This document shows positions 1-45,050 of a stretch of 45,050 bases of DNA, one piece after another. Both the position numbers and the translations under genes were made by a program. The stretch is from assembly GCA_903906135.1 (NCBI GenBank), contig CAIVJE010000064.1, positions 1-45,050 of the forward strand, in the 5' to 3' direction. The notes below the pieces were generated by a model, which did no database searches, was not told the origin of the DNA, and saw nothing but the letters and a program-made list of their open reading frames with translations. Positions within the stretch are counted from its first letter, which is position 1. Every line of letters begins with the position of its first letter. This DNA is from an uncultured Verrucomicrobiota bacterium (GTDB lineage Bacteria > Verrucomicrobiota > Verrucomicrobiia > Opitutales > Opitutaceae).

Positions 1-97
1 CGTTAAACCCCGAGGAACTTTAAAATGATTTTGCGCGGCACCTGCCTCAACCGACGGTGCGTGATTAGCCGCAGGTCTTTACGAGCCTAATCTACCC
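1..97 (+). other. Short upstream stretch, probably end of the preceding mre-cluster gene
   Basis: All three forward frames have a stop within the first 28 bases (at 4-6, 21-23 and 26-28), so any upstream gene ends here. By gene order it would be mreC, but too few residues are visible to name it or choose the frame. No terminator or clear promoter is seen before the mreD start at 98. Confidence 0.3.
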
Positions 98-631
98 ATG
101 CGCCGCTACGATCCCCGCTGGCTGCTGGTGGTATCTGCCAACCTACTCCTAGGCTGGCTGACTGGCTTGGCGAATCACTACCTCGCGCCCCTGTCGCTGC
201 ATTTGTATATTTCTGGGCTCTTCGTCGTGTTCGCCGGACTGCGTGTAGACCCCAAGCAGGGTTTTATCGCCACTTTGCTGACGGGGCTCCTCCTCGACGC
301 CACCATCCCGGTACCTTTTGGCACGCACATGATACTCCTAGGACTGATTCATGCCACGCTGCTCTATGGTCGTCGCCGATTCCCCCGCGAAGGGTCGATC
401 TTTGGCATCGTCGTTGCACAATTTGCTAACCTTTTTCTTTTCATTACCCTCTCCTTTCTGCTGGTGAGCGAGAATCCTCGTCCCGGTGAGGCGTGGTTGC
501 GCATCTTTGTCGACCTCATCGTTTCACAATTAATTATCCTCCTCATCACTCCTTGGTTCTTAGCTCTGCAAAGCCGAGTATTTGAAAAAATGCACATCCA
601 TCCTGAGACGGGGCGGGCGCTCGCGCGCTGA
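98..631 (+). CDS. mreD: Rod-shape-determining protein MreD
   Basis: This 177-residue protein is strongly hydrophobic, with about five membrane segments starting near residue 8, the usual length and character of MreD. MreD is an inner-membrane part of the rod complex (MreB, MreC, RodA, PBP2) that directs lateral peptidoglycan synthesis. MreD sequences are poorly conserved, so the call rests on size, topology and the PBP2 gene that starts 20 bp downstream in the same direction. The start is the ATG at 98; no Shine-Dalgarno sequence precedes it. It probably shares a transcript with mrdA and with an mreC lying outside the window. Confidence 0.8.
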   Translation: MRRYDPRWLLVVSANLLLGWLTGLANHYLAPLSLHLYISGLFVVFAGLRVDPKQGFIATLLTGLLLDATIPVPFGTHMILLGLIHATLLYGRRRFPREGSIFGIVVAQFANLFLFITLSFLLVSENPRPGEAWLRIFVDLIVSQLIILLITPWFLALQSRVFEKMHIHPETGRALAR

Positions 632-651
632 GGCCCCCTGTTTTTTCACCC

Positions 652-2565
652 GTGAGCCGACTCATCGAAACTCATCACTCGCGCAATCCACGTCTCTGGG
701 TTTTTTATGCCGCGTTAGCGGGGCTCTTGCTCGTGCTGATCAGCGGGCTCGTTTACCGCCAGCTCATAAAATCGAATCTCTACAGCGGCAAAGAACGCCT
801 GCAAAATTTGCGGCGGGTGGTGGTCCCCGGTCCGCGCGGCTATATCTATGATCGTGATGGTAAGATCATTGTTGGCAATCGTCCGCGTTTTTCGGTCGTG
901 CTTAATTTGGCTGAATTACGCGGCGAATTTAGAGCTGAGTATCGGAAAATTAAAAATAATTATCTCTCACTCACGATTACCGAGCGACCTGATACCGATC
1001 AATTAGCGCGGATTGCGCGCGCCAGTGTTGCCCAACGCTATCTCGATACGATTAATTTTATTCTCGGCCGGCATGAGACGGTACGCTCTACCGATCTCAC
1101 AAAACACATTAACCAGACGCTCCTGTTGCCCTACGTGTTGCTTAACGATCTCGCCCCCGAAGAGTACGCTCGGTTAATTGAACGCCTGCCGGTTAATTCT
1201 CCGCTCCAAGTCTACACCGCCAGCACGCGCGACTATCCGTATGGTGCCGCCGCCGCTCACACCCTCGGTTATACGGGAAGCAACAACGATCCCGCCGTCG
1301 AAGATTTTGAAGGGGCTGACTTGCTCACTTTCAAGATGAAGGGTTCCGTCGGCCGTAGCGGGCTGGAGAAAATTTTCGAAGAACAGCTGCAAGGAGAAAC
1401 GGGAGCCGCCATTTATCTCGTCGATCCGGCTGGTTACAAAGTTGAGCACCCCATCAGCAAGCGCCTGCAGCAACGGCGCCCCGTGCAAGGTCACAATATC
1501 GTGACCAGCCTCGACCTAGAACTCCAACTCGCGGCGGAGGCCGCGATGTCCGGTCGCACCGGCGCCGCCGTTGCTCTCGATATTCGTACGGGCGAAGTAC
1601 TCGTACTCGCCTCACTCCCCAGCTATGATCTCAATACCCGCATACCCATTCTCAGCGCTGAACAGGAGGTAGAAAAATCAGGAGTCTGGCTCAATCGAGC
1701 GATCCAAGGACAATACCCACCAGGCTCTACGTTCAAAATTCTTACGGCCACCGCTGGGTTGCGTAGTGGCGCCATCGAACGGGAGCGTTCGCGCGTACTC
1801 TGTCCGGGATTTTACCTGGTCGGTAATCGCCGTTTCCCCTGCGATGCCCGCAATGGCCACGGCGAACGCAGTCTGGTCGGAGCGATTCGCGATTCCTGTA
1901 ATGTCTTTTTTTATAAATACGGCCTCGAAACCGGCCCCGATTTAATCGCCGCCGAGGCTCATCGTTTTGGCTTTGATCATAAAACTGGGATCGAACTGCC
2001 GTTTGAATATGCGACGCCCCATGTCGCTAGCCCGACCTGGAAACTTGCCACGCTGAAAGAACGCTGGGTCCCAGGTGATACCGCTAACACCGCCATTGGC
2101 CAAGGTGATACGCTCGTGACCCCTTTGCAGATCGCCTGCATGATCGCCTCTTTTGCACGCGGAGAAACTGAAACCAAGCCGACCCTGCTCCACGATCCTC
2201 AGCGGCCCGCGCAACACTCCCCCGCCATTGGTCTCGCCGCAGCAGATTATCAGGCAATCGTGGATGGAATGGAACAGTGCGCCCAAATTGGCACGGGGCG
2301 TTTAGCCCACGTCGATGGCCTACGCATGGCGAATAAAACGGGCACGGCTCAAAAAGGCCGGATCGATCTCGCTTGGATGGTGGCCTTCGCCCCGATTGAT
2401 AACCCCCAGATTGCCATCGCGGTGGTGATGGAGGGGACCGAACCAGGTGTTGGTTACCACGGCGGCACTTATGCGGCCCCAGTGGTCAAAGCGATTCTCG
2501 AAGCTTGGAAAGAGAAAAGTGAACGTGCCCCAACCGCACCCGCGGTCAATTTTAAGGTAGAGTAA
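652..2565 (+). CDS. mrdA: Penicillin-binding protein 2 (peptidoglycan D,D-transpeptidase)
   Basis: PBP2 cross-links peptidoglycan during cell elongation from the periplasmic face of the inner membrane. The 637 residues contain a short cytoplasmic start, one membrane anchor (about residues 15-40), a PBP dimerisation domain opening with the PRGYIYDRDG motif near residue 61, and a C-terminal transpeptidase domain. All three active-site motifs are present: S359-T-F-K362, S415-C-N417 and K562-T-G564. The start is a GTG at 652, 20 bp after mreD; the membrane segment and length fit it. The stop codon abuts the stop of the convergent transglutaminase gene with no bases between them. Confidence 0.95.
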   Translation: MSRLIETHHSRNPRLWVFYAALAGLLLVLISGLVYRQLIKSNLYSGKERLQNLRRVVVPGPRGYIYDRDGKIIVGNRPRFSVVLNLAELRGEFRAEYRKIKNNYLSLTITERPDTDQLARIARASVAQRYLDTINFILGRHETVRSTDLTKHINQTLLLPYVLLNDLAPEEYARLIERLPVNSPLQVYTASTRDYPYGAAAAHTLGYTGSNNDPAVEDFEGADLLTFKMKGSVGRSGLEKIFEEQLQGETGAAIYLVDPAGYKVEHPISKRLQQRRPVQGHNIVTSLDLELQLAAEAAMSGRTGAAVALDIRTGEVLVLASLPSYDLNTRIPILSAEQEVEKSGVWLNRAIQGQYPPGSTFKILTATAGLRSGAIERERSRVLCPGFYLVGNRRFPCDARNGHGERSLVGAIRDSCNVFFYKYGLETGPDLIAAEAHRFGFDHKTGIELPFEYATPHVASPTWKLATLKERWVPGDTANTAIGQGDTLVTPLQIACMIASFARGETETKPTLLHDPQRPAQHSPAIGLAAADYQAIVDGMEQCAQIGTGRLAHVDGLRMANKTGTAQKGRIDLAWMVAFAPIDNPQIAIAVVMEGTEPGVGYHGGTYAAPVVKAILEAWKEKSERAPTAPAVNFKVE

Positions 2566-4770
2566 TTAGCGAGAGCGGCCGCGTCGTCGCGCGATTTTAG
2601 CTCGCTGAAAAACGACCTTCGGCTCTGGCCACGTCTCCCGCGGCCCATAGCGCAGCCTTCGTAAATCGGCCATAACGTCGTCGTCAGGTCCCGCCGCCAG
2701 TTGCGTGAGCCAGCGACCGGCCGTTCGACGTACCGGATCATAATCCGCTGGACCCCACCTAGGATGCAACCACCCCCAGCGAGCCAAGCGCAGCAGCAGA
2801 CCAACCAAGGCGACGGGGACCAAGATCCCCATCAACAATTCCCGCACCCGCGCCAGATTCCATGGCTGAGTCCACCACGTTTTCAATCGTTGCGGATATT
2901 TAGCCAACTGGCGGAGCCAAGTTGAGCCCAGATCAGTCGTGAAGGACTTGACCTGCTCCACCATGGCGACCTGCGCCCGGGAATCAAAATTTACAATCCG
3001 TCGATACCAGAGCACCCGCACACTATCCAAGCGCGCGCGCCAACTGCGATCCGGGGCAAAGGATGATCCGACCTGCGCGATCGTGGAGGAAGGACGAAGT
3101 AACCCCGGCGTTGGCTCCATCCGCCACCACGAGCCCGTACCGTCATAAATTTCAGCCCAAGCGTGAGCATCAGAATTCCTCACCATGAAATAATTTTCGA
3201 CCCCATTCCAAATCCCACCATGAAAACCAGCAACAACGCGGGCTGGATAATCTGCCGCCCGGGCCAGCAGCACAAAACTAGCGGCAAAATACTCGCAAAA
3301 TCCTGGCTCGCTGGAAGCCAGCCAACGCACAATGGCATCCTGACCATCACCGGCGGGCAATTTGACCGAGAGCGCGTAAGCATGATGCGCGTGCAACCAT
3401 GCGATCGCCCGATGCGCATACTCAGCTGGGGTCAAGACGGCGCCGGCGATAATCTCGGTGTTGATGCGGCGTAAAATCGCCGCATCCACTGGTCCCAGCG
3501 GACCGCGCAAATTGGTCTCAGCTTCCGCTCGATCTTGAGCCGAATGCGTGGTGCGATTATCCTGCGCAGAGCGGAGTCGTTGCGCAAAACGGGGATCTGG
3601 AATCGTATCCGTCAACTCGACCGCTTCCAATTGAAAGGCCGTCATGGTCATCGCTTCGGTGCGCAACGCGACGAGACGATGCCGACGACTCGCTTGCAAC
3701 GGCATCGGTTCACGCAACCGCAACTGCCGATAACGACCGGGAATGGGCAAGAAGCGACTAACCCCAGGCTCAAGATAAAAAGTCCAGCTGCCCGCGGCCA
3801 TCCCGCGAATTGACCCCAACTGCTGATCGGTAATTTGCTGAGTCACCGTCTGACTGCGTAACAGTTCCTGTTTGAGTGCAGCGGAAACCCGAAAGCCATC
3901 GGCCGTATATTCATCCAATGCCACGAGACGCCAGTAAGGCGTCTGGCCCACAATCGCTGGATCCGTCACATCCACCCGCAGCGCGACGCGATCATCTTGG
4001 ATCAGGGTGCCCACATCGCCAAATTTTAGTACCTCGGTAAAACCGGTGCGACTTTGCTTCGTGATATATTGATCGAGAAAAAAGCCCGCGGTAATCTCAA
4101 AACGCGGAATAATGATAAAGAGTATCGTTGAAAAAATAACCACGCAGAAAAAAAGCCCACTCGCAAAACCCAACCAGCGCCAATCAGCCACTTGGCGCAG
4201 GCGGTCAATATACGGTCGCCAAGGACCCAGCGCCCACGCGGGACAGCGACTCATTTCTTCGTAGGTCAAGGCTTGTCGGGTGTTTTCTGTGAGATCAATC
4301 AACGTCACCACGAATAAAAACCCCAGTGCGCACCCGGTGAACACCAAGAGTAAAATGGCGAATTCCAGAGCCACCGTGAGTACACCGGCCACAACGACTA
4401 AAAACAGAGCCAAGAGGATCAGTTGAAGATCCTCGCGCTTCCGGCGGTAACTCACCGAGCGATAGAGCACGAGTAAAATGGCCAGCCGGATTAAGGCCGG
4501 TAGAGTATCCGGACTGAAATATAAATCAGCAATCAGGATGAGAATGATGACTGGCACCGCCCCACGCCACACGAGCGCAGGCACCCGCGAGGGCAGGACA
4601 GGCCAAAGCATGGCGGCCATAATTAAACTCGCGGCCACTCCCACCAAACCGAGGGCCTCGATTTCCAAAAAAACGACCGTCCCGAGCGAGAGTAACGCCA
4701 GCGCGCCGCCGAGCAGCCATTTTAAGCGCCGCAATTCATCGAGACTAAGCGGTGGCAATAATTTGTCCAT
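2566..4770 (-). CDS. Transmembrane transglutaminase-like protein (DUF3488/TgpA type)
   Basis: This 734-residue protein has a hydrophobic N-terminal half with several membrane helices (roughly residues 1-215, DUF3488-like). A periplasmic transglutaminase-like domain follows, then one further membrane helix near residue 635 and a short cytoplasmic tail. The papain-like catalytic set is visible as C492 (in GFCEYFA) and H536 (in DAHAWAE). The third position is Glu, E552, in the motif MEPTPG where many relatives have Asp; a Glu here is also common in the family. The gene overlaps the DUF58 gene by 26 bp and follows moxR-DUF58, a widespread trio. In Pseudomonas TgpA this architecture is essential, but its substrate is unknown, and the substrate here cannot be read from sequence. 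Confidence 0.87.
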   Translation of the reverse strand: MDKLLPPLSLDELRRLKWLLGGALALLSLGTVVFLEIEALGLVGVAASLIMAAMLWPVLPSRVPALVWRGAVPVIILILIADLYFSPDTLPALIRLAILLVLYRSVSYRRKREDLQLILLALFLVVVAGVLTVALEFAILLLVFTGCALGFLFVVTLIDLTENTRQALTYEEMSRCPAWALGPWRPYIDRLRQVADWRWLGFASGLFFCVVIFSTILFIIIPRFEITAGFFLDQYITKQSRTGFTEVLKFGDVGTLIQDDRVALRVDVTDPAIVGQTPYWRLVALDEYTADGFRVSAALKQELLRSQTVTQQITDQQLGSIRGMAAGSWTFYLEPGVSRFLPIPGRYRQLRLREPMPLQASRRHRLVALRTEAMTMTAFQLEAVELTDTIPDPRFAQRLRSAQDNRTTHSAQDRAEAETNLRGPLGPVDAAILRRINTEIIAGAVLTPAEYAHRAIAWLHAHHAYALSVKLPAGDGQDAIVRWLASSEPGFCEYFAASFVLLARAADYPARVVAGFHGGIWNGVENYFMVRNSDAHAWAEIYDGTGSWWRMEPTPGLLRPSSTIAQVGSSFAPDRSWRARLDSVRVLWYRRIVNFDSRAQVAMVEQVKSFTTDLGSTWLRQLAKYPQRLKTWWTQPWNLARVRELLMGILVPVALVGLLLRLARWGWLHPRWGPADYDPVRRTAGRWLTQLAAGPDDDVMADLRRLRYGPRETWPEPKVVFQRAKIARRRGRSR

Positions 4771-5968
4771 CGAGAGAAGCGTTCACCCCATGGGTGCCGG
4801 TCGGGGTGAAAGTAATAATATTTCCAAAAGCCCGCAGCGGGGTCCCCACCCCAGCGGGAAGTGCGTCCTCACTTAATTTGAGCAAGGCCAGTTGATCCAA
4901 AAATCCCTCAAGTTCATGCAAACGTCGAATTTCTTGAGGTGGAGAATCGGCCAGAACCACGGCGCGTAAGCGTCCCGTGGCAAATAAATCTTCGGCCAAG
5001 GTGGCCGCGAAACTGCAGAGCCGTTCGAATTGCTCGGGTTGGGACCAGCGACTCGCCGATGGCTCTAACTTTAACACGTAGCCTGGCTGGCTCTCCGCGG
5101 CAAATTGACGGAGCATCAGCTGGCCCAGTCGCGCACTCGCCTTCCAGTGAATCAACCGCTGCGAATCACCGGGATTATATTTGCGCAAGGCCAGTAAATC
5201 CTCACCTGAGCCGGCGCGAACGGTGCGCTGACCGGTGCCGCCGACGCGAGTTCCCGCGGCTCCGACCCACTCATAAGCAATCTGGGCTGGCCAAACCAAG
5301 ACCCGCTCAGACCGAAAGGCTCCGAGGCTTTTTTTTAAAAAACCAAACGGATATAAAGAACCCACGGCGCTAACCGCCACGAGGGCGGCGCCGCGCCGTT
5401 GAGGTTGGAGGCCCCATTCAATCGCGGTATTTCCCCCACCCAACAATCGATCGCGTTGAAAAAGCCGATCGCGCGTAATAAATCGTTCGCTCGCAGCGAG
5501 CACGGCCCGTACCGAAGTGACCGGGGCTGCTTGCGCAACCGAGGATGCCTCTAGCGGATGCGTCACTAAATCAAACCAGAGTCCATAAGTGGACAACCAG
5601 GACTTCCGATTTTGGACCTCAAGTATAACGAGCGCGTCGTGACCAACTCGCCAAGGGGCGAGTCGGCGAAATCGCCAGCAAATCCCGCGAAAATTAAACC
5701 ACGACAGCAGGCCACTCAGCAAAAGACAGGCCAAGAGCAGAGCTAGCGTTAGAAAAAGAATGTTACTGCCGGTATTATAAGCGGCGGTTCCAATGCCCAT
5801 TGCGATCGCGATGAGGAACAACCCTAAAACGGTGGGGGCGATCTGGTGTCGTTTGAGCGGGAAAACGAGCGCCCAAACCAATTGTACCGCGCGGTAATTC
5901 TGACGCGACTGCGGCGCACCGGGACCTTGCCACTCTGAGCCGGCCAGCGGTTTAATATTTCCACTCAT
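4745..5968 (-). CDS. DUF58 domain-containing membrane protein
   Basis: The 407 residues start with two membrane helices (about residues 30-85) followed by a soluble region. That region carries the DUF58 signature YNPGDSQRLIHWKASAR near residue 263, which ends in the family's conserved Trp-Lys-Ala-Ser. DUF58 proteins have a von Willebrand A-like fold and are nearly always encoded beside MoxR ATPases. They are thought to act as partners of the ATPase in assembling or activating envelope or metalloprotein complexes. It lies 48 bp or more after moxR and overlaps the transglutaminase gene by 26 bp, so the three are very likely one operon. The exact function is unknown. Confidence 0.87.
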   Translation of the reverse strand: MSGNIKPLAGSEWQGPGAPQSRQNYRAVQLVWALVFPLKRHQIAPTVLGLFLIAIAMGIGTAAYNTGSNILFLTLALLLACLLLSGLLSWFNFRGICWRFRRLAPWRVGHDALVILEVQNRKSWLSTYGLWFDLVTHPLEASSVAQAAPVTSVRAVLAASERFITRDRLFQRDRLLGGGNTAIEWGLQPQRRGAALVAVSAVGSLYPFGFLKKSLGAFRSERVLVWPAQIAYEWVGAAGTRVGGTGQRTVRAGSGEDLLALRKYNPGDSQRLIHWKASARLGQLMLRQFAAESQPGYVLKLEPSASRWSQPEQFERLCSFAATLAEDLFATGRLRAVVLADSPPQEIRRLHELEGFLDQLALLKLSEDALPAGVGTPLRAFGNIITFTPTGTHGVNASLDGQIIATA

Positions 5969-6016
5969 GCGGACGTCTTACCAAGGGAGCGGGTGTAAAT
6001 AATATTTCAGCGGCCC

Positions 6017-6988
6017 TCACGAGGGCACCGGCAGAGACAAGATAATGCGGTGCAAAGCCGCGAGCATAGTTCGACTCTCTTCGCGAGCATCCGCTGTCGG
6101 CCGCGCCAAGGACAAACGATGAGCTAAAATGGGGCCGGCTAAAAATTGAATATCCGCCGGCAGCACAAAATCGCGACCATGCAGGAGTGCCCGAGCCTGC
6201 GCCGCGACGCGTAGCGCCAGCCCGCCCCGCACACTCACCCCAGCTTTAAACTCCCCATCGGTGCGGGTGGCCGTGATCAGCCGTAAAAGATAATCGAGCA
6301 CACTGTCCTCAACAAAAATCTTGCCCACCAGCGCCTGCATCGTGAGCACCTCAGCGCGCGTGACCACGGGATTCACCGCGATGGCATCATAGCCCAGACG
6401 CGCCGAGCGGAGAATAGCCAGTTCATCATCACGTTGGGGATAACCCATCGTCAGCCGCATCAGAAACCGATCCAGCTGACTTTCCGGCAATGAAAAAGTA
6501 CCTTCATAATCCACCGGATTTTGCGTGGCGACGACCATGAAGGGATCACCGACGGCATGGGCGGCCCCATCGACGGTGACCTTACTGCGATCCATGACTT
6601 CGAGCAGCGCCGATTGGGTTTTAGGGGTGGCGCGATTAATTTCATCGGCCAGCACGATATTGGCGAAAACAGGACCGGGCTTAAAAATAAATTCCTTCAC
6701 CGATTCATCATAGATCGAGACGCCAATGACATCGGTAGGCAGTAAATCACTGGTGAATTGGATGCGTGAAAAAGTGCAGTCCAAGGACCGAGCGAGCGCA
6801 TAAGCGAGCGTCGTTTTACCGACCCCTGGCAAATCTTCAATGAGCAGATGACCACTGGCCAGCAGACAAATCAAAGCCTGCTCAATCACCTCATCCTTAC
6901 CTTTAATCGTCAGGCGCATGTTAGCTTTAAGCCGTTCAATCGTGGCATGCGTCCAGGCGACTTCCGCCGCATTTGCGAGGTCACTCAT
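6017..6988 (-). CDS. MoxR-family AAA+ ATPase
   Basis: This AAA+ ATPase is predicted to act as a chaperone-like remodelling factor with the DUF58 protein encoded next. Visible motifs are Walker A ([10 protein letters not shown]), Walker B with the MoxR variant [18 protein letters not shown], and a sensor-like VATQNP. I place the start at 6988 (323 aa, beginning MSDLANAAE) because family members begin close to this point. An in-frame ATG at 7042 would add 18 residues of no family character. A 7-bp perfect inverted repeat overlaps the 6988 start. First gene of the moxR-DUF58-transglutaminase set, diverging from the esterase gene. Confidence 0.88.
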
Positions 6989-7127
6989 AGTTTTATGAGT
7001 ATGCGTACGAACGATTGAAGCAAACGGATTCCCTGCTTTCATGATTTAACGCAAACACCGACCCACCCCCCGTTTGAAACATCCTCCTTCTTGCGCCGCT
7101 TCTAAAACTCTGTCTCACTGAGAAATC

Positions 7128-8093
7128 ATGCCGCTCTTCGATCATCCCCTCCCCGATCTGCTAAAGTATCAAGGCACCAACCCACGTCCCGCGGACTTCG
7201 ATGCTTACTGGGACCAAGCCCTCCGCGCCTTAGCGGCCCATGACCCCCAAGTCGAATTACGCCCTAATCTCACGCTCCAATCGCCGACGGCCCAATGTTT
7301 TGATCTCTGGTTCACCGGTATCGGGGGGGCACGAATCTACGCTAAATACCTCCGCCCCCTCAACCCTGCTGGGCGCCGCCCCGCTGTTCTGCAATTTCAC
7401 GGTTACTCGGGCCATAGCGGTGACTGGATGGATAAACTCGCCTATGTCAGTGCCGGTTTTTGCGTCGCGGCCCTCGATTGCCGTGGCCAAGGCGGCCGTT
7501 CCGAAGACCTCGGGGGAGTGCGCGGGAATACTCTGCGTGGCCACATTATCCGGGGCCTGGATGAAACCGATCCACGCAAATTATATTATCATCAAGTATT
7601 CCTCGATACCGCCTTGCTCGCGCGCATTGTCATGAATTTTCCTGAAGTTGATCCCACCCGTGTGGGCGCCTTCGGTCCATCACAAGGCGGCGCTCTGACG
7701 TTAGCCTGCGCCGCCCTCGAGCCACGGATTAAATTGGCGGCCCCGATTTTCCCTTTTCTTTGCGACTACCAGCGCATCTGGGAGATGGATCTAGCCAAGG
7801 ATGCTTACGAAGAACTCCGCCTATACTTCCGCTCCTTTGATCCGCGCCACGAACGCGCGGCGGCGACTTTTACGAAATTGGGCTATATCGACTGCCAATA
7901 TCTCGCCCCGCGCATCCGCGCCGAGGTGCTCATGTTCACCGGCCTCATGGATATGATCTGCCCGCCTTCGACCCAATTTGCCGCTTATAATAAAATTACT
8001 AGCGCCAAGGATGTCGTGATTTACCCCGACTATGGTCACGAGGGTTTGCCCGGACACGCCGATCGAATTTTCAATTTTTTCCAAGGTCTCTAA
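7128..8093 (+). CDS. Acetylxylan esterase / cephalosporin-C deacetylase family (CE7) hydrolase
   Basis: This 321-residue alpha/beta hydrolase fits the CE7 family, which removes acetyl groups from short xylo-oligosaccharides and other small acetylated substrates, usually in the cytoplasm. The family hallmarks are present: RGQGGRSED near residue 122, the nucleophile motif GPSQGG with S185, the acid D275 in GLMDMICPP, and H304 in GHEG. No signal peptide is seen, which agrees with a cytoplasmic enzyme. It starts at the ATG at 7128 and is divergent from moxR. There are no sugar-transport or xylanase genes nearby, so the substrate is inferred from family only. Confidence 0.9.
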   Translation: MPLFDHPLPDLLKYQGTNPRPADFDAYWDQALRALAAHDPQVELRPNLTLQSPTAQCFDLWFTGIGGARIYAKYLRPLNPAGRRPAVLQFHGYSGHSGDWMDKLAYVSAGFCVAALDCRGQGGRSEDLGGVRGNTLRGHIIRGLDETDPRKLYYHQVFLDTALLARIVMNFPEVDPTRVGAFGPSQGGALTLACAALEPRIKLAAPIFPFLCDYQRIWEMDLAKDAYEELRLYFRSFDPRHERAAATFTKLGYIDCQYLAPRIRAEVLMFTGLMDMICPPSTQFAAYNKITSAKDVVIYPDYGHEGLPGHADRIFNFFQGL

Positions 8094-8132
8094 AGCTCAG
8101 CGCCGGGCAAGGCGTTCGCCAGGTCGCTGCGC

Positions 8133-8426
8133 CTACCCGACCCAGGAGAGGGCCTGAATTTTCTGCGCAAGTGCACGATCCTTGAGGGTGACCTTGCCCC
8201 CAGCATCATGCGTGCTCAAACGGAGCGCAACGCGACCATACTGATTGGTCCACTCAGGGTGGTGATTCATCGCCTCAGCCTCATAGCTTACGCGCAAGAT
8301 AAACGACATCGCCTCGCGAAAGGTACGGAATTCGAAGGTCTTCGCGAGCGCGTCAGCTTCCATTCTCCAGCCAGGCAGATCCGTCAAGGCAGCCTGACAT
8401 TCAGCGGGGGTGAGCGGTATAACCAT
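8133..8426 (-). CDS. phhB: 4a-hydroxytetrahydrobiopterin dehydratase (pterin-4a-carbinolamine dehydratase)
   Basis: The 97-residue protein has the size and signature of PCD/DCoH: EAEAMNHHPEW around residue 50 followed by LRLSTHDAGG, with the active-site histidines preserved. The enzyme dehydrates 4a-carbinolamine pterin during recycling of the pterin cofactor used by aromatic amino acid hydroxylases. In many bacteria without such hydroxylases a PCD-like protein instead supports molybdopterin or folate metabolism. No hydroxylase is present in this window, so the in-vivo role is open. It is convergent with the esterase gene, 39 bp away, and divergent from uppS. Confidence 0.9.
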   Translation of the reverse strand: MVIPLTPAECQAALTDLPGWRMEADALAKTFEFRTFREAMSFILRVSYEAEAMNHHPEWTNQYGRVALRLSTHDAGGKVTLKDRALAQKIQALSWVG

Positions 8427-8494
8427 GCCCTAAGATTAGCTCGAATCGCCCCTTGTCAAACCGATGGCCGCTGAGCTAAATCGGCCTCCTGCGC

Positions 8495-9238
8495 ATGCCT
8501 TCGCCCGCTCCCGAAAAAATCCCCCAGCACGTCGCCATTATCATGGACGGCAATGGTCGCTGGGCCCAAGCCCGCGGCCTGCCGCGACTCGAAGGCCACC
8601 GCCGTGGGGTGGAAACCGTTCGCACCATTGTCGACGCCGCCCGTGAACTCGGGATTCGGTATCTAACGCTGTACGCATTCTCGGTTGAAAACTGGAAACG
8701 CCCAGCCGACGAGGTTTCTGGCTTGATGGGACTGCTCGATTATTTCCTAAAGCGTGAGCTGGATAATTTGATTAAAAATCGTGTCCGTCTGCTCACGATT
8801 GGCCGCACTGATGCCCTGCCCGCCAATGTTCAACGTGAACTGAAGCGAGTCATTGATGCGACCAAAGATTTCACCGAATGGCATCTGGTGCTCGCGCTGA
8901 ACTACGGCGCCCGCACCGAGCTAGCTGATGCGGCCCAGCATTACGCCGCGGCCGTACTCGGGGGTACCGAAAAATTGGCCGAGTGCTCTTGGGAGAATTT
9001 TAGCCGTTACCTCTACACCAGCGCGATTCCTGACCCCGACCTGCTGATTCGGACTTCCGGCGAGCAGCGCGTCAGTAATTTCATGCTCATGCAATGCGCG
9101 TATTCTGAACTCGTTTTCACCCCAGTTTTATGGCCCGACTTCCAGAAAGCTGATCTGCAGTCGGCCATTACTGAATACGCCCAGCGCGAACGTCGTTATG
9201 GCCTAACCAGCGAGCAAATTAAGACTGGCCCCCGTTAA
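8495..9238 (+). CDS. uppS: Isoprenyl transferase (undecaprenyl diphosphate synthase)
   Basis: UppS adds isopentenyl units in cis to farnesyl diphosphate, giving the undecaprenyl lipid carrier for peptidoglycan and other surface polymers. The 247-residue sequence has the catalytic motif IIMDGNGRWA with D18, the segment YLTLYAFSVENWKRP near residue 57, and the C-terminal signature DLLIRTSGEQRVSNF. The length matches the family. The ATG at 8495 gives the family's typical N-terminus. It opens the co-directional run uppS-cdsA-dxr-rseP-ispG, with 22 bp to cdsA, a classic order joining isoprenoid and phospholipid synthesis. Confidence 0.95.
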   Translation: MPSPAPEKIPQHVAIIMDGNGRWAQARGLPRLEGHRRGVETVRTIVDAARELGIRYLTLYAFSVENWKRPADEVSGLMGLLDYFLKRELDNLIKNRVRLLTIGRTDALPANVQRELKRVIDATKDFTEWHLVLALNYGARTELADAAQHYAAAVLGGTEKLAECSWENFSRYLYTSAIPDPDLLIRTSGEQRVSNFMLMQCAYSELVFTPVLWPDFQKADLQSAITEYAQRERRYGLTSEQIKTGPR

Positions 9239-9260
9239 CACAGCCCAACCTACTTTCACC

Positions 9261-10103
9261 GTGCTTTCCCGTATTCTCAGCACCCTAGTTCTCTGGGGCC
9301 TTATTCTTACCAGTCTCTGGTTTTTTGGCGCCCACGCGGCGGTGGTCCTGCTAACCCTACTCTCAGCCCTGACCCTCCATGAATTTTATGGACTCACGGA
9401 AAAAATGGGCGCCCGCCCCTTCCGCTGGATGGGTTTGGTGCTAAGCGGCTTAATGACGGCGGGGCCCTTCTATCTAGCTTTTTTCCTGCAGGAAAATTAC
9501 GAAAACACCAACCTCGCGGCTAATTTACTCGTCCTCGCCTTACTCATCTCCTGTGTGCGTGTGTTGCGTGAACGTGACGCCCACAATCGCGTTGAAACGG
9601 TCGCAGCCACTCTGGGGGGCCTACTTTATATTCCCTTCATGCTGCAGTTTCTCACCGGCATTTTGATGCGGGATAACGACAGCAGCGCTAATCTCTCGCT
9701 CTGTCTGTGGGTCATAGCGGTAGCAAAATTTTGCGATGTCGGTGCGCTGCTCACTGGCCTCGCCATTGGCCGGCATAAATTAGCGCCTAATATTAGTCCG
9801 AAGAAAACCTGGGAAGGCGCGGTCGGCGGAGTGCTGATTTCCGCAGGCGTTGGCGCCGCCATCGCTTTTTTCGCGGCTGATTTGCTCCCGGAGAGCCTGA
9901 CTCCTGCCCTCGCCGCACTCATCGCGGTGCCGCTGGCCATCGTGGCAATCATTTCTGATCTGCTCGAATCGGTGATTAAACGTCGCGCTGATGCCAAGGA
10001 TACGGGTGAACTTATTCCCGGGATCGGCGGCGCCTTTGACCTGACCGATAGTCTAATTCTGACCGCTCCCGTCGCCTACTTCATTTTCTTGTTTGTAGAA
10101 TAA
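9261..10103 (+). CDS. cdsA: Phosphatidate cytidylyltransferase
   Basis: CdsA converts phosphatidic acid and CTP to CDP-diacylglycerol, the branch-point intermediate of membrane phospholipid synthesis. The 280 residues hold about eight membrane helices. The family signature lies at the C-terminus: SVIKRRADAKDTGELIPG followed by GGAFDLTDSL, which keeps the conserved Lys and Asp residues though it differs from the usual LDRxDS form. An internal motif SPKKTWEGAVGG near residue 178 is also typical. The start is a GTG at 9261. It sits 22 bp after uppS and about 90 bp before dxr. Confidence 0.93.
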   Translation: MLSRILSTLVLWGLILTSLWFFGAHAAVVLLTLLSALTLHEFYGLTEKMGARPFRWMGLVLSGLMTAGPFYLAFFLQENYENTNLAANLLVLALLISCVRVLRERDAHNRVETVAATLGGLLYIPFMLQFLTGILMRDNDSSANLSLCLWVIAVAKFCDVGALLTGLAIGRHKLAPNISPKKTWEGAVGGVLISAGVGAAIAFFAADLLPESLTPALAALIAVPLAIVAIISDLLESVIKRRADAKDTGELIPGIGGAFDLTDSLILTAPVAYFIFLFVE

Positions 10104-10196
10104 TGAATTGCCGACGCCACACGGCCCTAGCCACTCGGCGCTGCGCAGGCTGGTTTACCCCTTTGACCTGCGGGGCTTAAAATTTCTCCCGCTGTG

Positions 10197-11366
10197 ATGA
10201 AAACACCTAAACGCCGCGTCGTGCTCCTCGGAGCTACTGGTTCCATCGGAGCCAGCACCCTGCGCGTCATCACCGCCCAAAGCGACCGACTGGAGTTAGT
10301 CGGCATAGCGGCCCACCACAAACAGGCGGAGCTCGCAACTATCGCGCGGCAATTCGGCGTGCGCCATGTTGGACTTTACGACTCAGCCGCCCATACCGCC
10401 GCTTGCCAGAGCAAAGATTTTCCGGCCGGCACAAAATTTTACGGCGGCGCAAGTGGCTTGAGTGAACTCGCCACTTTGCCTGAAGCGGACATTATTTTAA
10501 TCGCGGTCGTCGGCACCGCCGGTCTGCAACCGGCCCTCGCCGCCATTGCGGCCAAAAAAACCATTGCCCTCGCCGCCAAAGAAATCCTCGTGCTCGCGGG
10601 GAAATTTGTCATGGCCGCTGCCCGCGCGAGCGGCAGTCGCTTGCTCCCAGTCGACAGCGAGCACAATGCCGTTTTTCAATGTCTCGAAGGCCATCACTCC
10701 AGCGCGGTCCGTCGGTTGGTTTTAACGGCCTCCGGCGGTGCTTTTCGCGATTGGCCAATCGACCAGCTGAGTGCGGTCACCCCCGCCGATGCGCTCCGCC
10801 ATCCCACGTGGGCCATGGGTCCTAAAATCACGATCGACTCAGCGACGCTTGCGAATAAAGGCCTCGAACTAATCGAGGCCCAGTACCTCTTCGGTCTGCA
10901 GCCCGCGCAATGTCAGGCCGTCCTTCACACCCAAAGCATCGTCCATGCTCTGGTGGAATTTACCGATGGTTCGCTCCTCGCCCAGCTCTGTCCGCCCTCG
11001 ATGACTTTCCCGATTCAGCACGCCCTCCTCTATCCCGAGCGCGCGGCCGCAAGTACGGACGCGGGGCTACCCTTAGATCGGTTCTTATCGCTCGATTTTC
11101 GCCCAGTCGACGAACAGCGGTATCCTTGTCTGCGTTTGGCCCGGGAAGCCATGATCTCCGGCGGGATCGCCCCCGCGATATTTAATGCTGCCAACGAAGT
11201 AGCGGTGGCGGCTTTCCTAGAAAAACGAGCACCGTTTCTTGCGATTCCGCAGATCATCGAACAGACTCTGTCGCATATCAAAATATTTGAGCCAACTTCT
11301 TTGGACCACGTCCTAGCGGCTGATACCGAAGCCCGCCAAATCGCCCACCACCTCCTCTCCCACTAA
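10197..11366 (+). CDS. dxr: 1-deoxy-D-xylulose-5-phosphate reductoisomerase
   Basis: Dxr catalyses the first committed step of the MEP pathway, converting DXP to MEP with NADPH and a divalent metal. The roughly 389-residue protein starts with the nucleotide-binding motif LLGATGSIGAST, has the metal-binding DSEHNAVFQCL segment near residue 155, and has the substrate-loop signature KITIDSATLANKGLE. A GTG directly in front (10194) is an alternative start. The stop codon overlaps the rseP start in a TAATG, so the two are translationally coupled. Another MEP enzyme, ispG, lies two genes downstream. Confidence 0.95.
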   Translation: MKTPKRRVVLLGATGSIGASTLRVITAQSDRLELVGIAAHHKQAELATIARQFGVRHVGLYDSAAHTAACQSKDFPAGTKFYGGASGLSELATLPEADIILIAVVGTAGLQPALAAIAAKKTIALAAKEILVLAGKFVMAAARASGSRLLPVDSEHNAVFQCLEGHHSSAVRRLVLTASGGAFRDWPIDQLSAVTPADALRHPTWAMGPKITIDSATLANKGLELIEAQYLFGLQPAQCQAVLHTQSIVHALVEFTDGSLLAQLCPPSMTFPIQHALLYPERAAASTDAGLPLDRFLSLDFRPVDEQRYPCLRLAREAMISGGIAPAIFNAANEVAVAAFLEKRAPFLAIPQIIEQTLSHIKIFEPTSLDHVLAADTEARQIAHHLLSH

Positions 11367-12838
11367 TGTCTGCTGCTACTCTCACTGCTTTGCTCGGCAA
11401 CATTTGGTCAATTTTCTTGATCATCCTTTTTTTCGGCGGGTCGATTTTTGTGCATGAGCTGGGGCACTTTCTCGCAGCTCGCCGCCGGGGGCTGAAAGTA
11501 TCGCGTTTTTCCATTGGCTTCGGGCCGGCCATGTTCTCCCACACTGGCCGCGACGGTGTTGAATACCGTATAAACTGGCTGCCGCTAGGTGGCTATGTGG
11601 CCTTACCCCAGCTGGCCGATCTCAGTGGGCTCGAGGGTGAAGTTGACCCCCAGGCGGTCAAACTGCCCCCGATCTCTTACAGCACCAAGCTCATCGTCTT
11701 TGTCGCCGGTGCGGTCTTCAACATACTCTTTGCTTTTACCCTCGCCTCCGTTTTGTGGATCGTGGGCCAGCCGGTGGTAGAGGAAGAACAAACTACCAAA
11801 ATTGGCTTTGTTCACCCGACGATCGAACTGCCCAACGGAAAATCAGCGCCGGGGCCGGCCTTTCTGGCCGGGCTGAAAAGTGGCGATGTTATTTTAACAG
11901 TCGATGGCAAGACGGTTAAAACGCTCAGCGATATCGGCCAATTAGTGGTCCTCGGCAGCGGCCGCACTCCGCAAGGCCGACCGAGTGTAGAAATTGAATT
12001 CACCCATGAAGGCAAAGCGCAGCGCGCCACCTTGGTCCCTGAATTAGTTGGCGCCGAAGAAGTGCGCGAAATTGGCATCGAACCAGCAGCTAAAGTAACG
12101 ATCGCCGGAGTCCAAGCGGGCCGCCCCGCCGAAGCCGCTGGGCTTAAATTTCGTGATGTCATTACCCACATTAATGGTCAACCCGTGGGCTACGTTGGCT
12201 TCATCGCGGATTATTTACGCCTGAATGGCGAAAAGCCCGTAACGCTGACCTACCTGCGCGAGAGCCAAATCAATCAAGTAACAGTTGTACCGGCTAAAAT
12301 AAATGATCCAGAAACTAAACGAGATGTCTACCGACTGGGCGTTCAACTGCGCGGAGCGCTCACGTTGAAAACCATTCGTACGCCCCCTTGGGAACAGGTT
12401 TGGGATAAGGCGGTGTGGACGGGGCGCACGCTGCAAAGTTTACTCAGCCCGAATTCCAATATTGGCATATCCAAGCTGAGTGGCCCCCTTGGGATCGCTG
12501 ACCGCGTCCACCAATTTGCCCAAGTAGATTTCCGCCTCCTGCTCTGGTTTATCATCTTAATAAATGTGAACCTCGCGATCTTCAACCTACTGCCGATTCC
12601 CGTGCTCGATGGTGGACATATGGCCTTTGCCACAATCGCAAAATTACGCGGCAAAGATCTACCCATTAAAATGGTTGCGACCATTCAGAGCGTGTTCGTG
12701 GTCTTGCTCCTTTCGATGATGGCTTACGTCACCCTGTTCGGAGATTTACCGCGGATGGCCCGAGAATCAAAAGCGGCGACGCAAGCGAAGGAAGCGGCCG
12801 AGCAGTCGAAAAAAATCGCCGAGCCCGCCAAACCCTAA
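11366..12838 (+). CDS. rseP: RIP metalloprotease RseP (site-2 protease)
   Basis: RseP cleaves transmembrane substrates inside the bilayer, for example anti-sigma factors and leftover signal peptides. The 490-residue protein shows the zinc motif HELGH (H30, E31, H34) in the first helix, two periplasmic PDZ domains (about residues 160-235 and 245-310), and the third-ligand motif LLPIPVLDGGH with D415 in the C-terminal membrane part. The C-terminus ends in a lysine/alanine-rich tail. It overlaps the dxr stop by one base and precedes ispG by 111 bp. Its partners here (DegS-like protease, sigma factor) are not in the window. Confidence 0.94.
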   Translation: MSAATLTALLGNIWSIFLIILFFGGSIFVHELGHFLAARRRGLKVSRFSIGFGPAMFSHTGRDGVEYRINWLPLGGYVALPQLADLSGLEGEVDPQAVKLPPISYSTKLIVFVAGAVFNILFAFTLASVLWIVGQPVVEEEQTTKIGFVHPTIELPNGKSAPGPAFLAGLKSGDVILTVDGKTVKTLSDIGQLVVLGSGRTPQGRPSVEIEFTHEGKAQRATLVPELVGAEEVREIGIEPAAKVTIAGVQAGRPAEAAGLKFRDVITHINGQPVGYVGFIADYLRLNGEKPVTLTYLRESQINQVTVVPAKINDPETKRDVYRLGVQLRGALTLKTIRTPPWEQVWDKAVWTGRTLQSLLSPNSNIGISKLSGPLGIADRVHQFAQVDFRLLLWFIILINVNLAIFNLLPIPVLDGGHMAFATIAKLRGKDLPIKMVATIQSVFVVLLLSMMAYVTLFGDLPRMARESKAATQAKEAAEQSKKIAEPAKP

Positions 12839-12949
12839 ACCGTTGCTCGTCCGCCCTGCAGGATGCCGGCCTCAGCCGAGTTCAATTTATTACGTTGCCG
12901 GGCGACCCGCGCTTGCCAGCCCCTGCCGGTTATTGATTGATTTTCTGTT

Positions 12950-15028
12950 ATGTCCTACTGCGCATCCCGTTCGCATACCCTCCGCCGCCGTACCATCGGC
13001 GTCATGGTGGGCAATCTCGGCGTAGGCGGAGATCAGCCGATTCGCCTGCAGTCGATGACTACCAGCGACACGCAAGACGTCGCCGCGACGGTTCGGCAGT
13101 CCATCGCGCTGGCCGAAGTCGGTTGCGAAATCATTCGAATTACGGCGCCCAATGTAGCGGCCGCGAGATGCTTGCGCGACATTCGCACCCAATTTTCGGC
13201 GGCGGGCTTCGCGCATGTGCCCCTGGTGGCAGATATTCATTTCCTGCCGGCGGCGGCGATGGAAGCGGTCGAACACGTAGAAAAAGTGCGCGTCAATCCC
13301 GGCAACTATGCGGACAAAAAGAAATTCGCCGTTAAAGAGTATTCCGACGCTGACTATGATTCCGAGCTGCAGCGGCTCCATGATTTATTTTCCCCGCTCG
13401 TAATCCGCAGCAAGACGCTGGGTCGAGCCATGCGCATTGGCACTAACCATGGTTCGCTCTCGGATCGGATCATGAACCGCTACGGGGATACGCCGCTCGG
13501 CATGGTTGAGAGCGCCCTGGAATTTCTCCGCATTGCCCGCGCGCATGACTATCACGCCATCATGCTTTCGATGAAAGCGAGCAACCCCAAGGTGATGATT
13601 CAGGCTTACCGCTTGTTAGTGGATCGCATGCAGCAAGAAGACATGCACTACCCGCTGCACCTCGGCGTCACCGAAGCCGGCGATGGGGAAGATGGCCGCA
13701 TTAAGAGCGCCATCGGCATCGGCAGTTTACTCCTCGATGGTCTGGGTGATACCATCCGCGTATCACTGACCGAAGATTCGGTTTACGAAATCCCCGTCGC
13801 GCGAGCGATCGCCGATAAAGCGATGCAGCAATGGCGAGAAAACCATGCCGCAGCCCCGCGACCCCTGACGTTAGCGGCAGCCGAAAACGCAGAACTAGAT
13901 CCGTACCATTTTACGCGTCGTCTCACGACCACCCTGCCGCTTGCACCGACTTGCTTAGTCGGGCCAGCCCAACCACCCCGCGTTATCGTCCCCACCACCT
14001 TAAACGCGCTGGCCGCCACGAGCCAATCCCTCGCCGCGCCAAAATTTAAAGACACTCCCGCCGAAGGATTATTGGTGCCGATCAATACCGAGGCTGATTT
14101 AGCGGCCGTGGCGGAATTTAAATTCTCAGCTGATCAGCCGGGGCAATTTTTAGTCCTCGATCTTAATTCGCAACTATCGCCGATAGCCTTGGAGTCCACG
14201 CTCGCCGGCGCCCCCCGCCGATTCATGCTGACCCGAGAATTTGGCCCAGCCGATCTAACGATTTTCTCCCAATTTCTCACTCTCGTACGTCGCCACGGGC
14301 AGTTGCTGGCAGCTCAAATCGCGCCAGAGGATTTCCCTGTCTACACACCGCTCCTGGGACCGCTCGGTGACGCTAGCCTGATCTTCACCCTGGCAACGCG
14401 GCACTCCACCCCGACCTCAGGCCATGCCTTGGGTGCGTACCGGCAGCTGGCTAAGAATTTAACCGAGCTCGGCAGTCAGGCCCCCATCTGGATTCGTAAC
14501 ACGTCCGCCAACGCGCTACAGGATGACCCGACCTATCTTTCACGTTTACTCGAAGCGAGTTTCCTCAGCGGCAGTCTCTTGTGCGATGGACTCGGTGATT
14601 TAATCAGCATTGAGACTGAGCCCGATGTCGGCCGCGCCACCCTCCTCGCTTATAATGTGCTCCAAGGTGCTGGTGCTCGCCTGTCCAAAACAGAATTTGT
14701 CGCTTGCCCAAGTTGCGGCCGCACCCTCTTTGATTTGCAGAGCACGACCCAACGCATTCGCGCCCAGACGGGGCATCTGAAGGGCGTCAAATTGGCCATT
14801 ATGGGCTGCATTGTGAATGGCCCGGGGGAAATGGCGGACGCAGATTTTGGCTACGTGGGCGGAGCCCCCGGAAAAATCAACCTCTACGTTGGTAAAAATT
14901 GCGTCCAGTATAACATTCCCGAGGCTGAGGCCGACGCTCGGCTCATTGCTCTCATGCGGGAACACGGCAAGTGGGCGGAGCCCGAATCCTCGGTCGCCAC
15001 TCCCACCGTCAACCGAAACTCCCTCTAG
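12950..15028 (+). CDS. ispG: 4-hydroxy-3-methylbut-2-en-1-yl diphosphate synthase, long three-domain form
   Basis: IspG reductively converts MEcPP to HMBPP, the penultimate MEP-pathway step, using a [4Fe-4S] cluster. This protein has 692 residues against about 370 in E. coli. The N-terminal TIM barrel ends near residue 285, an insert domain of roughly 280 residues follows, and the Fe-S domain closes the protein. Cluster ligands are visible at C586, C589, C620 and E627, with almost the E. coli spacing. The three-domain form is known from plants, Chlamydiae and Bacteroidetes. The start at 12950 is an ATG with no Shine-Dalgarno. It ends the uppS-cdsA-dxr-rseP-ispG run. Confidence 0.95.
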   Translation: MSYCASRSHTLRRRTIGVMVGNLGVGGDQPIRLQSMTTSDTQDVAATVRQSIALAEVGCEIIRITAPNVAAARCLRDIRTQFSAAGFAHVPLVADIHFLPAAAMEAVEHVEKVRVNPGNYADKKKFAVKEYSDADYDSELQRLHDLFSPLVIRSKTLGRAMRIGTNHGSLSDRIMNRYGDTPLGMVESALEFLRIARAHDYHAIMLSMKASNPKVMIQAYRLLVDRMQQEDMHYPLHLGVTEAGDGEDGRIKSAIGIGSLLLDGLGDTIRVSLTEDSVYEIPVARAIADKAMQQWRENHAAAPRPLTLAAAENAELDPYHFTRRLTTTLPLAPTCLVGPAQPPRVIVPTTLNALAATSQSLAAPKFKDTPAEGLLVPINTEADLAAVAEFKFSADQPGQFLVLDLNSQLSPIALESTLAGAPRRFMLTREFGPADLTIFSQFLTLVRRHGQLLAAQIAPEDFPVYTPLLGPLGDASLIFTLATRHSTPTSGHALGAYRQLAKNLTELGSQAPIWIRNTSANALQDDPTYLSRLLEASFLSGSLLCDGLGDLISIETEPDVGRATLLAYNVLQGAGARLSKTEFVACPSCGRTLFDLQSTTQRIRAQTGHLKGVKLAIMGCIVNGPGEMADADFGYVGGAPGKINLYVGKNCVQYNIPEAEADARLIALMREHGKWAEPESSVATPTVNRNSL

Positions 15029-15406
15029 CCAGTGGCCGCGAGGGGAGCGTGAACATTCGCAACCCTAAAATCAGAAAAGTTATCCCCCGCCCCACTGTGA
15101 ACAAGATGTCGGAAAGTTGCGCTTGAAAGGTATTTTGTGATTCACGTTAGTCGCGAAGTTACTTTTACTGTTCCTTCCTTTCGCTTGTTCTTTGCCAACT
15201 CCGCCGCGTACTCCGCACTCCGGTTTATCCAAGGTTTTCCCAGATTCTGGTCAAAATCACCCTGCCTACAGCCCAATTTGGTCTGATGATGAGTGATCGC
15301 CACCCCCCTTTCCCTTGTGATTTACGGCTTACGGTAGATGCCACGGTAGTTGTCGCAAATGCAGTTGCTGAGGTGTGAATTAATCACCAACTATCTCATC
15401 TCCGTT
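15029..15406 (+). promoter_or_regulatory. dnaA upstream region with DnaA-box-like sites; possible oriC
   Basis: This 378-bp gene-free stretch separates ispG from dnaA. Against the consensus TTATNCACA I see one-mismatch sites at 15096-15104 (reverse strand, TTGTTCACA) and 15374-15382 (reverse strand, TGTGAATTA read forward). Two-mismatch sites lie at 15080-15088 and 15225-15233. The second site lies about 25 bp before the dnaA start, where autoregulatory boxes are common. No obvious AT-rich unwinding stretch or perfect box is present, so an origin is only possible, and dnaA autoregulation is the safer reading. Confidence 0.4.
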
Positions 15407-16780
15407 ATGCCCCACACCACCCTCCAATCCAATCTCTGGGAAACAGTAAAATGTGACCTCAAGGGATTATTCCCGGAGGACGTATTCCAGATGTGGTTTG
15501 AGCCCCTGCGCTGCCTAGCCGCTACCGAAGATGCCCTCGTGCTGGGTGTATCCAACGATTTTGCGGCGATTTGGATTCACGACAACTATCTCGATCTCAT
15601 TTCTCAGCGCCTTCGACTGGCGGCCGGGCGCATGGTGCATGTCTCCCTGAAGAAAGCCGATCAGCCTGGCGGGGAAACTTCCGCTCCGATCACCGAGCCT
15701 AAAAGTCGCGCCCCGCAGGCCAAGCGCACCTTGCGCTACGACGAACGCCTCGCCTCCGCCGGCTCGCTCAACCCGCGCAACTCTTTCGAGAATTTTGTGG
15801 TTGGTCCCAACAGCCAATTGGCGCACGCCGCTTCGCTCGCGGTCGCGCAGGCCCCCGCCCAAGCCTACAATCCACTTTTCATTCACGGTTCGACGGGGCT
15901 CGGCAAGACCCACCTGATGCATGCCATTGGCCATAGCATCCTCCAGCGCAATCCCGAGGCGCGCGTCGCCTATCTTTCCACGGAGAAATTCACGAATGAA
16001 TACATTCACGCTATTCAGGAAAATGCGCTGACCAAGTTCCGCCAACGCTACCGCAGCGTGGACGTTCTCCTGGTGGACGATGTGCAATTTCTGGCGGGCA
16101 AAGAGCGCATCCAGGAAGAATTTTTTCACACCTTTAACGACCTATTCGAGTCACAAAAGCAGATCGTAATTTCTAGCGACCGCCCCGTTACAGAAATTGC
16201 CACGCTCGAAGCACGCCTCGTCTCCCGTTTTCAATGGGGCCTGTCCGCCGATATCCAATCACCCGATTTTGAAACTCGCGTCGCTATTCTAAAAACCAAA
16301 GCGGCGACCCTCAAGGTTACCTTGCCGATGCCGGTGATTGAATTCATGGCGCAGCATATTTCAAAAAATATCCGCCGGTTGGAAGGTGCGCTGATTAAAA
16401 TTTCGAGCTACGCCGCCTTAACCGGCAAAACCCTGGACCTCGCTTCAGCCGAATTGTTGCTCAAAGACGTGTTGATGGAGGAAGCGCAAAATCGTCTCAA
16501 TATCGAGGGGATTCAGAAACGCGTCGCCGAGCATTATCAGATTCGTCACTCCGACATGACCAGCAAGCGCCGGCCCAGCGCCATTGCCTTTCCTCGGCAG
16601 ATCGCGATGTACCTCTCTCGGCAACTCACCCGCCACTCGCTTCAAGAAATTGGCCAAGCTTTTGGTGGTCGCGATCACGGCACCGTTATTCATGCCGTGA
16701 AAACGGTCGAGAATATGATGGAGCAAGATAACTCCGTTCAGGGCAGCGTTGATTTCCTCAAGAGCCAGCTGACCAAGTAA
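15407..16780 (+). CDS. dnaA: Chromosomal replication initiator protein DnaA
   Basis: DnaA binds boxes at the origin, oligomerises with ATP and opens the duplex. I start it at the ATG at 15407 (457 aa, MPHTTLQSNLWE). An in-frame start at 15350 would add residues foreign to the family. Domain I covers about residues 1-80 and a variable linker follows. The AAA+ domain has Walker A GSTGLGKTH (K167) and Walker B VDVLLVDDVQFLAGKE. The C-terminal box-binding helix-turn-helix includes FGGRDHGTVIHAVKTVE near residue 425. No dnaN or recF follows; an unknown gene comes next instead. Confidence 0.97.
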   Translation: MPHTTLQSNLWETVKCDLKGLFPEDVFQMWFEPLRCLAATEDALVLGVSNDFAAIWIHDNYLDLISQRLRLAAGRMVHVSLKKADQPGGETSAPITEPKSRAPQAKRTLRYDERLASAGSLNPRNSFENFVVGPNSQLAHAASLAVAQAPAQAYNPLFIHGSTGLGKTHLMHAIGHSILQRNPEARVAYLSTEKFTNEYIHAIQENALTKFRQRYRSVDVLLVDDVQFLAGKERIQEEFFHTFNDLFESQKQIVISSDRPVTEIATLEARLVSRFQWGLSADIQSPDFETRVAILKTKAATLKVTLPMPVIEFMAQHISKNIRRLEGALIKISSYAALTGKTLDLASAELLLKDVLMEEAQNRLNIEGIQKRVAEHYQIRHSDMTSKRRPSAIAFPRQIAMYLSRQLTRHSLQEIGQAFGGRDHGTVIHAVKTVENMMEQDNSVQGSVDFLKSQLTK

Positions 16781-16869
16781 GCTGAGGGCCCTTTCGCGTT
16801 TCGCGATTAATCGAAGCATTGCTTTGTTTTCTCGGTCAGCCTTAAAAAGAACTTAGCATAAAAAATTAG

Positions 16870-17415
16870 ATGTCCCTCACTCCTGAACAAAAACAAGCCG
16901 TCGCCAGCTGGGTCGCCGCTGGAGATAATCTGTCCTTAGTTCAAAAGAAGCTAACGGAGCAATTCAAGGTCTCCATGACCTATATGGATGTGCGCTTCCT
17001 CGTGGATGATTTGGGCCTGGAATTGAAAAATGCCGCCCCGAAAGCGGATGCTTCCGATGTCACGAAGACCGCTCCGGCCGCCAACCAGACCCCTCCGCCT
17101 CATCCAGCGGGCGATGAATATATCGCCGGCGCTGATGATGTCCCTCCGGCCTCGGATGAAGCTAATTTGCCGGCCGAAGGCGAAGCACCCCCTAGCACGA
17201 GCACCCTAACCCTCGAAGTCGATCGCATCATGCGCCCTGGTACTGTGGTGAGCGGTACGGTGACATTCAGCGACGGCGTCTCCGGCAAATGGGCCCTCGA
17301 CCAGCAGGGTCGCCTGATGCTCGATACCCCACAGAAGGGTTATCAGCCCAATCCCGCCGATGTGCAGACCTTTCAGCGAGAACTGCAGACTCAACTGCAG
17401 CGGCAGGGATACTAA
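16870..17415 (+). CDS. Conserved-looking hypothetical protein downstream of dnaA
   Basis: I do not recognise this 181-residue protein. Residues 1-55 look like a small helical bundle, possibly helix-turn-helix-like. The middle (about 60-115) is Ala/Pro/Asp-rich and probably disordered. The last 65 residues appear beta-rich, with alternating hydrophobic strands around TVVSGTVTFSDGVSGKWALD, ending in a Gln-rich amphipathic helix. There is no signal peptide or membrane segment, so it is likely cytoplasmic. The ATG at 16870 lies 89 bp after dnaA on the same strand, and it could be co-transcribed. Codon use looks like the neighbours, which supports a real gene. Confidence 0.75.
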   Translation: MSLTPEQKQAVASWVAAGDNLSLVQKKLTEQFKVSMTYMDVRFLVDDLGLELKNAAPKADASDVTKTAPAANQTPPPHPAGDEYIAGADDVPPASDEANLPAEGEAPPSTSTLTLEVDRIMRPGTVVSGTVTFSDGVSGKWALDQQGRLMLDTPQKGYQPNPADVQTFQRELQTQLQRQGY

Positions 17416-17487
17416 GTTCGACGCTCGCGCTTAAAGATCCGCCGCGAGCTGGCCAACCCAGCATCGATCGCACGATCGGTTCAACCG

Positions 17488-19557
<2,070 letters not shown>

Positions 19558-19610
19558 TTAATTTCAACCCGGAGCTTTGGTGTAATTACACGCTATCCAA
19601 GGGCGCCGCT

Positions 19611-20111
19611 TCATTTCCTGACGTTGGCTCCGGGCTTGGGTTGATTTTGTTTAAATTTGAGCGGCGTTTCCAGCAAATGACGGTAACGGGCCCAGCCTAG
19701 ATACAGCCCAACCGCCAACCCCGCCCCCAAGCTGTCGGCCAGCCAGTCGGCCCACTCAAACATGCGAATAATCGTAAAGCTCTGACGGAATTCGTCGCCC
19801 AAGCCGTAGGCTGACGTTATGGCGATGGCCCACCAAGCCCCGAGCACGGGCCATCGCGCCAAGGCTGGCAACCGCACCACGGCTGTGGCGAGCATCCCAT
19901 AAATTGCAAAATGCCCCACCTTGTCGGGTGCGAAAGCCGTTATTTTGACATTAACGACGGCAAAGCCGGAACACCAGGTGATGGTTCCAGCCAGTAAGAT
20001 CGGCCAGACGAGCGCCCGACGTTCCGTCCAGACCGATTGAGCAGCATCCATCCGCTCATGCTTGCAGATCATAAAATCCTCGGCGAGTGGGATTTTCACC
20101 CGTGAGCGCAT
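19611..20111 (-). CDS. VanZ-like membrane protein
   Basis: The product of up to 166 residues has about four membrane helices and the VanZ-family signatures DKVGHFAIYGMLA and GLGDEFRQSF followed by EWADWLADSLGAGLA. VanZ was named for teicoplanin resistance in enterococci, but most relatives are small membrane proteins of unknown role. The start is uncertain: ATGs at 20111, 20072 and 20051 are in frame, and the first membrane helix begins after all three. It lies 80 bp upstream of ligA on the same strand and directly follows the tRNA-Pro gene in the direction of transcription. Confidence 0.82.
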   Translation of the reverse strand: MRSRVKIPLAEDFMICKHERMDAAQSVWTERRALVWPILLAGTITWCSGFAVVNVKITAFAPDKVGHFAIYGMLATAVVRLPALARWPVLGAWWAIAITSAYGLGDEFRQSFTIIRMFEWADWLADSLGAGLAVGLYLGWARYRHLLETPLKFKQNQPKPGANVRK

Positions 20112-20147
20112 AAGTTCTCACCTGCGCCAGTAATTATCTGCTTAAAA

Positions 20148-20224
<77 letters not shown>

Positions 20225-20390
20225 TCTCTACGAGGGATCAAAAAGCCTCACCGCTTGGTGTGATGCAAGCCCTTTCCTTAGCCGCAATTCAGGGGACCCA
20301 GTGGGACGATTTCAGCTAGAGCAAACCCACTCGATTCGTAAAAAATGCTGCAATCCCCAGAAAGTGCCTTCAACTAGCTGACGTTAAAGT

Positions 20391-20467
20391 GTCCTCGTAG
20401 CTCAACCGGATAGAGCTCTTGCCTTCTAAGCAAGCGGTTGTGGGTTCGAGTCCCGCCGAGGACGCCA
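20391..20467 (+). tRNA. tRNA-Arg (anticodon TCT)
   Basis: The acceptor GTCCTCG pairs with CGAGGAC. The D-stem is GCTC/GAGC, the anticodon stem CTTGC/GCAAG encloses CTTCTAA, and the T-arm has TTCGAGT. The anticodon TCT reads arginine AGA. The discriminator G and CCA are encoded. It lies on the opposite strand to the tRNA-Pro gene, 166 bp away. Confidence 0.95.
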
Positions 20468-20906
20468 TTTTACTGAGCGCAGGAAGCCAGCCTCTTTTAT
20501 TGCGGCGTAGCCACCTCAGCCCACCGGTTTGAGGCGTATTTTAACCAGCTAGATTGCCTTAGCTGGCTGGCCAAGGCGCAGCTCGTTTTTAACGAACGAA
20601 GGCTGGCCGTGCCATCCGTAGCCTTAATCGCCTGCGCCCATCATTGCCCTCCTACGCTGAAGCTGCGGATGCTATCCTGCGTTCTGGCTCCGCTCGGCGA
20701 AGGCTGGCCGTGCCATCCGTAGCCTTAATCGCCTGCGCACATGATTGCCCGCCTACACTCAAGCTTCGGAGGGCATCCTTCGTCCTCGCTCCGCTCGGCG
20801 AAGGCTGGCCGTGCCATCCGTAGCCTTAATCGCCTGCGCACATCATTGCCCTCCTACGCTGAAGCTGCGGATGCTATCCTGCGTTCTGGCTCCGCTCGGC
20901 GAAGGA
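20468..20906. other. Gene-free stretch between tRNA-Arg and tRNA-Ala, mostly tandem repeat
   Basis: No protein gene is credible here. The first 130 bp hold small imperfect inverted repeats and a short T-rich run after tRNA-Arg (around 20469-20500) that could act as a weak terminator. The rest, 20598-20900, is the 3 x 101 bp tandem array described separately. The reading frames that cross the array also run into the tRNA-Ala gene. Confidence 0.7.
20598..20900. repeat. Three tandem copies of a 101-bp unit
   Basis: Units lie at 20598-20698, 20699-20799 and 20800-20900, each beginning GAAGGCTGGCCGTGCC. Units 1 and 3 differ at a single base. Unit 2 shares the same first 40 bases and last 12 bases but has many substitutions between. 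A fourth unit would begin at 20901, where the bases GAAGG-TGG run directly into the encoded CCA end of tRNA-Ala. Each unit can fold a small stem (GGCTGGC with GCC and AGCC). Read from tRNA-Ala the array is in the tRNA trailer. Confidence 0.95.
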
Positions 20907-20982
20907 TGGTGGAGCAGATCGGGATCAAACCGACGACCTCGTCGTTGCGAACGACGCGCTCTATCAACTGAGCTACTGCCCC
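20907..20982 (-). tRNA. tRNA-Ala (anticodon CGC)
   Basis: On the minus strand the acceptor GGGGCAG pairs with CTGCTCC and contains a G3-U70 wobble, the alanine identity element. The anticodon stem CGTCG/CGACG encloses TTCGCAA, giving anticodon CGC (alanine GCG). The D-stem is GCTC/GAGC and the T-loop is TTTGATC. CCA is encoded. The 101-bp repeats begin immediately after the 3' end. Confidence 0.94.
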
Positions 20983-21090
20983 CCAAGCGAAGGTTTCTTC
21001 TGCGGGAAGCTTTCGCGGGAGTAAAACAAAAATTTATTGCTCACCCTACCCGCTTACCCAGCGCGACTTAAAACAATCGCAAATTTTGCA

Positions 21091-21105
21091 CAATAATTGT
21101 TATTG
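21091..21105. promoter_or_regulatory. Small AT-rich inverted repeat upstream of the 21168 gene
   Basis: CAATAA and TTATTG form perfect 6-bp arms around TTG, about 63 bp before the start of the small gene at 21168. It could be an operator for that gene, but the arms are short and AT-rich, so chance is possible. Confidence 0.2.
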
Positions 21106-21167
21106 CAGCTCTCGGAAACAGGCGAAAATAGAATGTCTACCCCGTTCACAAAAGACTAAAAACCATC

Positions 21168-21488
21168 ATGAAAAAAAGCATTAAAAAATCGGTGGCGCCC
21201 GCCAAAATTAAAATTGGCTCAGCGGCCGAACCTCCCGCCACCTTTATCTCCGCTAAAATCGATCTTGGTTTTGGCCAACATCTCTACCTGCGAGGGGAAG
21301 GTCCGGGCCTGAGCTGGCAGCATGGCTTGGCAATGGATTGCATCGGCGCTGACTTATGGACTATCACCATTAAAAATGCCGCTGAGCCAGTGGTATTTAA
21401 AGTGCTGGTGGACGATGTCACCTGGAACCAAGGCCAAGATTTCATCACCGCGCCGGGCCAAAGCATCACGGTTGTTCCGACTTTCTAG
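21168..21488 (+). CDS. Small protein resembling a starch/glycogen-binding beta-sandwich domain
   Basis: The protein has 106 residues. After a Lys/Ala-rich start (about 20 residues), the pattern GQHLYLRGEGPGLSW, LWTITI, VVFKVLVDDVTW and NQGQDFI follows the strand order and Trp positions of CBM20/CBM48-like domains. These bind alpha-glucans, usually as parts of larger enzymes. Here the domain stands alone with no signal peptide or membrane helix. The assignment is by pattern only, without a search. The ATG at 21168 has no Shine-Dalgarno. It is convergent with the acyltransferase gene, and a 13-bp inverted repeat lies between the two stops. Confidence 0.75.
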   Translation: MKKSIKKSVAPAKIKIGSAAEPPATFISAKIDLGFGQHLYLRGEGPGLSWQHGLAMDCIGADLWTITIKNAAEPVVFKVLVDDVTWNQGQDFITAPGQSITVVPTF

Positions 21489-21536
21489 GCGGCTACAAAG
21501 CCCAAATACTGCCGGCGCGTTCACCTGACTTAACCA

Positions 21537-21567
21537 GCAATTAATCCAGTCGATCTGGATTAATTGC
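21537..21567. terminator. Perfect 13-bp inverted repeat between convergent genes
   Basis: Arms at 21537-21549 and 21555-21567 are perfect reverse complements around TCGAT. The repeat spans the stop codon of the acyltransferase gene (stop at 21541-21543) and follows the 21168 gene by 48 bp. Neither strand has a T-run after it, so it may serve as a shared 3' mRNA end or stability stem rather than a classical intrinsic terminator. Confidence 0.45.
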
Positions 21568-22197
21568 CAACAACTCGGCGCGCACTTCCTCCGCGCTCCA
21601 CTTGTCCCCGTCTGCTTTTTTTGCGGGCAAAATCGTGCAGCGCATAACGACTCGGGAAAAAGGCCATGGAATATAAATCCGATCCCAACTCCGCAGACGC
21701 TTTGCCCACATAAATTCAGCGCCAATTAAGAGCATGGGGGAATTCGTGCGGCGCGTGACCACTAAAGCTCCCGGTTTAACTTCATACATCGGACCGCGCG
21801 GGCCGTCGGGGGTAATGCCAATATCGTGACCCGCCCGCATCACATCGATGAGCGCCTTGCCCGATTCTCGAGCAAAATTGCTACTCGATCCGCGCAGGGG
21901 TTTCAGTCCCACCATACGATAAAATTCTGCAATCAAGGCCCCATCCTTACTCGCACTGACCAGGGCATAAACACTGCGGCGCGTCCGGTAGCGGCTAAAA
22001 TATTCAGCCGAAATAAAAAGCCGATTGTGCCAAATAACGATCGCCATCGCCTCGTCCGCATTGGCCAAGCGCGCTTGCGTGGCGGCATCAGCTTCAAAAC
22101 GCAGTGTCCGACACCACAGCCGCAAGATTGCCGCCACCAGCCAGAGCAACAGCCGGCGCCAGCCGCTTACCACGTTAATGGTGTCAGGATTTTCCAT
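21541..22197 (-). CDS. DUF374 / lysophospholipid acyltransferase family protein
   Basis: This 218-residue protein carries the DUF374 pattern: an N-terminal hydrophobic helix (about 13-30), WHNRLF near residue 55 (the acyltransferase His motif variant), LVSASKDG, a segment LKPLRGSSS and the strong motif GITPDGPRGP near residue 130. Related proteins transfer acyl chains to lipid A or glycerolipid precursors at the inner membrane. The nearest functional analogues act in outer-membrane lipid synthesis, which suits a Gram-negative verrucomicrobial cell, but the substrate is not known. Its last codons lie inside a 31-bp inverted repeat shared with the opposing gene. Confidence 0.88.
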   Translation of the reverse strand: MENPDTINVVSGWRRLLLWLVAAILRLWCRTLRFEADAATQARLANADEAMAIVIWHNRLFISAEYFSRYRTRRSVYALVSASKDGALIAEFYRMVGLKPLRGSSSNFARESGKALIDVMRAGHDIGITPDGPRGPMYEVKPGALVVTRRTNSPMLLIGAEFMWAKRLRSWDRIYIPWPFSRVVMRCTILPAKKADGDKWSAEEVRAELLAINPDRLD

Positions 22198-22281
22198 GCT
22201 TGAGGTCTTTTATGCAGGGAACCTAGGCCAGTCGCCAAGTTAAACTTGTACCTCTCGCCATCGCCCAAGACCCTTGAATCC

Positions 22282-22818
22282 ATGCCGCTTGGTTTACCCC
22301 CCTGCCCCCATCTTCCGGTCCCGCCCGCGCAGATGGCCGCGAGTGCCCTTTCCGCCCACGGCTCAAACCGGGATGGTGCCTTTTATCTCACCGCTCTTAC
22401 CTACGGTCATTTTCTCTGGCAAAATGGCCACGCGGCCCGCGCCATTCTGAAATTAGACCGAGCGCTGTTGGCTGATCTCCGGGGCGATGAACCGGTGTTG
22501 CGTGACTGGCCCTTGCCCTATGAGGCCATGGCTTGGCTATTAGCCAACACCCCACCCGACATTTTTATCGGCAATCCGCGCGTTCATTTCCAGCACCTCG
22601 CTGACCGCATGAACGAGCCTCGACGCGAACAACGTCGTTGGCGCACTTGGGCCTGCTGGGCCCTCTGCCGGAGCGTACGCCCAGAATTTCCGCCTGACCC
22701 CCTGCATCAGGTGATGGAACCTACCCGCGAGCTCATCACTGAGAAGCTCACCGCTCACGGCATTCCCGGTGAAGCTGACCTTTGGTTGCAGATACTGACC
22801 AAAACGACGCGTCTTTAG
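22282..22818 (+). CDS. Hypothetical protein with helical, TPR-like character
   Basis: I do not recognise this protein of about 178 residues. A TTG at 22246 could extend it by 12 residues, but the ATG at 22282 is preferred. It is rich in Ala, Leu, Trp and Arg and appears all-helical. GAFYLTALTYGHFLWQNG and HAARAILKLDRALLAD resemble a helical hairpin repeat. Many Trp and Arg residues around position 120 (RREQRRWRTWACWALCRS) suggest a binding surface. No signal peptide or membrane segment is seen. It diverges from the acyltransferase gene and ends 67 bp before the tRNA-Asp terminator. Codon use matches neighbours. Confidence 0.72.
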   Translation: MPLGLPPCPHLPVPPAQMAASALSAHGSNRDGAFYLTALTYGHFLWQNGHAARAILKLDRALLADLRGDEPVLRDWPLPYEAMAWLLANTPPDIFIGNPRVHFQHLADRMNEPRREQRRWRTWACWALCRSVRPEFPPDPLHQVMEPTRELITEKLTAHGIPGEADLWLQILTKTTRL

Positions 22819-22884
22819 AAATCTACGGAGAGTCATACCACAGCGAAGCAAGCTTGGCCAACAAGGCCTCGGCTACGAAATTAC

Positions 22885-22920
22885 TAAAAAAAATCCGCTA
22901 AATTTTGCTATTTAGCGGAT
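22885..22920 (-). terminator. Intrinsic terminator of tRNA-Asp
   Basis: On the minus strand a perfect 10-bp stem (arms 22911-22920 and 22893-22902, loop of 8) is followed directly by a run of eight T. It starts 9 bp after the tRNA-Asp 3' end, so it is a textbook Rho-independent terminator for that gene. Confidence 0.9.
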
Positions 22921-22928
22921 AAGGAAAC

Positions 22929-23005
22929 TGGCGGGATGGACGAGACTCGAACTCGCGACCTTCTGCGTGACAGGCAGACGCTCTAACCAACTGAGCTACC
23001 ACCCC
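22929..23005 (-). tRNA. tRNA-Asp (anticodon GTC)
   Basis: On the minus strand the acceptor GGGGTGG pairs with CCATCCC (one G-U). The anticodon stem TCTGC/GCAGA holds CTGTCAC with anticodon GTC for aspartate. The D-arm and T-arm (GCGAG/CTCGT with TTCGAGT) are normal, with discriminator G and encoded CCA. Confidence 0.96.
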
Positions 23006-23026
23006 GTAAATCGGGAAAGAGTCGAA

Positions 23027-23054
23027 AAAGTAGATTTGGAGGGAGGTGTGTCAA
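23027..23054 (-). promoter_or_regulatory. Probable promoter of tRNA-Asp
   Basis: On the minus strand a perfect -35 TTGACA (23054-23049) is followed after 16 bp by TACTTT (23032-23027), about 20 bp before the mature tRNA 5' end. The -35 is ideal and the -10 poor; the position relative to the tRNA supports it. Confidence 0.5.
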
Positions 23055-23115
23055 GCGTCCTTCTTCGCCTGCCCTCGCTTTCGTCCTAACGGCCAAGAAA
23101 CCATCGCGGGGCCAT

Positions 23116-24054
23116 TCATTGACCAAAAAAATCAATGGCTTTTTGCCGATCAAGTGCGATCTGAGCGCGCAAGGCATCTACGCCCGCGAATTTTTGCTCA
23201 GGCCGGAGATATTGCAGCCAGTTGACCGTAAGATAATCGCCGGCATCAGCGGTCGTAGCCTCTAATAGATGCACCTCCAGCAGCGGCGCGGTCGCTAGGC
23301 CCACCGTTGGGCGCAGACCGTAATTGGCGACGCCGTTGACCACCTGACCAGAGGGCAACGTAACTTTTACCGCATAGACGCCTAACCGAGGTTGGAGCTC
23401 CGGTACCCACGCAATATTAAGCGTGGGAAAACCGAGTTGCCGACCCAGTTGCCGGCCAGGCTGAACCCTACCGGCCGCGAAATAGACATACCCGAGCAGA
23501 GCGTTGGCCGCCGCAATCTCCCCCTGGCTCAGCAGGCCCCTGATACGCGAGCTGCTGATCGGCTCCCCTTCATGATTGAGTCGCGGTGCACTAAAAACAC
23601 TGAGCCCGACTTGCTTAGCCGCCGCGATTAACTGGACAACATCCCCGCGACGCTCCCGACCGAAGCGCCAATTCTCCCCGACATAAATCGCGGCCAGCTG
23701 GGGCAATGAACGTTGCAGGTAAGGCAGGAAATCCTCGGCGGCAATCTGGGCAAGCGCGGGCGAAAAATTCTGCTCGATGATAAAATCCAACCCGAGCCGT
23801 CCGAGCACCGCGCGTTTCATCTCAGGCGACATCAACATCTGCGTCGGAGCCGTCGGCCGAAATAAAACGCTCGGATGTGGCCAAAACGTAAGGACCCCCG
23901 CGAGCCCACCATTGCCTCGCGCGCCGGCCAGCGCCGCATTGATGACTGATTGATGACCGCGATGCAGGCCATCAAACATGCCAATGGCTAAATGCAGGGG
24001 CTGGGGAGGCAGCGCCACCCGATCCAAACCGGCAAACTGGCGGGGAGCGTTCAC
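23116..24054 (-). CDS. ribF: Bifunctional riboflavin kinase / FAD synthetase
   Basis: RibF phosphorylates riboflavin to FMN and adenylates FMN to FAD. The 312-residue protein has the N-terminal nucleotidyltransferase with the HxGH motif (H31-R-G-H34 in FDGLHRGH) and [14 protein letters not shown] near residue 158. The C-terminal flavokinase domain contains [11 protein letters not shown] and [10 protein letters not shown]. Both activities should be intact. It overlaps truB by 4 bp (ATGA), so it is translationally coupled as the last gene of the nusA-infB-rbfA-nrnA-truB-ribF operon, a common truB-ribF pairing. No FMN-riboswitch-like sequence is seen near it. Confidence 0.95.
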
Positions 24055-24779
24055 AACGCCACACTCGGCGCCGCTTCGTAAACGGGAATCAGGCGCTTTT
24101 GAATTTCAGGCAACGAGAGCGCTTCGATCTGCTCAAGGGGCAAACATTGGCCGATCGTGAACTTGCCACTGCCGGTCCGGCGCAAGGCCGAAAGATGCGC
24201 GCCGCAACCCAATTTCTGACCAAGATCAGCTGCCACCGTGCGCACATAGGTGCCCTTGGTACAGTGGAGATCAAAGGTGATTTTTGGCGTAGCAAACGAC
24301 AGCAAATTAAAAGCTGCGATCCGAATGAAACGGGGCTCACGCTCCACCTCCTCCCCCTTGCGGGCTAATTTATATAACGGCACCCCGCCAATTTTTATGG
24401 CGGAATGCATGGGCGGTATTTGGTACTGGTCGCCGAGAAAACCTTTCATCACCTCGCGAACGCGGGCTTCCGTCAACTCCGGCACGGGCTGCGTCGACAT
24501 GACTTCACCTTCCGCGTCCTGGGAATCGGTGACGACACCGAGCGTAGCTTCGCCTTCGTAAACCTTGTCGACGCTCATCAGGTATTGCGAAATTCTCGTC
24601 GCCTTACCGATCAGCATGACGAGCACCCCGGTCGCCATCGGATCAAGCGTACCCGCGTGACCAATTTTCTTGATCTGCAGCTTGCGACGCAAGTGATAGA
24701 CGACGTCGTGTGAGGTCAGCCCCTGGGGCTTATCAACCAACAATACTCCTTCCATTTCTTTGGGCGGCAACAGACTCAT
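24051..24779 (-). CDS. truB: tRNA pseudouridine(55) synthase TruB
   Basis: TruB isomerises U55 in the T-loop of nearly all tRNAs to pseudouridine and also acts as a tRNA chaperone. The 242-residue sequence shows [16 protein letters not shown], the catalytic motif [12 protein letters not shown] with D46, and later motifs [14 protein letters not shown] and [15 protein letters not shown]. The PUA-like C-terminal tail of the E. coli enzyme is absent, as in many other bacteria. Both ends overlap neighbours by 4 bp (nrnA upstream, ribF downstream), so the three are translationally coupled. Confidence 0.96.
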
Positions 24780-25774
24780 GATTGGGCGGTGTCGATTTCA
24801 GCTAAGCGCCGGGTTAAAGCCGCCACTAGCCGAGGATAAAAATTAACTAACAAATCAGGGCAATTGAGTCCCGCGGCACTCGCGTGCCCGCCGCCATTGA
24901 ATTGCGCCGCAATCGTGTCCATGCGGTAAGAACCATGCTCCGCCCGCAGACTAGCCTTGATCGTGCCGGGACGTTCCTCGATGAGCACGCCGATTTCCAC
25001 CCCTTGAATGGAGCGGGCATAATCGACTAACCCCTCCGTGTCTTCAACCGTTGCCCCCACTTGCTCAAAAATCCCTTGCGGCAGCACCCCGAGGCAAATG
25101 CGCCCGCCGCATTCAAATTTAAGTGAACCAAGATAATGCTGGAGCAGTTTTAATTTACCCACTGACTCCCGTTCAAACAGCTCAATGCCGGCTTTGGCGG
25201 GTTGCGCACCGCAGGCGACGAGCTGCGCGCACAGCTGAAAAATGCGGCGCGTAGTTGAGGGGAAACGAAATTGCCCGGTATCGGTCATAATTCCCGTGTA
25301 TAATGCCAGCGCGGTGGTCGCATCGACCGGCAAAGCAGCATCAAAAAATAAACCCGCTAAAACTTCAGCCGTCGCCGCCGAATCGACATCGACAAAATTA
25401 TGCTGCGCAAAGCCCCGATTCGAAACGTGGTGGTCGAAACAAGCCAAGGGACTCGGAAATAATGCTTTCACGTGATCACCGGCGCGGGCGTGATCAGCAC
25501 AATCAGTAAATATCGCAAGTCGCCCGGCGAGCGCAGCATCATCCCGCGTGACCAAAGGGGTATCGCCGAGCAGAAATTTAATCCGCCGCGGCACGGGATC
25601 AGGATTCATGCACACGGCATCAATTCCCTGGGAGCGGAGCACGCGACAGAGTGCCACCTGGGAGCCGATACAATCGCCATCCGGGCGCTGATGACCAATG
25701 ACCACGATCCGTTGACCACGCAATTTCTCCAGCAAATCGGTCCACCGACCGGCAAATTGGGGATAATAGCTCAC
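24776..25774 (-). CDS. nrnA: DHH-family bifunctional oligoribonuclease / pAp phosphatase (NrnA-like)
   Basis: NrnA-type enzymes degrade very short RNA oligomers and dephosphorylate pAp, or act on cyclic-dinucleotide breakdown products. The 332-residue protein has the DHH motifs: [12 protein letters not shown] near residue 27, FTDCAD, FDHHVSN near residue 113, and a DHHA1 domain ending in the GGGHASAAG substrate motif. It keeps the metal-binding Asp and His residues. It lies between rbfA and truB with 4-bp overlaps on both sides, the order seen in many bacteria (rbfA-nrnA-truB). Confidence 0.93.
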
Positions 25775-26121
25775 GACTTCTTCTCAGCCTGATCAATCGC
25801 CCCGAGCAGTTGCTCGATACGTAAAGCCCGCGGGGCGTGATCGTCATGCACGAAAGTTATTAAGGGGACATGGCGAATAATAACATTTTTCGCCACCGCC
25901 CCGCGAATCTCCGTGCGCTTACTCAACAGCCATTTACCCGCGCGCTTAGCCTCGAGGGCGGCACCGAGCACCGAATAGAAAATCTTGGCCTCCCGCAGAT
26001 CACCCGTGATCTCTACTCCGGTAATAGTAATGGCCACTGACTCGCTGCTATAACGCGAATGCAAGTAAGCGCTGATTTCGCGCTGCATCAGCTCGTTGAC
26101 GCGAATAAGTCGGTTGCTCAT
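25771..26121 (-). CDS. rbfA: 30S ribosome-binding factor RbfA
   Basis: RbfA binds the 30S subunit and helps mature the 16S rRNA 5' region. The 116-residue protein has the single KH-like fold expected: an N-terminal helix RLIRVNELMQREISAYL, then ITGVEITGDLREAKIFYSV, then a final strand with VPLITFVHDD. It lacks only the variable C-terminal tail. It begins 83 bp after infB; that gap contains two hairpins. It ends with a 4-bp overlap with nrnA. Confidence 0.93.
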   Translation of the reverse strand: MSNRLIRVNELMQREISAYLHSRYSSESVAITITGVEITGDLREAKIFYSVLGAALEAKRAGKWLLSKRTEIRGAVAKNVIIRHVPLITFVHDDHAPRALRIEQLLGAIDQAEKKS

Positions 26122-26153
26122 CGATTTTTCGAATTAGATGACTGCTTATTGAT

Positions 26154-26221
26154 TTTTGGGACCCGCGTCGCCGCGGGGGAAAAACCGTAAAGTGGTAATA
26201 AAATTTAGAGCGAGGCTCTAA
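26154..26221 (-). other. Two hairpins between infB and rbfA
   Basis: A perfect 7-bp inverted repeat (26205-26211 with 26215-26221) surrounds the infB stop codon. A second, GC-rich stem (26162-26167 with 26172-26177, loop TCGC) follows, flanked by complementary T5/A5 tracts. The first is followed by ATTTTATT on the minus strand, a weak terminator-like tail. They could tune rbfA expression relative to infB or mark an RNA-processing site. Confidence 0.4.
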
Positions 26222-28634
26222 CCTTTTGCACCTCGAAGCACTCGATCCGATCGCCGGGCTGATAGCCGTCATAGCCATCGAGGCGAATACCGCACTCGAG
26301 ACCCGCGCGGACCTCGTTGGCATCATCTTTAAAGCGGCGGAGCGTGCTAACCTTACCTTCAAACACGGAATCTTTACCGCGGCGAACTCGGGCCGTGGTG
26401 CCGCGATTAATTTTCCCTTCGGTGACCAAACAGCCAGCGACAAAACCCTTCGCCACCGGAAATACCTGACGAACTTCGGCGCCACCGGTTTTATTTTCCT
26501 TCAAATCAGGATCCAGCAGATCGGCCATCAACTCTTTCACCCGATCGGCGAGTTCATAGATGATCTCAAAGCTCTCGACGGTGACCCCATGGTGTTTGGT
26601 CAAGGCCGTGACGCCATTTTCCTGCTTCGTGTTAAATCCGATAATAACCGACTTCGAAGCGCTCGCCATGAGGACGTCGTTCTTGCTGATAATCCCGACA
26701 TCGGAAGCGACAATATCGAGGGAAACCTTGGCGCTCTTGATTCCCTCAAGAACATTCTTCACTGCCTCCAAGGAGCCAAAAACGTCGGATTTGATTACCA
26801 CCCGCAGCATCTTGCCTTGCGTGGCGGCGATATTGGCAAACAGCGCCTCGAGCGAAGTATCCTTCGGCGCCGCATCACCGGTCGTGGTCACTTTTTTCAG
26901 ATTATCTTCCGCTTCTTCCGCTTGTTTTTCTGCTTCGCGAACATTTTTTACCGCAACAAATTTAGCGCCGGAATCCGGAGCGCCCGACCAGCCAATCACG
27001 CGGACCGGCAAACCAGGAGGGGCCTCTTTAATATTGTTACCTTGGTCATCGAACATGGCGCGCACTTTGGCGAAATGCGGACCGCACACGATCGCATCAC
27101 CGATCCGGAGGGTGCCCCGTTGAATAATAACCGTGGCCAGCGGGCCGCGGCCCATGTCGATCTGTGACTCAATTACGACCCCACTGGCTTCCGCCTTGGG
27201 ATTAGCTTTGAGCTCGAGTACCTCGGCTTGGAGTAAAATCATATCGAGCATCTCGGTGATGCCCTGCCCCTTGATCGCGGCAACCGGCATGGTGACCGTC
27301 GTCCCACCCCAATCCTCAGGTGCGATCTGCCGTTCCTGCATCTGCTGCTTAACCCGCTCAATATTGGCGCCCTTCACGTCCATCTTATTGACGGCAACCA
27401 TGAGGACTACTTTGGCGTCGAGCGCATGCTGCAAGGCCTCATCGGTTTGGGGCATGAAGCCGTCATCCGCCGCCACCACGAGTACCGCAATATCCGTGAC
27501 CGAGGCGCCGCGCGCGCGCATTTTGGTAAAAGCGGCGTGACCAGGCGTATCGAGGAAAGTTACTTTATGCCCGTTATGCTCGATCTGGTAAGCACCAATG
27601 TGCTGCGTAATGCCACCCGCTTCCCCCGCGGCTACATTCGCTTTACGGATGGCATCCAGCAGGGAAGTTTTCCCGTGGTCGACGTGACCGAGAATACAAA
27701 CCACGGGCGGACGATGGGCGAGATTCTTGATATCCTCTTCGCGCGCTTTCTCCGCTTTGTTAATTTTGATGATCTCAGGCGCAACGGGTGCCACGACGGC
27801 TTCGCCGCGGTGCTTGATGTCGAGGAGAAAGCCATGCTTTTCCGCGACCTTGGTCGCAATCGCCTCATCGATGGACTGATTCATCGAGGCGAAGATTTTC
27901 ATCTCCATCAATTCCGAGATCAGTTTGAAAGGTTTCAGACCGAGCGCGACGGCGAATTCGCGGACAATAATCGGTGGCTTCAGATGAATCACCTTAACGC
28001 CATCCTCTTCCGTAACCGTGATGGTCGGGGCCGATGCGGAAGCTGCCGTCGGCAACTGCGGAGCAAATTTAGCCGGTGACGATACCGTCGAGACAGGCGC
28101 GCGCGGGATATTTACCGGCGGAGGCGCGACAGGCGATTTAGCTAAAGCTGGGACAGCGGGAGGCGAACTGCGCAAGGCTGGGGCCGGCGCGGGTTTGGGG
28201 GCCGACGAGAACGGCGCCGCTACCCGCGGGGATGGGATGGGAGGGAGTGGCGGGGCCTTCAGCACAGGCGCTACGGGCAATTTTGGTGCGAGCACGACGG
28301 GAGCCACCGGCGCCGGATTAGCAGCCGCGCGCGCCGCGGCTGCGGCTTTAATCACCTCTTCTTTCTCGCGGGCAATATCCTGCACCGATTTCACAAAAAC
28401 GCCCGGAGGTAATTTAAGCTTCGGCTCGGCCACCACGACGGGAGCGACGACGACCACGGGAGCGGCTACAGGAACCCCGTATTTTTTCTCAATCTCGTCG
28501 TAGTAAATTTTACTGACGGTGCTCGAGACCGACTTGGTATCCGCCGAGACGTAGCCCTGCTGCTTGAGCCAGACCAGCATGTCCTTGGGCTCAATATTGT
28601 ATTGCTTGGCGATCTCGTGGATACGGGCACTCAT
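26205..28634 (-). CDS. infB: Translation initiation factor IF-2
   Basis: IF-2 is the GTPase that brings initiator tRNA to the 30S subunit and promotes 50S joining. The 809-residue protein has an N-terminal IF2 subdomain (about 1-50). A long Ala/Pro/Val-rich low-complexity linker (about 55-205) comes next, then a second IF2-N domain and the G domain with GHVDHGKTS (K322), DTPGH and NKMD. Domains II-IV lead to the C-terminal fMet-tRNA-binding domain. The long Gly/Ala-rich frame on the opposite strand is only the complement of the linker. Its stop lies inside a 7-bp inverted repeat. It follows nusA by 32 bp. Confidence 0.97.
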   Translation of the reverse strand: MSARIHEIAKQYNIEPKDMLVWLKQQGYVSADTKSVSSTVSKIYYDEIEKKYGVPVAAPVVVVAPVVVAEPKLKLPPGVFVKSVQDIAREKEEVIKAAAAARAAANPAPVAPVVLAPKLPVAPVLKAPPLPPIPSPRVAAPFSSAPKPAPAPALRSSPPAVPALAKSPVAPPPVNIPRAPVSTVSSPAKFAPQLPTAASASAPTITVTEEDGVKVIHLKPPIIVREFAVALGLKPFKLISELMEMKIFASMNQSIDEAIATKVAEKHGFLLDIKHRGEAVVAPVAPEIIKINKAEKAREEDIKNLAHRPPVVCILGHVDHGKTSLLDAIRKANVAAGEAGGITQHIGAYQIEHNGHKVTFLDTPGHAAFTKMRARGASVTDIAVLVVAADDGFMPQTDEALQHALDAKVVLMVAVNKMDVKGANIERVKQQMQERQIAPEDWGGTTVTMPVAAIKGQGITEMLDMILLQAEVLELKANPKAEASGVVIESQIDMGRGPLATVIIQRGTLRIGDAIVCGPHFAKVRAMFDDQGNNIKEAPPGLPVRVIGWSGAPDSGAKFVAVKNVREAEKQAEEAEDNLKKVTTTGDAAPKDTSLEALFANIAATQGKMLRVVIKSDVFGSLEAVKNVLEGIKSAKVSLDIVASDVGIISKNDVLMASASKSVIIGFNTKQENGVTALTKHHGVTVESFEIIYELADRVKELMADLLDPDLKENKTGGAEVRQVFPVAKGFVAGCLVTEGKINRGTTARVRRGKDSVFEGKVSTLRRFKDDANEVRAGLECGIRLDGYDGYQPGDRIECFEVQKVRASL

Positions 28635-28666
28635 TCAGTTAGGCGTGGGCGGGGAAAATAAAATGT

Positions 28667-29893
28667 TTAGGGTCCAGAAACTTTGTTGATGACGTCCTGC
28701 GCCTCAGCCTCGGTGAAACCTGATTCGACCAAATCCTTAGCTTCGACGCCTTCAAAGGCAGCCGGCGAGTTGATGCCTTGGGTCACTAAGCGCTCGGCCA
28801 CCGCGGGATCAAATGCATAGGTCGTGATGAGCAAGCTGATGGCTTGAGCCCGTGGATCGACTGCGACGAGCTTGTATTCTTCGATGTCGAGGCGGCAGCC
28901 AACCAACCGCGAGGTCAGGCGCGCGTTTTGTCCCTTGCGGCCAATGGCGACCGCGAGGTCATCATTAACCACGCGGACGAGCAGACGCTTATTTTTTTCA
29001 TCAAGAATAATTTCGCGCGGCACGGCCGGCTTGAGCGCCTCAATCAACATTTCCTTCGTGTCGGTATGATACGGAATAATGTCGATTTTCTCGCCATTCA
29101 GTTCGCGCACCACGCTCTTCACGCGGGCCCCACGCGCGCCGACGCAAGCGCCGACGGGATCAACTTTGGGATCGGTGCTCGTGACGGCGATCTTTGTGCG
29201 ATAGCCTGGTTCGCGAGCGAAAGCCTCAATCTTGACCGTGCCATCAGCAATTTCGGTGACTTCGAGTTCGAAGAGGCGCCGAACAAATTTGGGACTCGCG
29301 CGACTGAGAATAATCTCCGGACCGCGACTGCCGTTCTCAATTTCTAGTAAAATACAGCGAATGCGCTCGCCGGGCGCGTATTCTTCACCGGGAACCTGCT
29401 CTTTGCTGGGCATCACCGCCTCGGCTTTGCCGAGGTCGATGAACAGGTCATTGCGCTCACGGCGGCGAACGGTGCCGCTGACGATGTCGCCGATTGAATC
29501 CTTAAAGTCATCGTAAATGCGCTCCTTCTCAAACTGACGGAGCTTTTGCATAATGGCTTGACGAGCCGTCTGCGCCGCAATGCGGCCGAGATAGGAAGGA
29601 TCAACTTCCTTATCGATGGTGTCGCCGACGACCGCACCGGGCTTCAGCGCCTGGGCCTTCTCGACGTGGATCTGCAGCTTCGAATCAGACACTGAATCCA
29701 CAACTTTCAGCTGCGACCAAGCCGTAAGCTGGCCGTTCTTAGCATTAATTTCGATCCTGAGTTCCTGTCCAGAGGTGACGCCCTTCAACGCGGCGGTTTT
29801 GATCGCGGTGACGATCGTGGAGATCATATCGGCACGGGGAATGCCTTTCTCCTTCTCCATGTATTCGAGAACCGACAAGATTTCGCTGCTCAT
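28667..29893 (-). CDS. nusA: Transcription termination/antitermination factor NusA
   Basis: NusA binds RNA polymerase and modulates pausing, intrinsic termination and antitermination. The 408 residues contain the N-terminal polymerase-binding domain (1-125), an S1 domain (about 135-200) and KH1/KH2 with [22 protein letters not shown] and later [12 protein letters not shown] short C-terminal helix-hairpin-helix-like segment ends in [15 protein letters not shown]. The acidic repeats of E. coli NusA are missing, as in many phyla. No rimP gene precedes it, although rimP-nusA-infB is the usual order. The start ATG at 29893 has no Shine-Dalgarno. The leader carries a promoter and an attenuator-like structure. 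Confidence 0.97.
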
Positions 29894-29913
29894 GATGTGT
29901 TTTGATTAATGTG

Positions 29914-29953
29914 AAAAAAAAAGCGGACCCGAGGGCCCACTTTTTAGAAAGTG
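29914..29953 (-). promoter_or_regulatory. Attenuator-like terminator/anti-terminator pair in the nusA leader
   Basis: On the minus strand the segment 29945-29933 pairs with 29930-29918 (13 positions, two of them G-U) and is followed by nine T (29922-29914), an intrinsic terminator 20 bp before the nusA start. Overlapping its 5' arm is a second perfect inverted repeat, CACTTT-CTAA-AAAGTG (29953-29938). Forming that stem would use up bases needed by the terminator. Two exclusive folds between a promoter and a gene is the layout of transcription attenuation. Confidence 0.6.
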
Positions 29954-29972
29954 AACTAGTTGTAGGAGGGCG

Positions 29973-30002
29973 AAGATATTAAACGGGTCGAACGCTTGTC
30001 AA
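29973..30002 (-). promoter_or_regulatory. Strong sigma-70-type promoter of the nusA operon
   Basis: On the minus strand a perfect TTGACA (30002-29997) is followed after 18 bp by TATCTT (29978-29973). Transcription would begin near 29966, so the terminator-like hairpin at 29945-29918 is inside the nusA leader and not simply the end of the upstream gene. Confidence 0.65.
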
Positions 30003-30025
30003 GCCCTTGGCAAGTTTTGTGTGTA

Positions 30026-31234
30026 TCAGTGACTTGCACAAGCTTCATGCTGTAAAACCCAGCCCAGCAACCCCTGCGCGCAACCGTGACAAAGCGATTG
30101 TCCGCGCGGACCCGTCAGCCCCAGCTTGGGTAAAGCCCGTCGCAGCACGTCTGGGAAATCTCCTAAATACCAATAGAACCAGAGATTAAAGAGATCATCA
30201 CCGCCTTCCCGCGCCGCCAACAGCGGCAAGAAACCATCGCATACGAGATTATCTAAACGACTTCCCCCAACCGCGCCTCCCAATAATTCACGGACTAACT
30301 GCGTGCGCTGCAGTTTGAGGCCAAGGAGTTGTCGGGCGCGGCTAGGACTGACGCCCTCCCCTAGTGTAACGCGGTTGCGGAGCAGGCGACCCAAGCGCTC
30401 GGGCCATTCCGGTTGGTGTGTGACCCAGCGTTGATATTGCCGCAAGCGAGTGAGCGGATGATTCGCCGGTCGAATGCCCTGCCGCCGCCACGACACGTCG
30501 CTGGACGCGAAAATTTCAGCGGGCTCGATCCCTGCCCCCCAGCGCGCCAGTGGGTAATGAGTGGCCACCGCCAAAAAAGCGGCGCGATTTTTTTGATAAC
30601 CTAAAATTTCGAGCGCGGTCTGGTGCGCTGCTTCCATCCACCCCAGCTGCGCAATCCGGCGCTGCGCGAAATGCACTTTCTGCTGCCACCGGCGCTGTGC
30701 ATGGGCGCGCATGACCGCGCGGCGTTGGTCGATCGGCTCCGCCGCCAGCGCGGCGAAACGCTCCCACTGATCCCGGGCGGTGATGATTTCAAGCGCATCA
30801 TCGGAAGCGTATTCCTCAAGATCGCGATGCAACAGCGGCAGCAATACGAGCGTCGGCAGCACGCGACCATCAGCATGCTGCGCGGGCAATTCACCTTCGC
30901 TCGGCGGAAATAAGACAACATGCAGAACCACGCGGGCATACGCCGGATCAGCGGCATGCTGGTGCGCCCGCCAATCCGCCTGATGGAAATGAACCTCAAT
31001 GTCCCCCGTTATTTCCTGGCCAGCGATCACCACGCGCGCTCCATAAAAATCGGGGCCACCCAATAAATTCCACGCCCCCACCGAGCGAATCTGGACCGCG
31101 CGACCATCGGTCAACGTGGCCCGATCTCGGGCAAAATCTTCACGCAGCCAAATTTTCTGCACGACCCGCTCCGCCATCGTAAAGGGACCGTACAGTCCCT
31201 GCAGTTCCGCGACATAATTAAGTATAATGGCCAT
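30026..31234 (-). CDS. DUF2851 family protein
   Basis: This 402-residue protein matches the DUF2851 pattern: KIWLREDF, a GPDFYGARVVIAGQEITGDIEVH stretch (about residues 60-82), DWRAHQHAADPAYARVVLHVV, and a helical C-terminal half ending in a Cys-containing tail (LCHGCAQGLLGWVLQHEACASH). The last segment, with C-x2-C and C-H residues, could bind a metal or an Fe-S cluster. The family is common in Bacteroidetes and Verrucomicrobia and its function is unknown. It sits between mqo and nusA on the same strand, separated from nusA by a promoter and terminator, so it probably ends the rhamnose/mqo transcript or stands alone. Confidence 0.85.
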   Translation of the reverse strand: MAIILNYVAELQGLYGPFTMAERVVQKIWLREDFARDRATLTDGRAVQIRSVGAWNLLGGPDFYGARVVIAGQEITGDIEVHFHQADWRAHQHAADPAYARVVLHVVLFPPSEGELPAQHADGRVLPTLVLLPLLHRDLEEYASDDALEIITARDQWERFAALAAEPIDQRRAVMRAHAQRRWQQKVHFAQRRIAQLGWMEAAHQTALEILGYQKNRAAFLAVATHYPLARWGAGIEPAEIFASSDVSWRRQGIRPANHPLTRLRQYQRWVTHQPEWPERLGRLLRNRVTLGEGVSPSRARQLLGLKLQRTQLVRELLGGAVGGSRLDNLVCDGFLPLLAAREGGDDLFNLWFYWYLGDFPDVLRRALPKLGLTGPRGQSLCHGCAQGLLGWVLQHEACASH

Positions 31235-31324
31235 GGGAAATTAATCCGCGCTTGGCCCCGCAACGAACGTGCTCGCAAGCTGAGTCGTCCGCTTCCCCGC
31301 GGCGAGGGGAAACCGCACCCAAAC

Positions 31325-32827
31325 TTAAATAAGCTGCAAATGCCGATCCGTCGCGCGTTCCACCGCTGCAAAATGCGCTGCATTTGCCGCGAGTTTCACG
31401 TCGAGGGCATACGTGGGCACCATCGCCGCTAAACGCGCTTGGCCTTCACTTGTGGCGAGCAGTTCCGGCAAACAAAGCTTAATGACATCGAGGACAATAT
31501 TAACGCACACCGAGGCGCCGGGCGAAGCCCCGAGCAGCGCGGAAATGGTGCGATCGGCGTTGGTGATGACCTCCGTGCCGTAATGCACAATGCCCGCTTC
31601 CCCATCGGTTTTCTTGATCGCTTGAACGCGAATGCCTGCATCGATGAGCTGCCAATCCTTGGCCTGTGCGTTGGGATAAAAAATATGCAGGACCGCCAAG
31701 CGATCCGCCATACTCTGCGTGCCTTGCTGCACCAAATAGCGAACTAAGGGCAGATTCGTCGCAGCAATCTTCAGCAGCGTTAAAAAATTATGGGGTTTCA
31801 CCGAGGCCGGCAGGTCCAGCCAACTCCCTTGGCGATGCAGGAATTTTGTCGTCCAAGCGGCGAACGGTCCAAAGAGCAGCGTTTTTTTGCCATCGAGGAC
31901 GCGCTGATCGAGGTGCGGCACGGCCATCGTTGGGGCGGCGTCCAGCGCCTGCCCATAAACTTTCGCCGCGTGGCGTTCCACAATCGCGGGATTATCACAG
32001 ACCAGCCACTGGCCACCAATCGGGAAACCGCCGATGCCTTTACTTTCCGGAATGCCGGCTTGCTGCAGTAAATGTAAACTGCCGCCGCCGGCCCCCACGA
32101 AAACAAATTTCGCGTGATTCTGGCGCAGCTCGCCGGTGGTCAAATCACGACTGCTCACCGTCCAACCAGTCGCGGTTTTCTTCAGGTCCACCACGCGATG
32201 ATTAGTCGCGACGCCGCACCCCGGTTGGGCGTGAAGCCAATTTAATAATTTCCGCGAGATCACGCCGAAATTTACATCCGTCCCACTCGCCATCTGCGTG
32301 GCCGCAATTGGCACCGCCGGATCCCGCCCTTCCACCAACAAGGGGGCCCAACCGCCAATCGTCGCCGCGTCCGTACTGTAAATCATGTCGGCAAAGAAAT
32401 GATGCGCCGCCATGCCCGCGTGCCGGGCGCGCAGAAAATCCACTTGGTCCGCCCCATGCACAAAGCTGATATGCTGGACCGGATTGATGAATTCGCGGGG
32501 CTGATTGATCATGCCTTCCGCCACCGCGTAACTCCAAAATTGCTTGGAGTGTGAAAATTGCTCATAAATCTCGATGACCTTTTGCACATTAACGGTCCCA
32601 TCAGCTTCCCGCTTGGGCGTGTAACTGAGCTCGCAAATTCCCGCATGACCCGTGCCCGCGTTGTTCCAGCCATGCGAACTTTCCTGCGCTAACTCCGCCG
32701 TCACTTCATATAATTGAATCTTTAACTTCGGCTCCAAGCGCTTGAGCAGCGCACCGAGATTAGCCGACATCACGCCGCTCCCGATCAGGATGACGTCCGG
32801 ATTTTCAATGTGCTTGGAATAGGCCAT
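31325..32827 (-). CDS. mqo: Malate:quinone oxidoreductase family FAD enzyme
   Basis: Mqo-family enzymes are peripheral membrane FAD proteins that oxidise a 2-hydroxy acid and pass electrons to quinone. The 500 residues include the FAD-binding GSGVMSANLGALL near residue 17, the family signature HGWNNAGTGHAGICELSYTP near residue 53, and a later GAGGGS segment. Malate is the default substrate. However, the gene follows the rhamnose operon (63 bp after rhaA), whose pathway makes L-lactate, and some Mqo-family members such as Staphylococcus Lqo oxidise L-lactate. Substrate is therefore open. A GC-rich hairpin lies between rhaA and this gene. Confidence 0.9.
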   Translation of the reverse strand: MAYSKHIENPDVILIGSGVMSANLGALLKRLEPKLKIQLYEVTAELAQESSHGWNNAGTGHAGICELSYTPKREADGTVNVQKVIEIYEQFSHSKQFWSYAVAEGMINQPREFINPVQHISFVHGADQVDFLRARHAGMAAHHFFADMIYSTDAATIGGWAPLLVEGRDPAVPIAATQMASGTDVNFGVISRKLLNWLHAQPGCGVATNHRVVDLKKTATGWTVSSRDLTTGELRQNHAKFVFVGAGGGSLHLLQQAGIPESKGIGGFPIGGQWLVCDNPAIVERHAAKVYGQALDAAPTMAVPHLDQRVLDGKKTLLFGPFAAWTTKFLHRQGSWLDLPASVKPHNFLTLLKIAATNLPLVRYLVQQGTQSMADRLAVLHIFYPNAQAKDWQLIDAGIRVQAIKKTDGEAGIVHYGTEVITNADRTISALLGASPGASVCVNIVLDVIKLCLPELLATSEGQARLAAMVPTYALDVKLAANAAHFAAVERATDRHLQLI

Positions 32828-32838
32828 AATTTATTTTT

Positions 32839-32881
32839 GAGCTGAGCGCATGAGCCCCGCGAAGGGCGCCGAGCGCAGCTC
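32839..32881 (-). other. GC-rich hairpin between rhaA and mqo
   Basis: GAGCTG and CAGCTC (6 bp) enclose a second GC-rich stem around TTCG. On the minus strand it is followed by AAAAATAAATT, not a T-run, so it is not a standard intrinsic terminator. It could stabilise the upstream rha mRNA or partly separate mqo from it. Confidence 0.4.
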
Positions 32882-32890
32882 GATTTAAAA

Positions 32891-34174
32891 TTAACCGCGC
32901 CGACTGAGTACTTTGGTTTCGTAATTCGCCACCGCCGTAAGCCACGTGGCGGCTGGGGGGGTCCCGCCGCGCACGCAGAGCATATCCCACACCGCGCCCC
33001 AGGGCATCGCCTTCGATTGTTCCATGAGCGCCAAGCGCTCATGGCCGCGACCACTCGCCTCCGCCGCCTTTAATAATTTGGTCGGATCCAGCAGCCCAAG
33101 CAGGATGGCTTGCCGCGTGGCGCGGGCGCCGACGACATACGCCGCGATGCGATTGATGCTGGCGTCAAAGAAATCGAGCGCGACGAAGACGCGATTGAAT
33201 GCGCCACCCCGGGCAATTTCGGTAAACAGCGCGCGGACGGCATCATCCAGAATTACCACGTGATCACTATCCCACCGAATCGGCCGACTCGTGTGCAACA
33301 AGAGCCGAGGATGAAATTGCAAGAGCGCGGATACTTTATCGGCGACTGATTCGGTCGGATGATAATGACCGAGATCGAGACACGGAACGACCGACCGACT
33401 TTGCGCGTAGGCCGCATAAAATTCGTGGGAGCCGACGACATAATCCTCACTACCGATGCCAAAAAGTTTTCCTTCTACCGCGTCGACGCAATGCGCGCGA
33501 CTCACGGTGGAGTCGGCCAAGATGGCGTCGAGCGACTCCGCTAACCGAGCGCGCGGGGCCCAGCGATCGGCCGGTTGATCTTTGGTGCCATCCGGAATCC
33601 AGTGATTAATGACACTGGGCGAGCCGAGCTTTTTGGAAAAATGCTGCGCAATTCGGCGACTCACTCGACCGTGTTCAATCCAGAATTCGCGTACTTTTTT
33701 ATCGGCACTCGCGAGGGTAAAACCGGAGTTCGCTAACTCGTGCGCAAAATAGGTGGGATTAAAATCTAAGCCGATGCGCCGGTCCTGGGCCCAATCTAAC
33801 CAACGCGAGAAATGCGCGGGGGTCAGGGCATCACGGTCGACCGTTTTTTTACCCGTCTCAGCGTAAAAAGCATGGAGGTTCAGCCGTTGTTTACCGGGTA
33901 GCAATTTCAACACGAGATCAAGGTCCGCCCGCATCTCGTCGCCGTTGCGCGCGCGACCGGGATAACTGCCCGTGGCGAGCGTGCCGCAACCGACCAGTCC
34001 CTCTCGGGGAGTTTCCAAGCCACGGACATCGTCAGCTTGCCAGCAATGCAACGAGATCGGCACCGCGAGCGCGCGCTTGATGGCGGCATCAGTGTCTACC
34101 CCGCGCTCCGCATAAGCGGCGCGGGCGAGACGATAGGCGGAAGTAATGGCAGCCCGGGAAGTGGATAAGTTCAT
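32891..34174 (-). CDS. rhaA: L-rhamnose isomerase
   Basis: RhaA isomerises L-rhamnose to L-rhamnulose using Mn2+. The 427-residue protein matches the E. coli type: the N-terminal segment VPISLHCWQADDVRGLE near residue 38, LNLHAFYAETG near residue 99, DFNPTYFAHELA, INHWIPDGTKD near residue 191, and YVVGSHEFYAAYA later. Metal-binding Glu, Asp and His residues fall in these segments. Length is normal. It overlaps rhaB by 4 bp and is the last pathway enzyme gene of the operon before mqo. Confidence 0.95.
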   Translation of the reverse strand: MNLSTSRAAITSAYRLARAAYAERGVDTDAAIKRALAVPISLHCWQADDVRGLETPREGLVGCGTLATGSYPGRARNGDEMRADLDLVLKLLPGKQRLNLHAFYAETGKKTVDRDALTPAHFSRWLDWAQDRRIGLDFNPTYFAHELANSGFTLASADKKVREFWIEHGRVSRRIAQHFSKKLGSPSVINHWIPDGTKDQPADRWAPRARLAESLDAILADSTVSRAHCVDAVEGKLFGIGSEDYVVGSHEFYAAYAQSRSVVPCLDLGHYHPTESVADKVSALLQFHPRLLLHTSRPIRWDSDHVVILDDAVRALFTEIARGGAFNRVFVALDFFDASINRIAAYVVGARATRQAILLGLLDPTKLLKAAEASGRGHERLALMEQSKAMPWGAVWDMLCVRGGTPPAATWLTAVANYETKVLSRRG

Positions 34175-35595
34175 ACAGATTGCGGGTTATAAATAACGGG
34201 AGTGAGTTGCCGAGAAAACAGGGCGCGGAAAGCCGTGAGATTACGCACCGCGCGCAGGCCGATCAGCTGTGAAGCAATATTGCCCACGGCAGTGCCTTCG
34301 AGCGTGAAAGCGTGCACCGGAAGGCCACTCGCGTTGGCGGTAGCCTGACAGAGAAGCCGATTTTTTGAGCCGCCCCCCACGATCAGGATGCGGGCGAATT
34401 GCCGTCCCGCCAGGCGCTCGAAAGCGCGCAACGCATCGGCGTGCCCTTGCCCGAGTGAATCGCAAATCAAGCGCGTGTAAGCGGCGAGATTTTTGGGAAT
34501 CGGCAGTTTTCGCTTTTTCAACTGCGCATCGATCGCGGCGCGCATCGAGGGTGGATTGACGAAGGTCGGATCCGTTACATCAAGCAATTGCTTCGGCGCC
34601 GGCAACTTGCCCGCGGCCGTAATGAGTTTCGCCCAAGCGCGATCGTCGGTTGGGCGGGCAGCGAATTCTTTCAGCGTTTGCTCGAGTAGCCACAGACCAA
34701 TCACGTTGGTCAGCGGACGATAGCGACCGTCCCCAATGCGTTCGTTGGAAATTCGCGCCGCGAGCGCACCTGAGCCGAGCACCGGTGTGTCGCTCTCAAA
34801 GCCCACCAGTGACCACGTGCCAGAGCTGATATAAAGATCCCCGCCCGCCGGATTGGCGGGCATCGCGTCGTAGGCGCAGGCCGTGTCGTGACCGGGCACG
34901 GCGACAACTTTCACCCCAGCTAATTCGCGTAGACCGGTGACCGGTCCGAGCACGGTATTCGCCAAGATGGGTGGCGTGAACCACGTCGCGGGCAGATGAA
35001 AATGATCCAGCGTGGCGCGCGACCAGTCGGTCCCGTGCACGTCGAGCAACTGCGTCGTGCTGGCAAAAGAAATCTCGTTCGTCATTTTGCCCGATAAGAG
35101 ATAATTAAAATAATCGGGCAGGAACAAACAACGGGTGGCGAGATCCGTCACCGCGGGGCACTGCGCCACCGTTTCCGCTAACTGCAGACTCGAGTTATAG
35201 AAAACATTGGGGATACCGGTCGCCGCGTAAATCCGCTCCAGCGCGGCGCGAGTGTTCGCCAAGCGCTGTAAGCCGGGTTGCGTCCGGGCATCGCGGTAAG
35301 CGTGAGTCGGGAAAACCATCCGGCCGGCGTCGTTCACTAAAACGTAATCAACGCCCCACGTGTCCACGCCCACGGACGCCAACTGGGGGAAGCGACGCTT
35401 GGCCTCGCGCAAGCCTTGGCTGATCTGCGTCCAGAGGCCGGGTAGATCCCAGTAATCGTGTCCGCCAATCGAGCGAAACTGATTGGGGAAACGATGCACT
35501 TCCGTCAGCGTGAGCTTATTTCCCGCCCACGTTCCAACGATCACGCGACCACTGGTCGCGCCGAGATCTACCGCTGCACAATGGATAGTTTTCAT
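34171..35595 (-). CDS. rhaB: Rhamnulokinase
   Basis: RhaB phosphorylates L-rhamnulose to L-rhamnulose 1-phosphate. The 474-residue protein is an FGGY-family sugar kinase. It shows AVDLGATSGRVIVG at the N-terminus (phosphate loop), VDTWGVDYVLV near residue 76, VAVPGHDTACAYDAMP near residue 228 with the catalytic Asp, and RILIVGGGSKNRLLCQATAN near residue 405. The length is typical of rhamnulokinases. It overlaps rhaA by 4 bp and follows rhaEW by 32 bp. Confidence 0.95.
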   Translation of the reverse strand: MKTIHCAAVDLGATSGRVIVGTWAGNKLTLTEVHRFPNQFRSIGGHDYWDLPGLWTQISQGLREAKRRFPQLASVGVDTWGVDYVLVNDAGRMVFPTHAYRDARTQPGLQRLANTRAALERIYAATGIPNVFYNSSLQLAETVAQCPAVTDLATRCLFLPDYFNYLLSGKMTNEISFASTTQLLDVHGTDWSRATLDHFHLPATWFTPPILANTVLGPVTGLRELAGVKVVAVPGHDTACAYDAMPANPAGGDLYISSGTWSLVGFESDTPVLGSGALAARISNERIGDGRYRPLTNVIGLWLLEQTLKEFAARPTDDRAWAKLITAAGKLPAPKQLLDVTDPTFVNPPSMRAAIDAQLKKRKLPIPKNLAAYTRLICDSLGQGHADALRAFERLAGRQFARILIVGGGSKNRLLCQATANASGLPVHAFTLEGTAVGNIASQLIGLRAVRNLTAFRALFSRQLTPVIYNPQSV

Positions 35596-35627
35596 GATGA
35601 CGAGGGAGGCAAGGCGACAGGTTTAAC

Positions 35628-37820
35628 TCAGCGCAAGAACGCCTCGTGGAGACCGCCGTCAACGGGGAGAATTTGTCCCGTGGTTTTGCTCAGCCGTGAC
35701 GAGACGAGGAGGAAGTAGGCCTCCGCTTGGTCAGCGGGCGTGATCGGCGATTTCGTCAGCGTGCGATCCGCATAGAATTGCGCGAGTTTGGTGACGAGCG
35801 ATTCCGTGGCTTCGCTCTCTTGGTACGGAATATTATATTTCGCCAGCGAACCGATTACGCGGTCCCGCGGGAACATGGCACTTCCCTGCACCACGGTGGC
35901 CGGTGCCACGCCGTTGACGCGGACCAGCGGGGCGAGTTCCAGCGCGAGTTCGCGCACCAAGTGATTAGCGGCCGCCTTGGAGGTATCATAGGCCAAGGAA
36001 CCTTTTTTCGCGACCGCGGCATTGGCCGAAGTTGTGAGCACGAGGTTACCGCGGAGCCCTTGTTCTTTCCAGGTCTTGAACGCTTCATCGCCGACGATGT
36101 AGCTACCCGTAACGTTCACACCGAAGGTGAAGGCCCATTTATCATCAGGGATGTGGCCCGTGGTATCGCTCGGCCAGAACACGCCGGCGGTGACGCAGAT
36201 GGAATCAAAACCGCCGTAAGCTAAGGCGACCTCATCGAGCATGGCGCGAACGCTGGCCCGATCGATCACGTTGGCAGCGAGACCGAGGGCGGGGCCGCAG
36301 GCCGATAAGCCGCTGCCGGCGACGCCGATGCCCATGCCGTATTTGTCGGTGATTTCTTTCGCGGTAGCTTGCGCGGTCTCGAGCTTGAGATCGACGCACA
36401 CAATTTGCGCGCCGTCTTTCACGAGGCGATGGGCGGTTTCCTTGCCGATGCCGGAGCCCGCGCCGATCACGAGGATTACCTGCCGCGCGAGTTCCTTCTC
36501 GGCGGGCATGCGCTTCAATTTAGCTTCTTCGAGCAACCAATATTCGATATCGAAAGCCTCCTGCTGTGGCAGAGCGATGTAAGTATCGATCGCTTCGGCC
36601 CCGCGCATCACTTCGACCGCGCAGTTATAAAATTCGGCAGTTACCCGCGACTCTGATTTATCTTTGCCCCAGGCAATCATGCCGAGACCGGGGATGAGCA
36701 CGACGGTCGGATTGGGGTCGCGCATGGCCGGCGAGTTGGCGTGCTTACATTTGGCATAGTACGCCGCGTAATCCTGGCGATAGGCTTGCAAGCGCGCCGT
36801 GAGTTTTTGCTTCAAGGCGGCGCCGTCCTCCGTCTGGGGATTCCAATCCACGTAAAGCGGCTTGATTTTTGTGCGCAGGAAATGATCCGGACAACTCGTG
36901 CCGAGTTCCGCTAACCGAGCGGCGTCGCGGGAATTCACAAAGCGCAGAATTTTCTCGTCGTCCTGCACCGTCCCGATGAAGCGCTTCTGCTGAGAAATTT
37001 GTCCGCGCAGCCAAGGTAAAATTGCCGCAAACGCCGCGCGGCGTTTCGATTCCTCAAGGGTGGTATATTTCTGGCCACCAAAGACGGTCGCATCGCCGCC
37101 CTTCGCGGCATATTTCGTCTCGATGAAAGCCGAAGCGCGCTCGATGCAATCAAGGGTGTAAATGTAACAAGCCTTTTCCGCATCGTCCCATGAGATGAAG
37201 CCGTGCTGGCCCATCATGATGGATTTAATTTTGGGATTTTTGCGCACGATTTCCTGCATGGCCAAGCCGAGCTCAAAGCCCGGCCGCATCCACGGTACAT
37301 AGGCCATTTCGCCGCCGAAAATCTGCTGGGTTAATTTTTCACAATTCGCCGAAGCCGCGATCGAGATAATCGCATTGGGGTGCATGTGATCGACGTGCTG
37401 GCTCGGGATAAAAGCGTGCAGCGGGGTGTCGATCGAAGACGGCCGAGGATTTAAGTTAAACGTGGTATGATTATACATGCCCACCATGTCATCTTCCGCG
37501 GGGGTTTTGGGGCCCTTCTTCGATTGCGCAGCGTAGAGGGGTTGGAGGTCCATCAGCTTTTGCTGATACAACGAGGAGAAATTTTCGCGGGTGCTGGTGC
37601 GGAGGTCACCCCCGGAGCCTTTGACCCACAGCACGGCGGTCGGCTGTCCGGAGAGCGGGTCTTTTTCGGTCAATTTGGCTGAAGTATTTCCGCCGCCGGT
37701 ATTGGTGATCCGCTGATCGCGGCCCAAAAGGTTAGAGCGGTAGATCAAGCGACCGACCGGATCGAGCGATGCGGCGTGCGCATCATCCCAGAGATAGTTG
37801 ACGAATTTGTAGGTAGGCAT
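35628..37820 (-). CDS. rhaEW: Fused rhamnulose-1-phosphate aldolase / short-chain dehydrogenase (RhaEW type)
   Basis: The 730-residue fusion has an N-terminal class II aldolase/adducin domain (about 1-440) with the zinc-site segment HVDHMHPNAI and MMGQHGF. A C-terminal short-chain dehydrogenase follows (about 455-730) with GAGSGIGKETA, NVTGSY and the active-site YDTSKAA. In described RhaEW proteins the aldolase splits rhamnulose 1-phosphate into dihydroxyacetone phosphate and L-lactaldehyde, and the dehydrogenase oxidises the lactaldehyde to L-lactate. All key residues are visible, so both steps should work. It is 17 bp after a second, separate aldolase gene. There is no separate lactaldehyde dehydrogenase nearby. 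Confidence 0.92.
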   Translation of the reverse strand: MPTYKFVNYLWDDAHAASLDPVGRLIYRSNLLGRDQRITNTGGGNTSAKLTEKDPLSGQPTAVLWVKGSGGDLRTSTRENFSSLYQQKLMDLQPLYAAQSKKGPKTPAEDDMVGMYNHTTFNLNPRPSSIDTPLHAFIPSQHVDHMHPNAIISIAASANCEKLTQQIFGGEMAYVPWMRPGFELGLAMQEIVRKNPKIKSIMMGQHGFISWDDAEKACYIYTLDCIERASAFIETKYAAKGGDATVFGGQKYTTLEESKRRAAFAAILPWLRGQISQQKRFIGTVQDDEKILRFVNSRDAARLAELGTSCPDHFLRTKIKPLYVDWNPQTEDGAALKQKLTARLQAYRQDYAAYYAKCKHANSPAMRDPNPTVVLIPGLGMIAWGKDKSESRVTAEFYNCAVEVMRGAEAIDTYIALPQQEAFDIEYWLLEEAKLKRMPAEKELARQVILVIGAGSGIGKETAHRLVKDGAQIVCVDLKLETAQATAKEITDKYGMGIGVAGSGLSACGPALGLAANVIDRASVRAMLDEVALAYGGFDSICVTAGVFWPSDTTGHIPDDKWAFTFGVNVTGSYIVGDEAFKTWKEQGLRGNLVLTTSANAAVAKKGSLAYDTSKAAANHLVRELALELAPLVRVNGVAPATVVQGSAMFPRDRVIGSLAKYNIPYQESEATESLVTKLAQFYADRTLTKSPITPADQAEAYFLLVSSRLSKTTGQILPVDGGLHEAFLR

Positions 37821-37837
37821 GGTAGTAAATTTTTAAG

Positions 37838-38608
37838 TTAACGCAGACCGAGCATTTTTTCGCGGTAAAGTTCATCGGGACGACCGGCGATCCGGGCGGC
37901 CACCGCGGCGGATAGAAACCGGGGGGAGCCGAGGGCTTGCGCGCCCGTATAAATTTCGGCGGCCTTCACCGCCATGAACGTCGTCGCCAGGACCGCCGCC
38001 GGCGTCGCGCCTAGCGCGATCAAACCGTGATTTTCAAGCAGGATAGCCCGAGGCGGCCGCGCCAAACGCTTGATGTAAGCGAGGACGGCGCGCCGAATCG
38101 CCTGGGCCAATTTCAGACCGGGATCGACGTAGGGCACGAGGACGAATTCCGCCCCGCAGCAAACGATCTCATCGGGGCACAAGCGCCGCGTGGCAAAAGT
38201 CCGCGCGTGCGGGGTGCACAAAATTTTATTCACCATCACCGGATGGGTGTGGCCCACGAAGTTAACGCCCGGCAGGGTCAGCAACCACGCGTGAAACATC
38301 GCCTCGACCGACGGCTTTTTTGCCGAGGGATCAACGCGGGCGGCGAGGAGCGCGGCATCGACGGCGGCATCAGAAATTTTCCGCACATCCAACAGCGCGA
38401 CCAACTCCGCCAGTCGGCACACGGTGAGACCCGCGGAGGTGAGCGTGCCGAGATGCGAGCCGCTGGCCTTGACCACAAAGGTATCAGGCGAGAGACGAGC
38501 GGAAGTGTTGCCTTCGCCTAAAATAGCGAGGGCCCGGTCCTCGCGACCCAATTGGTGCGAGAGGTCGAGCAGCTGGCTGGTTAAATCAAGGGGAGCAGAT
38601 TTTTTCAC
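37838..38608 (-). CDS. Stand-alone class II aldolase/adducin family protein
   Basis: The 256 residues hold a single class II aldolase domain with an apparently complete metal site: SVEAMFHAWL (catalytic Glu), VGHTHPV (two His) and LLENHGLIALG (third His). An EGNTSARLS segment lies near the N-terminus. Relatives include fuculose- and rhamnulose-phosphate aldolases and ribulose-phosphate epimerases. It lies in the operon between the regulator and rhaEW, which already has an aldolase. It may therefore serve a related deoxy-sugar phosphate such as fuculose 1-phosphate or be a duplicate. The start is a GTG at 38608, 6 bp after deoR. Confidence 0.87.
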   Translation of the reverse strand: MKKSAPLDLTSQLLDLSHQLGREDRALAILGEGNTSARLSPDTFVVKASGSHLGTLTSAGLTVCRLAELVALLDVRKISDAAVDAALLAARVDPSAKKPSVEAMFHAWLLTLPGVNFVGHTHPVMVNKILCTPHARTFATRRLCPDEIVCCGAEFVLVPYVDPGLKLAQAIRRAVLAYIKRLARPPRAILLENHGLIALGATPAAVLATTFMAVKAAEIYTGAQALGSPRFLSAAVAARIAGRPDELYREKMLGLR

Positions 38609-38614
38609 AGGGAA

Positions 38615-39400
38615 TTAAGCGTGGAGATATTTATTAGCCGGCAGCCGGATGCCAGCCGCAACTAACTGAGAGGTGGAAGCGTCGGTGATGAGGGCGGAGA
38701 GTTGGCGCCAAGTGGCGACGCGGTGCGGGGTGGCGCGATCGAGCTTGGAGGCATCGAGACAAAAACAAACTCGCTGGGCTTGGGGGAGCAACGCGCGCTG
38801 AAAGCCGGCAATATGCTCGTGAGAATTGCTAATGCCCGCCGCGTCCATTCCCTCACCCGCCAGAAACGCGGCGTCAAAAGACCAATCGCCCAGGGCCTTG
38901 ATGGCTTGCGCGCCCATGAGCGCCGCTTGGCGATTGAGAAACATGCCGCCGAGCACATGGAGCTCCACGCCGGTCGCGCCGCCCAAGACGGTGGCGGCGG
39001 CTAAGCTATTCGTGACAACCACCAAGCGCGTCAGATCGCGGCGATGCGTGAGAGCTCGCGCGACCGCTTCAATCGTCGTGCCCGCATCGAGAAAAACCGT
39101 CCCCGTTCGCGGGATTTGCGCCACGGCACACTCCGCGATGCGCGCCTTCGCTGGTCGCGCGCGGCCGGAGCGTTCCGTGACGGAAGCAAATGAACTATTA
39201 TAATCCGCCAACGCGCCGCCGTAAGTCCGCGTGATGTGGCCATTAGCTTCCACCGCGACCAGATCGCGGCGCACGGTGGCCTCCGAGACCGCGAGGCGGC
39301 GACAAATCTCGGCGACCGGCAAGAAACCATCGCGCCGAATCAGGCGACGAAGCTCCTCCCGACGTAAATCCACGAGTTCTTGCGGCACACGCATGACCAT
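38615..39400 (-). CDS. DeoR-family transcriptional regulator of the rhamnose operon
   Basis: The 261-residue protein has an N-terminal winged helix-turn-helix (about residues 5-65, with VAEICRRLAVSEATVRRDLVAVE). A C-terminal sugar-phosphate-sensing DeoR domain follows, with FLDAGTTIEAVARAL and VVVTNSLAAATVL. DeoR regulators usually repress and are released by a phosphorylated sugar intermediate, here perhaps rhamnulose 1-phosphate. It is the first gene of the rhamnose block. A perfect palindrome lies 11 bp before its start, so it probably represses itself and the whole operon. ATGs at 39400 and 39394 are both possible starts. Confidence 0.92.
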   Translation of the reverse strand: MVMRVPQELVDLRREELRRLIRRDGFLPVAEICRRLAVSEATVRRDLVAVEANGHITRTYGGALADYNSSFASVTERSGRARPAKARIAECAVAQIPRTGTVFLDAGTTIEAVARALTHRRDLTRLVVVTNSLAAATVLGGATGVELHVLGGMFLNRQAALMGAQAIKALGDWSFDAAFLAGEGMDAAGISNSHEHIAGFQRALLPQAQRVCFCLDASKLDRATPHRVATWRQLSALITDASTSQLVAAGIRLPANKYLHA

Positions 39401-39411
39401 GACGGAAGGAT

Positions 39412-39439
39412 TTTATATGATTGGGGTCAATCATATAAA
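39412..39439. promoter_or_regulatory. Operator palindrome in front of the rhamnose operon
   Basis: Twelve-bp perfect arms (39412-39423 and 39428-39439, TTTATATGATTG and its complement) surround a GGGT spacer. On the minus strand the palindrome contains TATGAT and TATAAA, both near-consensus -10 elements, so a bound repressor would cover the promoter. It is the likely binding site of the DeoR-family protein encoded 11 bp away. No second copy was noticed in the window. Confidence 0.75.
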
Positions 39440-39796
39440 CCTAAGGCAGGGGAGGAAAAGATGAAACGTGGGAAAGTAGAAATCTAGAAACTAAGATCTG
39501 AATCGGCCCTCTGCCCTTTCGCCTCTGTTTCGCCAAGGGCGAGAACTGAGGACGAACACCGGGTTGATAGCAGTCAACAACGGTGCCGCCTCTGTTTCGC
39601 CAAGGGCGAGAACTGAGGACGAACACCGGGTTGATAGCAGTCAACAACGGTGCCGACCGCCGACCTCTCACCTCTCACCTCTGACTTTTCGCCCAGTTGA
39701 CTTTTTGGCAAACGGTTACTGATTGTTCATCTATTCGGCGGGTTACTACTATTGGCTCGCTTAACTTCCCCGTTAATCCCCCTCAAATATAACATC
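39440..39796. other. Gene-free stretch between rhamnose regulator and Dabb gene
   Basis: This 357-bp divergent intergenic stretch contains the exact 2 x 67 bp repeat (39521-39654) and a pyrimidine-rich run with repeated CCTCTCA units (about 39660-39690). A TTGACT that may be a weak -35 for the Dabb gene lies near 39698. No protein-coding frame here looks real. Confidence 0.7.
39521..39654. repeat. Exact tandem duplication of a 67-bp unit
   Basis: Units at 39521-39587 and 39588-39654 are identical, base for base. Each holds an imperfect palindrome (CACCGGGTTGA...TCAAC...CGGTG) that could fold as a stem. The identity suggests a recent duplication or active homogenisation. Confidence 0.95.
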
Positions 39797-40165
39797 ATGA
39801 AAAAGCTCCTCACCTCCCTCCTCACCGCTAGTTTACTGACCCTGGGCGCCACTGCGGCCTTCGCTGAGACCGCCCCAAAATCCGTGGTTCATGTCGTCTC
39901 TGTTAAGTGGAAGGCCGAAGCCACTCCGGCGCAGATCAAGGCGGCCTTGGACGGCGTCCAAGCCCTGCCCTCCGCCAACGCGGGCATTACCCATGTCTGG
40001 ACCAAGGCCATCAAGGTTCAGGGTGAATGGTCGGCCATTTTCGTGATGGAGTTCGCCGATGAGGCCGCCCTCAAGGCCTACGCTGGCAGCGCCGCGCAGA
40101 AAGAGTGGTACAAGACCTACTTGCCCATTCGCGACCACAGCAATACGCACGATATCACCAACTGA
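39797..40165 (+). CDS. Secreted Dabb (stress-responsive alpha/beta barrel) domain protein
   Basis: The 122-residue product starts at the ATG at 39797 with a clear signal peptide (MKKLLTSLLTASLLTLGATAAFA, likely cut after AFA). A Dabb domain follows: VVHVVSVKWKAEATPAQI, a helix with DGVQALP, then VWTKAIKVQGEWSAIFVMEFADEAAL and a terminal HD segment. Dabb domains are small dimeric barrels of varied function, and secreted versions are common in Verrucomicrobia and Planctomycetes. Upstream in-frame codons (to 39752) lack signal-peptide character. It is a single-gene transcript, closed by a clear terminator. Confidence 0.87.
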   Translation: MKKLLTSLLTASLLTLGATAAFAETAPKSVVHVVSVKWKAEATPAQIKAALDGVQALPSANAGITHVWTKAIKVQGEWSAIFVMEFADEAALKAYAGSAAQKEWYKTYLPIRDHSNTHDITN

Positions 40166-40187
40166 TATTGCGCCCAGTGCTTTGAAC

Positions 40188-40216
40188 AAAGACCGCCCGC
40201 GTGCGGTCTTTTTTGC
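40188..40216 (+). terminator. Intrinsic terminator after the Dabb gene
   Basis: AAAGACCGC and GCGGTCTTT form a 9-bp stem with a six-base loop, ending in a run of six T (40209-40214). It lies 22 bp after the stop codon. Confidence 0.9.
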
Positions 40217-40381
40217 ATCCGTTTCCATCGGTCTCACGGGCCACCTCAGGCTAACCCTGACACCCAAGCGAGCCCGCCGCATACAAATCAGAGGAAAAAT
40301 CTCGTCCCTTTCCCACCAGTCCTGATTTTATTTTCACCCTAAGCCGGTTGCTTTTCCTGAATGGAAGATCGCCCCCCCAAT

Positions 40382-41257
40382 ATGCTCACCCAAAAAATTA
40401 AATCCCTCGTCGTTATTACCACCGCCTGGCTAGCGATTGCCTCCAGCCAAGCCCAGACGCCGGCGCCCAGCTTGGAATTTCCGGCCGCCAGCCCAGCGGC
40501 GACGATCAAGCAACGCGTCGGCATCACCGATTTTGAAATCAATTACTCTCGGCCCAGCCTCAAGGGCCGCCAAGCCTTCGGCCACCTGGTGCCTTTTGGT
40601 GAAGTCTGGCGCACCGGCGCAAACTCAGCGACGAAGATCAAGTTCTCGACCGCTGTTAACTTCGGCGGCGTAGCGATTCCAGCTGGCCACTATGAGCTCT
40701 TCACTATTCCCGGCCTGCAAGAGTGGACCGTGATCATTCACCAAGATTCCTCTCAGTGGGGCGCCTACAAATATAATCCAGCGAACGATGTCGCCCGCGT
40801 CAAAGTGACCCCAGCGGCCCTGAGTTCCCCCGTGGAATCTCTCACGATCGAATTCGCCTCGCTCCGCGACGAATCCGCCACGCTCAACTTAATTTGGGCG
40901 CAGACCGTTGTGCCGATTAAAATCACGGTGGATGTCGTCACCTCGCTCGTGCCCCAGATCGAAGCCGTGATGGCCTCGGCGGAACCCAAAAAGCCTTACG
41001 TGAATGCGGCGATGTTCTACCTCGACCACGGTTTGGATCTCACCAAAGCCGCCGCTTGGATGGATGCAGCCATCGCCAAGCAACCGGCCACCTTCTACTT
41101 GGTTTATCGTAAGGCGAAAATTTTAGCCGCCGCCGGCGACAAGGTCGGTGCGCTTGCCGCCGCCCAAGCTTCCCTCGAGGCCGCCCTCAAGGCCAAGAAT
41201 TCGATCGGTGAGGAATACGCCAAACTAAATCAGGACTTGATTGCCTCGCTCAAGTAA
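40382..41257 (+). CDS. Secreted DUF2911 domain protein
   Basis: The 291-residue product (ATG at 40382; an in-frame ATG at 40361 is less likely) begins with a signal peptide ending near SSQA. The DUF2911 domain follows: [37 protein letters not shown] and PAGHYELFTIPG, then strands to about residue 190. The C-terminal 90 residues are helical and TPR-like. DUF2911 proteins are common in Bacteroidetes and Verrucomicrobia and are thought to be periplasmic; their role is unknown. It ends 80 bp before the PIG-L gene on the same strand and may share its transcript. Confidence 0.88.
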   Translation: MLTQKIKSLVVITTAWLAIASSQAQTPAPSLEFPAASPAATIKQRVGITDFEINYSRPSLKGRQAFGHLVPFGEVWRTGANSATKIKFSTAVNFGGVAIPAGHYELFTIPGLQEWTVIIHQDSSQWGAYKYNPANDVARVKVTPAALSSPVESLTIEFASLRDESATLNLIWAQTVVPIKITVDVVTSLVPQIEAVMASAEPKKPYVNAAMFYLDHGLDLTKAAAWMDAAIAKQPATFYLVYRKAKILAAAGDKVGALAAAQASLEAALKAKNSIGEEYAKLNQDLIASLK

Positions 41258-41337
41258 CCCCAACCGCATCTGCCTTGCTCGATGAGTGGGCCCCGATCTC
41301 AGCGTCAGGGCTCGCTTTTCATTTTAGCTTCCACCTC

Positions 41338-43890
41338 GTGAACTTTCGCCGTCTTCCGTTCCTGCCTTCACTGGCATTCGCTTTCGCGTGCAGCGCTTGT
41401 GGCGCGGTCGCCGCTGATCTTCGCACTCCGCCCACGCCGGCCAGCCGACTCGTGACCCCGATCCTGCAAGAGCTGCGCGCCTTCCGCGAACTGGGGTCCG
41501 TCCTCTATGTCGCCGCGCATCCCGATGACGAAAACACCCAGCTCATCACTTATCTAGCACGGGGTCGCGGCTACCGCACGGGCTACCTCTCCCTGACGCG
41601 GGGCGACGGCGGTCAAAACGAGAGCGGCCCCGAGTTCGGCGAGAAACTCGGCCTCGCGCGTACGTGGGAACTTCTCGCCGCCCGGCAACTCGACGGCGGC
41701 CACCAATTTTTTACGCGGGCCCTCGATTTCGGCTATTCCAAAGACGTCAACGAAACCCTGCGCATCTGGGACCGCCAACAAGTGTTGGCTGATGTCGTGC
41801 GCATTATTCGCAAATTCCGGCCCGACGTCGTCATCACCCGATTTTCGCCCACGCCCAGCGGCACCCACGGTCACCACACCGCCTCGAGTGTGCTGGCCCT
41901 CGAGGCGTTCAAACTGGCCGGCGATCCGACCGCCTTCCCCGAGCAACTCGCCCCTTCAACGGGCGGCCTCACCCCATGGCAGCCCAAACGCATTCTACAC
42001 AACAACACCCCCTATAACTCCCAGCTGAATGCCAACTCCGCTCTTTATGCGAAGGCCCTCAAGCTCGAAGTCGCGGGCACCGATCCCGGGTCCGGCGAAG
42101 CCTTCGGCGCCATCGCCAATCGCAGCCGGGCCATGCACATCACTCAAGGCTTCGGCAGCTTGGCGACGGCTCAAGTCAAGAGCTCACGCCTCGAAACCTT
42201 TGAGTTGCTAGCGGGCGATCGGGCCGCGACCGACCTCCTCGACGGCGTCGATGTCAGCTGGAGCCGTTACCCCGGTGGCGCGGCCGTGGGCACGCTCATT
42301 GACACCACGATCGCTAATTTTAATCCGGCCGATCCAACGGCGAGCGTCGCGGCATTGCTGACCCTACGCAAACGTCTGGCCGCGTGGCCAGCTGACCCCG
42401 TCCTCACCGCCAAACGCACGCAGCTCGATCATCTTTTACAAGCGTGCCTCGGCCTCGCCATCGAAACCATCAGTCCCCAAGCCGAGGTCACTCCGGGCGA
42501 AATCCTCGCGCTAGCCCACCGCGCCACGCTGCGCTCTGGTGGAGCTACCGTGCGCTGGGTCTCGATTCGTTACCCCTCGCTCAATACGGAGCTCGCGGTT
42601 GGCACCACGCTTTCTGTTGGCGCAACTCTCACCCGCGAAGCCCAGCCCACCCTACCGAAATCAACCCCACCCAGTCAGCCGTATTGGCTGCGCGCGGAGG
42701 GCACCGCCGGCATGAGCGTGGTCGACGACGCTGAACTCATCGGGCGTCCGATTAACCCACCGGCCTTCCCCGTCGAATTTGTTTTTGAAATTGCGGGCCA
42801 GACCTTGAGCGTGAGCGACGAGCCGATCCAGATCGTTGCGCCCGCCTCCGCTGCGCAAGCCCGCCGGCCCCTCGTGGTCGTCGCCCCCGTCGCGCTCGCG
42901 TTTGCCGACCAGGTGGCGCTGTTCGCCCCCCACTCCCGCCAGCCTACGGTGATCGAGGTCACCGCCGCCCGCGCCAACACCGCGGGGACGTTGCGGCTGG
43001 AATTGCCCTCCGGCTGGCAAGCCGCGCCGGCCACCCACTCGTTCCACCTCAAAAACGCTGGGGATAAAATCCAACTCACGTTCACCCTCACGGCGCCAGC
43101 GCACCCCGCTACCGCCAGTGTCAGAGCCATCGCGGATCTAGATGGTGGGAGCTACGACCATCAGCGGATCGCGATCCGCTATCCGCATCTCCCGGTGCTG
43201 CTGCTGCAACCCACCGCCCACCTCAAAGTGGTCGCACTCGATCTCGCCATTCGTGGCCGCAAAGTAGGCTACCTGCCGGGCGCCGGCGACAACACCAGCG
43301 CGGCTCTGCAGCAAATGGGCTACGCCGTAACTGCCTTAACGGGCGCTGATCTTACGCCGGAAAAATTGCACGATCTCGATGCCGTCGTAATCGGCGTGCG
43401 GGCCTTCAACGAACGCACCGATCTGGCTGCGCACCTTGACGGACTCTTCGCCTACATCAAAGCGGGTGGCACCGTGATCGCACAATACAACCGCCCCCAT
43501 AGTCTAAAAACACCGACCCTCGCGCCGTATGCGCTCTCGATCACCGGTGATGCACCGAGCTTTCGTGTGACGGATGAAAATGCCGTCGTTACCTTTCTCG
43601 CGCCGAATCACCCCGCATTAACCACGCCGAATCACCTAAGTCCGGCCGATTTTGCCGGCTGGGTCCAAGAACGTGGCGCCTATTTCCCCAGCACTTGGGA
43701 TCAGACAAAATTTACGCCCTTATTCGCCATGCACGATCCGGGTGAAGCCCCGCTCACCAGCAGCGTGCTCGTCGCTCCCTACGGCCAGGGCTATTTTGTT
43801 TACACGTCGCTGGCCTTTTTCCGCCAACTCCCCGCTGGCGTGCCCGGGGCGTATCGTCTCTTCGCCAATCTGGTCTCACTCAAGCAATGA
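41338..43890 (+). CDS. Large secreted PIG-L family deacetylase
   Basis: The GTG at 41338 gives 850 residues with a signal peptide (hydrophobic run about residues 5-25); an earlier in-frame ATG at 41275 would bury it. The N-terminal LmbE/PIG-L domain has the zinc motif AHPDDE (H61, D63, D64) and GTHGHH (H177, H179, H180), typical of de-N-acetylation of amino sugars. A middle beta-rich region (about 390-620) comes next. The C-terminal domain (about 640-850) resembles the glutamine-amidotransferase-like fold seen in ThuA proteins. Such large forms occur in Bacteroidetes and Verrucomicrobia. Its stop overlaps the start of the small membrane peptide gene (ATGA). Confidence 0.9.
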   Translation: MNFRRLPFLPSLAFAFACSACGAVAADLRTPPTPASRLVTPILQELRAFRELGSVLYVAAHPDDENTQLITYLARGRGYRTGYLSLTRGDGGQNESGPEFGEKLGLARTWELLAARQLDGGHQFFTRALDFGYSKDVNETLRIWDRQQVLADVVRIIRKFRPDVVITRFSPTPSGTHGHHTASSVLALEAFKLAGDPTAFPEQLAPSTGGLTPWQPKRILHNNTPYNSQLNANSALYAKALKLEVAGTDPGSGEAFGAIANRSRAMHITQGFGSLATAQVKSSRLETFELLAGDRAATDLLDGVDVSWSRYPGGAAVGTLIDTTIANFNPADPTASVAALLTLRKRLAAWPADPVLTAKRTQLDHLLQACLGLAIETISPQAEVTPGEILALAHRATLRSGGATVRWVSIRYPSLNTELAVGTTLSVGATLTREAQPTLPKSTPPSQPYWLRAEGTAGMSVVDDAELIGRPINPPAFPVEFVFEIAGQTLSVSDEPIQIVAPASAAQARRPLVVVAPVALAFADQVALFAPHSRQPTVIEVTAARANTAGTLRLELPSGWQAAPATHSFHLKNAGDKIQLTFTLTAPAHPATASVRAIADLDGGSYDHQRIAIRYPHLPVLLLQPTAHLKVVALDLAIRGRKVGYLPGAGDNTSAALQQMGYAVTALTGADLTPEKLHDLDAVVIGVRAFNERTDLAAHLDGLFAYIKAGGTVIAQYNRPHSLKTPTLAPYALSITGDAPSFRVTDENAVVTFLAPNHPALTTPNHLSPADFAGWVQERGAYFPSTWDQTKFTPLFAMHDPGEAPLTSSVLVAPYGQGYFVYTSLAFFRQLPAGVPGAYRLFANLVSLKQ

Positions 43891-44054
43891 TCCCTCCGCC
43901 CCCGCCCAATTCCGGCCGCGAGGAAAAAACGGCGCCTGACTCCGCGCCCGGCGTCCCGGGATTTAGCACGTGGCGGGGCGTTTATATTTTCGTGTTCCTG
44001 AGTTTTATTTTTGTCGTGTCAGTCCTCGTGTGGTTTGCCCGCTTTTTTGCATGA
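43887..44054 (+). CDS. Small membrane peptide (55 aa) between deacetylase and symporter
   Basis: This 55-residue reading frame starts at the ATG at 43887, inside the last codons of the PIG-L gene, and ends in a TGA that overlaps the symporter start (ATGA at 44051-44054). The sequence begins with five prolines and a charged stretch, then has one clear membrane helix (VYIFVFLSFIFVVSVLVWFA). Double overlap with its neighbours argues for a real translated gene. Some sodium:solute symporters have small membrane partners encoded next to them (for example YjcH/ActP, YhdT/PanF and DUF4212 proteins). This one does not match those by eye, but its position is the same. Confidence 0.7.
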   Translation: MIPPPPPNSGREEKTAPDSAPGVPGFSTWRGVYIFVFLSFIFVVSVLVWFARFFA

Positions 44055-45050
44055 ACTCGCTCGATTGGCTCGTCCTGCTCGTCACGATCATCGGCATCGC
44101 CGCCTACGGGACTTGGCGCACGCGGCACACCGATCACCTCGATACTTATTTAATGGGCAATCGCTCCACGCGGTGGGGCACCATCGGGATTTCGGTCATG
44201 GCCACGCAGGCGAGTGCGATCACCTTTCTTTCCATCCCCGGTCAGGGCTTTGAAAATGGCATGGGGTTCGTGCAAAACTATTTTGGCCTGCCGCTCGCGC
44301 TCATCATCATCTGCGTGGTCTTTCTGCCGATCTATCGCCGCTTGGGCGTCTATACGGCCTACGAATATTTAGGCCAACGCTTTGATCAAAAAACCCGCTT
44401 GCTCGGCGCTAGCTTATTTCTGCTCCAACGCGGTCTCGCCGCGGGTGTCACCATTTACGCCCCGGCCATCATTCTGGCGAGCGTGCTGGGCTGGCGACTT
44501 GATCTCACCATCATCAGCACGGGCCTCGTGGTCATCGTGTACACGGTCACCGGCGGCAGCGCCGCCGTGAGCCTGACCCAAAAATGGCAGATGGGGGTTA
44601 TTTTCGCAGGTATGTTTACCGCATTTTTTATTCTGCTGGCGCGCCTGCCCACCGGCCTGGGCTTCAGCGAAGCCACCCACGTGGCCGGAGCCCTGGGCAA
44701 GTTAGCCGCCGTCGATTTCTCCTTTGATCCGTCAAAGCGTTACACGTTCTGGACCGGAATTTTCGGGGGACTCTTTCTTTCGCTTTCCTATTTTGGCACG
44801 GATCAATCGCAGGTTTCCCGCTACATCGGGGGGGCGTCTTTGCGCGATAGCCGACTCGGCCTGATGTTCAATGCGCTCCTCAAAATCCCGATGCAATTTG
44901 GCATCTTGCTCCTCGGCGTACTGGTTTTTGTTTTTTATCAATTTCAACCCGCCCCGCTGTTCTACAACCAGGTCGAGTGGTCGCACGCGACCGCCGGCCC
45001 CGCGGGCGATCCGTTGCGCGCCCTCGAGGCTAAACACGCTGCGCTGCACC
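44051..45050 (+). CDS. Sodium:solute symporter family transporter (partial, cut by window end)
   Basis: From the ATG at 44051 the frame is open to the window edge (333 codons visible). The hydrophobic helices and motifs fit the SSS family: an N-terminal helix, YLMGNRSTRWGTIGISVMAT near residue 34 (the conserved helix-1 region), VYTAYEYLGQRFD near residue 100, VYTVTGGSAAVSLTQKWQ near residue 160 and YFGTDQSQVSRY near residue 245. These transporters move sugars, amino or organic acids with sodium. The substrate is unknown, but coupling with a PIG-L deacetylase suggests a sugar or amino sugar. The C-terminal half is missing. Confidence 0.92.
   Translation, partial: MNSLDWLVLLVTIIGIAAYGTWRTRHTDHLDTYLMGNRSTRWGTIGISVMATQASAITFLSIPGQGFENGMGFVQNYFGLPLALIIICVVFLPIYRRLGVYTAYEYLGQRFDQKTRLLGASLFLLQRGLAAGVTIYAPAIILASVLGWRLDLTIISTGLVVIVYTVTGGSAAVSLTQKWQMGVIFAGMFTAFFILLARLPTGLGFSEATHVAGALGKLAAVDFSFDPSKRYTFWTGIFGGLFLSLSYFGTDQSQVSRYIGGASLRDSRLGLMFNALLKIPMQFGILLLGVLVFVFYQFQPAPLFYNQVEWSHATAGPAGDPLRALEAKHAALH

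Follow-up and report, generated by a model that had tools for sequence, protein, structure and literature searches.

A candidate attenuator of the rimP-leader type attached directly to nusA in the Verrucomicrobiota

In the window, by which we mean the whole 45,050-nt stretch of Verrucomicrobiota DNA analysed here, nusA-infB-rbfA is probably governed by a promoter-proximal attenuator of the rimP-leader type, which is attached directly to nusA and would exert negative feedback through NusA. Most of the related genomes that were sampled share this start-then-stop layout, by which NusA would probably limit its own production. The attenuator reading of the nusA leader, put forward in a preliminary description of the locus, is supported as far as sequence goes. 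New here is a putative rimP-leader-like attenuator on nusA, in a phylum in which RimP goes undetected; its competing stem has good support in the window's order.

Every element of the proposed switch lies on the minus strand, as seen by inspection of the sequence, and so do the surrounding genes. nusA (28667-29893, 408 aa, ATG at 29893; Pfam NusA_N 4.5e-31, KH_5 3.7e-25) is followed on the same strand by infB, encoding IF-2 (26205-28634; Pfam), and then by rbfA (25771-26121; Pfam RBFA 4.4e-23). On its 5' side, and outside the switch, lies a gene with a DUF2851 match in Pfam (30026-31234), and the 132 nt between the end of this gene at 30026 and nusA hold the promoter, the hairpin and the T tract. 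The promoter elements are present as previously described, with a -35 hexamer TTGACA (29997-30002) and, across an 18-bp spacer, a -10 hexamer TATCTT (29973-29978), which together match the consensus in 10 of 12 positions and rank at the top of 6 promoter-like sites in a 12-kb scan. As shuffled sequence yields 5.7 such sites, the promoter is unexceptional by consensus alone. The -35 element is also supported by the conservation of TTGAC, which is found 45-75 nt 5' of the hairpin at all 63 terminator loci of the window's own family, at 27 of 28 terminator-bearing loci from other families of the order and, further out, at 12 of 13 from other orders of the class and 8 of 14 from other classes. Across 86 loci of the order, the -35 element and the hairpin lie a median of 58 nt apart (interquartile range 57-59). 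Promoter geometry alone would place the transcription start 7 nt past the -10 hexamer, at about 29966 (+/-3 nt).

Some 21 nt downstream of this predicted start, the predicted intrinsic terminator begins, as a hairpin of 12 pairs at 29918-29945 (5' arm 29945-29934, loop 29933-29930, 3' arm 29929-29918) with a run of nine T at 29914-29922. The 77 nt from the predicted start fold with -17.7 kcal/mol (z -4.1), a stability that none of 200 shuffled sequences reached. A pattern scan, which returned 12 terminator-like sites in all, omits this hairpin, and its identification thus comes from folding and conservation. Between the T tract and the nusA ATG lie 20 nt (29894-29913) in which no Shine-Dalgarno-like sequence is apparent by eye, so that the terminator's position and the leader's lack of a ribosome-binding motif both agree with the preliminary description. 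A transcription start 3' of the hairpin is possible, though these 20 nt alone separate the T run from the ATG. Attenuators of the leader-peptide, T-box and riboswitch kinds were ruled out: there is too little room between start and terminator, no start codon is seen there by eye, and Rfam gives no match. Within the 20 kb of the window searched, four tRNAs alone reach the Rfam gathering score and nothing at the leader does; at E<=5 the leader has seven sub-threshold matches, the best being L20_leader with 18.4 bits against a cut-off of 58.7. No leader match at gathering score was obtained in 11 relatives either.

How strong is this terminator? It had been described as weakened by G-U pairs, which is borne out only in part. 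The stem contains two wobbles and, when treated as a hairpin of 10 pairs, comes 20th in stability of the 25 terminators present in 445 kb (made up of the window and a stretch of a congener), but its T run is the longest of these 25. The terminator thus combines a rather weak stem with a rather strong T tract. The hairpin before nusA in the congener ranks 13th by stability in this set. Two other hairpins of the window may be recorded here: another terminator with a run of eight T, at about 22893-22920 on the minus strand, directly follows a tRNA (22932-23005, minus strand), and a second hairpin with GTGGG in its 5' arm, at about 41284-41317 on the plus strand, has a long loop-containing stem and a short T run.

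The terminator and its T run are conserved through the order and at most of the phylum loci sampled, as the preliminary description would lead one to expect. Of 115 genomes, 104, the window's own included, gave a nusA match and 11 gave none; three of the 104 (G006, G056, G085) were excluded because the nusA match lacked the gene start. The upstream DNA of the resulting 101 order loci was examined together with that of 20 loci each from other orders of the class and from other classes of the phylum. Under a strict rule, which asks for a score of 15 or more, 6 or more T in 8 and a position no further than 130 nt from the start, a terminator is present at 63/63 sampled loci of the own family, 28/38 of other families of the order, 13/20 of other orders and 14/20 of other classes. 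The order total is 91/101 by this rule and 92/101 by a looser score, locus L073 making the difference. Some of the loci that miss the strict rule retain a hairpin with a longer loop or a shorter T run (L111, L133 and L142, for example), and at others, among them L060, L062, L076, L094-L097 and L101, the terminator is clearly absent though nusA remains. L060 and L062, from one genus, still have TTGACA despite the missing terminator. At eleven loci (L129-L131, L133, L137-L141, L146, L147) the start was read one base off, which leaves the hairpin position unaffected.

Where the terminator is present in the order, its architecture varies little. T runs measure 7-9 at 84 of 86 loci, the remaining two having 6 and 11, the hairpin ends a median of 26 nt before the nusA ATG (range 13-47, 86 loci), and the consensus structure is conserved over 71 order sequences. 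The 5'-arm sequence GUGGG recurs across the phylum sample. Five loci from other orders (L106, L110, L113, L115, L117) have a variant arm, AAGUCGG, preceded by a separate GC-rich inverted repeat (GCTGG...CCAGC or similar). Among named loci, 31 of 80 were examined, and 20 of these have a terminator within 150 nt of nusA, including Oleiharenicola sp., whose nusA is 90% identical, Pelagicoccus mobilis and Methylacidiphilum. In the other 11 (L216, L217, L219-L227) none was found within that distance; four of these are labelled Kiritimatiellae, Kiritimatiellia or Verrucomicrobia, one is Pseudobacteriovorax and six are Firmicutes.

The conservation of the hairpin does not follow that of the gene upstream. 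DUF2851 lies 5' of nusA at 55 of the 101 order loci, always on the same strand; the end of the match usually lies some 130-170 nt from nusA. By the strict rule a terminator is present at all 55 of these loci and also at 36 of the 46 others. The longest opposite-strand frame was listed in twelve loci and ten such frames were scanned with Pfam; nine match a family, seven of them clearly, namely QueC (L067, L072), isocitrate/isopropylmalate dehydrogenase (L086), ALAD (L087), an ABC protein (L099), a GFO/IDH/MocA protein (L070) and a UxuA-like protein (L078). The matches in L073 and L082 are less clear, and the frame in L084 has none. All seven loci with a clear divergent upstream gene keep the terminator by the strict rule. 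As the upstream gene is variable and sometimes divergent, the hairpin is not simply the terminator of that gene.

The arrangement also stands out against the genomic background. In a complete congener genome, 7 of 238 control reading frames, nusA among them, have a terminator within 130 nt, and only nusA combines it with TTGAC at the spacing seen in the leader; the start codons of these control frames are guesses (the first ATG or GTG of the longest frames). Under a different rule, a 400-kb stretch of the congener, selected to include nusA, holds 21 terminators, of which the single promoter-proximal one is that of nusA. R1, a covariance model derived from 71 sequences of the order, scores the nusA leader in the own genome at 60.6 bits and the next site at 26.2, so that nusA is the only convincing match among the 150 sites scored of 1124 first-look candidates. 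Two sites near contig ends (G000:C3:297-355 and C224:11-69; L123, L124) share an identical R1 score of 26.2 bits and are perhaps one repeat.

The preliminary description had further pointed to a second, perfect inverted repeat using the 5' arm of the terminator. Such a stem is indeed there, although it is perfect in the inner six pairs only. This candidate antiterminator hairpin, P1 (29935-29956, minus strand; arms 29956-29948 and 29943-29935), has 9 pairs, seven Watson-Crick and two U.G. Its 3' arm lies wholly within the 5' arm of the terminator, and the two structures are therefore mutually exclusive. On folding the growing transcript, P1 stands alone (-8.3 kcal/mol) up to a length of 40 nt and is replaced by the terminator at 44 nt. 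As the full terminator (-17.7 kcal/mol) is far more stable than P1, antitermination would have to be kinetic or aided by a factor.

Is P1 maintained by selection or a by-product of composition? In single sequences it is no more stable than expected from shuffled upstream segments, with a mean z of -0.48 at 63 own-family loci and -0.55 at 23 loci from other families, and p<=0.05 at 13% and 4% of them, respectively. A swap test, which compares how upstream segments fold when joined to the native terminator arm and when joined to permuted ones, gave a clearer result for the 23 loci from other families of the order: at the best of 12 settings the native combination averages -5.8 against -4.4 kcal/mol for the permuted (z -4.3), and over all 12 settings z runs from -1.5 (p 0.07) to -4.3, with p at 0.06-0.07 in two. 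Among the controls, four shuffled sets gave z of -1.0 to 1.6 and a segment 25 nt further upstream z 1.0, while the reversed segment gave z -1.8 (p 0.04), so that composition accounts for part of the signal. With one sequence each from 14 families plus one own-family member, p falls to 0.001-0.006, as against 0.04-0.13 for the reversed controls. In the own family P1 is kept, but neither partner shows much variation, and the test has little force there (p 0.01 to 0.24). It is likewise weak outside the order, with z -1.0 to -1.8 and p 0.03-0.17 over four settings and 34 loci (L136 among them mis-anchored) and reversed controls at z 0.0 to -1.2, and given this weak signal a restriction of P1 to the order is not established. 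Nonetheless, these comparisons give good support for the view that P1 and the terminator arm coevolve within the order, over and above the part of the signal that composition explains.

A single base of the shared arm illustrates the competition between the two stems. In the terminator, the U of GUGGG is wobble-paired with G in 63 of 71 order sequences; its partner in P1 is A at 71 of the 79 order loci that have this U. Outside the order, the search expression matched 24 of 40 loci, and there the corresponding terminator pairs are U-A in 17, U.G in 4 and C-G in 3. A wobble in the terminator combined with a U-A pair in P1 is what we would expect if the order had given up terminator strength in favour of P1. 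Conservation of the arm sequence for recognition would keep this U as well, however, and since the order sequences are related, the wobbles are not independent events. Tentatively, one may imagine that the terminator in the nusA leader is ancient, that it stayed on nusA while RimP goes undetected in the phylum, and that the window's order rebuilt it into a two-state kinetic switch, in which P1 became established and the U of GUGGG came to form a wobble in the terminator while pairing with A in P1. NusA would then tune the race between the stems, possibly also by reading the GUGGG arm.

How, then, could the leader work? From the sequence and its comparison with known systems we infer promoter use, termination, P1 as antiterminator and, by precedent, NusA as effector. 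RNA polymerase would start about 53 nt 5' of the end of the T tract, and the earliest emerging RNA would fold as P1. As further RNA emerged, the terminator hairpin would displace P1 and transcription would stop before nusA. NusA bound to the polymerase would favour folding of the terminator hairpin, such that much NusA would lead to early termination and little NusA to read-through, amounting to negative feedback. Counting against a feedback switch is that the strict rule is missed by 10 of 38 loci from other families of the order and by 7 of 20 and 6 of 20 of those further out.

Among the alternatives, the one that fares best, though we regard it as unlikely, is a regulated leader terminator that responds to an effector other than NusA, such as IF-2, RbfA, another elongation factor (NusG, for example) or nucleotide supply sensed at the T tract. 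Promoter and terminator are conserved and the sequence names no effector, but precedent speaks for NusA: the mechanism described for Bacillus subtilis is NusA-stimulated termination in its own leader (PMC12288461), and Naville and Gautheret (PMC2965389) cite two papers from 1985 on repression of the Escherichia coli operon by NusA. RimP, for its part, is excluded within the limits of its Pfam model. Searches with this model (PF02576) detected it in 0/110 relatives, 0/145 phylum genomes and 0/40 genomes outside the order, in overlapping sets, compared with 10/14 controls. That RimP goes undetected while the leader stays on nusA argues against RimP as the sensor, which makes it an unlikely candidate here within the reach of the model, and argues for NusA or another product of the remaining operon. 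Of these, NusA is the likeliest effector of the window's leader by precedent.

An unregulated terminator that merely fixes a low level of read-through into nusA, with no feedback, appears improbable. A T run that is the longest of 25 fits such a role, as a long uninterrupted tract could terminate well without NusA, and P1 is unexceptional when considered individually; yet the conserved spacing between promoter and hairpin, the conserved 5'-arm sequence and the coevolution of P1 in the order speak for regulation. More doubtful still is that the terminated RNA of about 53 nt is a small RNA acting in trans: while it would have its own promoter and terminator and a GUGGG arm recurrent across the phylum sample, its unpaired parts vary among relatives, and no second convincing copy turned up in the own genome among the 150 sites scored of 1124 first-look candidates. 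Finally, that the hairpin belongs to the upstream gene and nusA owes its expression to read-through or to a start downstream of the hairpin is scarcely credible, even with the window's DUF2851 gene on the same strand and ending 132 nt before nusA, given that the hairpin persists next to other and divergent upstream genes, that a conserved -35 element lies about 58 nt 5' of it and that the distance to the ATG is so short, at 20 nt from the T run in the window and a median of 26 nt from the hairpin end in relatives. In the window, the hairpin could serve both roles, as terminator of DUF2851 and as nusA leader. If the feedback attenuator is real, its leader of about 53 nt would be a very simple test system for the choice that NusA makes between two RNA stems.

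With which known systems does the nusA leader compare? The closest is the rimP-leader, the most ubiquitous attenuator and the first in the list of Naville and Gautheret (2010, PMC2965389). As described there, it consists of a short terminator with a conserved GGGc...gCCC stem, located before rimP-nusA-infB at 4-130 nt from the first gene; the general motif has no visible antiterminator, one being reported in a tandem form in some Gammaproteobacteria, and NusA is given as the best candidate for the effector, with RimP as a possibility. The leader described here likewise has a terminator hairpin and a T stretch before a nusA-infB operon, the consensus of 71 order sequences contains the GGGc(...)gCCC stem of PMC2965389, though a single G.U pair (GGGCC/GGUCC) sets the window and its closest relatives apart from it, and the distance between terminator and gene, which in the window is 20 nt when counted from the last T, falls within the 4-130 nt given in that paper. 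It differs from the rimP-leader of PMC2965389 in that nusA, rather than rimP, is the first gene, and from the general motif described there by the competing stem found in the window's order. Rfam RF01770 (rimP) has no match in the own genome at E<=1 and is not among the seven matches of the leader at E<=5, and the nusA leader is thus not a member of that family. The words Verrucomicrob-, Opitut-, Akkermansia and Methylacidiphilum are absent from the main text of PMC2965389, as are nusA, rimP and Verrucomicrob- from that of PMC11109978, and judged by titles and the beginnings of abstracts, we found no report of a nusA leader for Verrucomicrobiota among the open-access papers listed.

A hairpin 5' of nusA is also present in all six Firmicutes loci examined (L219, L220, L224-L227), with the arm (G)AGUGGG, or AGGUGGG in L219. 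There, T tracts are short or interrupted, and in five of the six the hairpin lies 0.5-0.74 kb 5' of nusA, presumably before rimP. Of these loci, R1 matches L224 alone, and weakly (14.1 bits, E 0.81); it does not match the E. coli K-12 locus, and common descent with the Firmicutes hairpins is thus no more than possible. For B. subtilis, a 2025 review (PMC12288461, citing Mondal et al. 2016) states that NusA autoregulates its synthesis by stimulating termination in its own leader, which bears out the precedent invoked in the preliminary description. B. subtilis belongs to another phylum, and rimP (ylxS) is the first gene of its operon (PMC2965389). NusA dependence, reported for B. subtilis in PMC12288461, is attributed to the window's leader by precedent. 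Both have an intrinsic terminator in the 5' leader of an operon encoding NusA (PMC12288461), and in both this terminator stands between a promoter, predicted here from sequence and conservation, and the nusA operon.
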